NCBI GenBank assembly: GCA_026400835.1
Contig: JAPLOA010000040.1
Location: 1-43,899, forward strand
DNA: 43,899 nucleotides
Reading direction: 5' to 3'
From: Planctomycetales bacterium
GTDB taxonomy: Bacteria > Planctomycetota > Planctomycetia > Planctomycetales > Planctomycetaceae
Shown here: positions 1 to 43,899 of the stretch, piece by piece
Numbering within the stretch: position 1 is the stretch's first letter
Layout of the letters: each line of letters begins with the position of its first letter
The notes under the pieces: model-generated
Databases searched by the model: none
What the model was told of the DNA's origin: nothing
What the model saw: the letters and a program-made list of their open reading frames with translations, nothing else
Program-made: the position numbers and the translations under genes

Positions 1-53
1 CGCCGTTAAACGAATTGTACTGCTTCTGTTTCAAAACTTCCGGATCCGACTGA

Positions 54-2018
54 TCAATGCTGATCGGCAGTCCAGGTCTCGGTATCCAGTAGTTCGTTCG
101 TTGCTTCGGCCGTGACAGATGTCCGCCATTGCAAAACACCAAATGGCAATTGGTCGCAATACTGCACATCACACCGATGCCAGACTTTTCCCAATGCCGG
201 ATCGTCGATCACGACTCTTATTGCGGCTCGTTCAACCTTCCACGCTTTGATTGAATCTTTGCGAGAAGGAATCCATGTTGGCCCGGCCGCATTGAAGGCC
301 CGGATGGCAGGCAGCCCCTGCAACAATCGTTCGATCTCAGCCAGTTGCGATGATGAAGCTTGTTCTTCCGGTTTTCCTTCAGGAAGGCTCAACCACCGTT
401 GCCCTTTAAGAAATTGAATTCGGCTGGCTGCGAACACAAAAGTCTTCGTTGCTTCGCCCGTCGGCGTTAGTTGAACCTGCAATTGCAGCGTATCAGCATT
501 GCTGCTTACCATTTGCAGCTGCAGCCTGGTGCCTCGACTGCTTCTCCATGACATCGATGTTTTTGGAACCGACGGCAGTTCCCCCAGCACACTAAATCGC
601 GCGGAATCGAACGGTTTAACTGGCGTGCGATAATGAATCCACCCTGCGGCTTCCATTTGCTCGTACAGCCACGAAGGTCTCCACGGACGATTGACAGACC
701 AGTTGACGGATACGATTGATCCAGCCAGCAGTAGTCCACAGGCAATATGCACACGTCGACGTTGGATTGATTCCAGAGCTGGAACCATCGCAATCCACCA
801 AAACGGCGACAGCCACATCATCCAGCGCAGTCCGACGGAGTTACCTCCGTAGTTATAGTTCTCCGTACGAGTCAGGTAGAACCCCAGAGTAACCAATGTC
901 ATCAACGCCCCGGCCAGAATCAGCAGGATTTGGCTTTCTGCTTTCCTCCTGAGAACCAGAAGAAGAGCCAGCAGAGTCCCACAGACCGCAACAAGCAGAA
1001 CCGGCGTCAGCGACAAGAGTCCGTGATGCCCCAGAATGCAGTGAAACAAATAGACGGGTGTTGATTCCGTGTTGGCGTCGAGATCTCGCGGGTTCTTCCA
1101 ATAGCTCGGAATACCGTTGTGCTCGTAGACGTATGTTTCAGTTCCATAAGTCGCATAAAACGGCTTGACGCCTCCAGTTGCCATCCAGTTAGTGACAAAG
1201 AATGCGAGTAGCGGGAGAGCGGCCGCCGGAACAAACCAGATCGCCGTTTTGCGAGAGCAGATAAAGACCGCGAGCAGAAACGCCAGCGCTCCCATTTGCG
1301 CGGCTGGCAGCTCAAAACAGCACGTCAGCGAGGCGAAGAACCCGAGCGATACGAAGTCCCGGGACCGTGGCTCCGAAGGTTTTTCATGGTTGTCAGAAGA
1401 ATGAGTTCTGCTGCGAGACACAAGAATTCCTGCTGCCGCAGTGATGGCAAACATCGCGCAGGCAACTGCCGGCGTGTGATTATTCAAAGTCGTGAGATAA
1501 GGATTAAGAATGGACCCAAAACCCGCGACTGCCAGGACAAACATTCTTGTATAAAGACCACTGCCCAAAAGCTGCAGGCATGCCCGCAGCGAACGTAATG
1601 ACAGATAGAACGGGATCACGTTCACAACCAACAACAGTAGTCGCGTCACGAGGGCTGTGTGATGAACCAGACCGTAGCCGAGTATCGCTCGCTCAATCGC
1701 ATATAACCCCGCGACCATGGTGGACAGCAGGGGAGGCTTGGATGAATAAAAGTGCCACGGTTCCGATTCGGACGATCGATACCGGACTTTATCAATCGTA
1801 GACCAGGCTCCTACCGCATCGATTTCATCGATCTGAAACGTACGACGTTCGACCAGCGACCAGACAGTCGCCCAGCGAGACCGATCGTTCGCGCTTTGCA
1901 GAGGCGCTGCCTGAAGCACGGCGGCGGCGATCACCGCCGTCGCGGCCAAAATCAGGATGTTTTCGATCAGGCCGCCCTGAGCAAACCCGGACTGATCATC
2001 AGGGACTGGTTCCTTCAT
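54..2018 (-). CDS. multi-pass membrane protein, possible GT-C-like glycosyltransferase
   Basis: A 654-residue protein with a hydrophobic segment near residues 17-40 followed by about ten more hydrophobic stretches up to roughly residue 440, then a soluble C-terminal domain of about 200 residues. The first loop contains DRSRWATVWSLVER, a WHFYSSKPPLL motif and nearby acidic residues. This layout resembles large bacterial membrane proteins of the GT-C (ArnT/PMT-like) type, which move sugars from lipid carriers on the outer face of the membrane. No catalytic residue can be assigned with certainty, so the function is an inference from topology and the SKPPL loop. The ATG at 2018 has only a distant AAGGG as a possible ribosome site. 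The stop is TGA. It is divergent from the DAHP synthase gene and has no visible operon partner in the window. Confidence 0.75.
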   Translation of the reverse strand: MKEPVPDDQSGFAQGGLIENILILAATAVIAAAVLQAAPLQSANDRSRWATVWSLVERRTFQIDEIDAVGAWSTIDKVRYRSSESEPWHFYSSKPPLLSTMVAGLYAIERAILGYGLVHHTALVTRLLLLVVNVIPFYLSLRSLRACLQLLGSGLYTRMFVLAVAGFGSILNPYLTTLNNHTPAVACAMFAITAAAGILVSRSRTHSSDNHEKPSEPRSRDFVSLGFFASLTCCFELPAAQMGALAFLLAVFICSRKTAIWFVPAAALPLLAFFVTNWMATGGVKPFYATYGTETYVYEHNGIPSYWKNPRDLDANTESTPVYLFHCILGHHGLLSLTPVLLVAVCGTLLALLLVLRRKAESQILLILAGALMTLVTLGFYLTRTENYNYGGNSVGLRWMMWLSPFWWIAMVPALESIQRRRVHIACGLLLAGSIVSVNWSVNRPWRPSWLYEQMEAAGWIHYRTPVKPFDSARFSVLGELPSVPKTSMSWRSSRGTRLQLQMVSSNADTLQLQVQLTPTGEATKTFVFAASRIQFLKGQRWLSLPEGKPEEQASSSQLAEIERLLQGLPAIRAFNAAGPTWIPSRKDSIKAWKVERAAIRVVIDDPALGKVWHRCDVQYCDQLPFGVLQWRTSVTAEATNELLDTETWTADQH

Positions 2019-2279
2019 TATGTTTTCAATCCCTTCGCATTCAGACCGTTAACCAGACCGGAAGTTGTAGCCGCACTTTACACCCCACGTCACTCTTTTT
2101 GCCTGTGTCACCTGTTCAGACGGAACGAATACCGAGGATTTTTCCGCATCCGGCCAATTCGGAGTATGCCGTTGAATGATGTGGCCGGATGTTTGATAAT
2201 CTACAATCCTGAAATTTCCTGAACCAGAAACCGGGCTGAGAAGCCTGCAGACTGGCACCTGCCCTGAACACTCCCGGAA
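2019..2279. other. divergent intergenic region
   Basis: About 260 bases between the divergent membrane-protein and DAHP-synthase genes. It must hold promoters for both, but I see no clear -35/-10 pair, operator palindrome or structured leader. Short open frames here read across into the flanking genes and look like chance. Confidence 0.5.
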
Positions 2280-3374
2280 ATGGCCCAGTCGGCCGTAAAA
2301 CGAATGAACGCTGCGAACCCTACCCCTCCTGCTCGCCCTTTGCAGGACGTCAACATCATCGAGACGTTTCCTCTGATTTCTCCTGCAGAACTCAAGCGAG
2401 AGTTTCCGGTCTCGTCAGCCATCGCCGATCACGTGGCTGACTCACGAGGCGTGGTAGAAAACATCCTCCGCGGAAACGACAAGCGAGTCATCGCGATCGT
2501 GGGCCCATGTTCAATCCACAATACCGACATGGCGCTGGAGTACGCACGCCAACTGAAGGCTGTGGCTGATGAAGTGAGCGATCGGCTGTTTGTGGTCATG
2601 CGAGTTTACTTCGAGAAACCTCGCACGACCGTGGGATGGAAAGGCTTGATCAACGACCCCCATCTGAACGACACATTCGACATCGCCACGGGACTGCGTA
2701 AAGCTCGCCAGATTTTGCTGGACATCAACAAGGTCGGTTTGCCAGCGGCAACAGAAATGCTGGAACCGATTACTCCTCAATACATCGCGGACCTGATTAC
2801 TCTGGCCTCGATTGGGGCTCGAACCACGGAATCACCGACTCATCGCCAGATGGCCAGTGGACTTTCGATGCCGGTCGGATTCAAGAACAGCACGGAAGGT
2901 AGTCTTGAAGTGGCGATCAATGCCATGAAAGCCGCGCGGGCTCAGCACAATTTTCTGGGCATCGATCATGACGGCAAGACCTGTGTCATGAGCACTCGTG
3001 GAAATGAGCTGGGGCACTTGATTCTGCGTGGCGGCCGCAACGGTCCCAATTATCAGGCCGAACATGTCAGCGAAGCCAGCCGGATGTTGCGCGATGCCAA
3101 ACTGCCCCCCAGACTGGTCGTTGACTGCAGCCATGCGAATTCCAGCAAGGATTATCGCCGCCAGCCGGAAGTGTGGATGGATGTTATTCGGCAGCGAGCG
3201 GCCGGGAACGAAGAGATCGTCGGGCTTATGCTGGAAAGCAATCTCGTCGAAGGCGCTCAGGCATTGACAGAAGATCTCTCAAAGCTGAAGTACGGCGTGA
3301 GCATCACGGACGGCTGCATCAGCATCGAAGAAACAGCCAACCTGCTGCGGGAAGCCAGAAAAACGCTGGCGTAG
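2280..3374 (+). CDS. aroG: 3-deoxy-7-phosphoheptulonate synthase, type I (AroG-like)
   Basis: Condenses phosphoenolpyruvate with erythrose 4-phosphate to DAHP, the first step of the shikimate pathway, in the cytoplasm. The 364-residue product matches the E. coli AroG/F/H family along its whole length. Visible motifs are GPCSIH (75-80), KPRTTVGWKG (113-122), IGARTTES (178-185), LRGGRNGPNY (249-258), DCSHANSS (282-289) and ITDGCI (342-347). By family comparison the metal ligands are Cys77, His285, Glu319 and Asp344, all present. The N-terminal 30 residues carry the feedback-inhibitor region in this family and differ from E. coli, so the effector amino acid cannot be told. The start at 2280 has only a weak CGGA just upstream; ATG at codon 9 (2304) is an alternative. 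The gene stands alone and is followed by mobile element copy A. Confidence 0.95.
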   Translation: MAQSAVKRMNAANPTPPARPLQDVNIIETFPLISPAELKREFPVSSAIADHVADSRGVVENILRGNDKRVIAIVGPCSIHNTDMALEYARQLKAVADEVSDRLFVVMRVYFEKPRTTVGWKGLINDPHLNDTFDIATGLRKARQILLDINKVGLPAATEMLEPITPQYIADLITLASIGARTTESPTHRQMASGLSMPVGFKNSTEGSLEVAINAMKAARAQHNFLGIDHDGKTCVMSTRGNELGHLILRGGRNGPNYQAEHVSEASRMLRDAKLPPRLVVDCSHANSSKDYRRQPEVWMDVIRQRAAGNEEIVGLMLESNLVEGAQALTEDLSKLKYGVSITDGCISIEETANLLREARKTLA

Positions 3375-3423
3375 TTGATAAATTCATGGGCGAAACGGCG
3401 TTTGAGATTGTTGATTTTATCCT

Positions 3424-3675
3424 CACCCGCGGCGTCAGTTTTGAAGTTGCGCATTTGCGTCTGTCCCAACCCGCCGCGTGAGCGAGGGATTGTGTTTTAG
3501 CGCTTTAGGCAGTGTTTGCGTAAATCCCTCGCTGACGCGTCGGGTTATGATAGTTCCCTGTGTTTTCGCACCCTTGATCTCCCCCAGTCTTGAATGGCGC
3601 AACTTCAAAAGGCGTCAGCGAGGGATTATTGTTCACAACGCGGCAACGAGTATCCCTCATTGACGTGTCGGGTTG
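3424..3675. repeat. older hairpin unit interrupted by mobile element copy A
   Basis: If the element at 3439-3610 and one copy of its 8 bp duplication are removed, the flanks join into a hairpin unit. It starts with CACCCGCGGCGTCAGCGAGG and ends with CCCTCATTGACGTGTCGGGT. This is the same architecture as the inner hairpin of the element itself, so this is an older relative that was later interrupted. I see no terminal TTTTGAAG ends for it; they are lost or never existed. Confidence 0.7.
3439..3610 (+). mobile_element. MITE-like element, copy A (172 bp)
   Basis: The ends are perfect 14 bp inverted repeats, TTTTGAAGTTGCGC at 3439-3452 and its complement at 3597-3610. The element is flanked by a perfect 8 bp direct repeat, GGCGTCAG, at 3431-3438 and 3611-3618, the expected mark of transposition. 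The inside holds a long hairpin with arms near 3468-3491 (AACCCGCCGCGTGAGCGAGG) and 3522-3546 (CCCTCGCTGACGCGTCGGGT). There is no coding capacity. It matches copy C closely in the same orientation and copy B in reverse. The transposase that moves it is not in this window. Confidence 0.85.
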
Positions 3676-3744
3676 TGAAAACGCATTAAGTCAACAGACC
3701 GTCTCCGCCGTAAGACCCAAGGTCACGAGCCGTCGACAACTCAA

Positions 3745-4227
3745 TCACGTGCTGCTATACCGAGCCTGCTCAGCGGCGGCCACGGCGAGGACATCGCAGC
3801 GTTCATTTTCCGGATGACCTGCATGGCCCGGAACAAGCTTGAATGTGACCTGATGCTTCGTCAGCAGAGCATCCAGCGAAATCCACTGACTTTCGTTCTT
3901 GATGGGAACAAGCTTGTTGCCATCTTTTCGTTTCCAGCCGTTACGTTTCCAGCCTGGTAACCACTCTTTAGAACCTTTGGCAACGTAGGTGCTGTCGGTC
4001 ACCACTTCCACACGCGATTTGCGTGTCAACAGTTTCAGGCCTTCAATCACGGCCTGAAGTTCCATTTGATTATTGGTGGTCATCGGATGACCCCCGCTGA
4101 ATTCTTTTTCTGTCGACGAAGCCGGATGTCGCAGAATCACGCCCCAGCCACCGGGCCCCGGATTACCTCGACAGGCGCCATCGGTGAAAACCTGGACGAA
4201 CGGGAGCGATGAGGCGGTGCTGGTCAT
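3745..4227 (-). CDS. rnhA: ribonuclease HI
   Basis: Degrades the RNA strand of RNA-DNA hybrids. The 160-residue length is normal for bacterial RNase HI. The catalytic DEDD set is visible as Asp16 (FTDGACRGNPGPGGWG), Glu56 (NNQMELQAV), Asp78 (VTDSTYV) and Asp145 (ENERCDVLA), with the active-site His135 in GHAGHPENERCD. The basic-protrusion region around 85-105 (WLPGWKRNGWKRKDGN) that grips the hybrid in E. coli-type enzymes is present. The ATG at 4227 has no strong ribosome site. It lies 61 bases downstream of infA on the same strand, so the two may be co-transcribed. Confidence 0.95.
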   Translation of the reverse strand: MTSTASSLPFVQVFTDGACRGNPGPGGWGVILRHPASSTEKEFSGGHPMTTNNQMELQAVIEGLKLLTRKSRVEVVTDSTYVAKGSKEWLPGWKRNGWKRKDGNKLVPIKNESQWISLDALLTKHQVTFKLVPGHAGHPENERCDVLAVAAAEQARYSST

Positions 4228-4288
4228 GTCAAATTCACGTCAGGCCGACATGCCTCAAGGGCAGATGATAATCCACTCGCGAAATCAA

Positions 4289-4507
4289 TCAGCGTTCGCG
4301 GTAAACAATGCGACCTCGTTTCAGGTCATACGGAGAGACTTCCACAACCACACGGTCACCGGGCACAATCCTGATGAAGTGCTTACGCATTTTACCGGCA
4401 ACGTGAGCCATAACCTGATGGCCGTTCTCCAGTTCGACGCGAAACTGAGTGTTCGCAAGAGCCTCGACAACGTTGCCTTCAACCTGAATCGCTTCTTCCT
4501 TCGCCAT
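4289..4507 (-). CDS. infA: translation initiation factor IF-1
   Basis: A 72-residue, single OB-fold protein that binds the ribosomal A site of the 30S subunit during initiation. The whole sequence fits the family: [11 protein letters not shown] at the start, the [18 protein letters not shown] strand-loop, [19 protein letters not shown] and the C-terminal KGRIVYR-type ending (here [10 protein letters not shown]). Upstream of the ATG the transcript reads AAGAATTCGGA, giving a usable purine-rich ribosome site. It sits apart from a ribosomal-protein operon and immediately upstream of rnhA in the direction of transcription. Confidence 0.97.
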
Positions 4508-5144
4508 TCCGAATTCTTCTTTCGCCCTTTACGAAACTTGCTGCAGGGCCTAAGCCCTCGGTCCCAATGTCAAAGAGTGACATTTTAAGGATTCCCGGAC
4601 AATTGAAAGATCAGTTGCCACTTGCCCGGAGTCAATTACTGTGCATGGTGACGAAACTTCGCCGGAAACTCAAGCACCAAAATGCTTTGCGGAAACGAGA
4701 AACCTCAGGTGCGAAAACGGGGCTCATGGTAGGATGGGCATTCCTGCCCGTCGTCTGCCCCGTTCTTCAACTCGGAATCGCAGTCGGACAAGAATGTCCA
4801 ACCTACAGATAAAATTTGACGAAACGACAGCCTTATCATGAAGCTGAGATTTCAAATCCGGGGGAAATTGGCCGTTTCGATAACGGATTCGAGCCGGTTT
4901 ATTCGCTGGGTTCCACCGAATTTCTGAATGTGAGTGGAACCAGACTCTCTGGAATGTGTCGATTGTCCGGCAGGCAGAGGATGTGAATTTCCCGGGAAGA
5001 GTTCTTCGGAGTTGTGTCGGCTTGAATCTTCCCGGATCAGATTGATATCCTTCCGCCGCACTAACGAACTTCCGTCCGGGAAGGGACAGATTCCTCATCT
5101 GTCGCAACGTTTCCAGGCTCTGGATTGTTCGTTTTGACTGTCTC
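4508..5144. other. 637-base non-coding stretch between infA and tRNA-Leu
   Basis: I see no convincing gene; a long open frame on the minus strand here runs through the tRNA and is a chance reading. The stretch holds one hairpin repeat (4729-4806) and, further right, two small inverted pairs. These are GGTTCCAC/GTGGAACC at 4909-4916 and 4934-4941, and CCGGGAAGA/TCTTCCCGG at 4992-5000 and 5027-5035. These could be part of a structured transcript or the tRNA promoter region. Confidence 0.5.
4729..4806. repeat. imperfect inverted repeat GTAGGATGGGCATTCC...
   Basis: The 22-base left arm begins GTAGGATGGGCATTCCTGCC and the right arm, ending at 4806, is its near complement (…AAGAATGTCCAACCTAC). About 18 of 22 positions pair and the loop is about 34 bases. 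The arms end in GTAGG/CCTAC. It looks like a dispersed hairpin repeat rather than a terminator because no T-run follows. It is a different family from the TTTTGAAG elements. Confidence 0.6.
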
Positions 5145-5226
5145 GCGCAAGTGGCGAAATTGGCAGACGCGCACGCTTGAGGGGCGTGTGGGGCAACCCA
5201 TGCAGGTTCAAGTCCTGTCTTGCGCA
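5145..5226 (+). tRNA. tRNA-Leu (anticodon GAG)
   Basis: An 82-base class II tRNA. The acceptor stem is GCGCAAG (5145-5151) paired with CTTGCGC (5219-5225) and the discriminator base is A5226. The D arm contains TGGCGAAATTGGCAGAC. The anticodon stem is CACGC/GCGTG around the loop TTGAGGG, which puts GAG at the anticodon for CUC leucine codons. A variable arm follows, then the T arm with GGTTCAAGTCC. The 3' CCA is not encoded; the next bases are TTG. Confidence 0.96.
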
Positions 5227-5234
5227 TTGAAACT

Positions 5235-5275
5235 AAAAGAGGTTGTGATCTGAAAAGATTGCAACCTCTTTTTTT
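5235..5275 (+). terminator. intrinsic terminator after tRNA-Leu
   Basis: The inverted repeat AAAAGAGGTTG/CAACCTCTTTT is followed directly by a T-run. The position 9 bases after the tRNA fits transcript ending for the tRNA. Confidence 0.9.
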
Positions 5276-5359
5276 GTTCACTGGAATGACGCACGTGATT
5301 CCGCGACAACTCGCCTGCAACGTACCGCAACTGCAGTCGAACGAATGTAAGGATGTCGC

Positions 5360-6724
5360 ATGCTGAATTCGCGAATTCCAGCCTCGGGGCCTGTTGATCT
5401 TCGGCCTTCTGAACATGGGCAATGCAGTCGACTCCGAGACGCTTTGGTTTACGCACGAGTCCTGGTGCGGACCCCGACAACCGTGATCGCCGCAGCGTTC
5501 TGCATCTGGATCATTCCTGCGTCACTCGATGCGGCCGCTGACGACTGGCTGCAGTGGCGAGGTCCTCTCGGGACGGGAATCTCCGAGGAGACCGGTGTTC
5601 CGCAGAAGTGGTCGCAGACCGAGAACATCCGCTGGAAGGTGAAACTCGACGGCGAAGGTAATTCCAGCCCGATCGTTGTCGACTCCAAAGTCTTCATCAC
5701 TCACGCTCCAACCGGATCCGCTCAACGCGAACTGCGATGTTGCGATCGTAGTGACGGAACGCTGCTCTGGACGAAGGGGGCGGAATACTCAGAGAAGGAG
5801 ATTACCCATCAGACCAATCCGCTCTGTGCAAGTTCTCCGGTGAGTGATGGTGAGCGAATCGTCGCCTGGTTCGGATCGGCCGGTTTGTATTGCTATGATC
5901 TGAATGGTGAGCAACGGTGGAAGGTCGAAACCGGCAGGGTCGATCACATCTGGGGTTACGGCTCCAGTCCCGTCATCTACCAGAATTTGGTGCTGCTGAA
6001 TTTCGGTCCGGGCGTGAATTCATACGTCGCGGCATTCAGCTTGAAGGATGGAGCCGAAGTCTGGCGCCGTACATTTCCGGAACAGGTATCGTCGAAACAC
6101 GAAGAATATAGAGGCTCCTGGAGCACTCCGGTGATAATGCCACAGGGGAATTCTGAAACCCTCCTGCTCTCCATGCCGGATCGTCTATGGGCTGTGTCGC
6201 CGTTGACTGGCGAGGATCGATGGTCCTGTGGAGGACTCAGCAAACTGCTGTACACGTCACCGCTGATTGCCGGTGATGTCGTCGTGTCGATGGCTGGATA
6301 CAACGGCCCGGCCATTGCCGTTCGTGCGGAAGGTACGGGAGATCTCACTGATAGCAAGCGTGTCTGGCTGCATGAGAAAGGAAATCCTCAACGAGTCGGC
6401 TCGGGGGTCGTGGTTGGAGAACACCTCTACATTCTGAACGAACCGGGAATCGCGTGGTGCATCCATATTCCGACCGGAGAAATTACCTGGAAGGAAAGGC
6501 TCGATGGTGCCTCGTCGTGGAGTTCCATGACAGCGGTCGACGGTCATCTTCAGGTCACCACCATGAAGGGTTCGACGATTTTGTTGCAGGCAGATCCCAC
6601 AGCGTGTCAAGTGATTGGAATCAATGAACTTGGAGAGATGACTCGCGCAACTCCAGCTTACTCCAACGGTCAGATTTTCATTCGCACGTATCAGCATCTG
6701 TACTGCATTGAAGAATCACAGTAA
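5360..6724 (+). CDS. PQQ-like beta-propeller repeat protein, exported
   Basis: A 454-residue protein with an exported N-terminus: hydrophobic core around residues 41-55 (VIAAAFCIWIIPASLDAAA) after a long, Arg-containing leader. The mature part begins DDWLQWRGPLGTGISEETG, the WRGP-type opening typical of PQQ-like (BamB/quinoprotein-like) propellers in planctomycetes. Recurring strand motifs such as GTLLWTKG, GEQRWKVETG, AEVWRRTF, GEDRWSCGG and GEITWKERLDG mark successive blades. Such proteins either bind ligands or act as scaffolds in the periplasm; no enzymatic residues can be named. The ribosome site AAGGA lies about 7 bases before the ATG. It is followed 24 bases later by the enolase-superfamily gene on the same strand, so the pair is probably an operon. 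Confidence 0.88.
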   Translation: MLNSRIPASGPVDLRPSEHGQCSRLRDALVYARVLVRTPTTVIAAAFCIWIIPASLDAAADDWLQWRGPLGTGISEETGVPQKWSQTENIRWKVKLDGEGNSSPIVVDSKVFITHAPTGSAQRELRCCDRSDGTLLWTKGAEYSEKEITHQTNPLCASSPVSDGERIVAWFGSAGLYCYDLNGEQRWKVETGRVDHIWGYGSSPVIYQNLVLLNFGPGVNSYVAAFSLKDGAEVWRRTFPEQVSSKHEEYRGSWSTPVIMPQGNSETLLLSMPDRLWAVSPLTGEDRWSCGGLSKLLYTSPLIAGDVVVSMAGYNGPAIAVRAEGTGDLTDSKRVWLHEKGNPQRVGSGVVVGEHLYILNEPGIAWCIHIPTGEITWKERLDGASSWSSMTAVDGHLQVTTMKGSTILLQADPTACQVIGINELGEMTRATPAYSNGQIFIRTYQHLYCIEESQ

Positions 6725-6748
6725 TTGTTAGCCAGAAGGAACCGTCTG

Positions 6749-7870
6749 ATGAAGATTGCCTCTATTGAAGCTATACCGGTTCGTATTCCACTCACCGCAG
6801 AACGTCGGATGATCTCTGCGCTGGGGCGTCATGAAGTTTCGCAGTTTGTCGTCGTACGACTGACAACGGACAATGGGATCGTGGCAGCCGGAGAAGCCAC
6901 TGCGACTCCTCGCTGGAGCGGCGAAACAGTTTGGGGCGTTCAGGCGATCATTCAGAATCTTTTTGCTCCGCTGCTGCAGGGTTTCGACCTGGACGACCTT
7001 CCTGCCATTGACAATCGCATGGATCTGGCGGCAATCGATAATTGGTTTGCCAAGTCCGCTATCGAGATGGCTTGCTGGGATGCTCTCGGCAAAGCGGCTC
7101 AGCGCCCGGTTTATGAATTGCTGGGTGGTGCTGTCAGGCCACTGACAATTCGCAATCGATTCTCCATGGGAGCGTATGCTCCGGAAGTTGCTGCTGAACG
7201 AGCCAAACAGCGTATCGCGGCTGGATTTACCACGATCAAGGTGAAGGTTGGAACTGGACCGGAACTGGATGTTCAGCGAGTGCACGCGGTGCGAGAAGCC
7301 ATTGGTCCGGACAACCACCTTACCGTTGATGCTAACGGCGGATGGAACGATGAACAGGCTCGATATTGCCTGAAGAGAATTGCAGACTGCAATGTTGAAC
7401 TGGTCGAGCAACCGCTTCCTCGTGGTGATTATTCGCAGCTCAGAAAGCTGCGACAGGACACTGGCATCAAAGTGCTGGCTGACGAAAGCTGCTTCGATGA
7501 GGTGCATTTGCGCGAACTGATTTTGCACGACTGCTGTGATGCCGTGACGCTGTATCCGGGCAAACAAGGCGGCATCGCGAAAGCGCGAAAATTGGCGGCG
7601 ATTGCGGCCGATGCAGGGATTCCCTGCACAATCGGATCCAATCTCGAATGGGACATTGGCGCCGCGGCGATGATGCAGTTTGTTGTCTCAACACCCAACG
7701 TACAGATCGAACAAATCCCCGGCGATTGCCTCGGTCCAAGCTATCACGAGTTTTCGATCGTGCGCAATCCCCTGAAGATCGAGGGAGCTTTCACCTCGTT
7801 GAATCCCGAACCCGGGCTCGGGATCGACGTCGACTGGGACCTGATTGAACAGCATCGGATCCGATCTTAA
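6749..7870 (+). CDS. mandelate racemase/muconate-lactonizing enzyme family protein
   Basis: An enolase-superfamily enzyme of 373 residues. Such enzymes abstract a proton next to a carboxylate and stabilise the enediolate on Mg2+. The MLE-subgroup catalytic set is present: Lys164 and Lys166 in TIKVKVG, metal ligands Asp194 (VDANGGW), Glu220 (EQPLP) and Asp245 (ADES), and the second base Lys272 in YPGKQGG. The capping domain is the first ~120 residues. The substrate cannot be read from sequence; muconate-type cycloisomerase, dipeptide epimerase and o-succinylbenzoate synthase chemistries share this scaffold. I chose ATG 6749 because AGAAGGA at 6734-6740 sits 8 bases upstream, and the family starts MKI; a TTG at 6725 would add eight unlikely residues. 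It likely shares a transcript with the upstream propeller gene. Confidence 0.9.
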   Translation: MKIASIEAIPVRIPLTAERRMISALGRHEVSQFVVVRLTTDNGIVAAGEATATPRWSGETVWGVQAIIQNLFAPLLQGFDLDDLPAIDNRMDLAAIDNWFAKSAIEMACWDALGKAAQRPVYELLGGAVRPLTIRNRFSMGAYAPEVAAERAKQRIAAGFTTIKVKVGTGPELDVQRVHAVREAIGPDNHLTVDANGGWNDEQARYCLKRIADCNVELVEQPLPRGDYSQLRKLRQDTGIKVLADESCFDEVHLRELILHDCCDAVTLYPGKQGGIAKARKLAAIAADAGIPCTIGSNLEWDIGAAAMMQFVVSTPNVQIEQIPGDCLGPSYHEFSIVRNPLKIEGAFTSLNPEPGLGIDVDWDLIEQHRIRS

Positions 7871-8081
7871 CGCCGGAAAAAACGAATGGCTCCCGCAGAG
7901 ATCCCGAAATCCAGAGGAAAAGTGACGGCCAGAGTTGGCTGCCCCGGTCTTGTTGGTGCCTCTCAGTTGATGCGCGGCCAAGTCCAGGCCCGGCCTCGAT
8001 TGTTAGCGCCCACGATTGCGGATGTATGCTGGGAACCGCCGGCTCAGCAATCTGGCACCCCGTCACTTTTCTGCCAGGGCA

Positions 8082-9272
8082 TTAATCGTTCTTGTAGTCG
8101 GAATGGCAGTTACTGCAGGTAGTGGAAACTCGAGTCAGCGCGGACTCATAACCTGCGAAGTCACCTGACTCAGCGGCGGTCTTGATATCCTGTGATGCCT
8201 TCAGCACTTCGTTGGCATAGCCCGTGAATTTGGGGTCATCACCGTATCCGTAGGCTGGCATCGACACAATTTTTGCCATCACGGCCATCATAGAAGCTTC
8301 ATGAGCCACCATCGCCTTCTTCTCACCCATTGTGCTTTCGTTGCCGGCTTCGGTTTTGAGTCGTTTTTCGGCCTCTTCCATTCGCATCATCAGGAGCCGC
8401 ATTTCGGCCACTTCGGCAAATGAATCTGATTCAGGGGGCTCTTCGAGACCGGCGGGCTTTGATCGGCTCAGCGTGGCATCGACGGCGTCATACAACTCTT
8501 CGATACGCTTTTGATCTTTCGCACCGCGTTGCAGAACAGACGAGTTCATCTTCTTGGCCAGGTCACGCACGTACTTTGCATCGTCCTTCCATGAGATCGA
8601 TTCCGGATGCTCCATGACGATCCCCGCGACAGCTCCCAAAGCTGCAGCCTTAGGGGGAATCATCAGCATGGATGAGTTAAACGTGCCCACAGAATGCACA
8701 TTCTCATTCAGGAAATTGCGAATCGATTTAACTTCTTCATCGATGGTGGCCGCCGTAATCAGGGTGGCCCATGAATTCTCACCCCCGGCCGCCGGCGCTG
8801 TGGTCGTCTCCATCGGTGGCTTTGGAGAATCCGAAGCAGGCGCTGCCGTTGCGTCGGATCCCTCTGCGGCAGCCGGAGTCATCGCAGGTTCCTGTGCTCC
8901 ACCGGCATCTGCCACTGCCACGACTGCCCCACCAATCGATTCCTGATTACTGGCCACTTCGTAGGCATTGTCAAAAAATGCGTCCATCGGAACATTACCG
9001 AACCACTTCTGGCCATTTTCGTCCACCCAGACCTCATCGCGTTTGTGACGAGTTTTACTGGTCGAAGCAGTCGCGGCGGGCTTCTCTTCTGAGGCGGCTT
9101 CAGTAGCAGATGGCGCCGGCTGGGAAGCTTCAGAAGCGGCCGGCGTGTCTGTGGAAGCAACCGGAGCCACTGAATTCCCGCCGCAGCCGATCAACGTCAG
9201 GCAACCAGCACAGGCCAATGCGACAGGGAACATCTCTAACAGAATTCTTAGGAACGTTGTGCTCAAAAACAT
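8082..9272 (-). CDS. lipoprotein with C-terminal monohaem (CxxCH) cytochrome c'-like domain
   Basis: The N-terminus has a signal sequence ending in a lipobox (LTLIGCGG), so the protein is probably a lipid-anchored periplasmic protein. It continues through an Ala/Pro/Thr/Glu-rich linker of about 40 residues, a short WVDENGQKWFGNVPMDAFFD segment, a second Ala/Pro-rich linker and a helical C-terminal half. The final residues contain CSNCH ten residues from the end (residues 386-390). A covalent haem motif at the end of a helical domain is the arrangement of class II (c'-type) cytochromes. A role in electron transfer or gas binding is inferred. I prefer ATG 9272; a TTG at 9284 and an ATG at 9233 are in frame and also leave the lipobox intact. 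The gene is convergent with the preceding enzyme gene. Confidence 0.8.
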   Translation of the reverse strand: MFLSTTFLRILLEMFPVALACAGCLTLIGCGGNSVAPVASTDTPAASEASQPAPSATEAASEEKPAATASTSKTRHKRDEVWVDENGQKWFGNVPMDAFFDNAYEVASNQESIGGAVVAVADAGGAQEPAMTPAAAEGSDATAAPASDSPKPPMETTTAPAAGGENSWATLITAATIDEEVKSIRNFLNENVHSVGTFNSSMLMIPPKAAALGAVAGIVMEHPESISWKDDAKYVRDLAKKMNSSVLQRGAKDQKRIEELYDAVDATLSRSKPAGLEEPPESDSFAEVAEMRLLMMRMEEAEKRLKTEAGNESTMGEKKAMVAHEASMMAVMAKIVSMPAYGYGDDPKFTGYANEVLKASQDIKTAAESGDFAGYESALTRVSTTCSNCHSDYKND

Positions 9273-9475
9273 ATATCCGTCCAACGAATGGAGTTAACCT
9301 GCCGGCGGGAACTGTTCACCGTATACGGGAACGACCGACAGTATAGAGCGGCGGCAGCAGGCTGTCAGCAGAAAAGCACATTCAGACTTTAACAGGGGGC
9401 CGTTGCCTGTTTCGGCAGGTGCTGTCTACCCGGGCAGAACTCAGGACCTGTTACGAAATAAGTTCCCGCAATCAC

Positions 9476-9716
9476 AACCCGACGCGTAAGTTTTGAAGTT
9501 GCGAGTTTCGGAGCTGAGGTTGTTCACTTGCGGAGAAACACTGGGATTTATCATAACCCGAAGCGTCAGCGAGGGATTCCCGGCAACCCTGCGTAAACCG
9601 CGAAACATAATCCCTCGCTGACGCGTCGGGTTGGGATAGTCACAAATGCGCAACTTCAAAACGCGTAAGCGGGGAATCGGCGCTTTGCAGAGAAATCCCT
9701 CACTGACGTTTCGGGT
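9476..9716. repeat. older hairpin unit interrupted by mobile element copy B
   Basis: Removing the element at 9491-9661 and one duplication copy joins AACCCGACGCGTAAGCGGGG on the left to an arm ending CCCTCACTGACGTTTCGGGT on the right, a hairpin unit like the one at 3424-3675. The interruption falls 15 bases into the unit, just as in copy A. Confidence 0.7.
9491..9661 (-). mobile_element. MITE-like element, copy B (171 bp, reverse orientation)
   Basis: The ends are TTTTGAAGTTGCG at the left and its complement CGCAACTTCAAAA at the right (13 bp perfect). The flanking 8 bp direct repeats are CGCGTAAG at 9483-9490 and 9662-9669. The interior reads, on the minus strand, as the same hairpin as copies A and C. 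There is no coding capacity. Confidence 0.85.
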
Positions 9717-10344
9717 TGCGATTTCTCGCCGCAGTCGAAACAGGATGTTACTTCCGGACTGTTCCCTGGCGGCATGCCGCGACCTCTGTGTATGCCATAA
9801 CACTGTGCAGGCTGCAATTCTCAACGACTTACAGACAAGGTTCGCCTTTCGGCGAAAGTCCTTGCCGGCAGAAAGAACCCACCTCGACAACCATCCGCGA
9901 CCATACGCACTGAACGTTAACGCATTCCATTATTTGCCGTTCAGAGGAAGGCAAGGTTTCATTGGGGTGGCCACAAGGCGGCTCAGTCTTGCGGCAACTT
10001 TCAAGTTCCCGCGAAGCCTGCCAAGGTATCGCAGGGCTTTCTGAAGGTGAATTTTGGCTTCGAAGCAATTGCAGGACCTTGGCCGGGGCAAATTGTCAAG
10101 TTTGCAATTCCTCGGCAGACGCGAAGCCGCCCACAGCAAAATCTGCGGCTAAGCAAGGCGGCGAGGGAAAAGACTCAGCAGAATCGCCAGCAAAAAGCAG
10201 GAACAGCGCTAAACATGGTTTGTAGTCTTTGCATTGGCACTTCAATTGCTTATCAACTTCCTTGTTCTCAACTGGTATGACTGCGATCATGATGCGACCA
10301 ACTCAGGTGTCCATTCATGCCGGAACTCATTCACCGTTATTTTC
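9670..10344. other. 675-base stretch without a clear gene
   Basis: After the right arm of the older hairpin unit (to 9716) I see no recognisable gene. A small perfect hairpin, TTCGCC-TTTC-GGCGAA, lies at 9841-9856 inside AAGG...CCTT flanks. The rest, including the area just before the SHOCT-like gene, shows no promoter I can call. Confidence 0.4.
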
Positions 10345-10983
10345 ATGATCTTCATCTGCGAATACTCGAACAGATTTTATGAGTGGAAGGTCCCCTCAGA
10401 ATACTTCTGGCTGTCTCGGAAGACAGACTGGTGGAAGCTGCTGCAACTGCCGGATATCTCATGGATTCCGCTTCTGATTGCGGCGTCATTTTTGGTCGTA
10501 GTGATTTGGGCGATTGTTCGCCTGGTATCACGAGTAAACGAAGATGTTGATCCTGCCGAAGCGGATCGGGAGATGCTCCTGGCTCTCAACGATTTACGAC
10601 GAGAGGGTGACCTGACCGAGGACGAATTCCGATCCATCAAGGGACAAATTACAGGCCGGCTTCAGGCGACCTGGGGTGACAAAAAGAGAACGGGGACTTC
10701 AGCAAAAACTGCAGCCTCGATCATGAGCTCCAAAGTTGATTCTTTCTCTCCGGAGACTGAGTCAGCAGCAGAGCAAAATCAAGAGACAGAGGAAGGGTCT
10801 TCCGAGACGTCAGAACCCGACCAACCGGAAACCTTGACCAGTCCGACAAATGTTCCCAAGCCTTCACAGAATACCACGGATCTGGCCGAACGCCGGATGC
10901 CATCGGAATCCGAAAGAGGTGAGGGGACAAATGACACAGATCAAATGACGAAAAACAGGGATCCACACATCCCGGAGAATTGA
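10345..10983 (+). CDS. small membrane protein with SHOCT-like segment
   Basis: About 212 residues from ATG 10345. There is one clear membrane helix (ISWIPLLIAASFLVVVIWAI), then a charged segment, then ALNDLRREGDLTEDEFRSIK, which fits the short C-terminal SHOCT-type motif often found after membrane anchors. The remaining ~120 residues are Glu/Ser/Thr/Pro-rich and look disordered. The function is unknown. The start is uncertain: no good ribosome site precedes ATG 10345, and an in-frame TTG at 10234 would add a second hydrophobic stretch. It lies about 220 bases upstream of clpX on the same strand. Confidence 0.6.
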   Translation: MIFICEYSNRFYEWKVPSEYFWLSRKTDWWKLLQLPDISWIPLLIAASFLVVVIWAIVRLVSRVNEDVDPAEADREMLLALNDLRREGDLTEDEFRSIKGQITGRLQATWGDKKRTGTSAKTAASIMSSKVDSFSPETESAAEQNQETEEGSSETSEPDQPETLTSPTNVPKPSQNTTDLAERRMPSESERGEGTNDTDQMTKNRDPHIPEN

Positions 10984-11201
10984 AGTTGCGGGCCCTGTCG
11001 AGGATGACAGACTGTGACAGGATTCAACTTCGAGAGAGTGGGATCTATAAACGACAAGAGACACGGTTGGCAGGGACGCCGACGACCCGGAGCGACCACC
11101 TGCGAACCGTATACGTGGTTCATACTCAGCCTTCCGACTTTTGACTCCACAGTCATGATGGGCCGTATGAGACTCGTGACAGAAAATCCAAAGGGATAAC
11201 A

Positions 11202-12485
11202 ATGGCATCAGGTAAGGAATTTGGTTCAGGCAAGACCGCACAGCAGGGCAAGAGAAATGCCAACTGTTCATTTTGTCGAAAGAACTACCGGGAAGTCGGA
11301 CCTCTGGTAGAGGGGCCCGAAGACGTCTATATCTGCGGTGAATGTATCGAGCTGTGCCAGTCGATTCTCGACCAGGAACGCCGCCGCCGCGGATCATCCA
11401 AGAAGCTCTTCAATCGCGTCCCAACCCCGCGAGAAATTGTGAAGGAGCTGGATCAGTACGTCATCGGGCAGGACAAGTCCAAGAAGTTGTTGTCCGTCGC
11501 AGTGCATAGCCACTACAAGCGACTGATGCACAACCTTGAAATCGGGACGGAAGACGTTGAGATTGAAAAGTCCAACATCCTTCTGATCGGCCCGACGGGT
11601 TCAGGCAAGACTTTGCTGGCCAAGACGCTTGCGAAGTCTCTTCAGGTGCCATTTGCCATCGGAGACGCAACGACTCTGACCGAAGCTGGCTACGTCGGTG
11701 AAGACGTGGAAAACCTGCTGCTCAAGTTGTTGCATGCGGCCGACTTCGACATCGAAGCGGCTCAGCGAGGCATCATCTTCATCGACGAAATTGACAAGAT
11801 TGGCAAGACCAGTCAGAACGTCAGCATCACTCGCGACGTCTCGGGCGAAGGCGTGCAGCAGGCTCTGTTGAAGATGCTCGAAGGCACCGTGGCCAACGTG
11901 CCACCTCAGGGCGGTCGTAAGCATCCTGAGCAGCAATACATACAGATCGACACGACAAACATCCTCTTCATCTGCGGGGGAACATTCGTCGGTCTGGAAG
12001 ACATTGTGGCTCGCCGTATGGGCAAGAAGGTCATCGGCTTCGGTAACAACAACGAAACTCACGAAGAACGAGCCCGTGAAGAACTGCTAAGCAATGCCAC
12101 AGTCGAAGACGTGATGGAATTCGGTCTGATTCCGGAATTGCTTGGACGACTGCCGGTCATCGGAACATTGGCTCCGCTGCACGAAGAAGCTCTGGTTCAG
12201 GTTCTGACCGAGCCTCGCAATGCTCTGGTTCGCCAGTACAAGAAGATGTTCGAGATGGAAGAATGCAGTCTCGAATTCACCGACGGGGCTCTGCGAGAAA
12301 TTGCCAAGCTGGCTCGGTCACGAGAAACGGGTGCTCGCGGTCTTCGCAGCATTCTGGAACAGGTCATGTTTGAACTGATGTTCGAATTGCCTGAACTGGA
12401 ACGCGGTCAGAAGTTTGTGATCACCGAAGAAATTGTGAAGGGCGACCGCAAGAGCATCCACCGCGGAGACTCAGCCGCAGCGTAA
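11202..12485 (+). CDS. clpX: ATP-dependent Clp protease ATP-binding subunit ClpX
   Basis: The AAA+ unfoldase that feeds substrates into the ClpP protease chamber. The product is 427 residues, the normal length. The N-terminal zinc-binding domain has Cys22, Cys25, Cys45 and Cys48. Walker A is GPTGSGKT (130-137), the GYVGE pore loop is at 163-167, Walker B is [10 protein letters not shown] (191-200) and the ClpP-docking IGF loop is at 278-280. The sensor-2 region [14 protein letters not shown] is present. The ribosome site AAGGG lies 6 bases before the ATG. clpP does not sit directly upstream as it does in many bacteria. A terminator follows 38 bases after the stop. Confidence 0.97.
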
Positions 12486-12522
12486 TGACGCAGGCGGGAT
12501 CAACAACCATCTGATGTAATCT

Positions 12523-12550
12523 CGAGCCGGGCATGTCCCGGCTCGTTTTA
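12523..12550 (+). terminator. intrinsic terminator after clpX
   Basis: The nine-base inverted repeat CGAGCCGGG/CCCGGCTCG is separated by a five-base loop (CATGT) and followed by TTTTATTT. Confidence 0.88.
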
Positions 12551-12583
12551 TTTGGCCTCATATTCACCGGCCCCGGATTGACT

Positions 12584-12747
12584 TTTTGAAGTTGCGCATT
12601 TGCGTCTATCCCAACCCGCTGCGTGAGCGAGGGATTGTGTTTTAGGCAGTGTTTGCGTAAATCCCTCGCTGACGCTTCGGGTTATGATAAATCCCAGTGT
12701 TTCTTCGCAAGCGAACAACCTCAGAGCCGAAACGCGCAACTTCAAAA
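12584..12747 (+). mobile_element. MITE-like element, copy C (164 bp)
   Basis: The ends are perfect 14 bp inverted repeats, TTTTGAAGTTGCGC and its complement. The flanking 8 bp direct repeats are GATTGACT at 12576-12583 and 12748-12755. The interior hairpin arms match copy A, but a few bases are missing between them, which explains the shorter length. Unlike A and B, it did not land inside an older hairpin unit. Confidence 0.87.
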
Positions 12748-12827
12748 GATTGACTTGAGCCTGAGGCGATAGCCGATTTACTGACTTAGGCACAGTCTCA
12801 AATCAACGTCCCGATATTTCCGTGTCG

Positions 12828-12905
12828 TGAAATTCCAACCCGAAACATCAGTGAGGGCTTCGGCGCAGGACTTTGGTCCACCGCTGACGCTTCGAGTGGG
12901 GATAA
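12828..12905. repeat. diverged hairpin unit, uninterrupted
   Basis: This stretch carries AACCCGAAACATCAGTGAGG on the left and CCGCTGACGCTTCGAGTGGG on the right, the two arms of the same hairpin unit seen at 3424-3675 and 9476-9716. Several mismatches have accumulated. It has no TTTTGAAG ends and no element inserted in it. Confidence 0.5.
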
Positions 12906-13120
12906 AAGGGATCCAGTTCGAGACTGTTCCTGAGTCCCGGTTCGCTCCCGCAGTGCTGGCTTCAGCCAGCATTAGATCGTGGATCAAATCAGCAATTCCG
13001 ACTGAAGTCGGCAACACGAACGAGCGCTGTTTCCGGACCTGATTTTTGGGGGAGAGGCTGCACCGTGGCCCGCCGAAACGCAGTCGGTCAGAAATGTCCA
13101 ATCGACACGCCGTACAGATC

Positions 13121-14263
13121 TCAGAACTCGCCTGGCTTTGTGTCAAGCACATCGTGGCGATTGATCAGCTGTTCCAGCACAACCGAGGCAACCTGACGAC
13201 TCATGGATTTTGCACTGCCATCGGCGTAGACGAAATTCACGTGGTATGAATGATTGCTCCCAAAGCTTCCCACTTGCAGTTGCTGCTGCATCAAATTCTG
13301 TTGCCGTTCTTCTTCAGTCATGTTGGCGTAGTCACCGACGAGCGCTATCTCATTGACATTCATGCGAGTCGCATTTCCCAGCCGATTGCCATTTCGCAGA
13401 GTGCTCCGATCTCCGTAAAGCCAGATTGACTTGTCACCGGAAAGCTTGACTTCCCCGGCCAGCAAGGTTGTCGTAGCACCGTCAGGAATTGTATCCAGCG
13501 ATTCAGAACTGTTGAGATACAGTAGGCCGTTGCTGTCAGTATCAATGGGCTTTTCCACACTGTGATGGACACCGGCATAGCTGCTCTTACCAACGCTTGC
13601 GGCAGCCTCCGAGGGGCACGTTAAACCGGGAATGACAGGAATCGACAACGGAGATAATGCGTCCCGTTGTGGAGGACCTAGACTGGGGTCGTAGGCAAAA
13701 CCGGGCATCTCCATCCCGCTCTCAACAGATTCTCCCGGAGATTCCTCAGCCATCTCGTCAGCCGAAGTCGCCTCGGCTGGCGAACCTTCTGCTGGCGGAT
13801 TGGCCTGAGTCTTCTGATAGTCATTCCATATCTGAAGATCCTTCCAATAGTCTGCTCGAGACTCCGGGCTGATGAACGACAACTCAGGCATGTTGAAATC
13901 GATCTGGCGATAAACGCCTTCCTGCCCAAGAAACGGCAGCAGTTGTGGAATCCAGCCGACGCGATAGCCCGGATCAGTGGCGACAGGAGTTTGTTCGTCG
14001 ATCCCTGCTTCCAGGCTGCGGATCGGCCCCACAGGATTAACGCAGCCAGGAGGCAGCACCGAATGCTGCTGGTGATAACTCCGAAACGCAACGCCAATCT
14101 GCATCAGATTATTCAGACACTGCGTCTTTCTGGCCGCCTCCCGAGCCTGCTGCACCGATGGCAACAGCAGTGCAATCAGGATCGCAATGATCGCAATCAC
14201 CACCAGAAGTTCCAGCAGTGTAAACCCACGCTGGCGAGAACGGCGACCTCTTTGATCCAGCAT
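13121..14263 (-). CDS. DUF1559 family pseudopilin-like protein
   Basis: A 380-residue protein with a type IV prepilin leader: RQRG followed by FTLLE, so Gly at -1 and Glu at +5, then a hydrophobic helix [20 protein letters not shown]. The DUF1559 body follows, with [19 protein letters not shown] and the C-terminal [19 protein letters not shown] strand. An acidic, Pro/Ala/Glu/Ser-rich insert near residues 165-200 (about 35 residues) is absent from the neighbouring paralogue. It is the last gene of the operon and starts two bases after the stop of the other DUF1559 gene. In planctomycetes such proteins are very numerous; their exact function is unknown. Confidence 0.9.
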
Positions 14264-14265
14264 TA

Positions 14266-15213
14266 CTAGAACTCCTGCAGTGCCGAAAGATCTTCGCGAT
14301 TGCCCAGATGAGAGTATGTTTTCAGATCAATGTTTTCACTCAGAAAGCGTACGGAGCCATCCGCAAACACAAACTGGGCACCTCCCGTGTGTTGACTGCT
14401 GAAGCCGCTTGTTGCCGTATCAGACGGTGCTGGCAGAGGAGCCATGGAACCATTCCGAGTTGTCCTCGGGCCGCCAATATCCCAGCCCGTATTGATCGCT
14501 ACACCAGTATTTCTGAGTGTCGCCATGGTGCCTGACATCCAGCCCAGATCTTTGAGACCGGCCGGCAGAATTTTTTCGCCCGCCAGAATCGTGTTAGAAG
14601 CGCCATCACGAATCTCCTGATATCCAACTCCGCTGTTCAAAAACAGCAGACCATTGTTGCCCATATCAATGGCTACGTCATCGCCTCCAAAACATCCAGC
14701 ATAGCTGGAAACTCCACCGGACTGTCGATTGTCAGATGGACAGAGAAAAGAAACGACCGCCATTGCTCGTGGACCAGCATTCGCTTGAGCATAAACGCTT
14801 TCATTGAAGTTGATGTTGCCGAACAGTCCTGCCTGTTCGGTTGCCGGAAGTATCTGCACCAGCCAGCTCATATGGTATCCTTCTTCAATATTACGAATTG
14901 GCCCCGTAAGATTCACCGTTCCGGGCGGCAACATTTCAAAAGCCATCTCATACGTGTGCATAGCAATACCAAGTTGCATCAGATTGTTCTTGCATTGCGT
15001 CCGTCGAGCTGCCTCGCGAGCCTGCTGAACGGCCGGCAATAACAACGCGATCAGAATCGCGATGATGGCGATGACGACCAGCAGCTCAATCAACGTGAAG
15101 CCACGTCGAAAGTGCAACTGGCGGTCGCTTTTTGACTTCGCCGCATAGGAAGGACCGTGCGAAGTGCCAGATGATGTTTCCGGACCATAGTCCTGCGGGG
15201 TATCAATAATCAT
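14266..15213 (-). CDS. DUF1559 family major-pseudopilin-like protein
   Basis: A 315-residue protein with a longer, polar 35-residue leader ending in FRRG, then FTLIE (Gly -1, Glu +5) and the helix [20 protein letters not shown]. The DUF1559 core has [22 protein letters not shown] and the C-terminal [20 protein letters not shown] signature. The start overlaps the previous stop as ATGA at 15210-15213, which suggests translational coupling. Its place downstream of the GspE/GspF genes suggests it is the main fibre subunit of this machine; this is inference. Confidence 0.92.
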
Positions 15214-15626
15214 GGTGTCAATTTCCTGGTTCGTGTGACCTTAAGAGGAATTTCGGTATTGGCTGGATAACGTGCAACAACCGTACAGTTACCATCCTGC
15301 ACTCGGATCGTTACCTCAGCCGAATTTGTCTGATGAAAATGGCCCACCGGAATTTCCCACTTTGTTCCTGTCCAGGCGGGATCCGCTGCATAAGAAGTCG
15401 CAGCCAGAGAGAGTCCTGCATCGGCCAGCTTCTCTGTCTGCAAATGAAGCACTTGCTGACGCGAATGCCGGCGATCACTTAACGCTCGACTAACCTGCTG
15501 GGCAATCAGCCCAGCCAAAATCATGAGCACGACCATGGCGACAATCGTGACGGCTCCACGACGCCGTGGTGTCGCTGAATGCTGCATCTCCTCGTGGAAA
15601 CTTTGTTGGGGGGAGAGTCGCTTCAT
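15210..15626 (-). CDS. minor prepilin-like protein, GspK/PilX-like position
   Basis: A 138-residue protein. A polar leader ends in PRRRG, followed by [20 protein letters not shown], a prepilin-type helix with Val instead of Glu at +5. The next segment ([20 protein letters not shown]) continues the helix, then a small beta-rich domain follows. A missing Glu5 is typical of tip-located minor pilins such as GspK, so a tip role is plausible but not shown. The start overlaps the previous stop (ATGA). Confidence 0.7.
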
Positions 15627-16222
15627 GGTACGGCTCCCTTGAGAACAATCTCCACGAAACCCGGCGATGCGATCGCCGGGTTGACTGGCGGATGGGTAAC
15701 TTCCCCGGGCTTCTGCAGATTCGAACCGCCATGTCCGGCTGCCGAATACTTCACGAAGGCTGAGGGCTCGACAATTCGAATTCGAACGGTCCCGGCTTCG
15801 TCCTGTTCGAACACCACCTGACTGCCCGCCGGGAAAATAAATCGATCGGTTGCGGTCTTCGTCTCACCCTGCCGAGCCACTCGATTCAGGATCCCTCGAT
15901 CTGCGCTCCATGTGACGATCGTTTGATCTGCTTTGGTTGCGGTCAGAATCTCGGCTGACTCCGCTTTCAGACTTCCGGCATCCGCATCGTCTCGCAACTG
16001 CTGCTCGGCTCTCAACAACGACATCAGGAACAAAGCTTCACGTCGATCGGAAGTGTCTGCCTTCAAAATGGTATGCAACACCGTCCCCGCTAACGTCAAC
16101 AACGCGGAGGCCATCGTCATGTAAATAATGGTCAAGTGAAACAGCGACCCCCGCCGTTGGGTTTGCCGCAGGCTGCGAGTCTGGTTTTGCGAAGAACTCT
16201 CCATGAGGTCTCGACGTTTCAT
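15623..16222 (-). CDS. minor prepilin-like protein, GspJ-like position
   Basis: A 199-residue protein with the leader ending QRRG and then SLFHLTIIYMTMASALLTLA, so Leu replaces Glu at +5. The helix is followed by a helical segment (RREALFLMSLLRAEQQLRDD) and a beta-rich domain with QTIVTWSADRGILNRVARQG, a pattern seen in GspJ-like pseudopilins where a value is read into a strand meander. The loss of Glu5 is unusual for a GspJ-type protein. The start overlaps the previous stop (ATGA at 16219-16222). Confidence 0.7.
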   Translation of the reverse strand: MKRRDLMESSSQNQTRSLRQTQRRGSLFHLTIIYMTMASALLTLAGTVLHTILKADTSDRREALFLMSLLRAEQQLRDDADAGSLKAESAEILTATKADQTIVTWSADRGILNRVARQGETKTATDRFIFPAGSQVVFEQDEAGTVRIRIVEPSAFVKYSAAGHGGSNLQKPGEVTHPPVNPAIASPGFVEIVLKGAVP

Positions 16223-16638
16223 GGCATTGCCTCCGCCGCTTTTCGCCAGATAACGACCGAGACTTTCTGCGTTGGCATAGCTTCCATCGAAGGTTTGCTA
16301 ATCGTCAGTCTCAGCGGTTGCAGCGATTTCGCGTCCTCTGAAACTGGCAGCAGTTCGGCCTCCAGCACCGCTTGTTCATATCGCTCCTGAAACAATGATG
16401 TAAGCTTTGGCGAGATCGCAGGATCAATGGTCTCCGGCAGGAGTTCTTCGATGTTATTCAGTTCAATCATCGCCAGAGTTTCAAACCGTTGAGCCATTCG
16501 TTGTCGGCGCACGGCGGTCATGGCTGGGACCAACATCGCAATAGCGGCTCCCAGAATGATGGCACCGACAATCGCTTCGACGACCAGCACCCCGCGCCGG
16601 GAGCGTTGCCTGAGTAATGATAAGTGTGTTTTCTGCAT
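16219..16638 (-). CDS. minor prepilin-like protein, GspI-like position
   Basis: A 139-residue protein with RSRRG followed by VLVVEAIVGAIILGAAIAML: Gly -1 and Glu +5 are intact, the normal class III signal. The helix leads into MTAVRRQRMAQRFETLAMIE and a short beta domain. Size and position after the GspF genes match GspI/PilV-type minor pseudopilins. It is separated from the upstream gene by 25 bases, the only real gap inside the operon. Confidence 0.75.
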   Translation of the reverse strand: MQKTHLSLLRQRSRRGVLVVEAIVGAIILGAAIAMLVPAMTAVRRQRMAQRFETLAMIELNNIEELLPETIDPAISPKLTSLFQERYEQAVLEAELLPVSEDAKSLQPLRLTISKPSMEAMPTQKVSVVIWRKAAEAMP

Positions 16639-16663
16639 GAGTTATAAATCCGGAGCGTCGTTT

Positions 16664-17731
16664 TCAGCTCAAATCATTTAACAGCTTGATCAGCGGGGCA
16701 AAGAAAGCGACACAAACGAACATTACTGTTAATCCCAGCACGAGTATCATCATCGGGGCAAGGATCGTAGGCACGCGTCGCCAGAATCTCATCCGGCGAG
16801 CTTCTATCGCTTCAGCCAGATGTCGAAGACCCCAGTCCAGATGTCGAGTTTTCAGGGCCGAATGTAAAAACGCAGCTTCGCGAGCTCGCAGCAGCCGTGT
16901 GGCGTTTAAAGCATCGATTGTATCTTCGCCATTCATGACTCGATGCCGCAGCCCACTGACACGCTCTGAGGCTCGCCCCGGGGGCATGTCGATCATCGCG
17001 GAATCGAGTGCCGCACTTAGCGGCTGCCCGGTCGCCGCTGAAAGACTCAACTGCCGAAGTAAACCGGGCACCCAGTACCTCGGCCAATGCTCCATCAGCC
17101 GGTGATATCCGTGAATCAACTTGCTGCGACTTGATGTGTATGTCCACCATAGGCCGATGAAGACACAACTGGTCATCGGCAACAGAAAAATGTACCAGTA
17201 AGAAAGAACCACATCCGTTAAGTAGATCAAAGCCATCGTGATTGGCGGAAACTCGACTCCGAAGCCAATAAAGATTTCTTTGAACTTCGGAATGATGAAC
17301 AGCATCAGGAATGACACAACGGAAAACATTACCGTGCCGATGCTGAAGGTCATCAGCAGCAAAGTCTCCATCGTGACCGCACCACCGCTCGCGGTCTGCA
17401 CCGACTGACTGATCCGCTTCGCTTCATCAACGAGGACATCCGCCAACGTTCCTGTACTCTCGGCGGTCCGAATGGCAGAAATAGTCTGGTCGGGAAGTAA
17501 ATCTCGCACCATCGTCAGCGACGCCGCGAGAGAATGCCCCTGCTCCATCAGCAGTCGCAATTGTCCAATCTTGCTGCACCACTCTCCGCTACTTTCTGCC
17601 TCATGAGCTCGTAGGCTGTGCAGAAGCGTTTCGCCATGCCCGATTCCACCGGCCAGCAACATCAGCAGCGATGTCTGCCGCAAAGGCTCAGACTGGTGAG
17701 TCATGAAGAGCCACATTTGAATATGGTTCAT
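16664..17731 (-). CDS. type II secretion system F family protein (third GspF)
   Basis: A 355-residue polytopic inner-membrane platform protein. It has two T2SF-type domains, each a helical cytoplasmic part followed by membrane helices. The first contains LLAGGIGHGETLLHSLRAHE and a helix near LLLMTFSIGTVMFSVVSFLM; the second contains LSLSAATGQPLSAALDSAMI. The linker KEIFIGFGVEFPPIT and the C-terminus FFAPLIKLLNDLS closely match the second GspF, so the two are duplicates. I chose ATG 17731 because it makes an ATGA overlap with the previous stop; a GTG at 17743 is in frame. The usual GspF N-terminal domain is missing. Confidence 0.88.
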   Translation of the reverse strand: MNHIQMWLFMTHQSEPLRQTSLLMLLAGGIGHGETLLHSLRAHEAESSGEWCSKIGQLRLLMEQGHSLAASLTMVRDLLPDQTISAIRTAESTGTLADVLVDEAKRISQSVQTASGGAVTMETLLLMTFSIGTVMFSVVSFLMLFIIPKFKEIFIGFGVEFPPITMALIYLTDVVLSYWYIFLLPMTSCVFIGLWWTYTSSRSKLIHGYHRLMEHWPRYWVPGLLRQLSLSAATGQPLSAALDSAMIDMPPGRASERVSGLRHRVMNGEDTIDALNATRLLRAREAAFLHSALKTRHLDWGLRHLAEAIEARRMRFWRRVPTILAPMMILVLGLTVMFVCVAFFAPLIKLLNDLS

Positions 17732-19128
17732 GGCAGCCACCACACAATCATAGAAAGATCATTCAGCAACTTGATCAGTGGCATAAACAACGCGATCACC
17801 ATAAAGCCCACGAGGAGCCCGGCACTGACAACGATCAGCATCTGAAACAAGACAGCGATAAAAGATCCGTTACCAGACGCGGCCTGCTCCAGCGCTGACG
17901 CGTAACTTTGAAAAGCCTGAGCCGTCTCCTGGCGAGCGGCCTCGGAGTTCTTACTTCCCGAAACGCGAAACAGCAGCGAAAGAGGCAGCCCGGAAAGCTG
18001 TCGAGTATATGCCAGCTCAGGCGTTCCTGATTCAATGACTTCCGCGATTCTCTTACCGCTTTCTGCCACCGAACTGAAACCGCTGGCCTGAGCGGCGATG
18101 GTGATCGCATCTGCCGGGCCAACTCGATTCCGCACCAGAACTCCCAGAATGCGAGCCACTCGAGCCTGCATCAACCAGCGAACCGATAAGCCCAGACCGG
18201 GAACGCTTTCCCAGAGCTCGGCTGTCTTCGGCAACACCAACAGAATATGCAGCAGCACAAGTGCGGCAATCATGAACGTTGCCATGGCGAACAGACCCGG
18301 CAGCCCCAAACTGCTGGCGATGTCACTCAGGCTGATAAACAGCATCGTGATCCCGGGCAGCTCCACACCGAACCCAAGGAAGATTTCCTTAAACTGCACC
18401 ACAATCGAAATCAACATGACATGCATGCCCATCAGCAGCAGCGTCAATGCAATCAGAGGACTCAGAAACATCGCCGCAAAATGATGAGATTTCAGCCGCA
18501 TCCCACTGAGCGTTGGAACCAGCTCCGCAACAGCCGTTGCCTTCGTCTGCGAACTCAATTGTGAGTTCATAATGGTGCTCAATTCACCCGGTAATAGTCC
18601 CAGTCCGGTAAACGATCCATGCTGACCTCTTTCAAGCTGGTCTGCCATCCGCAGCAGCATGCGGCGAGGTCGATACACAAACCAGAACCACGAAACTGCC
18701 CAAAGCGACACGACCAGCATCGGCAACAGCCCCGCACTGATCACCAGCCCAGGGCGACCATCCGGAATCAGGATCGACAACAACATCATCACAACGCTGG
18801 CAAAGACGCTGGAGACCAGCAGCCACGGCATAGACATCAGCACGGGGTGCTCTATCGGCTCTGCCGCGATCGCTCGCACCGCCACGTGAGCCGGCATGTC
18901 TGTCAACAATGCTTCTCGCAATCGGTCGCCAATCCGCAACTGCAGCATCCGCGGCAATTCCTGATTTTGCCCCGAGAGAACAGAACTAATGGAAAGCTCG
19001 GTCGCATTCACCAGCGTCATGTTTCGCGACTGCAGATAGCTCTGCAATACGTTCTGATCTTCGGCGTCAAAGACACCAAAAATCGAAACGCCTGTAGGCA
19101 ACACGGCTTGATATTTAAACGTTGGCAT
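17728..19128 (-). CDS. type II secretion system F family protein (second GspF)
   Basis: A 466-residue platform protein, the only one of the three with the classic N-terminal domain (MPTFKYQAVLPTGVSIFGVF). Two T2SF domains follow, the second with ILGVLVRNRVGPADAITIAA. It shares KEIFLGFGVELPGIT and the C-terminus LFMPLIKLLNDLS with the third GspF. I chose ATG 19128 because GspF proteins start MPxFxYxA; a GTG at 19137 would overlap the previous stop as GTGA and is the alternative. An extra membrane pair around residues 90-135 makes it longer than usual (about 400). Confidence 0.9.
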   Translation of the reverse strand: MPTFKYQAVLPTGVSIFGVFDAEDQNVLQSYLQSRNMTLVNATELSISSVLSGQNQELPRMLQLRIGDRLREALLTDMPAHVAVRAIAAEPIEHPVLMSMPWLLVSSVFASVVMMLLSILIPDGRPGLVISAGLLPMLVVSLWAVSWFWFVYRPRRMLLRMADQLERGQHGSFTGLGLLPGELSTIMNSQLSSQTKATAVAELVPTLSGMRLKSHHFAAMFLSPLIALTLLLMGMHVMLISIVVQFKEIFLGFGVELPGITMLFISLSDIASSLGLPGLFAMATFMIAALVLLHILLVLPKTAELWESVPGLGLSVRWLMQARVARILGVLVRNRVGPADAITIAAQASGFSSVAESGKRIAEVIESGTPELAYTRQLSGLPLSLLFRVSGSKNSEAARQETAQAFQSYASALEQAASGNGSFIAVLFQMLIVVSAGLLVGFMVIALFMPLIKLLNDLSMIVWWLP

Positions 19129-19133
19129 ACAGA

Positions 19134-20198
19134 TCACATTCCGATATTGCGATAAAGCTCTGTCACCGGCCAGAACACCATGATCGCGTAAGTCAGTACA
19201 CAGCCTCCGCCAATCACAACAAACAGCATCACCGGCATCAACAGCTTCAGCCAGGCCAGATTTCGATCCAGACGAGTTCTATAGAACTCAGCGACCGATC
19301 TGAGTCGATGTACCATCCTGGCTTCGTCGTGCTCCACCTGCTGTAAACACACACTCAACAGAGACGGCAGGCGATATCGAGACGTCTGCAACACAGTCGC
19401 CTCCTGACTCATCGAGCCACCCGCTTCAATCTTCTTCGCGATGTCTCGACAAGCCATTTCAAGTCGATAATTTCCGGTCGCTCCACCTGCCAGTTTCAGA
19501 GAATCCTGCAATGGCAGGCCGCGTTCAGTCAGCAGTGACAGCATTCTCGACAACGTATAGCTCTGCAGGTCACGCACGAGTGCATACACGCCGGGCAACA
19601 ACAAGAGCAGTCGTTCCGGCCCTTTAAACGCCATCGCAGCCGCTCGCCCGGATGCCGACCAGATCAACAGCAGCACCATTCCCGCCAGAGGAATCAACAG
19701 AGTCCACCACGGCATATCACGATTCCACTCCAGCAGTTTCCAGAGCAGCCAATGAGTCTTAACGTCCCAGTAAACGAACGTGTCCAGAAACATCTGTAAC
19801 GTATGCTGAAGAATCACAACGACCAGCACGCAGGCCATCGCGACAATGGTGAGCGGATAAGCGGCGGCCTGCAGAAGTCGACCGCGAAGACTGACGACAT
19901 CCGTGGCGAAGTCTCCCATCATCTCGACCGTCAGCCCCAGATCTCCGGAACGAACCCCGGCTCCAACCGCCGAGGCGAGCATTCGCCCCGCACCGGCGGA
20001 TTCTTTCTGAACAAGCTCTTCCAGCGACTGCCCTTGATTCAGTCCATCAGAAATCGCCTGAGTCAACTGTTGCAGTCGCCGTCCACGGCCGCGACCAGCA
20101 TCCGCCAGAGTTTCCTCCAGGGGCATCCCCGCGCGGACGAGGTGTCGAACCTCCTCCGAGAGATGCTGAATGTCTTCCAGTGTTAAAGCAGCCGTCAT
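19134..20198 (-). CDS. type II secretion system F family protein (first GspF)
   Basis: A 354-residue protein with two T2SF domains. The first starts VRHLVRAGMPLEETLADAGR, the second LSRMLSLLTERGLPLQDSLK. Both end in long membrane helices (LTIVAMACVLVVVIL; LKLLMPVMLFVVIGGGCVLT). It lacks the KEIFxGFGVE linker of the other two copies, so it is the most diverged. GspF sits in the inner membrane and couples the ATPase to pseudopilin assembly. The ATG overlaps the gspE stop as ATGA (20195-20198). Confidence 0.9.
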   Translation of the reverse strand: MTAALTLEDIQHLSEEVRHLVRAGMPLEETLADAGRGRGRRLQQLTQAISDGLNQGQSLEELVQKESAGAGRMLASAVGAGVRSGDLGLTVEMMGDFATDVVSLRGRLLQAAAYPLTIVAMACVLVVVILQHTLQMFLDTFVYWDVKTHWLLWKLLEWNRDMPWWTLLIPLAGMVLLLIWSASGRAAAMAFKGPERLLLLLPGVYALVRDLQSYTLSRMLSLLTERGLPLQDSLKLAGGATGNYRLEMACRDIAKKIEAGGSMSQEATVLQTSRYRLPSLLSVCLQQVEHDEARMVHRLRSVAEFYRTRLDRNLAWLKLLMPVMLFVVIGGGCVLTYAIMVFWPVTELYRNIGM

Positions 20199-21436
20199 TT
20201 AAGCGATCCTAACACTCTCAACACCTCTTCATGACTGGTCAAACCTGCCGCGATGGCCTTGACCGCCGCCTGCTGCAGTGTCTCCATTCCCGCGGATTCC
20301 GCCAGCGTGGCCAACTGCCGCGCATCGGTTCTCTGCAGAATCCCTCGTGCGATTTCAGGAAGATCCGGATCCAGCATTTCCGCCAGAACCATCCGGCCCG
20401 AATATCCCGTCGAGCCACAGTGATCGCAGGTACTGCCACGAGTCTCCGCCAGTCTGAATTTGTCTGCCCCTTCCGCAACTCTCTCACATTTCTCATTCAG
20501 TCCTGGTTCAGTTCGCGGCGGAGACCCACAATGCTCACAACGGCGACGCAACAATCTTTGGCAGATCACACTCCGCAAACCACTGCGCAGGAGATACGGT
20601 TCAATCTGCATGTCCAGCAATCGAGTCAACGCTTCGGCCGCACTGCCAGCATGAAAGGTGGTCAGCACCAGATGTCCGGTCAAGGCGGCCTGAAACGCCG
20701 CTTCCGCAGTTTGAGGATCTCGAATCTCCCCCACCAGAATCACGTCGGGATCCTGCCGCATCAGTGATCGTAATCCGGTCGCCAGATCAAAACCGGCCGA
20801 TGGCCGCACCTGGGACTGAGTCGCCCCGTCAACCGCGACTTCAATCGGATCCTCCAACGTCATGATGCAGCGAGAACCAATGGACTGAGCAATGATTTCC
20901 CGCAGACACGCATAGACCGTAGTGGTCTTGCCACTGCCCGACGGGCCAGTCAGTAAAATCACCCCGGCGGTTGCTCCCAGATGCTCCAGAAGTCGAGATC
21001 GTACGGTGTCCGGCAACCCCAAGTGTCCCAACCGCTGCAGCTGATCGTTCTCAGCAAACATGCGAATCGCAGCTTTTTCACCATGCAACGTGGGGAATGT
21101 CGTGACGCGCACCTCCGTCGGACTGTATTCCCGAGCCACTCGTCCTTCCTGCGGCACATCCGTTCGATAGGTCAGTAATCCGCTGATCACTTTGAGTCGG
21201 GCGATAATACGAGTCGCAAGTTCGCGATCAAACCCTGCGACGGCGTGCAGCACACCGTCAACTCGCCATTGCATCATTAGAGCCGACTCGGACGGCACCA
21301 GATGCACATCGCTGGCACGACCTTTTCGAGCTTCACTCAGAATCAACCGCACGATCTCGGGGACATAGTCATCCGAGTTTGCGGAAAGCTTTCCAAAGGC
21401 CGAAACAAAGGAAGAAGAAATCGAGGCGTGAGACAT
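20195..21436 (-). CDS. gspE: GspE/PilB-family secretion ATPase
   Basis: The cytoplasmic hexameric ATPase that powers pseudopilin assembly. About 413 residues from ATG 21436, shorter than full GspE (about 500) because the first N-terminal domain is missing. Visible are the N2-type start (VRLILSEARKGRASDVHLVP), Walker A GPSGSGKTTT, the Asp box MTLEDPIEV, Walker B QDPDVILVGEIRD, the His box GHLVLTTFHAGS, and a zinc tetracysteine CEHCG...CDHCG. The tetracysteine is more typical of PilB/GspE than of PilT retraction ATPases. It is the first gene of the operon. A TTG at 21463 is an in-frame alternative start; both starts have weak ribosome sites. Confidence 0.93.
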   Translation of the reverse strand: MSHASISSSFVSAFGKLSANSDDYVPEIVRLILSEARKGRASDVHLVPSESALMMQWRVDGVLHAVAGFDRELATRIIARLKVISGLLTYRTDVPQEGRVAREYSPTEVRVTTFPTLHGEKAAIRMFAENDQLQRLGHLGLPDTVRSRLLEHLGATAGVILLTGPSGSGKTTTVYACLREIIAQSIGSRCIMTLEDPIEVAVDGATQSQVRPSAGFDLATGLRSLMRQDPDVILVGEIRDPQTAEAAFQAALTGHLVLTTFHAGSAAEALTRLLDMQIEPYLLRSGLRSVICQRLLRRRCEHCGSPPRTEPGLNEKCERVAEGADKFRLAETRGSTCDHCGSTGYSGRMVLAEMLDPDLPEIARGILQRTDARQLATLAESAGMETLQQAAVKAIAAGLTSHEEVLRVLGSLK

Positions 21437-21438
21437 GG

Positions 21439-21573
21439 ATGTCCAAAAAGTCAGAGCGATCAAACGGTTACGTCCAATGCACTGTCAGTCCTGAAAACGA
21501 ACGTGGGACATGCTTGTTCAACAAACCTGCGACGTGGGAAGAATGCCCATTCTACTGCAAAATGAAGACTTGA
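21439..21573 (+). CDS. possible 44-residue Cys-containing small protein
   Basis: A short frame starting two bases to the right of the gspE ATG and pointing the other way. The product begins MSKKSERSNGYVQCTVSP and ends with ATWEECPFYCKMKT, with four cysteines, a Trp and a balanced composition that reads like a small zinc- or disulfide-type protein. GAGG lies 12 bases upstream, a poor ribosome site. I do not recognise a family. It could equally be chance reading within the operon's promoter region. Confidence 0.3.
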   Translation: MSKKSERSNGYVQCTVSPENERGTCLFNKPATWEECPFYCKMKT

Positions 21574-22080
21574 CGAAGCACCAGCAGCGTCATTTTCAAC
21601 AGCCTCCCGGGCGTAATTCCTGACGCGACGGATCCCAATTTGCGCCATTGCGATCATGAGCATCCATTCGAGATTTGAAACACGAATTCGGCAGCATAAA
21701 CGCGTTCATCCCTTCTCCCCAACGACCTCCGTCAAAGGCTCCAGAACGCGGCGAGCCAATTCAACCAGCATCGAGATCTCCTCAACTGTTCATCTTGTCT
21801 GACAACTTCCAAAGTTTCCCGAGCAGCAATTCGAATTCAACACCCCCCCCCCGTCGGCCCTTCGAGGCAACCAATCCCAAATACCGATCAGCCTCTCCGG
21901 ACGAGAGATTGCTCCATGCAAAACAGCACCATCATCGAGCATCACGAACGAAACCGATCCGCAGGAAAGAATTCCTGGGCCAACATTCGCACCCATTGAA
22001 TTCAATGAGTAAACTATACTGGTGGTCGGTGCTGAACCTCGTTTCGAAACATGATGACTGTCATAACTTTTCAGAGGAAC
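21574..22080. other. 507-base region upstream of the secretion operon and DUF2237 gene
   Basis: Open frames here overlap each other or the DUF2237 gene and I do not support them. The only clear sequence feature is a run of ten C at 21843-21852. Promoters for the leftward operon and the rightward gene probably lie here but I cannot place them. Confidence 0.4.
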
Positions 22081-22485
22081 ATGTCCTTGGCCAAGAATGT
22101 CTTTGGTGAAGATCTGGCGGTCTGTTCGGCTGATCCGCTGACTGGTTTTTTTCGCACCGGGAAATGCGAAACCTGCGGCGACGATCATGGCATGCACACT
22201 GTCTGCGCTGTTATGACCACCGAGTTCCTGCAGTTTTCAAAACGTGCCGGAAACGATTTGTCCACGCCAGTGCCTGAATATCGCTTTCCAGGTCTCAAGG
22301 ACGGCGATCGCTGGTGCCTGTGTTTACCACGCTGGCTGGAAGCACTCGACGCAGGCCTGGCCCCAAAACTTGCCCTGCGATCCACACACATCTCAGCGAT
22401 CGAACACATTTCGATGGAGATCCTGCTCGAATACGCAGTCGATGCCGACGGCTACGTATTGCCAATTCCGGACGACGAAGACTAA
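22081..22485 (+). CDS. DUF2237 family protein
   Basis: A 134-residue protein that fits DUF2237 throughout: KNVFGEDLAVCSADPLTGFF, the CETCGDDHGMHTVCAVMT segment, EFLQFSKRAGNDLSTPVPEY, FPGLKDGDRWCLCLPRW and the HISAIEHISMEILLEYAV end. Several conserved Cys and His residues are kept. The molecular role of the family is unknown. ATG 22081 is preceded by AGAGGA three bases away, which decides the start over an in-frame ATG 30 bases further left. It is monocistronic as far as can be seen. Confidence 0.92.
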   Translation: MSLAKNVFGEDLAVCSADPLTGFFRTGKCETCGDDHGMHTVCAVMTTEFLQFSKRAGNDLSTPVPEYRFPGLKDGDRWCLCLPRWLEALDAGLAPKLALRSTHISAIEHISMEILLEYAVDADGYVLPIPDDED

Positions 22486-23275
22486 GAACGCCAGATGAGA
22501 CTGGAAGGGCTTCTGCCGAGAAGTCGGAATCACCGACAAAAGCGATCGATTTCACGAAAACAAGCCGAGGTCAAGGGGTCTGTTCAGGTTTCGTTCGGCC
22601 CCCTGACAAACGGGCTGCTCTTACGGCCCCCTATCCGATCAAAATGAATGACTCTCCGCACTGAGTGAATGCTAATTTTAAACTCCATTAAGACTGCTGC
22701 TGAGGGAAACCGGCACTTGGCTGATGTTGTTTATGATGTGCGGACAATTCAGACATCCAGTCGACTGTTCCCGGGTTGCTCGAATAGCGGCCCGGATGAT
22801 TTCTTTGCGACGCGATGTGCAGAATTAGCGAGATCAACTGTCCAAGCTGCTGAACATTGATCATTCAGCAGCGGTTTGCGCAGGCCAAAAGCACACGGAT
22901 CTGAGGGTTAGCCTCATAAGCAGAAAGTCGCGTTTCAGGAAGAGTTCTCTTCCGTCTTCCGTTACGCACGCTGATGTACGCTGTCGTGTCCCTCATCCCA
23001 TCCAGCTCACGACCCGTCCGGGAAAACCCTGATCCGATAAATGATCTGATCTGTATAGACGGAATTGTTGCCGTGAGATTGCCCAGGCTGCCTGAACGCG
23101 GTCGCCTTACGTAATCGAAAATGGGTTCAATGTCGAAATCACCAGCAGACTCTACGGAGCTTGCGCATATTTTGTGCGCGGGCTGCGCTGGGCTGGTTGT
23201 TTGAGACGGGGATTGGTGTTCTGGACTATTGGCTGCAATAGATTAAACCCCGGAAGCAGGGGCCGCGGCGACTAA
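22486..23275. other. 790-base non-coding stretch before the giant gene
   Basis: I see no supportable gene. Short frames here (for example near 22669) have no ribosome site and no family resemblance. The area from about 22900 to 23270 may be the promoter and long leader of the giant gene. Confidence 0.4.
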
Positions 23276-23329
23276 ATCAACGGCTACACGGGTCAACGGC
23301 TAAACGGACGCTAACCCGCTACGGTTGAT
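23276..23329 (+). promoter_or_regulatory. tandem and inverted repeat in the giant-gene leader
   Basis: Two 15-base copies, TCAACGGCTACACGG (23277-23291) and TCAACGGCTAAACGG (23293-23307), are spaced 16 bases apart. The same stretch can also fold: ATCAAC (23276-23281) pairs with GTTGAT (23324-23329), and inside it CGGGT (23289-23293) pairs with ACCCG (23314-23318). It lies about 90 bases before the ATG. It could be a regulator-binding site or a leader hairpin; it is not followed by a T-run. Confidence 0.35.
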
Positions 23330-23415
23330 AAACCCAACAGCAAATCTCAGTCAAAACAAGTGCACCACGAGGGTCGCAAAAGATTCGTAAATCAACGCTC
23401 GACAGGATTTGAGTC

Positions 23416-26400
23416 ATGGTGCTGGAGTTTCCGTTTAATCGCCGAACTCGTCGCCGATCTACGAAATCTGAACAAGTCGCCGACGTTTTACTGAATGCCG
23501 TGCGGCAGTCGAGTGCGACTCCCAGTCCGCGGCGAAGGGCGAGGGCTGGCCAATTAGCGGTGACGGCTCATCGCATTCAAATGCTGGAAGAGCGCCTGCT
23601 GTTGGCGGCAAATATCAATCTCGCCACATGGGCCGGAACGCCGTTTCTTCTGGAAGCGTCCGGCTCCGCTAACAACGCCACGATTACTCTGAAGAACCGC
23701 TCAGACAATACGGTGCTCACCACGCAGGCTGTGAACAACGCAACGGGCTCGCTGACAATCACCGGCTCTAACGGCGCGGATGATGTATGGATTAACCTAA
23801 GCGGCGTCTATGCTGAGAACGGCAGCGGAACAATTACGACAGAGATCCCCGTTTCCTTTGCATTCACCGGCGGAACGGGCAATGACTCGGTAAAGTTCAC
23901 GGGCAACACAGCTGTCTCGAATACGCTGTCTGTGATTGCAGAAACAATTACTGTCGATGCATCGGTGCGTGTCGATGCGCCGAATTCGGTGAGTCTGACC
24001 GCCACAGCCAATGCCGGCACCGTCAACGAAACGGGACTTCTTGCGGCTTCAACATGGACGAACTCAGCAGCGGTGACGGTCAGCGGCAAAGTCACCAGTT
24101 CGGCGGTAACTCTGTCAGCCGCGACCAGTGGTACGATCTCGACAATTAGTTCCGGAAGTCTTGGATCGGCTACAAACACGTGGACTGACGCGGCTGTTGT
24201 GACCGTCAATGCCGGGGCCATCGTCAAAGGGACCAGCAGCGTCACGATTCTGGCGGACCGCGCCACGACGTACCTTGCTCAGGGGCGGAGTGCAAAGAAC
24301 GAGATTACTGGTGACACAAAAGTGATCATCGGTGGCTCAGGGACGGCGGCTCAGATCACATCGGGCGGTGACCTTTCGATCAAAGCTGACAACCGCATCA
24401 CAACCACGGCGAAGAGTCCTCAGCAGGTAATCGATCCGGGAGCACTCGGCTTTCCTGCCAATATTGCCGTTTCAGCGGCGCAGAACCTGATCACCGGCGA
24501 CACGAAAGTCAGCATCACCAATTCCACCGTTACACAAACAGGCTCCGGAGCCACCACGGTCGAAGCCAATCGTCGATTGGTCGCCACGGCGGAAGCAGAA
24601 ACGGATTCTCTGACCTATGCCGCGATTCCCGGCGGGCAAACAGTCTCATTGAATGGGACGTACGCCGCCAACCAGTTGTCTGGCAGCGTGACGGTCATCG
24701 TCATGGGTGGTTCCTTCACGACTGGCGCCGCGACAGTTGCGGCCAACGATGACGCGACAGCCAGCGTCAAATCCGGCCTGACCGCGCGGACGACAAGTTT
24801 TGGGACGGCGTTTAATACGTCTTCGTTGTCGTTTGGTGCGTCGATTGCATTCAATTTGATCGGCGGATCAGGGCTGAGCGCCGCGTTGCGAACGGTCGAC
24901 ACTTTGCTGGGCACGAGCGTCACTCCAGCCACGGCGTCTCAGACACTGGCGATGTTTGATAACACGATTATTGATGTGACCGGTTCATTGGCCGTTACAT
25001 CAGATTCCGGCGCGCGAGCCAATGCGACGGTCAGCAATGCTGTAGAATCCAATGTTTCCGGCGTCAGCGGTGCCACGGGGTCGGCGGCGTCCGGCATTGT
25101 CGCGAGCAACCTGATCAACAGCTCTTCAATGGCTCTCGTCAAGCCGTTTGATCACAACAGCAGCGCAGGGACGGTCAGCCTTGCAGTGGGTCAAAAGGTC
25201 AAAGTCGCCACAGGACACTCGTCGGGCGGAACAATTGGTGCAATCTACGAATTCATCGGGACCGCTGGCAGTGTCAATTTGTCGACTCAAAACTACAGCA
25301 ATGCTTCCAGCTGGAAACTGGCCACCGCGGCCACAACAGCCGTCTCCGGCGCGTTGAACATCACCGCGAACGATACCACCGCCGCTTTCAGCAATGCCAA
25401 ACTGGTCTCGTCATCGACCGTGACCAATGACGGCGGTATGCGTCTGCTGCAGAATGGAATCAACTCGCTTCTGGACTACGACTATTCCAGCTCAGCGACT
25501 TCCGTGATTCTGGCATTCGGAGACAAAGTGCGCGTTCTCCAGGGATCAAATGCTGGCGGAATCGTTGGCAGCGTTTATGAATATCTTGGAGTGGCCGGCA
25601 CGACGAATCTCACAACTCAGAACTACGCGAATCTGGATCTGTGGAAGCCAGTGGATGCCACGGAGTACATTCCTCAGGGCATCAATCTCACCGATTCCAG
25701 CTCGGTCGCCGTCGGCGGCATCGTTGTGCGGAATGATATCAAGTCATCCGCGACTGCCACTCTGCTGAACGCAACGCTGACAGACGCGGGTTCAGTGGCC
25801 GTGCGAGCAGTCGAAGATGCGACGATCAAAGCCGAAGCGGACGCCACGGTTCAGTCCTCCGGTGGCAGCGCGTTTGGCAGCGGAATGAGTCTCGCCGTCA
25901 ACGGAGTCATTGCCACCAACACCGTCCTCAGCAACGCTTCGGCGTTGATTCAGAACAGTTCGATCACGACCAATTCAACATCACCGAACACTGGCAACGT
26001 CTCGGCGGTCGCGCTCAATACTTCCGAGATTGATGCGATCAACAAGAGCATCGTGACGGCCGGACAGAACGCGGTCGGTGTGACTCTGGCGTTCAACACG
26101 ATTGGCTACGAGCCGCAGAATACTCTGTTCAGCTCGATCGACGCGATTCTCGGTACCGATATCGGCACACAGACCCCGGCCAGGACGAGTGCTCAGATCA
26201 TAAACTCGCCGATCAACGCGGCTGGAGACCTGGCCGTCACAGCCACATCCACGGCCCGTATCAACTCGACGCTCAGCAACGAAGCCACTTCGGCAGCCTC
26301 GGCCTTGATCAATGCCAGCGGCATGGCAGTCGGCATGGTTGTCTCGTCGAACATGGTTTCGACGGACGTTGACGCGGCGATCAAGAGTACCGCTTCTGCG

Positions 26401-29400
26401 ATCTCCATCAGCGCGGACAGTGTGAACGTCGCTGCGACAGATGACAATACGATCGAAGCGGAAACAACTCTGCTTTCGTCATCGACAACGACCAACGATG
26501 GCGGTGCGAGTCTGCTGAATAAGCTGGGCACTCAATTGCAGCAGGATTATGCGTATTCCAGCCTGTCCGGAACAAAGAGCGTCAAGTTTGGCGACAAAGT
26601 CCGAGTCGCCTCGACGTACAGTACGGCAGCGGCTCGAGGCCTGATCTATCAGTACATGGGCACTGACACGTCCGTAAATCTTGGCACCACCGATTATACG
26701 AACTACGGTCTTTGGAAGAAGTTGGATGCCGTCAATGTGCTGCCAGTCGGACTGAACATTTCGGACTCCGACTCAATGGGCATTGGCGGACTCGTTGTTC
26801 GCAACGACATCATCGCCGATGTCGACAGCGTCATAGAGAAAGCCACGGTCAACGCGGCGGGTAATATCGTAGTCACGGCCAATGGAACTCAGCAGCTCAC
26901 CGCATCGGCCGATGCCACCGCGAATTCGTCCGGCGGCAGCGCTGTCGGAACAGGAACATCGCTGGCCGTTGGTGGTTCGATCGTCACAAATACCGTTCAG
27001 GGCGGCGCTGAAGCTCATGTGCTGACCAGCAGTCTAACCACTACCAACAGCGGAAACGTGAGCGTCACGGCAGTAAACTCAGGCACGATTGATGCGACCA
27101 ATGCCACAGCGATCACCAGCGGAAGCCAGGCCATTGGCGTCACGATGGCCTTTAATACTGTGGGTCATGAATCGCAAAACGTGCTGTTCAATACTCTGGA
27201 TGCGCTGATCAAGACGAATCTGGGCACGGCCCCGGGTGCGAACGCAACGGCCTTCATTCGAGACACTCCGGTAGACTCTGCCGGCGATGTGACGGTAACG
27301 GCCACAGCCGGATCGTTGATCACCTCCGAGATCAGCAATGAGACGGCATCAGCCGCATCGGCACTGATGAACGCCAGCAGCATGGCTGTTGGCACAGTGT
27401 TGTCCAGCAATATGGTGAAGAGTGCAGCGTCAGCGAAAATAGAGTTCACGACACTCAGCAACGGCGCCGTCACAGCGGCCGGTGACCTGACGGTTGATGC
27501 GCAGGATGCGGCGGGGATTTCCGCGACGTCAAATCTCGATGTGACTGCAGAAACTACCAACGATGGCGGCATCAGCACGCTGCAGAACTATGTCGCGCAG
27601 GCGCTGCCCAATGATTACAATTACACGAGTCTTTCGGGCACTCGGAATCTTGGTGGGCCTGATTTTCAGCATGAAACCACAAGCGGGACGCGGACCATCG
27701 GTCGCGGCACGCGAATCATGAAGCGTGGCACAAGCGGTGCCAAAGACCAGGTCTACCAGTTCGTCGGAGTCGCCGCGGGATCGACATCCAGCGTGAATCT
27801 GGGCACAGAAGACTATACGAATGCGGCTCGCTGGCAGCCGATTTATCGCCGCACGTCACAAAAGGTCCGAGTCGCACCGGGCCATGCAGCAGGCGGCGTC
27901 GCTGGCGGCGTATACCGGTATCTGGGCGCTGCCGGGAATGTGAACCTCACGAACGAAGACTATGGCAACACTGCGAGATGGCAGCGAATTGATCAGGACG
28001 CCACACTCGCCGATTTCATTCCGTCGTTTGGAAACATCACGGCTTCGGATGCTACCGGAGTTGGCGTGCATGTGGTTCGCAACGATGTGGTCAGCAGCGT
28101 TGTCGCGAACATCAACAAAGTCAATCTGACGGTCAGCGGCGACATTGCTGTCAACGCAATCGAAAAAGCGGACCTGCAGGCAGCGATTGAAAGCACAGTG
28201 ACTGTCGCTGGCGGCAGTGAGTTTGCAGACTCGACAGTGCTTGGCGTCAACGCGACAGTGGCCAGCAATCTTGTGCTGAGCTCTGCGATTGCCACAATCA
28301 ACGACAGCGACATCACAACACCCTCCAGCACGACGGGTGCCGACGTCACCGTCTTTGCCGAAAACCGCTCGGGCATTGAAGCCACGATCAACAGCAGCAC
28401 CGAAAGCGGTGGTCCAGGTTCCGTGGCGGCCGGAGTGACGCTGGCCTTTAATACTCTCGGCTATCAGTCTCAGAATGTGCTGTTTGATACCATCGACGCG
28501 TTGCTGGGCACAAGCATCGGCACAGCGCAGCCTGCCAGAGTCGAAGCGGCCATCGTCGATACGACGGTGGGTGTCTCCGGAGATGTTTCCGTTACGGCCG
28601 ACAATGAGGCGTCTCTGAATGCGGCCTTTGGCAGTGAAGCCACAGGCGATGCGGCCGCCAGCATTCTCATCGCCAGCAATCTCGTGCAGACTGACGCCGA
28701 TGCTGCGATTCGCTTTACTTCCACCGTCGGAGCAGTAACGGCTGGCGGCGATATCACGATCGATGCCAAAGACAAAGCGGCCATCATTTCCGGGGTCACG
28801 GCCGTGACCGGTGGCGACGCAGGTCCGTCGTACTATCGAGAGACGCTGACGAATGCACTTCGTCCGTTGAACTCTCCTTCATTTAATTTTATCAGCTCGG
28901 ACGGGACGCAGAACCTGTCATTCGGCAACGTGGTGAAAGTCGCAAAGGACCACGAAGCAGGCGGTGATCCGGGCTACTTCTATAAGTACATGGGAAAGAC
29001 CGGCGCTGTCGATCTGTCTGAAGCCGACTTCACCGACAAAGGTTACTGGCAGTTGCAGGTACCGTTCTCCGTTCCGGCCGCATTGGACGTCGGTGACAAC
29101 GAAGGATTGGGAGTCGGTGCTCTTGTTGTGCGGAACGATGTGCGATCTGACGTCGACAGCAAACTCAGCAAAGCGACCGTGAACGCCGGCGGGAATGTGA
29201 CGGTTCAGGCGATCGAGGACTCCTCCGTTCACGCCCTGATCGACAGCGAAGTGACAGCGAATGGCGGCAGTGCATTTGGCGAAGATACGTCTCTGGCCGT
29301 GAACGCGGTCATTGCAACCAATCTGGTTCTCTCGACCACCGACGCTCTGATCGAAGACAGCAGCGTAACGACGACGGCCAACGGCGGCGGCGATGTGATT

Positions 29401-32400
29401 GTCAACGCTGAAAACACAGCACTGATCAACGCCAGAACTCTGGCATCGACCAGTGCGGGAAACACCAGCGGCACAGGAACTCTGGCCTTTAACACTGTCG
29501 GCTGGGCCGCTCAGAATCTGCTCTTTAACACGGTCGACACCTTGCTGGGTAAGAATGCAATCGGCAGCGAACAGCCGGTCAAAGCGTCGGCCATTATTGA
29601 AGATTCCACGATCAATGCGGATGGTGAAGTCAGTGTTACGGCCACTTCCGAAGCAACAGTGAAGGCCCTGTTGAGCAATGAATCAACATCGAAGTCGGCC
29701 GCCATCCGAGGCGGAAGCGCGCTGGCTGTTGGCGTGGCGATTTCTTCGAATCTGGTGAGCAGTGACGCTGAAGCTTATGTACGATCGACCACGGCAACGC
29801 CGATCAGTGTAACGTCCGGCGGAACAATGACTGTGCATGCCAGCGACACGGCAAAGATCGACGCGAAGAGCAAACTGGCCGCAATTGCCAGCACATCGCA
29901 GGACCTGGGAATCGGTCTGCTCATGCAGGGGCTGGTTGATAATCATGGGATTGACTTCACCGATCGCTCTGGAACTCGCACGGTCGCCAATGGCAGCTAT
30001 GTCTACGTTGACGACGCCGATTATTCGTCGAACGAAGTGCCGGACGAAGTGACAAAAGGCCAGCGAGTTCGTCTGGAATTCGACACGAATGGATTTAAAG
30101 CCGGTGACGTTCTGGAGTACATCTCCAGCACAGATCTGACTGACGGCGTGGATCTGGATGAGCAAACCTATTCCGATGCTGCCAAATGGAGAAAAATCAA
30201 AGGCGCGGCGGCAGAAATCTATAAGTACGTCGGAACATCCGGCAGCATCAATCTGGAAACAGAAGACTACACGGTCACATCGAAATGGACGAAGATTTCC
30301 ACGGCATCACCGACGGACCTCGTTCCTGGCCTGCAATTGAATCCATCATCGTCCAGCGCGACGGCGTTTGGAATGCTGGTCGTTCGCAACGATGCCCGCA
30401 GTGATGTCGATGCTTACATGGAGAAAGTCACTGCCAGCGCGGGCGGCGATCTGACGATCCGCGCTGATGAGTCCGCAACGATTAAAGCGATCGATATCAG
30501 CATGGTTTCGGCGAAAGGTGGCAGCATCACGGGTCAGGGCAACTCCATTGCCGTGGGTGGCGTTGTCGCCACGAATCTCGTGAAGTCAGCGGCTGATGCC
30601 TATGCCAAGACCAGCTCGTTAACGACCACAGGTTCCGGCGATGTGATCATTGACGCGAACAACGAATCGAAGATCGACGCGTTGATCAAGTCAACGATCG
30701 AATCCAATGGAGTGGGCGTTGGAGTCACTTTGGCATTCAACACTGTCGGCTGGAATGCTCAGAACTTCCTGTTCAACACCGTGGACATTATCATTGGCAA
30801 TACACCGGATACCAGGTCCGCATCAACGACCAAAGCCTGGACACTGAACACCACGATTGACTCGGCCGACAAGATTACGATTACCGCCGATTCAGACGCT
30901 CGCATAGATGCTCGTATCGCCAACAGCAGCACATCCATCAGCGCGACACCGGCCGGTGCTTCCACCACGGTTGCTGTCGGTGCGGTTCTGGCACTGAACA
31001 AAGTGGCCACAGATGTGGATGCTACGGTCACCACAGCATCAACGTTCAATGCTGGCGATGACGTGACCGTTTCCGCAAAAGATGAGTCGCAGATCAAGGC
31101 CGATGTGGCCTCCAGCTCTCTTGCGGTTTCTCTGAGCGGAAGCGGCAAGAGTCTTTCGGTGCCAGTCAGTCTGGCGATGTGTCGCAATGAGATTGATCAG
31201 ACTGTGGACGCCCTGATCTCAAACGCGACTGGTGCAATCACTGGTGACGTCGTTGTCTCAACTCAGAAGTCCGGTGAGATCATTTCTCGCGTTTCTGCGA
31301 CATCGATCGGTGTCGCCGCAGGAACCGGCACTTCGATCGGCGTCAGCGGCGGCGGATCTCTGGCTTTCAATACGATTCTGGGAACCAACAACGCACAGAT
31401 CACCGGCGGTAGTCTGACCACCACGGCTGGCGGTGGAAATCTCGGCACGGTCAGTATCACAGCCGACGACACATCGAAGATTGATGCCGTCGTGAAGACT
31501 TTGTCCGTGGCCGTGGCCATCGGAGCCGGCAGTGCTCCGGGTGTGGCTTTGGGGATGTCGGTTGCGAAGAACCTGATTGGCTTCAGCAACTCGTCCCCAA
31601 CCTCTACGTACAACAGCGATGCGGATCCAGCGACGCTGGTGGCCGGGAACAAAGTCAAGGTCGTCAGTGGTCCTCTGACGGGGCGCGTCTTCGAATACTT
31701 CGGAGCGACGCTGTCCGGTTCCGCCAACATCAAGCTGAACAGTCAGAACTACCATGACCGCAGCGCCTGGCGGCCTGTGGATGTTGTCGCCAATGCAGCT
31801 CAGATTCATGCGGGCACCAGCGGAGCCAACATTGCAGCCGCCGGAGCATTGAACGTAGAAGCCGAATCCGATGCGTTCATCGACGCCACGGTTCTGACGG
31901 GCAGCGTGGGCATCGGAGCTGCGGGCTCGACGGGCGTGGGCGTCGCTGTGGCCGGCGTTTACACTGAGAACACCATTCGCACTGACGTCGAAGGCCGAAT
32001 TGTCGGCGGCACGATCATCGCGAAGAGTGTTACAGTTTCCTCGGACGACGCGGCCAGCATCAAGGCCGTTGCTGGAGCGGCTGCAGTCAGCGTGTCTCTG
32101 GCGGGCAGCACCGCCGTGTCGGTTTCAATCGGTCTGTCACTGGCCTTCAACGAGATCAGCAGCGAAACCGACGCGTACATCAGCGGTTCAGCGAACGTCA
32201 GCACGACGAACTCGGGCGCGGTGAACGTGACGGCGATCTCTCGAGGGACACCGCTGTTCGACTTTGTCTTCAACTCCGGCGAAACATCGGCTGCCGATCG
32301 TCTCGACGATGCCTCCATCGCCGATCCTGATGAACATGGCACCGGGGCCAACGAACAAACGGACGACGCAACGGCGGATGCATTGATCTTCACGGCGCTG

Positions 32401-35400
32401 AACTCAGCGTTCACAAGCAATTCTCTGACATTGGCAACCACGGAAAACGTTCGTTCTGACTGGAACTACACGACCAATGATGGGACTCGGACGATTAAGC
32501 CGGGTGAAAAAGTCCGACCGGAGACCGGATACCGCAACGGGGGCGTTGGCGGACGAGTGTACGAGTATCTTGGTTCCGAAGGCAGTCTGAATCTCACAAC
32601 GCAGAACTACGGCAATACGGCACTTTGGAAACTTGTTCCATCGAGCCTGAAGCTCTCCATTCTTGACAAAGGTAAGGCCTGGTTGCTGGTCGACGGCAAT
32701 GGTGACAGCTACACGCTGACACTGAATTCAACTGATTCGACAAAGATCGATGTCTCCCGATCCAACATCAGTGCGATTGCGGCAGCGGCCGCGGCGGGAG
32801 TTGCCATCGGTGGATCAACCGGCGTGGCAGTCAGCGGCGCGGGGGCTGTTGCGCTGAACAGTATTCTGACGAAAACGCGAGCGAGGCTGGACAGTGCTGT
32901 CATTAACAGCACGGGAGCCGTCAATGTCAACTCTGTGAACTCAGCCGTGATCAACTCGACGGTCGTCGCCGCATCGGCTTCGGTCGGAGTCGGCGGCTCT
33001 GCGGGCATTGGCGCATCAATTGGGATCGCGGTCGCAAAGAACCTGATCGGGTACGAAGCGGACGGCGATGCTGGCCAGGCACTGGTCGAATCGTCTTCAA
33101 CGAACACGTCCATCAGCGCTGCTGGTAATCTTGTGCTGCAGTCCGTTTCCAGCCAGAAGATTGGCACCGTGGTCTTTGCAGGTTCGGTCGCACTGGCCGG
33201 CGGTGGTTCAGCGGGCGTCGCGTTTGCGGGATCGGGAGTTTATGTTGAAAATCGCATCGATATGGATTCGCTGGCGTTCATCAGCGGCGACGGCACGGGC
33301 ATCAGTGCCGTCAATATCTCAGTGCTGGCTTCGGACGTATCGCTGATCAGTGCGTTCGCTGGCGCGGCATCGATCTCTGCGGCCCTTGGTGGCACAGCAG
33401 GAGTTTCACTGTCAGCCGGAGCTGCGATTGCTCGCAACGATATTGGCAATGAAGTTCATGCTTACATTATCAACGCGGACAGTGGCGTAACAACCACCAC
33501 AGGCGATCTCACAATTCGCGCGGTGGAATCCGCTTCGATTCAGGCCATGACAGCGGCGGCGGCACTGGCCGTAGGACTGGGCGGAGTCGCGGGGATTGCA
33601 GTCAGCGGTGCGGGGGCGGACGCGGCGAACCTGATCCACACGTCGACGAAAGCGTACGCTCAGAACAGCATTCTGACGGCTGGCGATGATGTGGTTGTGG
33701 AAGCCAACAATACGGCCGGCATTCGATCACTGGTATTTGCTGTTTCCGTTGGCGTGGGCATTGGTGGCAAAGCGGGTGTGGGTGCTTCCGTTGGCGTTTC
33801 GCTGGCTCGCAACTTTATTGGCTGGACGGTCGGGACCGCATCGGCCACGCATGCCTCCGGTCAGACGGTGGCCAATCTGAATACCAATCAAACCGTGAAG
33901 ATTGATTCTGGTGTTCGTCAGGGCGAAGTCTACCGCTACGTCGGAACGAATAAGACCAGCGTCAATCTGCGACTGGAAGACTACGGCAACACGAAGTTGT
34001 GGCAGCGCACGGATCTGACGGCGGCTAATTCCGAAGTCGTGGCTCGTCTGCAGGATACCACAGCGACGATCGCAGATTCTCTGACTGTGAAGTCCACGTC
34101 CAGCTCCGCAGTTCGGGCGGAAGTGATGGCCGGATCGTTCGCAGCAGGCGGCGGTCTGGTTGGCGTGGCATTGAGCGGTGCCGGAGTAAGCAGCGAAAAT
34201 CGCATTGCGAATGATGTGATTGCCGAGATCGTCGATGATCGGAACGTGAGTGTTGTCGCCGGTGTGATTCTGGTGCAGGCGAATGATACTTCTGTGATCG
34301 ATGCGAAGACAGGTGCGGCTTCGATTGCGGCCGGATTTGGCGTCGTCGGAGCAGCGATCTCCATCGGAGTGGCAATCGCACACAATCAGATTGAAAACGA
34401 AGTCCGAGCTTCGATCCGCGATGTCGGAACGAAAGTGCAGACGACTGTCGGTGCGATCAGTCTGCAGGCGACCGATAGTTCAACGATCCGTTCAGAAACG
34501 GCGGCGGCCTCGCTGGCGATCGGGGGAGGTGCTATTGGTGTGGCCATCAGTGGAGCGGGTGCTCGCGCGACCAACGTTATTCTGTCGAATACAATCGCCG
34601 ACGTGACCAATGCGAAGCTGGAGTCGAAGACAAATGTAAATCTGACGGCTTCAAGTTCCGCCACAGTCAATTCCAAAGTGGCCGCAGTCGCCGCATCAAT
34701 GGCTGTGGGAGCCGCGGGTGCCGGAGTTGCCATCGGGGCGTCTGTTGCCGAGAACTACATCGGCTTCAATGCGAATGGCACCGCGGCCCTGTCGGCGATC
34801 CGAGCGTACGTTACAGGTTCAGAAATTCTGGCTTACGGTGCGTTGAACCAGACGGCGACTTCAACAGCAAACATCTCGTCGATCGTCATCGCGGGAGCCG
34901 TCGCGGCGGCTGTTGGACCAGTCGGAGTTGCAGCGGGAGCCGGTGCGGGTGTCGACACAACCAACCGGATCGGCCAGACGATTCAGTCTTATATTGTGAA
35001 CTCCATCGGCAACGGCATCAGCAGCCGTGGCGGTACTTTGTCCGCGACTGACAATTCCACGATCAACGCCACAGCAGGCGCCGCTGCGGTTGCTGCGGCA
35101 CTGGGGATTGGTGGCGCGGCGGCCATCAGCGTGGCTCTTGCCAACAACTCGATCACCAATACAGTGGAGTCGTACGTTCAGAACTCGACGGTGAAGACAG
35201 AATCGACCTGGCTCTCGAGCCAGGGAAGTCAGTCGATCCTGTCCGGACAGCGGGTGCGGTTGGCGGATAGTTTCACAGGAAGCGGAACACCGGGCACGGT
35301 CTATGAATTCCTGGGAAATGCGATTAATCACTCGTCAGCTCATGATCGAGACTATGTGTCGACCAATGCACCCGTTGTCGTGACGAGCGGGCAGCGAGTC

Positions 35401-38400
35401 CTTGTCGCCTCCGGCCATACCTCAGGCGGAACCGTCGGCGATGTTTATGAATATCTCGGACGCAACCATCAGTTTACTTCCGCCAGCGGATCAGAACAGA
35501 TCACGGCGGGAGATCGAGTGTTGCTGGCGGCTGGCTATAACGCAGCGAAGGGCGTTGCGGGCCGAGTCTATGAGTACATTGGCTCGGGCAATCCAAACAT
35601 TAATCTCAGCAACGAAGATTACCTCGACACCGGGAATTGGAAGGACGTCTCGCTGCTGACATTGTCAACGGAGAACTTTGCGGGAAGCTTCTGGAAGAAC
35701 GTCAGCGGTTCCGCATTGAACGACGGAGAAACGGTCCTTGTGTCTTCCGGTCATACCGCAGGCGGGACCGCCGGAACCCTGTACCGATATCTGGGTCGAC
35801 CGATTCAGTTCGCTACCACCAACGGCACTCAAACGGTCGCGCCGGGTCATCGTGTCAGCATTGCCACTGACTACGATGCGTTGAAAGCGGTCCCGGGCAG
35901 CATCTATCAGTATATCGGAACTTCCGCCAGCCTGAATCTCGGCACACAGAACTATCTGGACGTGGCCAAATGGAAAGAAGTTGCGCTCACCGATCTGTCT
36001 GAAGAAAACTACAGCAATACGGCTGTCTGGCAGAACATCAGTCTTCAGAATCTCGGCACGCAGAACTACACGGATACAACCCGATGGCGTGCTGTGAGCG
36101 AAGGTTTGACACTGTCCGCCACGGAAACAGCATCCATCTCGGCGATCTCAGCCGCCGCCGCGCTGTCGGCGGGAATGGGAGCCGTCAGCGGAGGAGGTGC
36201 TCAATCGACGAATAGTGTTGCCACTCTGACTGCGACACGAGTGATGGATTCGAACCTGCGACTGTCCGGAGATCTGAGTCTTCAGACAACTGTGAACCCC
36301 ACCGCCACGACCACCGTCGGATCGGTCAGCCTTGCCGCTGGCATTTCGATCGCGGCTGGCGGTTCGGTTGCGGAAGTGACTTTCACTCCCACCGTCGCAG
36401 CATCCATCACGAATTCGAACGTGATTGCGGAGGACATTGACGTTCGCAGCACTGTCACACCGAAAGCCACGGCAGAGGGCTACGGTGTGAATGCCGGATC
36501 GCTGGCCGTGGGAGCGTCTAAGGCAACCATCAACATCGTGCCGACGGTCTCTGCCACGGTCGGCGGGATCGTGAAGGCTGCGTCGCTGGATGTTGAAGCG
36601 TTGACCCTGAAGCCAAACAGCGGCAACACGGCCACAGCGGAAACGACCGGGGCGTCCGGCGGTTTGATCGGAATCGATGCCACGCGAACGCTGGTGAGTC
36701 ACGGCGGGTCTGTAACCAGCAGTATTGCGGCGTCATCCAACATGTCGGTTTCCGGAACCACGAATGTGATCGCCACGAGTGTCGCGAGTCACAGTGCAAA
36801 GGCCGACAGTTTCGCGGCGGGACTGTTGGCGGTCGGTGTCAGCTACGCATCGGCAGTCTCAACAACGAACGTGACAGCGACGGTCGGCAGCAGTACTCAG
36901 TTTTCGGGCGGATCATTGATGATCGCGGCGACTCGTGATCACAATCAATACTCCGACAATCTGGCTGGTGGTGGCGGTGTGGCGGCCGGAGCTTCCGCGA
37001 CAGCGTATACCGCTCAGACCGGAACGGTTCTGGGAAGTGTCGCGGCCTCCGGCAACATCAATCTGACAAATACATTCGATATGGGAGCTGTCAGCACAAC
37101 CACGCTGAACGGTCGAGTGCGTACTTTCAGCGGTGGACTTCTGGCCGGTGCCGGGGCTGAGATCGACAACATTGTCGACAGTACCGTGACAGCTCAGGTG
37201 GGCAACAACGTGCAGATCGCCGCTCGAGATATTGCGATCGACGCGGGCAATGTGTTTCGCAAGCCGGATCTTGGCACCGACAACATTCGTGGCACCACTG
37301 GCGGTCTGATCTCCGGAGCGAATGCAAGCAGTGAGACAATCATTGCCTTTGACACGAAGGTCAGCATCGGCAACAACGCGACTTTGACGGGACGAGGTAC
37401 CGAGGCGTCACCGGGCGAGTTTGCTCTGCGGGCTGTTAACGATATCCGGGCTGTCGACAAAGTCAGCTTCGTCACCGGGGGAGCATTAAGCGGTGCCGGG
37501 TCGTATTCGACCGTCAAAACCAGTACGGCCACCGGAAAAGGCGACTTCGCAGCTGTCGTGCTTGGGACCTCAGCCACACTGACGAATCCAGGCGACATTG
37601 TGATTTCGGCACGAGGCACGGGCGACGTCAGCACCAAGGCCAACGCGGAAACCTACGGCGTAGCGACAGTTGCGATTGCGGAAACAGAATCCATTCTGCG
37701 ACCAGTCAACACCGTGACCATCGGCGCGAATTCAACCATTACTAGCCTTGGAAACGTGCTGATTTCAGCGGGCACGGATACGAACTTCAATCGTGACCAG
37801 TACACCGTGAAAGCTCGCACCGACAGCTTTGCAGGCAGTGCGATTCCGCTTGATAAAGTGGATTCCGATGCGACCCTGCTGCAGACGAATCAGATTAATG
37901 TCGCGGCCGGAGCGATCGTGCAGTCGGCTCAGGATCTGAAAGTCCATGCGGAGCGATTTGGCTTCGGAGTAATGGACAGCAAAGCCAAAGCCGTCAACTG
38001 GGCGTCAGCAGCCGCAGGAGCAATCAACAGCGCGCTGGGAGGCTCTGAACAGTTTGACGGAACAGTCACCGTCGGTGCCACAGGTGTTGTTGATGTCCAG
38101 GGAACACTGCGCACCGGGATCAGGAGAAATCGAACTCTGGTACTGGGTGAGCAAAGTGGTGGGCAATGGAGTGGGTGGAACACAGCCACCGGCGTGATTG
38201 GGACCATCTCAAACGATTCGAATCTGGAGTTCACTCAGGGTCTGCAGTTGCTGGAATCCGGGTTATTCGATCAGTTGCGTGCCGCACGAACAAACATGGA
38301 GCGTTATCGCACCACGAATACAACACTGCTGGCCTTCTATGAGGCGGAAATCTACCGCATCGAGCAGGAACTGCTGAGCAAAGGGCTCGCGGAAGTCGTG

Positions 38401-41400
38401 CCAACATCAGGGGGCAACACCACCATTGTACCAGTCGAGCTGTATGTTCTGACGGTCACATTGCGTCCCACACGAGCTCAGGCCGGTATCATTGACGTGC
38501 GGGGTGATGCACTCGTCGGAACCGGAGTTCTCAACGCGCCGCGTGACGCGAATCTGACCGTGACAAACCACACACCCGCGCGATTGATTATTGAAGGCAT
38601 TACCATTCCGGAACAGACCGGCGGAGTTTTCATGAACGGCATCAACGTTCTGAATAACACCGCTATCGCCCAAATCAACATCGCAGGACAGGGATCGGCA
38701 AGTTTCGCCACGATTACGCCATCCACGACGTCCACCGGAAGCGGTCCTGCCATCACACTGACAAATACGTTCGACGGATCAAGCTACACGGGCACGGTGA
38801 CGTATCCAACTCCTGACATTCTGGTTTCGGGCGACATCACCAACTACAGCGGCAGTGTGACTTCGATCTCCGAGGGCAGCATCATCTACCGAGCCAGCAT
38901 TCGTGCAGGCAACATCACGACGATTGCGGGCGGCTCGGTCTTTATCGACGGGGTCTCCACCTACAGCGTCGGCGGCGATCCCTACGGAAAGCTGAAGTCT
39001 CTGGGAGATGGCATTTCTCAATACAACACCACAAATGCGATCAATTTGCTGACGAACGCACCGGTTGTCGCTAATCTGCTGGGCGACACAGTCATTATTA
39101 ATGCCGAATACATCAACATCAACGGCCTGATTCAGAGCGGCAAGGAAACGTACTCGCTGACGCTTCCGTCCACGCTCAGCACCGAGATCACAAACATCCG
39201 CAACGGATCATCGGCATCGCGGCTGACACTGTTGTCCGTCTCCAACAAAGACTTCAAAGTCTTCTACGACCGCGTTGAAAACAAGATCGTGGTTCGCGAA
39301 GTGCGCGTCAGCGGCGGCAACGTTCAGTTGACCGGGAATATTCTGAGCACTGGTGCCGGTACGATTCGAGTGCTGGATGGTTTCGGCAACATCAGTATCG
39401 ATAATCAGACGGCTGTCGATCTGGAAGTGGAGCGCATTGATGCGTCTCAACGCGGAGCCGGCACATTGCTGCTCGCCGACAAAGCCAAAGCACCGGGAAG
39501 CCCGACGTTCACCACGGCCAGTGGTACGCAGTCGGTCAGTCAGGGAAATACGGTCTCACTCGCTTCGACTTATACGGGCGGAGGAATTACCGGCGCTGTG
39601 TATCAGTACGTTGGCACAGCGGCATCACTCAATCTGGGAACTCAGAACTACCGCGATCTGAATAAGTGGGTTCAAGTACCGTTGGCGACACTTTACGGAC
39701 ACACTCCGGGAGCCACCACTCCAGCGGATGGCACTTACTCACCAACCGCGAACTGGCGATACGGTTTCTCCGTGGGTATGCGTACCGCCACTCGAACGAG
39801 GACGACGTATGGAAGTTCCGCGTGGCTGGGGATAGATGCACTGGCGGCAGACCCAGGAAACATCACCAGCGGACCAACGACAGAGATTATCTCGCAGCCA
39901 AAACTGATGCCGGAGGGAACCTACTTCTACAAAGCGGCCTCTGCACTGGGCAACTACACATTCAGCTCTGCGACAAATAACACCGAGCCTCCAAGGAATT
40001 TCCTGGAGGACAAATGGTCAACCAGTACCTGGTATGGCAAGAAGACGCACTATCAAACGTGGGTGAATGAGAAGAAACAGGAAACGGTATCGACTCATAC
40101 CTTCCGCGCTGACCGACCGATTACAATTGACTTCATCGGCAGCAGCTCGGGTGCGGTGACTCTGACATCCAACAGCGGCGGACGAATTCTGGTCGCTGGC
40201 CCGATTCTGAATCCATCCGGCACAACAACGCTGACCTCGTCGGCCGGCATTGTGCAAACGAACGAGAATGCCAGTGTGGGCGGCAAGCGAGTGGTGCTGA
40301 CGTCAACTGGCGGAGTGATTCAGAACGTTCGCACCAACATCGATGATGCTGCTGGAACCGGACTGTTTGCGACCGCCTTTGGAGCGATTTCTATCAGTGA
40401 ACAGAGCGGTACGCTGCCTCTGGAGGAAGTGAAATCGACAAGTCGCCAGGCCGTGAATATCTCAGGAAAGAGCGGCATCACACGAGCGGCGGGATCTACG
40501 GCGACTTCGACAGTCTTTGGCGGGTCCATTACTCTGTCGGTTTCCGCAGGCGGGGTGGGAGCATCTGATGGCTTCCTGTTGATCAATCAGGGCGATCAGG
40601 GGACGCATGTTATTAATGTGACCGCGACTGGCAGTATCTTCCTGGAAGAGACCGCCGGTAACATGCATGCTCAGTCGATCGTGTCTTCGACCGGCGACGT
40701 CGAGATCAAGGTCAACGCGGGGTCGCTGATCGATGCGAATCGCATCGAGACACGTGACGAGAGAACTCGTGATCAGTTGCTCGCGACCGTCTGGGGCAGT
40801 CTCAACCTGACCGAAGGCAGCGGTGCGCAGGCCAAGATTACGGAAACGACAGCGACTTTTGCCGCAAACAAGTCCCGTGATTACATCGCCTACTGGACAT
40901 GGCGAAATAAGACTGCAAATCCTGCGGTCTACGATGCCGCAACCGTCATTAGCCTGACGTCGGAAGAAGAAGCCGCTTACCGCGATGTCTTTACAGCACA
41001 AGGCCAGGCTCTGGGACACAGCGGTCAGACGTTGACGAACTTTGTGAACAGCGCAATTCAGACTCTGGTCAACAGCCGCTCAACTCAATACCACACTCTG
41101 CACGGAGAATTCGCGGCGTACGACCGTGGCGGATTCAGCGCGGGTGATCTGACCGATGCTTATGTGGAAAGCTTTACTTATGTGCTGAGTACTGCAGAGG
41201 ACACAGCCATCCGCGGAAGCATCAAGATCTGGACGGAAGACGAACTGCTGTTCACAATCGGTGCCGGTCTGTTGAAGGAAGTCACGGATACTCAGACGAC
41301 CATTGAAGCGGACAACATCAGCGGCAGAAACATCAAGCTGACTGTTGTCGGAACAGCAGGCAGCGGTAACGTCGGGGCGTTCTCGGCACCGGTGACTCTG

Positions 41401-43899
41401 GATGTGCGTCCGCGTCCGCTGGTACTGACGAATGATGAGCGGATTCTGCTGGCTTCTGCGGAACGGTCTGATGTCATCTTCATCAGCGGCACGAAGTTCT
41501 CCGGCACGGTTACGTTCGCGGCTAACGCTCTCACGGGCGATACACTGACCAGAACCAACGGCACAAGCTGGGCGTCTGATGGGTTTGCAGCGGGCAAGTA
41601 CATTCGTGTTGAAGGCACAACAGGCAATCTCACGGCGGCTCGAGCCTACTGGAAGATTGACAGCGTCAGCGGAAGCGTACTGACACTGGAACGAAAGGGC
41701 CAGACAATTGCCGAGACTAATCGTTCGGTCGTTGTGACTCCGGTCGTACTCGACCCGCTGGCTTCGGGTGTGACAGTCTCGTTCATCGAAATCGCTCAGC
41801 GCGATGATATCGACATTACCTCCACAGGTACTCTGGAAGCCAGTGCTTCCGGAGTGCTGTTTGTTGGATCCGAAGGCAGCCTGACACTGAAGTCCATCAC
41901 CTCAGGCGGCGATGCGGCTATCAAATCAGGCGGCGCAATTATCAGTGGTGCAGCCAATACAACAACGGTCGTTATCACCACGGACGATCTGATTCTGGAA
42001 GCGGCGAGTGGCGGCATCGGATCGACTCTCCTGCCGCTGCTGATGAACCTCAACGCAAACGCAACACTGACCGCTCGTGCGAACAACGACGTCGTACTGA
42101 CCGAGAGCAGCGGTTCAATGCGTCTTGAGACCATCTATTCCCAACAGGGTAACGTGGTTCTGAAGACACTGGCCGGATCCATTCTCGATCAACTCGCCAA
42201 CGATCTCACCGACGTCAAAGCGGCTAACATCAGTCTCACGGCGACGGGTGGAGATATCGGAGCGGCCGGCAATCTGCTGGACATTGATCAGGGTCCATCA
42301 GGAAGCCTGTATGCTCTGGGCAACAATGTCTATGTGTGGGAAACCTTTGGTGAGATGCGAGTTGACACGGTCAATGCTGTCACCGGCGACGTTCTGCTGA
42401 AGGCTCACCAGTCGATTCTTGATATCGATCCCGCCATTGATCCGGGTTTGCCGGCCGGACAGAATCCCGAGCTGGCTTCGGCCGACGTGACCGGTAACAA
42501 CGTGACTCTTACGTCGCTGGTCGGCGGAATCGGAAATGCAAACGCCGAGCTGGAGATCGACAGCCGAAAGAATGGCACTGGAACTCTGACACTGTCAACG
42601 TTGCTGAGCAATCTCTACGTTAACGAGTTTGCTGGTGACTTGTATTTGAACACAGTCGGAACTGGTTCAACAGCGACAGCGTTTATCAGCTCGCTGGCCG
42701 GTAAGATCGTGGATGGACGCACGAATCTTTCTTTGTTCAACATTGAGTCCGGGCGCGTCTACCTGTTTGCGGCTCAGGATATTGGTTCTTCAGAAAATCC
42801 GATCACGACAAAGATCAGCAACGTCGAAGGCAAATCGACGTCCGGAAGTACGTACATTGAGAACACCGGCCATCTGACTGTCGGTGGAGTTGTGCCCGGG
42901 GCAGATCCAGGCATGATCGCCGGGGGCCAAATCCGCTTTGTGACCAATAGCCCGGTGACCATTGCTGAAGCTGTCACGGCTGCGGGAGACATTACTGTTG
43001 AGGCCAGCGAAGAAGTCGCGGCGGGTGACGATCTCACGATCACGGGCGCTGGGTCACTCACGAGCACGGGCGGCTCAATCTATCTGCGAGCCGGTGACAA
43101 CATCAACCTGCAGAGTGGCTCCCGCGTCACCGCACCGGGACTGCTGGAGATTCGCTCGGCTCTTAATGACCTCGACATGGTCACTGGCACGAGCCTGCTG
43201 TTGAATGGTCAGTTGAAAGCGAAGCTGATCACGATCCATGGCAGCGAGTTTATCGACACGATCACGCTGGGTGCAACCGGTACGGTTGACGGCGTGACGG
43301 TTGTCGAAGGACGCGGCGGAAGTGATACGATCACGAACTCCGCGACCAACACAAATCAGGATCTGATGATCATCTTCGGTGACTCCGCGACGTTCACCTA
43401 TGACGCGATCACGTTGCTGCTCAGCAGCGCAGCAACAGCGAATGCCGGAACAGGCTCAGCCGATGTGCTGACGAACTCCACTACCAATGCGCTGCTGGTC
43501 GGCGGCACGGGCACGGATAACATTACCGGCGGAGCAGCTGCGGATTGGGTCGTGGCTGGTGAAGCGACGATCACGATCGTGAACAACAAGATCACGGCGA
43601 TTACCGTGAGCGGCACAGACAACGGCGTGTCAGAAACCATCAATGCAGGCAACGGCAACAATGTGGTCATCGGCGGTACCGGCGCTGATACCATCACGGC
43701 CGGAACAGGCACGAACACGATTCTGGGTGACGAAGGCCAAGTCACGTTCGATTCATCGGGCAGTCTGACGCTGGCTGAAAGCACAAACTCCACGGCCGGA
43801 GCTGCAGACACCTTCAATCTGGGATCCGGAACGTATCGCGTCATCGCCGGTGCAGGCAACGAAACGATTACTCTGGGCGCGGGCACGAACTATGTCATC
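23416..43899 (+). CDS. giant repeat-rich surface/secreted protein, 3' end outside the window
   Basis: One frame stays open from ATG 23416 to the last base: 6,828 codons with no stop reached, so the product exceeds about 680 kDa. AGGA lies 8 bases before the ATG. The N-terminus is basic (about 55 residues) and then has MLEERLLLAAN (56-66), an LExRxLL-A motif typical of large planctomycete surface proteins; there is no classical signal peptide. The rest is rich in Ala, Gly, Ser, Thr, Asn and Val in short alternating strands, suggesting a beta-solenoid. Regions are: opening strands (66-585); large repeats plus YEYxG modules (586-2530); Ala/Gly-rich repeats (2530-3930); a dense module cluster (3936-4229); more strands; a helical insert (about 4936-4995); a Trp/Tyr-rich segment (about 5415-5555); a second mixed-helix segment (about 5818-5950); and RTX-like Gly/Asp repeats at the end. 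Adhesion, matrix or cell-envelope roles are possible, none shown. Confidence 0.9.
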   Translation, partial: MVLEFPFNRRTRRRSTKSEQVADVLLNAVRQSSATPSPRRRARAGQLAVTAHRIQMLEERLLLAANINLATWAGTPFLLEASGSANNATITLKNRSDNTVLTTQAVNNATGSLTITGSNGADDVWINLSGVYAENGSGTITTEIPVSFAFTGGTGNDSVKFTGNTAVSNTLSVIAETITVDASVRVDAPNSVSLTATANAGTVNETGLLAASTWTNSAAVTVSGKVTSSAVTLSAATSGTISTISSGSLGSATNTWTDAAVVTVNAGAIVKGTSSVTILADRATTYLAQGRSAKNEITGDTKVIIGGSGTAAQITSGGDLSIKADNRITTTAKSPQQVIDPGALGFPANIAVSAAQNLITGDTKVSITNSTVTQTGSGATTVEANRRLVATAEAETDSLTYAAIPGGQTVSLNGTYAANQLSGSVTVIVMGGSFTTGAATVAANDDATASVKSGLTARTTSFGTAFNTSSLSFGASIAFNLIGGSGLSAALRTVDTLLGTSVTPATASQTLAMFDNTIIDVTGSLAVTSDSGARANATVSNAVESNVSGVSGATGSAASGIVASNLINSSSMALVKPFDHNSSAGTVSLAVGQKVKVATGHSSGGTIGAIYEFIGTAGSVNLSTQNYSNASSWKLATAATTAVSGALNITANDTTAAFSNAKLVSSSTVTNDGGMRLLQNGINSLLDYDYSSSATSVILAFGDKVRVLQGSNAGGIVGSVYEYLGVAGTTNLTTQNYANLDLWKPVDATEYIPQGINLTDSSSVAVGGIVVRNDIKSSATATLLNATLTDAGSVAVRAVEDATIKAEADATVQSSGGSAFGSGMSLAVNGVIATNTVLSNASALIQNSSITTNSTSPNTGNVSAVALNTSEIDAINKSIVTAGQNAVGVTLAFNTIGYEPQNTLFSSIDAILGTDIGTQTPARTSAQIINSPINAAGDLAVTATSTARINSTLSNEATSAASALINASGMAVGMVVSSNMVSTDVDAAIKSTASAISISADSVNVAATDDNTIEAETTLLSSSTTTNDGGASLLNKLGTQLQQDYAYSSLSGTKSVKFGDKVRVASTYSTAAARGLIYQYMGTDTSVNLGTTDYTNYGLWKKLDAVNVLPVGLNISDSDSMGIGGLVVRNDIIADVDSVIEKATVNAAGNIVVTANGTQQLTASADATANSSGGSAVGTGTSLAVGGSIVTNTVQGGAEAHVLTSSLTTTNSGNVSVTAVNSGTIDATNATAITSGSQAIGVTMAFNTVGHESQNVLFNTLDALIKTNLGTAPGANATAFIRDTPVDSAGDVTVTATAGSLITSEISNETASAASALMNASSMAVGTVLSSNMVKSAASAKIEFTTLSNGAVTAAGDLTVDAQDAAGISATSNLDVTAETTNDGGISTLQNYVAQALPNDYNYTSLSGTRNLGGPDFQHETTSGTRTIGRGTRIMKRGTSGAKDQVYQFVGVAAGSTSSVNLGTEDYTNAARWQPIYRRTSQKVRVAPGHAAGGVAGGVYRYLGAAGNVNLTNEDYGNTARWQRIDQDATLADFIPSFGNITASDATGVGVHVVRNDVVSSVVANINKVNLTVSGDIAVNAIEKADLQAAIESTVTVAGGSEFADSTVLGVNATVASNLVLSSAIATINDSDITTPSSTTGADVTVFAENRSGIEATINSSTESGGPGSVAAGVTLAFNTLGYQSQNVLFDTIDALLGTSIGTAQPARVEAAIVDTTVGVSGDVSVTADNEASLNAAFGSEATGDAAASILIASNLVQTDADAAIRFTSTVGAVTAGGDITIDAKDKAAIISGVTAVTGGDAGPSYYRETLTNALRPLNSPSFNFISSDGTQNLSFGNVVKVAKDHEAGGDPGYFYKYMGKTGAVDLSEADFTDKGYWQLQVPFSVPAALDVGDNEGLGVGALVVRNDVRSDVDSKLSKATVNAGGNVTVQAIEDSSVHALIDSEVTANGGSAFGEDTSLAVNAVIATNLVLSTTDALIEDSSVTTTANGGGDVIVNAENTALINARTLASTSAGNTSGTGTLAFNTVGWAAQNLLFNTVDTLLGKNAIGSEQPVKASAIIEDSTINADGEVSVTATSEATVKALLSNESTSKSAAIRGGSALAVGVAISSNLVSSDAEAYVRSTTATPISVTSGGTMTVHASDTAKIDAKSKLAAIASTSQDLGIGLLMQGLVDNHGIDFTDRSGTRTVANGSYVYVDDADYSSNEVPDEVTKGQRVRLEFDTNGFKAGDVLEYISSTDLTDGVDLDEQTYSDAAKWRKIKGAAAEIYKYVGTSGSINLETEDYTVTSKWTKISTASPTDLVPGLQLNPSSSSATAFGMLVVRNDARSDVDAYMEKVTASAGGDLTIRADESATIKAIDISMVSAKGGSITGQGNSIAVGGVVATNLVKSAADAYAKTSSLTTTGSGDVIIDANNESKIDALIKSTIESNGVGVGVTLAFNTVGWNAQNFLFNTVDIIIGNTPDTRSASTTKAWTLNTTIDSADKITITADSDARIDARIANSSTSISATPAGASTTVAVGAVLALNKVATDVDATVTTASTFNAGDDVTVSAKDESQIKADVASSSLAVSLSGSGKSLSVPVSLAMCRNEIDQTVDALISNATGAITGDVVVSTQKSGEIISRVSATSIGVAAGTGTSIGVSGGGSLAFNTILGTNNAQITGGSLTTTAGGGNLGTVSITADDTSKIDAVVKTLSVAVAIGAGSAPGVALGMSVAKNLIGFSNSSPTSTYNSDADPATLVAGNKVKVVSGPLTGRVFEYFGATLSGSANIKLNSQNYHDRSAWRPVDVVANAAQIHAGTSGANIAAAGALNVEAESDAFIDATVLTGSVGIGAAGSTGVGVAVAGVYTENTIRTDVEGRIVGGTIIAKSVTVSSDDAASIKAVAGAAAVSVSLAGSTAVSVSIGLSLAFNEISSETDAYISGSANVSTTNSGAVNVTAISRGTPLFDFVFNSGETSAADRLDDASIADPDEHGTGANEQTDDATADALIFTALNSAFTSNSLTLATTENVRSDWNYTTNDGTRTIKPGEKVRPETGYRNGGVGGRVYEYLGSEGSLNLTTQNYGNTALWKLVPSSLKLSILDKGKAWLLVDGNGDSYTLTLNSTDSTKIDVSRSNISAIAAAAAAGVAIGGSTGVAVSGAGAVALNSILTKTRARLDSAVINSTGAVNVNSVNSAVINSTVVAASASVGVGGSAGIGASIGIAVAKNLIGYEADGDAGQALVESSSTNTSISAAGNLVLQSVSSQKIGTVVFAGSVALAGGGSAGVAFAGSGVYVENRIDMDSLAFISGDGTGISAVNISVLASDVSLISAFAGAASISAALGGTAGVSLSAGAAIARNDIGNEVHAYIINADSGVTTTTGDLTIRAVESASIQAMTAAAALAVGLGGVAGIAVSGAGADAANLIHTSTKAYAQNSILTAGDDVVVEANNTAGIRSLVFAVSVGVGIGGKAGVGASVGVSLARNFIGWTVGTASATHASGQTVANLNTNQTVKIDSGVRQGEVYRYVGTNKTSVNLRLEDYGNTKLWQRTDLTAANSEVVARLQDTTATIADSLTVKSTSSSAVRAEVMAGSFAAGGGLVGVALSGAGVSSENRIANDVIAEIVDDRNVSVVAGVILVQANDTSVIDAKTGAASIAAGFGVVGAAISIGVAIAHNQIENEVRASIRDVGTKVQTTVGAISLQATDSSTIRSETAAASLAIGGGAIGVAISGAGARATNVILSNTIADVTNAKLESKTNVNLTASSSATVNSKVAAVAASMAVGAAGAGVAIGASVAENYIGFNANGTAALSAIRAYVTGSEILAYGALNQTATSTANISSIVIAGAVAAAVGPVGVAAGAGAGVDTTNRIGQTIQSYIVNSIGNGISSRGGTLSATDNSTINATAGAAAVAAALGIGGAAAISVALANNSITNTVESYVQNSTVKTESTWLSSQGSQSILSGQRVRLADSFTGSGTPGTVYEFLGNAINHSSAHDRDYVSTNAPVVVTSGQRVLVASGHTSGGTVGDVYEYLGRNHQFTSASGSEQITAGDRVLLAAGYNAAKGVAGRVYEYIGSGNPNINLSNEDYLDTGNWKDVSLLTLSTENFAGSFWKNVSGSALNDGETVLVSSGHTAGGTAGTLYRYLGRPIQFATTNGTQTVAPGHRVSIATDYDALKAVPGSIYQYIGTSASLNLGTQNYLDVAKWKEVALTDLSEENYSNTAVWQNISLQNLGTQNYTDTTRWRAVSEGLTLSATETASISAISAAAALSAGMGAVSGGGAQSTNSVATLTATRVMDSNLRLSGDLSLQTTVNPTATTTVGSVSLAAGISIAAGGSVAEVTFTPTVAASITNSNVIAEDIDVRSTVTPKATAEGYGVNAGSLAVGASKATINIVPTVSATVGGIVKAASLDVEALTLKPNSGNTATAETTGASGGLIGIDATRTLVSHGGSVTSSIAASSNMSVSGTTNVIATSVASHSAKADSFAAGLLAVGVSYASAVSTTNVTATVGSSTQFSGGSLMIAATRDHNQYSDNLAGGGGVAAGASATAYTAQTGTVLGSVAASGNINLTNTFDMGAVSTTTLNGRVRTFSGGLLAGAGAEIDNIVDSTVTAQVGNNVQIAARDIAIDAGNVFRKPDLGTDNIRGTTGGLISGANASSETIIAFDTKVSIGNNATLTGRGTEASPGEFALRAVNDIRAVDKVSFVTGGALSGAGSYSTVKTSTATGKGDFAAVVLGTSATLTNPGDIVISARGTGDVSTKANAETYGVATVAIAETESILRPVNTVTIGANSTITSLGNVLISAGTDTNFNRDQYTVKARTDSFAGSAIPLDKVDSDATLLQTNQINVAAGAIVQSAQDLKVHAERFGFGVMDSKAKAVNWASAAAGAINSALGGSEQFDGTVTVGATGVVDVQGTLRTGIRRNRTLVLGEQSGGQWSGWNTATGVIGTISNDSNLEFTQGLQLLESGLFDQLRAARTNMERYRTTNTTLLAFYEAEIYRIEQELLSKGLAEVVPTSGGNTTIVPVELYVLTVTLRPTRAQAGIIDVRGDALVGTGVLNAPRDANLTVTNHTPARLIIEGITIPEQTGGVFMNGINVLNNTAIAQINIAGQGSASFATITPSTTSTGSGPAITLTNTFDGSSYTGTVTYPTPDILVSGDITNYSGSVTSISEGSIIYRASIRAGNITTIAGGSVFIDGVSTYSVGGDPYGKLKSLGDGISQYNTTNAINLLTNAPVVANLLGDTVIINAEYININGLIQSGKETYSLTLPSTLSTEITNIRNGSSASRLTLLSVSNKDFKVFYDRVENKIVVREVRVSGGNVQLTGNILSTGAGTIRVLDGFGNISIDNQTAVDLEVERIDASQRGAGTLLLADKAKAPGSPTFTTASGTQSVSQGNTVSLASTYTGGGITGAVYQYVGTAASLNLGTQNYRDLNKWVQVPLATLYGHTPGATTPADGTYSPTANWRYGFSVGMRTATRTRTTYGSSAWLGIDALAADPGNITSGPTTEIISQPKLMPEGTYFYKAASALGNYTFSSATNNTEPPRNFLEDKWSTSTWYGKKTHYQTWVNEKKQETVSTHTFRADRPITIDFIGSSSGAVTLTSNSGGRILVAGPILNPSGTTTLTSSAGIVQTNENASVGGKRVVLTSTGGVIQNVRTNIDDAAGTGLFATAFGAISISEQSGTLPLEEVKSTSRQAVNISGKSGITRAAGSTATSTVFGGSITLSVSAGGVGASDGFLLINQGDQGTHVINVTATGSIFLEETAGNMHAQSIVSSTGDVEIKVNAGSLIDANRIETRDERTRDQLLATVWGSLNLTEGSGAQAKITETTATFAANKSRDYIAYWTWRNKTANPAVYDAATVISLTSEEEAAYRDVFTAQGQALGHSGQTLTNFVNSAIQTLVNSRSTQYHTLHGEFAAYDRGGFSAGDLTDAYVESFTYVLSTAEDTAIRGSIKIWTEDELLFTIGAGLLKEVTDTQTTIEADNISGRNIKLTVVGTAGSGNVGAFSAPVTLDVRPRPLVLTNDERILLASAERSDVIFISGTKFSGTVTFAANALTGDTLTRTNGTSWASDGFAAGKYIRVEGTTGNLTAARAYWKIDSVSGSVLTLERKGQTIAETNRSVVVTPVVLDPLASGVTVSFIEIAQRDDIDITSTGTLEASASGVLFVGSEGSLTLKSITSGGDAAIKSGGAIISGAANTTTVVITTDDLILEAASGGIGSTLLPLLMNLNANATLTARANNDVVLTESSGSMRLETIYSQQGNVVLKTLAGSILDQLANDLTDVKAANISLTATGGDIGAAGNLLDIDQGPSGSLYALGNNVYVWETFGEMRVDTVNAVTGDVLLKAHQSILDIDPAIDPGLPAGQNPELASADVTGNNVTLTSLVGGIGNANAELEIDSRKNGTGTLTLSTLLSNLYVNEFAGDLYLNTVGTGSTATAFISSLAGKIVDGRTNLSLFNIESGRVYLFAAQDIGSSENPITTKISNVEGKSTSGSTYIENTGHLTVGGVVPGADPGMIAGGQIRFVTNSPVTIAEAVTAAGDITVEASEEVAAGDDLTITGAGSLTSTGGSIYLRAGDNINLQSGSRVTAPGLLEIRSALNDLDMVTGTSLLLNGQLKAKLITIHGSEFIDTITLGATGTVDGVTVVEGRGGSDTITNSATNTNQDLMIIFGDSATFTYDAITLLLSSAATANAGTGSADVLTNSTTNALLVGGTGTDNITGGAAADWVVAGEATITIVNNKITAITVSGTDNGVSETINAGNGNNVVIGGTGADTITAGTGTNTILGDEGQVTFDSSGSLTLAESTNSTAGAADTFNLGSGTYRVIAGAGNETITLGAGTNYVI
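25171..36093 (+). repeat. about 16 copies of a ~50-residue YEYxG module
   Basis: The consensus is GTxxVxxGxxVxV, a Gly-rich turn (often GHxxGGxxG), xVYEYxGxxxx, NLxxxNYxxxxxW. Copies start near 25171, 25513, 26581, 27691, 27850, 28918, 30049, 30205 (half), 31639, 32491, 33898, 35227, 35380, 35494, 35716 and 35830; one more copy lies apart near 39526. Around 35227-36093 they are tandem, and two partial NLGTQNYxDxxxW tails follow without the first half. Conserved are the two aromatic positions around Gly, the NY pair and the final Trp. I do not know a named domain with this pattern. Confidence 0.8.
25723..31050 (+). repeat. five large repeats (about 350-425 residues) in the giant protein
   Basis: Each unit has, in order, VVRND (25723, 26794, 28072, 29125, 30379), an Ala-rich strand block with SLAVN or similar plus ATN, then (V)GVTLAFNTxGxxxQNxLFxxxDALLGT and a block ending in a S/A-rich strand. 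The spacings are 1071, 1278, 1053 and 1254 bases, an alternation of short and long units. The longer spacings contain two YEYxG modules and the shorter ones a single module. An earlier, weaker relative of the AFNxxG...DTLLGT core lies near 24840. Confidence 0.75.
38221..38400 (+). other. helical insert in the giant protein
   Basis: About 60 residues with LQLLESGLFDQLRAARTNME, AFYEAEIYRIEQELLSKGLA and almost no Gly or Thr. This is unlike the strand-rich surroundings and reads as one or two amphipathic helices, possibly a coiled coil that interrupts the solenoid. Confidence 0.55.
43486..43899 (+). repeat. RTX-like Gly/Asp repeats at the window edge
   Basis: Motifs of the GGxGxD type appear as VGGTGTDNITGGAAADWV, VIGGTGADTITAG and GSGTYRVIAGAGNETITLG. 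This pattern resembles the calcium-binding nonapeptide (hemolysin-type) beta-roll found near the C-termini of many secreted giants. The repeats are degenerate and run off the end, so the array length is unknown. Confidence 0.6.

Follow-up and report, generated by a model that had tools for sequence, protein, structure and literature searches.

A family of short palindromic elements with 8 bp target duplications and a preferred REP target in a Planctomycetales genome

Introduction

Positions 1-43,899 of contig JAPLOA010000040.1 of Planctomycetales bacterium GCA_026400835.1 (genome of 7.58 Mb, G000 below) were analyzed; this 43,899-nucleotide stretch is referred to as the window. Three copies of a short sequence with inverted terminal repeats lie in it. 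They raise the question of whether the copies are transposed elements, how their insertion sites are chosen and which enzyme moves them. Some insertion sequences are known to land in REP palindromes. To our knowledge, it is not settled whether DDE-type elements choose REPs by sequence or as extruded hairpins.

Results and discussion

Element copies in the window

The first-pass annotation had placed three copies at 3439-3610, 9491-9661 and 12584-12747, with perfect terminal inverted repeats of 13-14 bp, and had assigned to each its own perfect 8 bp direct repeat. Direct reading of the sequence agrees with both statements at all three copies, designated A, B and C. The features are as follows.

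3439..3610, plus strand: element copy A, type I, 172 bp, 14 bp terminal inverted repeats at 3439-3452 and 3597-3610 (sequence and perfect-pair search)
3431..3438 (left) and 3611..3618 (right), unstranded: copy A target duplication GGCGTCAG, 8 bp (sequence; flanks match at 8/8)
3419..3438 and 3611-3626, minus strand: halves of the REP split by copy A; the re-joined site matches 23/28 positions of the REP consensus
3468..3491, minus strand: internal REP 1 of copy A, AACCCGCCGCGTGAGCGAGGGATT (sequence; REP 2 is its partner in the fold)
3523..3546, plus strand: internal REP 2 of copy A, AATCCCTCGCTGACGCGTCGGGTT, inverted with respect to REP 1 (sequence and fold)
9442..9768, unstranded: REP block holding copy B, absent from the relatives G004 and G015
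9491..9661, minus strand: element copy B, type I, 171 bp, orientation opposite to copy A, 13 bp terminal inverted repeats at 9491-9503 and 9649-9661
9483..9490 (left) and 9662..9669 (right), unstranded: copy B target duplication CGCGTAAG, 8 bp (sequence; flank scoring)
9471-9490 and 9662-9677, unstranded: halves of the REP split by copy B, matching 25/28 positions of the REP consensus
12584..12747, plus strand: element copy C, type I, 164 bp, 14 bp terminal inverted repeats at 12584-12597 and 12734-12747 (sequence and perfect-pair search)
12576..12583 (left) and 12748..12755 (right), unstranded: copy C target duplication GATTGACT, 8 bp (sequence)

Comparison of the re-joined sites shows that copy A is inserted into its REP in the same phase as 44 other rows. 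The site of copy C is neither a REP nor a hairpin, no centred hairpin being found there. Folding covered copies A and B. With RNA parameters copy A forms a long hairpin (z -7.6), and with DNA parameters copy B does likewise (z -8.1); for each of them, none of 200 shuffles folded as well. The internal hairpin was noticed in the first-pass annotation; that it is a pair of the same REP had been missed. It had also been overlooked that two of the three duplications, all of them genuine, belong to the same REP palindrome. This indicates that the target is chosen.

Copy number and length of the duplication

The genome of 7.58 Mb contains the 13-mer end TTTTGAAGTTGCG 153 times and the reversed pattern once, which is not chance. 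A genome-wide search for two perfect 13 bp ends separated by N{131,161} (157-187 bp overall) gave 43 elements, against none for the control pattern, which bears out the high copy number expected earlier. These elements are 164-174 bp long, with repeats of 13-14 bp and no transposase gene; their flanks agree at 8/8 positions in 22 cases and at 7/8 or better in 31. With up to two mismatches allowed in each 13 bp end, 63 end pairs of 138-174 bp were obtained (62 elements, one being entered twice). Their flanking 8-mers agree at 8/8 in 27, at 7/8 in 14 and at fewer positions in 22. When all lengths from 4 to 12 bp were scanned over the 63 rows, the perfect direct repeat was found 27 times at 8 bp and not once at any other length. 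Copies lacking 8 bp duplications had been named beforehand as evidence against transposition; 22 of the 63 rows do lack a match of at least 7/8. Nesting, mispaired ends and recombination account for some of the rows without a clean duplication. Nested insertion is seen in six of the 41 well-flanked rows, which are enclosed by outer ends, one left and one right.

The preferred target

A duplication matching at 7/8 or better is present in 57 end pairs, 45 of which lie in one phase of one REP, approximately ATCCCTCG/CTGACGCK/TCGGGTTGTGAT. The element is found in both orientations relative to this REP (22 versus 13, n=35). The sequence has the properties of a REP, being a short, repeated and extragenic palindrome, with weak palindromy in the single REP. 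REP cores are rare, with fourteen counted in a 380 kb sample and none in the reversed control; ten of the 14 are distant from any element end. Only one of the 14 falls in a long open frame (at least 200 codons), though such frames make up 85% of the sample.

The other 12 of the 57 sites are not REPs, and four of these 12 lie in unrelated strong hairpins. At the non-REP sites C112:26657, C35:45022, C11:13035 and L218 the centred-stem score is at least 7, a value reached by 0.27% of 20,000 random positions. C73:60316, which carries the same repeat as C11:13035, scores 5, and seven of the 12 non-REP sites score 3 or less. Recognition of shape is thus likely at some targets. By itself a REP forms a weak hairpin (median z -0.5), and its median centred stem is 2, the same as the background, so that for the REPs recognition of shape is no more than possible. 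The hairpin as the sole target rule was rejected, since the REP sites were no better than background in the centred-stem test.

Interior types and distribution

The commonest form, of 172 bp, holds two inverted copies of the REP that serves as its target. Within the genus, the element interiors belong to at least three unrelated palindrome-rich types, while the ends are constant. The first-pass annotation had missed that the ends are present, with differing interiors, in six of eight further genomes tested from the genus. The perfect form of 157-187 bp was found in two of the 198 genomes searched, the source genome included. Copy A gave no match to plasmids, and neither the element nor its end patterns matched viral contigs.

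Source of the transposase

We propose that the elements are very probably a MITE family that depends on a transposase acting in trans and has a preference for the REP centre. The enzyme, most likely of the DDE type, would recognize the terminal inverted repeats of 13-14 bp, TTTTGAAGTTGCG(C), and would insert the element by an 8 bp staggered cut. The centre of the REP palindrome would be its preferred target, perceived either as sequence or as an extruded hairpin, and other sites, some of them strong hairpins, would be used less often. Since type I carries two REPs, each insertion into a REP would split one target and add two.

The full-length copy with these ends and a transposase gene suggested in the first-pass annotation was looked for, and none was found at the 151 of 153 exact ends read in G000. 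Likewise, no transposase-bearing element with TTTTGAAG ends was present at the ends examined in seven genomes, which comprised, besides those of G000, most of the unpaired exact ends in G001, G004, G011, G014, G015 and G017. In the six other genomes the reading passed over ends that form near pairs, with a spacing of about 100-240 bp, and one or more single ends, G017:C319:4816 among them. In the G000 stretches examined, 17 end pairs are 190-9000 bp apart with a flank match of at least 6/8. Fourteen of them, of 216-354 bp, are nested or composite elements, one type II element of 227 bp and one type III element of 227 bp; the other three (2418, 2462 and 6223 bp) bridge separate elements, and none of the 17 is a transposase-bearing element. 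At seven of 194 ends (up to two mismatches) the interior resembles neither a known element type nor the IS ends; two of these belong to the type III element and the rest had no partner. No partner end with a matching flank was found for the unusual single ends (C54:96667 and some in G011, G014 and G017).

The movement of REPINs is attributed to RAYTs, and in a similar manner a single-copy resident transposase that is not itself bounded by TTTTGAAG ends might move the present elements. We regard this as possible, if rather doubtful. It is favored by the constancy of the ends in the genus combined with the absence of a TTTTGAAG-bounded transposase element at the ends examined in the seven genomes; yet this evidence is negative, the reading of ends in fragmented assemblies was incomplete, and loss or divergence of its ends may have hidden an autonomous copy.

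It is very unlikely that P0001, an IS1182-family transposase encoded in this genome, mobilizes the elements, although copies of its insertion sequence often lie between TTTTGAAG ends. Such an end is found 30 bp outside the IS at C35, C80, C25 and on the right side of C77, and about 115 bp outside it at C41, C27 and, twice, C60; a split REP adjoins most of them. Furthermore, IS1272, a member of the IS1182 family, targets inverted repeats (PMC5678879). Contig-end copies were at first taken as the full-length TTTTGAAG-ended element, and the IS was rejected as the parent when its relatives showed other ends. It lies in the hairpins of type II elements with its own ends AGGCYGTGA, unlike those of the element. 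At C15, C81 and C94 there is no TTTTGAAG-like end within 150 bp outside the IS ends, and at C26 there is a much diverged one. Among 11 loci of the clade (ten relatives and the own copy), for some of which the end pair was listed because its repeat was perfect, five show a perfect 5 bp direct repeat and six none, as against the 8 bp of the element. Three of the five repeats lie between arms complementary at 7/8 positions. The complete copy in the genome has an inverted 5-mer in place of the direct repeat. In the same genome, CCCGGAG precedes eight of nine left IS ends and CGGAGGG follows six of eight right ends (read outward), which fits a 5 bp CGGAG duplication. In addition, TTTTGAAG ends are present but P0001 has no match in G001 (100% complete; 8/11 candidates scored) and G014 (98% complete; 7/7 candidates scored). 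Given its own ends and the 5 bp repeats in its relatives, the IS1182-family IS is read as a passenger.

Insertion into empty sites

Transposition is further supported by the flanks and by comparison with relatives. Among 44 elements with REP-like flanks, one of which (C73:60316) in reality lies in another hairpin, the two 8-mers are identical in 24, whereas in 2000 reshufflings this number averaged 5.1 and never exceeded 13. The copies therefore represent separate insertions into different REPs and not one copied block.

Seven sites were compared with relatives, and clean empty sites were found for two. For copy C, G015 and G004 have a clean empty site with one copy of the 8-mer (AATTGACT). 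For C45:25477, a REP site, a clean orthologous empty site is present in G015; about 400 bp are missing in G004, where the site is uninformative. The remaining five lie in missing, replaced or imperfectly joined sequence. At window B, G004 joins 9441 to 9769 and G015 skips from 9437 to 9769; closer alignment of this region with the relatives found no anchors. At C45:39531 the REP block and the element are likewise absent as a whole in G015 and G004. At window A and C45:40926 the region is replaced by different sequence in both relatives, and C45:35882 is joined in G015 with an imperfect match. Block and element are thus absent together at two sites, window B and C45:39531, so that the REP block may take some copies along when it moves or is lost.

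It is most improbable that the flanking 8-mers, instead of being transposition duplications, belong to a REP-based unit and were copied along with it as one block: most flanks are REPs and block and element are jointly absent at the two sites just named, but the excess of matching 8-mers within elements and the empty sites of one non-REP and one REP copy contradict block copying, which could still apply to some copies. The elements are short, have terminal inverted repeats, carry no transposase gene, generate a duplication of fixed length and have clean empty sites at two of the seven sites compared; they constitute a real MITE family. The empty sites support the first-pass reading, in which the element is non-autonomous and its 8 bp target duplications are true.

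A broader reading, possible but rather doubtful, is that of a genus-wide modular element with constant ends, equally constant REP or hairpin targeting, interchangeable palindromic cargo of at least three unrelated types and a resident transposase not bounded by the same ends. If so, type I would seed its own landing sites through its two target copies, and the elements would serve as substrate both for nesting and for another, independent transposon that uses hairpin loops (the IS1182 clade, 5 bp). An element carrying its own target would help to explain the growth of intergenic clusters of nested palindromes. For the question of REP choice, dozens of insertions at the same base position are available within a single genome, along with a small number of orthologous empty sites and of strong hairpins, unrelated to REPs, that also serve as targets. 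The adjacent second transposon, with hairpin loops and another duplication length, provides a natural comparison.

Comparison with known systems

In REPINs and BIMEs a spacer separates two inverted REPs; REPs also form the outer ends of REPINs, which are linked to RAYTs and make no target duplication. The type I interior is also an inverted REP pair, but this pair is enclosed by TTTTGAAG inverted repeats, which form the outer ends, and is flanked by 8 bp duplications, in which the element differs from a REPIN. IS1272 of the IS1182 family uses hairpins as targets and is reported without target duplications (PMC5678879). Hairpin targets are shared with the present elements, some of which contain a nested IS1182-family IS; the local IS1182 clade differs in its 5 bp repeats and other ends. 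ISRm22, an IS4-family element of Sinorhizobium, inserts at the axis of a REP palindrome with 6 bp direct repeats, and other ISs also insert inside REPs at a fixed position (PMC1525189). The elements described here resemble ISRm22 in their fixed position inside a REP and their direct repeats, a likeness drawn from the target and the repeats and not from the ends, and differ in being gene-less and having 8 bp repeats. Bacterial MITEs such as QMITE2 of Coxiella are likewise short and gene-less, with terminal inverted repeats, direct repeats and many copies. QMITE2 carries the GTAG REP through which IS1111 targets it (PMC10969869). In the present case it is the MITE that targets the REP, two copies of this target lie within the common form of the element, and no parent IS was found for it.

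The element in the window and in its genome

Three copies of a non-autonomous mobile element had been claimed in the first-pass annotation. The sequence bears out their positions, their inverted ends (13–14 bp) and their direct repeats (8 bp), with both kinds of repeat perfect.

3439–3610: MITE copy A
9491–9661: MITE copy B
12584–12747: MITE copy C
23416–43899, plus strand: open frame, 6828 codons or longer, running off the window end

When two 1600-residue pieces of the giant open frame were compared with Pfam, nothing matched at E 0.001.

The genome has 7.58 Mb in 112 contigs, of which the window is C66. The terminal inverted repeats of the family are the TTTTGAAG ends, and the exact 13-mer end occurs in this genome at 153 sites, versus 1 for the reversed pattern. 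Perfect end pairs number 43, versus 0 in the control. The median identity among these 43 copies is 82% (789 pairs with at least 150 aligned bases) and some pairs reach 98%, which indicates that old as well as fairly recent copies are present.

The 8 bp duplication was assessed in 63 end pairs with up to two mismatches per end, corresponding to 62 elements because one element on contig C86 has two possible right ends. The flanks agree at 8/8 positions in 27 pairs, at 7/8 in 14, at 6/8 in 7 and at 5/8 or fewer in 15; for the 43 perfect pairs the match is 8/8 in 22 and at least 7/8 in 31. Perfect flanking repeats were found at length 8 alone. The poorly matching rows include elements flanked by oppositely oriented halves of a REP, a short extragenic palindrome (contig:position C10:61621, C11:55931, C27:117917, C35:162327, C60:55560 and C103:59171). 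A perfect 8/8 repeat is obtained with a second right end further along for C60:13280 and C60:55560, and with a second left end for C10:59331 and C35:162226. Nesting and recombination between copies would fit these rows, accounting for part of the poor rows only. Among 41 well-flanked rows, 6 are enclosed by a left end and a right end lying further out.

REPs as the main insertion target

There are 57 distinct end pairs whose duplication matches at 7/8 or better. When the flanks were re-joined, 45 of them matched a 28 bp REP consensus in one phase (cut-off 18/28 positions; the 45 score at least 21). The 57 are rows, with the left end C77:6449 counted twice and nested outer ends included; the own genome supplies 51 of them, 44 at REPs, and other genomes supply 6, 1 at a REP. 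The duplication covers the same 8 REP positions every time, with the consensus CTGACGCK and variants including CTCACGCT, CTTACGCG and CTGGCGCT. The left and right 8-mers are identical in 24 of 44 elements with REP-like flanks, one of which (C73:60316) is another hairpin let through by a loose filter; in 2000 reshuffles the average was 5.1 and the highest count 13. In 380 kb sampled from the genome, the REP core, with up to 4 changes in 21 positions, has 14 sites (0 for the reversed control), 10 of them distant from element ends. Of 35 insertions, 22 point one way with respect to the REP and 13 the other. At the non-REP sites, a centred stem score of at least 7 is seen in 4 of 12 (C112:26657, C35:45022, C11:13035 and the stretch L218), as it is in 0.27% of 20,000 random positions; the score is 3 or lower in 7 of 12, including copy C.

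Empty sites in related genomes

Clean empty sites were found for 2 of the 7 elements compared with G015 and G004, two related genomes (window copies A, B and C and four elements of contig C45). The flanks of copy C are joined with an 8 bp overlap in both relatives (G015 contig C695, G004 contig C394), leaving one target copy, AATTGACT, where the own genome has GATTGACT. At C45:25477, the G015 orthologue contains an intact REP (AACCCGAAGCGTCAGCGAG) and the own genome has the element between two copies of AGCGTGAG. The site of C45:35882 is joined with an imperfect match (6/8), copy A and C45:40926 are located in replaced sequence, and the entire blocks around copy B and around C45:39531 are absent from both relatives. 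For copy B, this is a complete REP block at 9442–9768, the absence of which implies that REP blocks themselves are gained or lost between species. The intergenic stretch that holds copy A (3374–3744) carries a different palindromic repeat of the GTTTAACGGCAAGCCGCAGGCG type in both relatives; its core motif has 11 sites in the 380 kb sample.

Element types and the nested IS1182-family IS

The exact ends are present in 6 of 8 other genomes tested from the genus. The interiors vary, comprising a 93 bp mini form and three types.

Type I: about 172 bp, enclosing an inverted pair of REPs of the target kind
Type II: about 226 bp, hairpins GGCC-CGGAG-GGCC and GGTGGCGTGAGCCACC
Type III: about 226–238 bp, arms CTTCTCCCCC/GGGGGAGAAGG

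Copies A and B are predicted to fold into a long hairpin. In the own genome, the 380 kb sampled contain no site (0) for the motifs of types II and III. Type II elements harbour a further hairpin element within their GGTGGCGTG/CACGCCACC hairpin in the stretches L072 (3659–3896), L083 (1267–1538) and L080 (from 1068).

An IS1182-family IS with AGGCYGTGA ends is nested in hairpins at C77:1–1686 (L071) and at other contig ends. Its transposase matches NCBIfam NF033551 with 317 bits (cut-off 270) and is complete once in the own genome; the sole match in a search of genome contigs was from a Planctomicrobium MAG, with 60% identity, which makes a planctomycete the very probable host. Nine left and eight right AGGCYGTGA ends occur in the stretches examined. 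A perfect 5 bp repeat flanks them at 5 of 11 loci (ten in relatives and the own copy), a count from end pairs chosen in favour of perfect repeats; the repeats are CGGAG three times, CAATG and CTATG, and 3 of the 5 lie between complementary arms. Most other own copies have CGGAG at both flanks, as would be expected if 5 bp were duplicated within GGCC-CGGAG-GGCC hairpins. Because of its own ends, the 5 bp repeats and the CGGAG flanks, the IS is read as a second hairpin-loop transposon residing within type II elements. Inverted rather than direct 5-mers flank the own complete copy (L149, CGGAG/CTCCG) and a copy in the related genome G021 (L158, CTGTC/GACAG), as if by inversion or replacement of the loop.

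Comparison with known systems

According to published accounts, REPs serve as insertion sites for ISs of several families (PMC1525189), QMITE2 bears a REP that is used by IS1111 (PMC10969869), IS1272 replaces hairpins without duplication (PMC5678879), and GTAG-type REPs are reported from the PVC superphylum (PMC3733652). Among the papers listed in the literature search, none was seen to describe a REP-targeting MITE that also carries REPs, and one may still exist. The MITE family is real, well supported and ordinary in kind. Its unusual points are its target and the carrying of that target, and any claim to novelty would rest on the combination of REP targeting with carried REPs.
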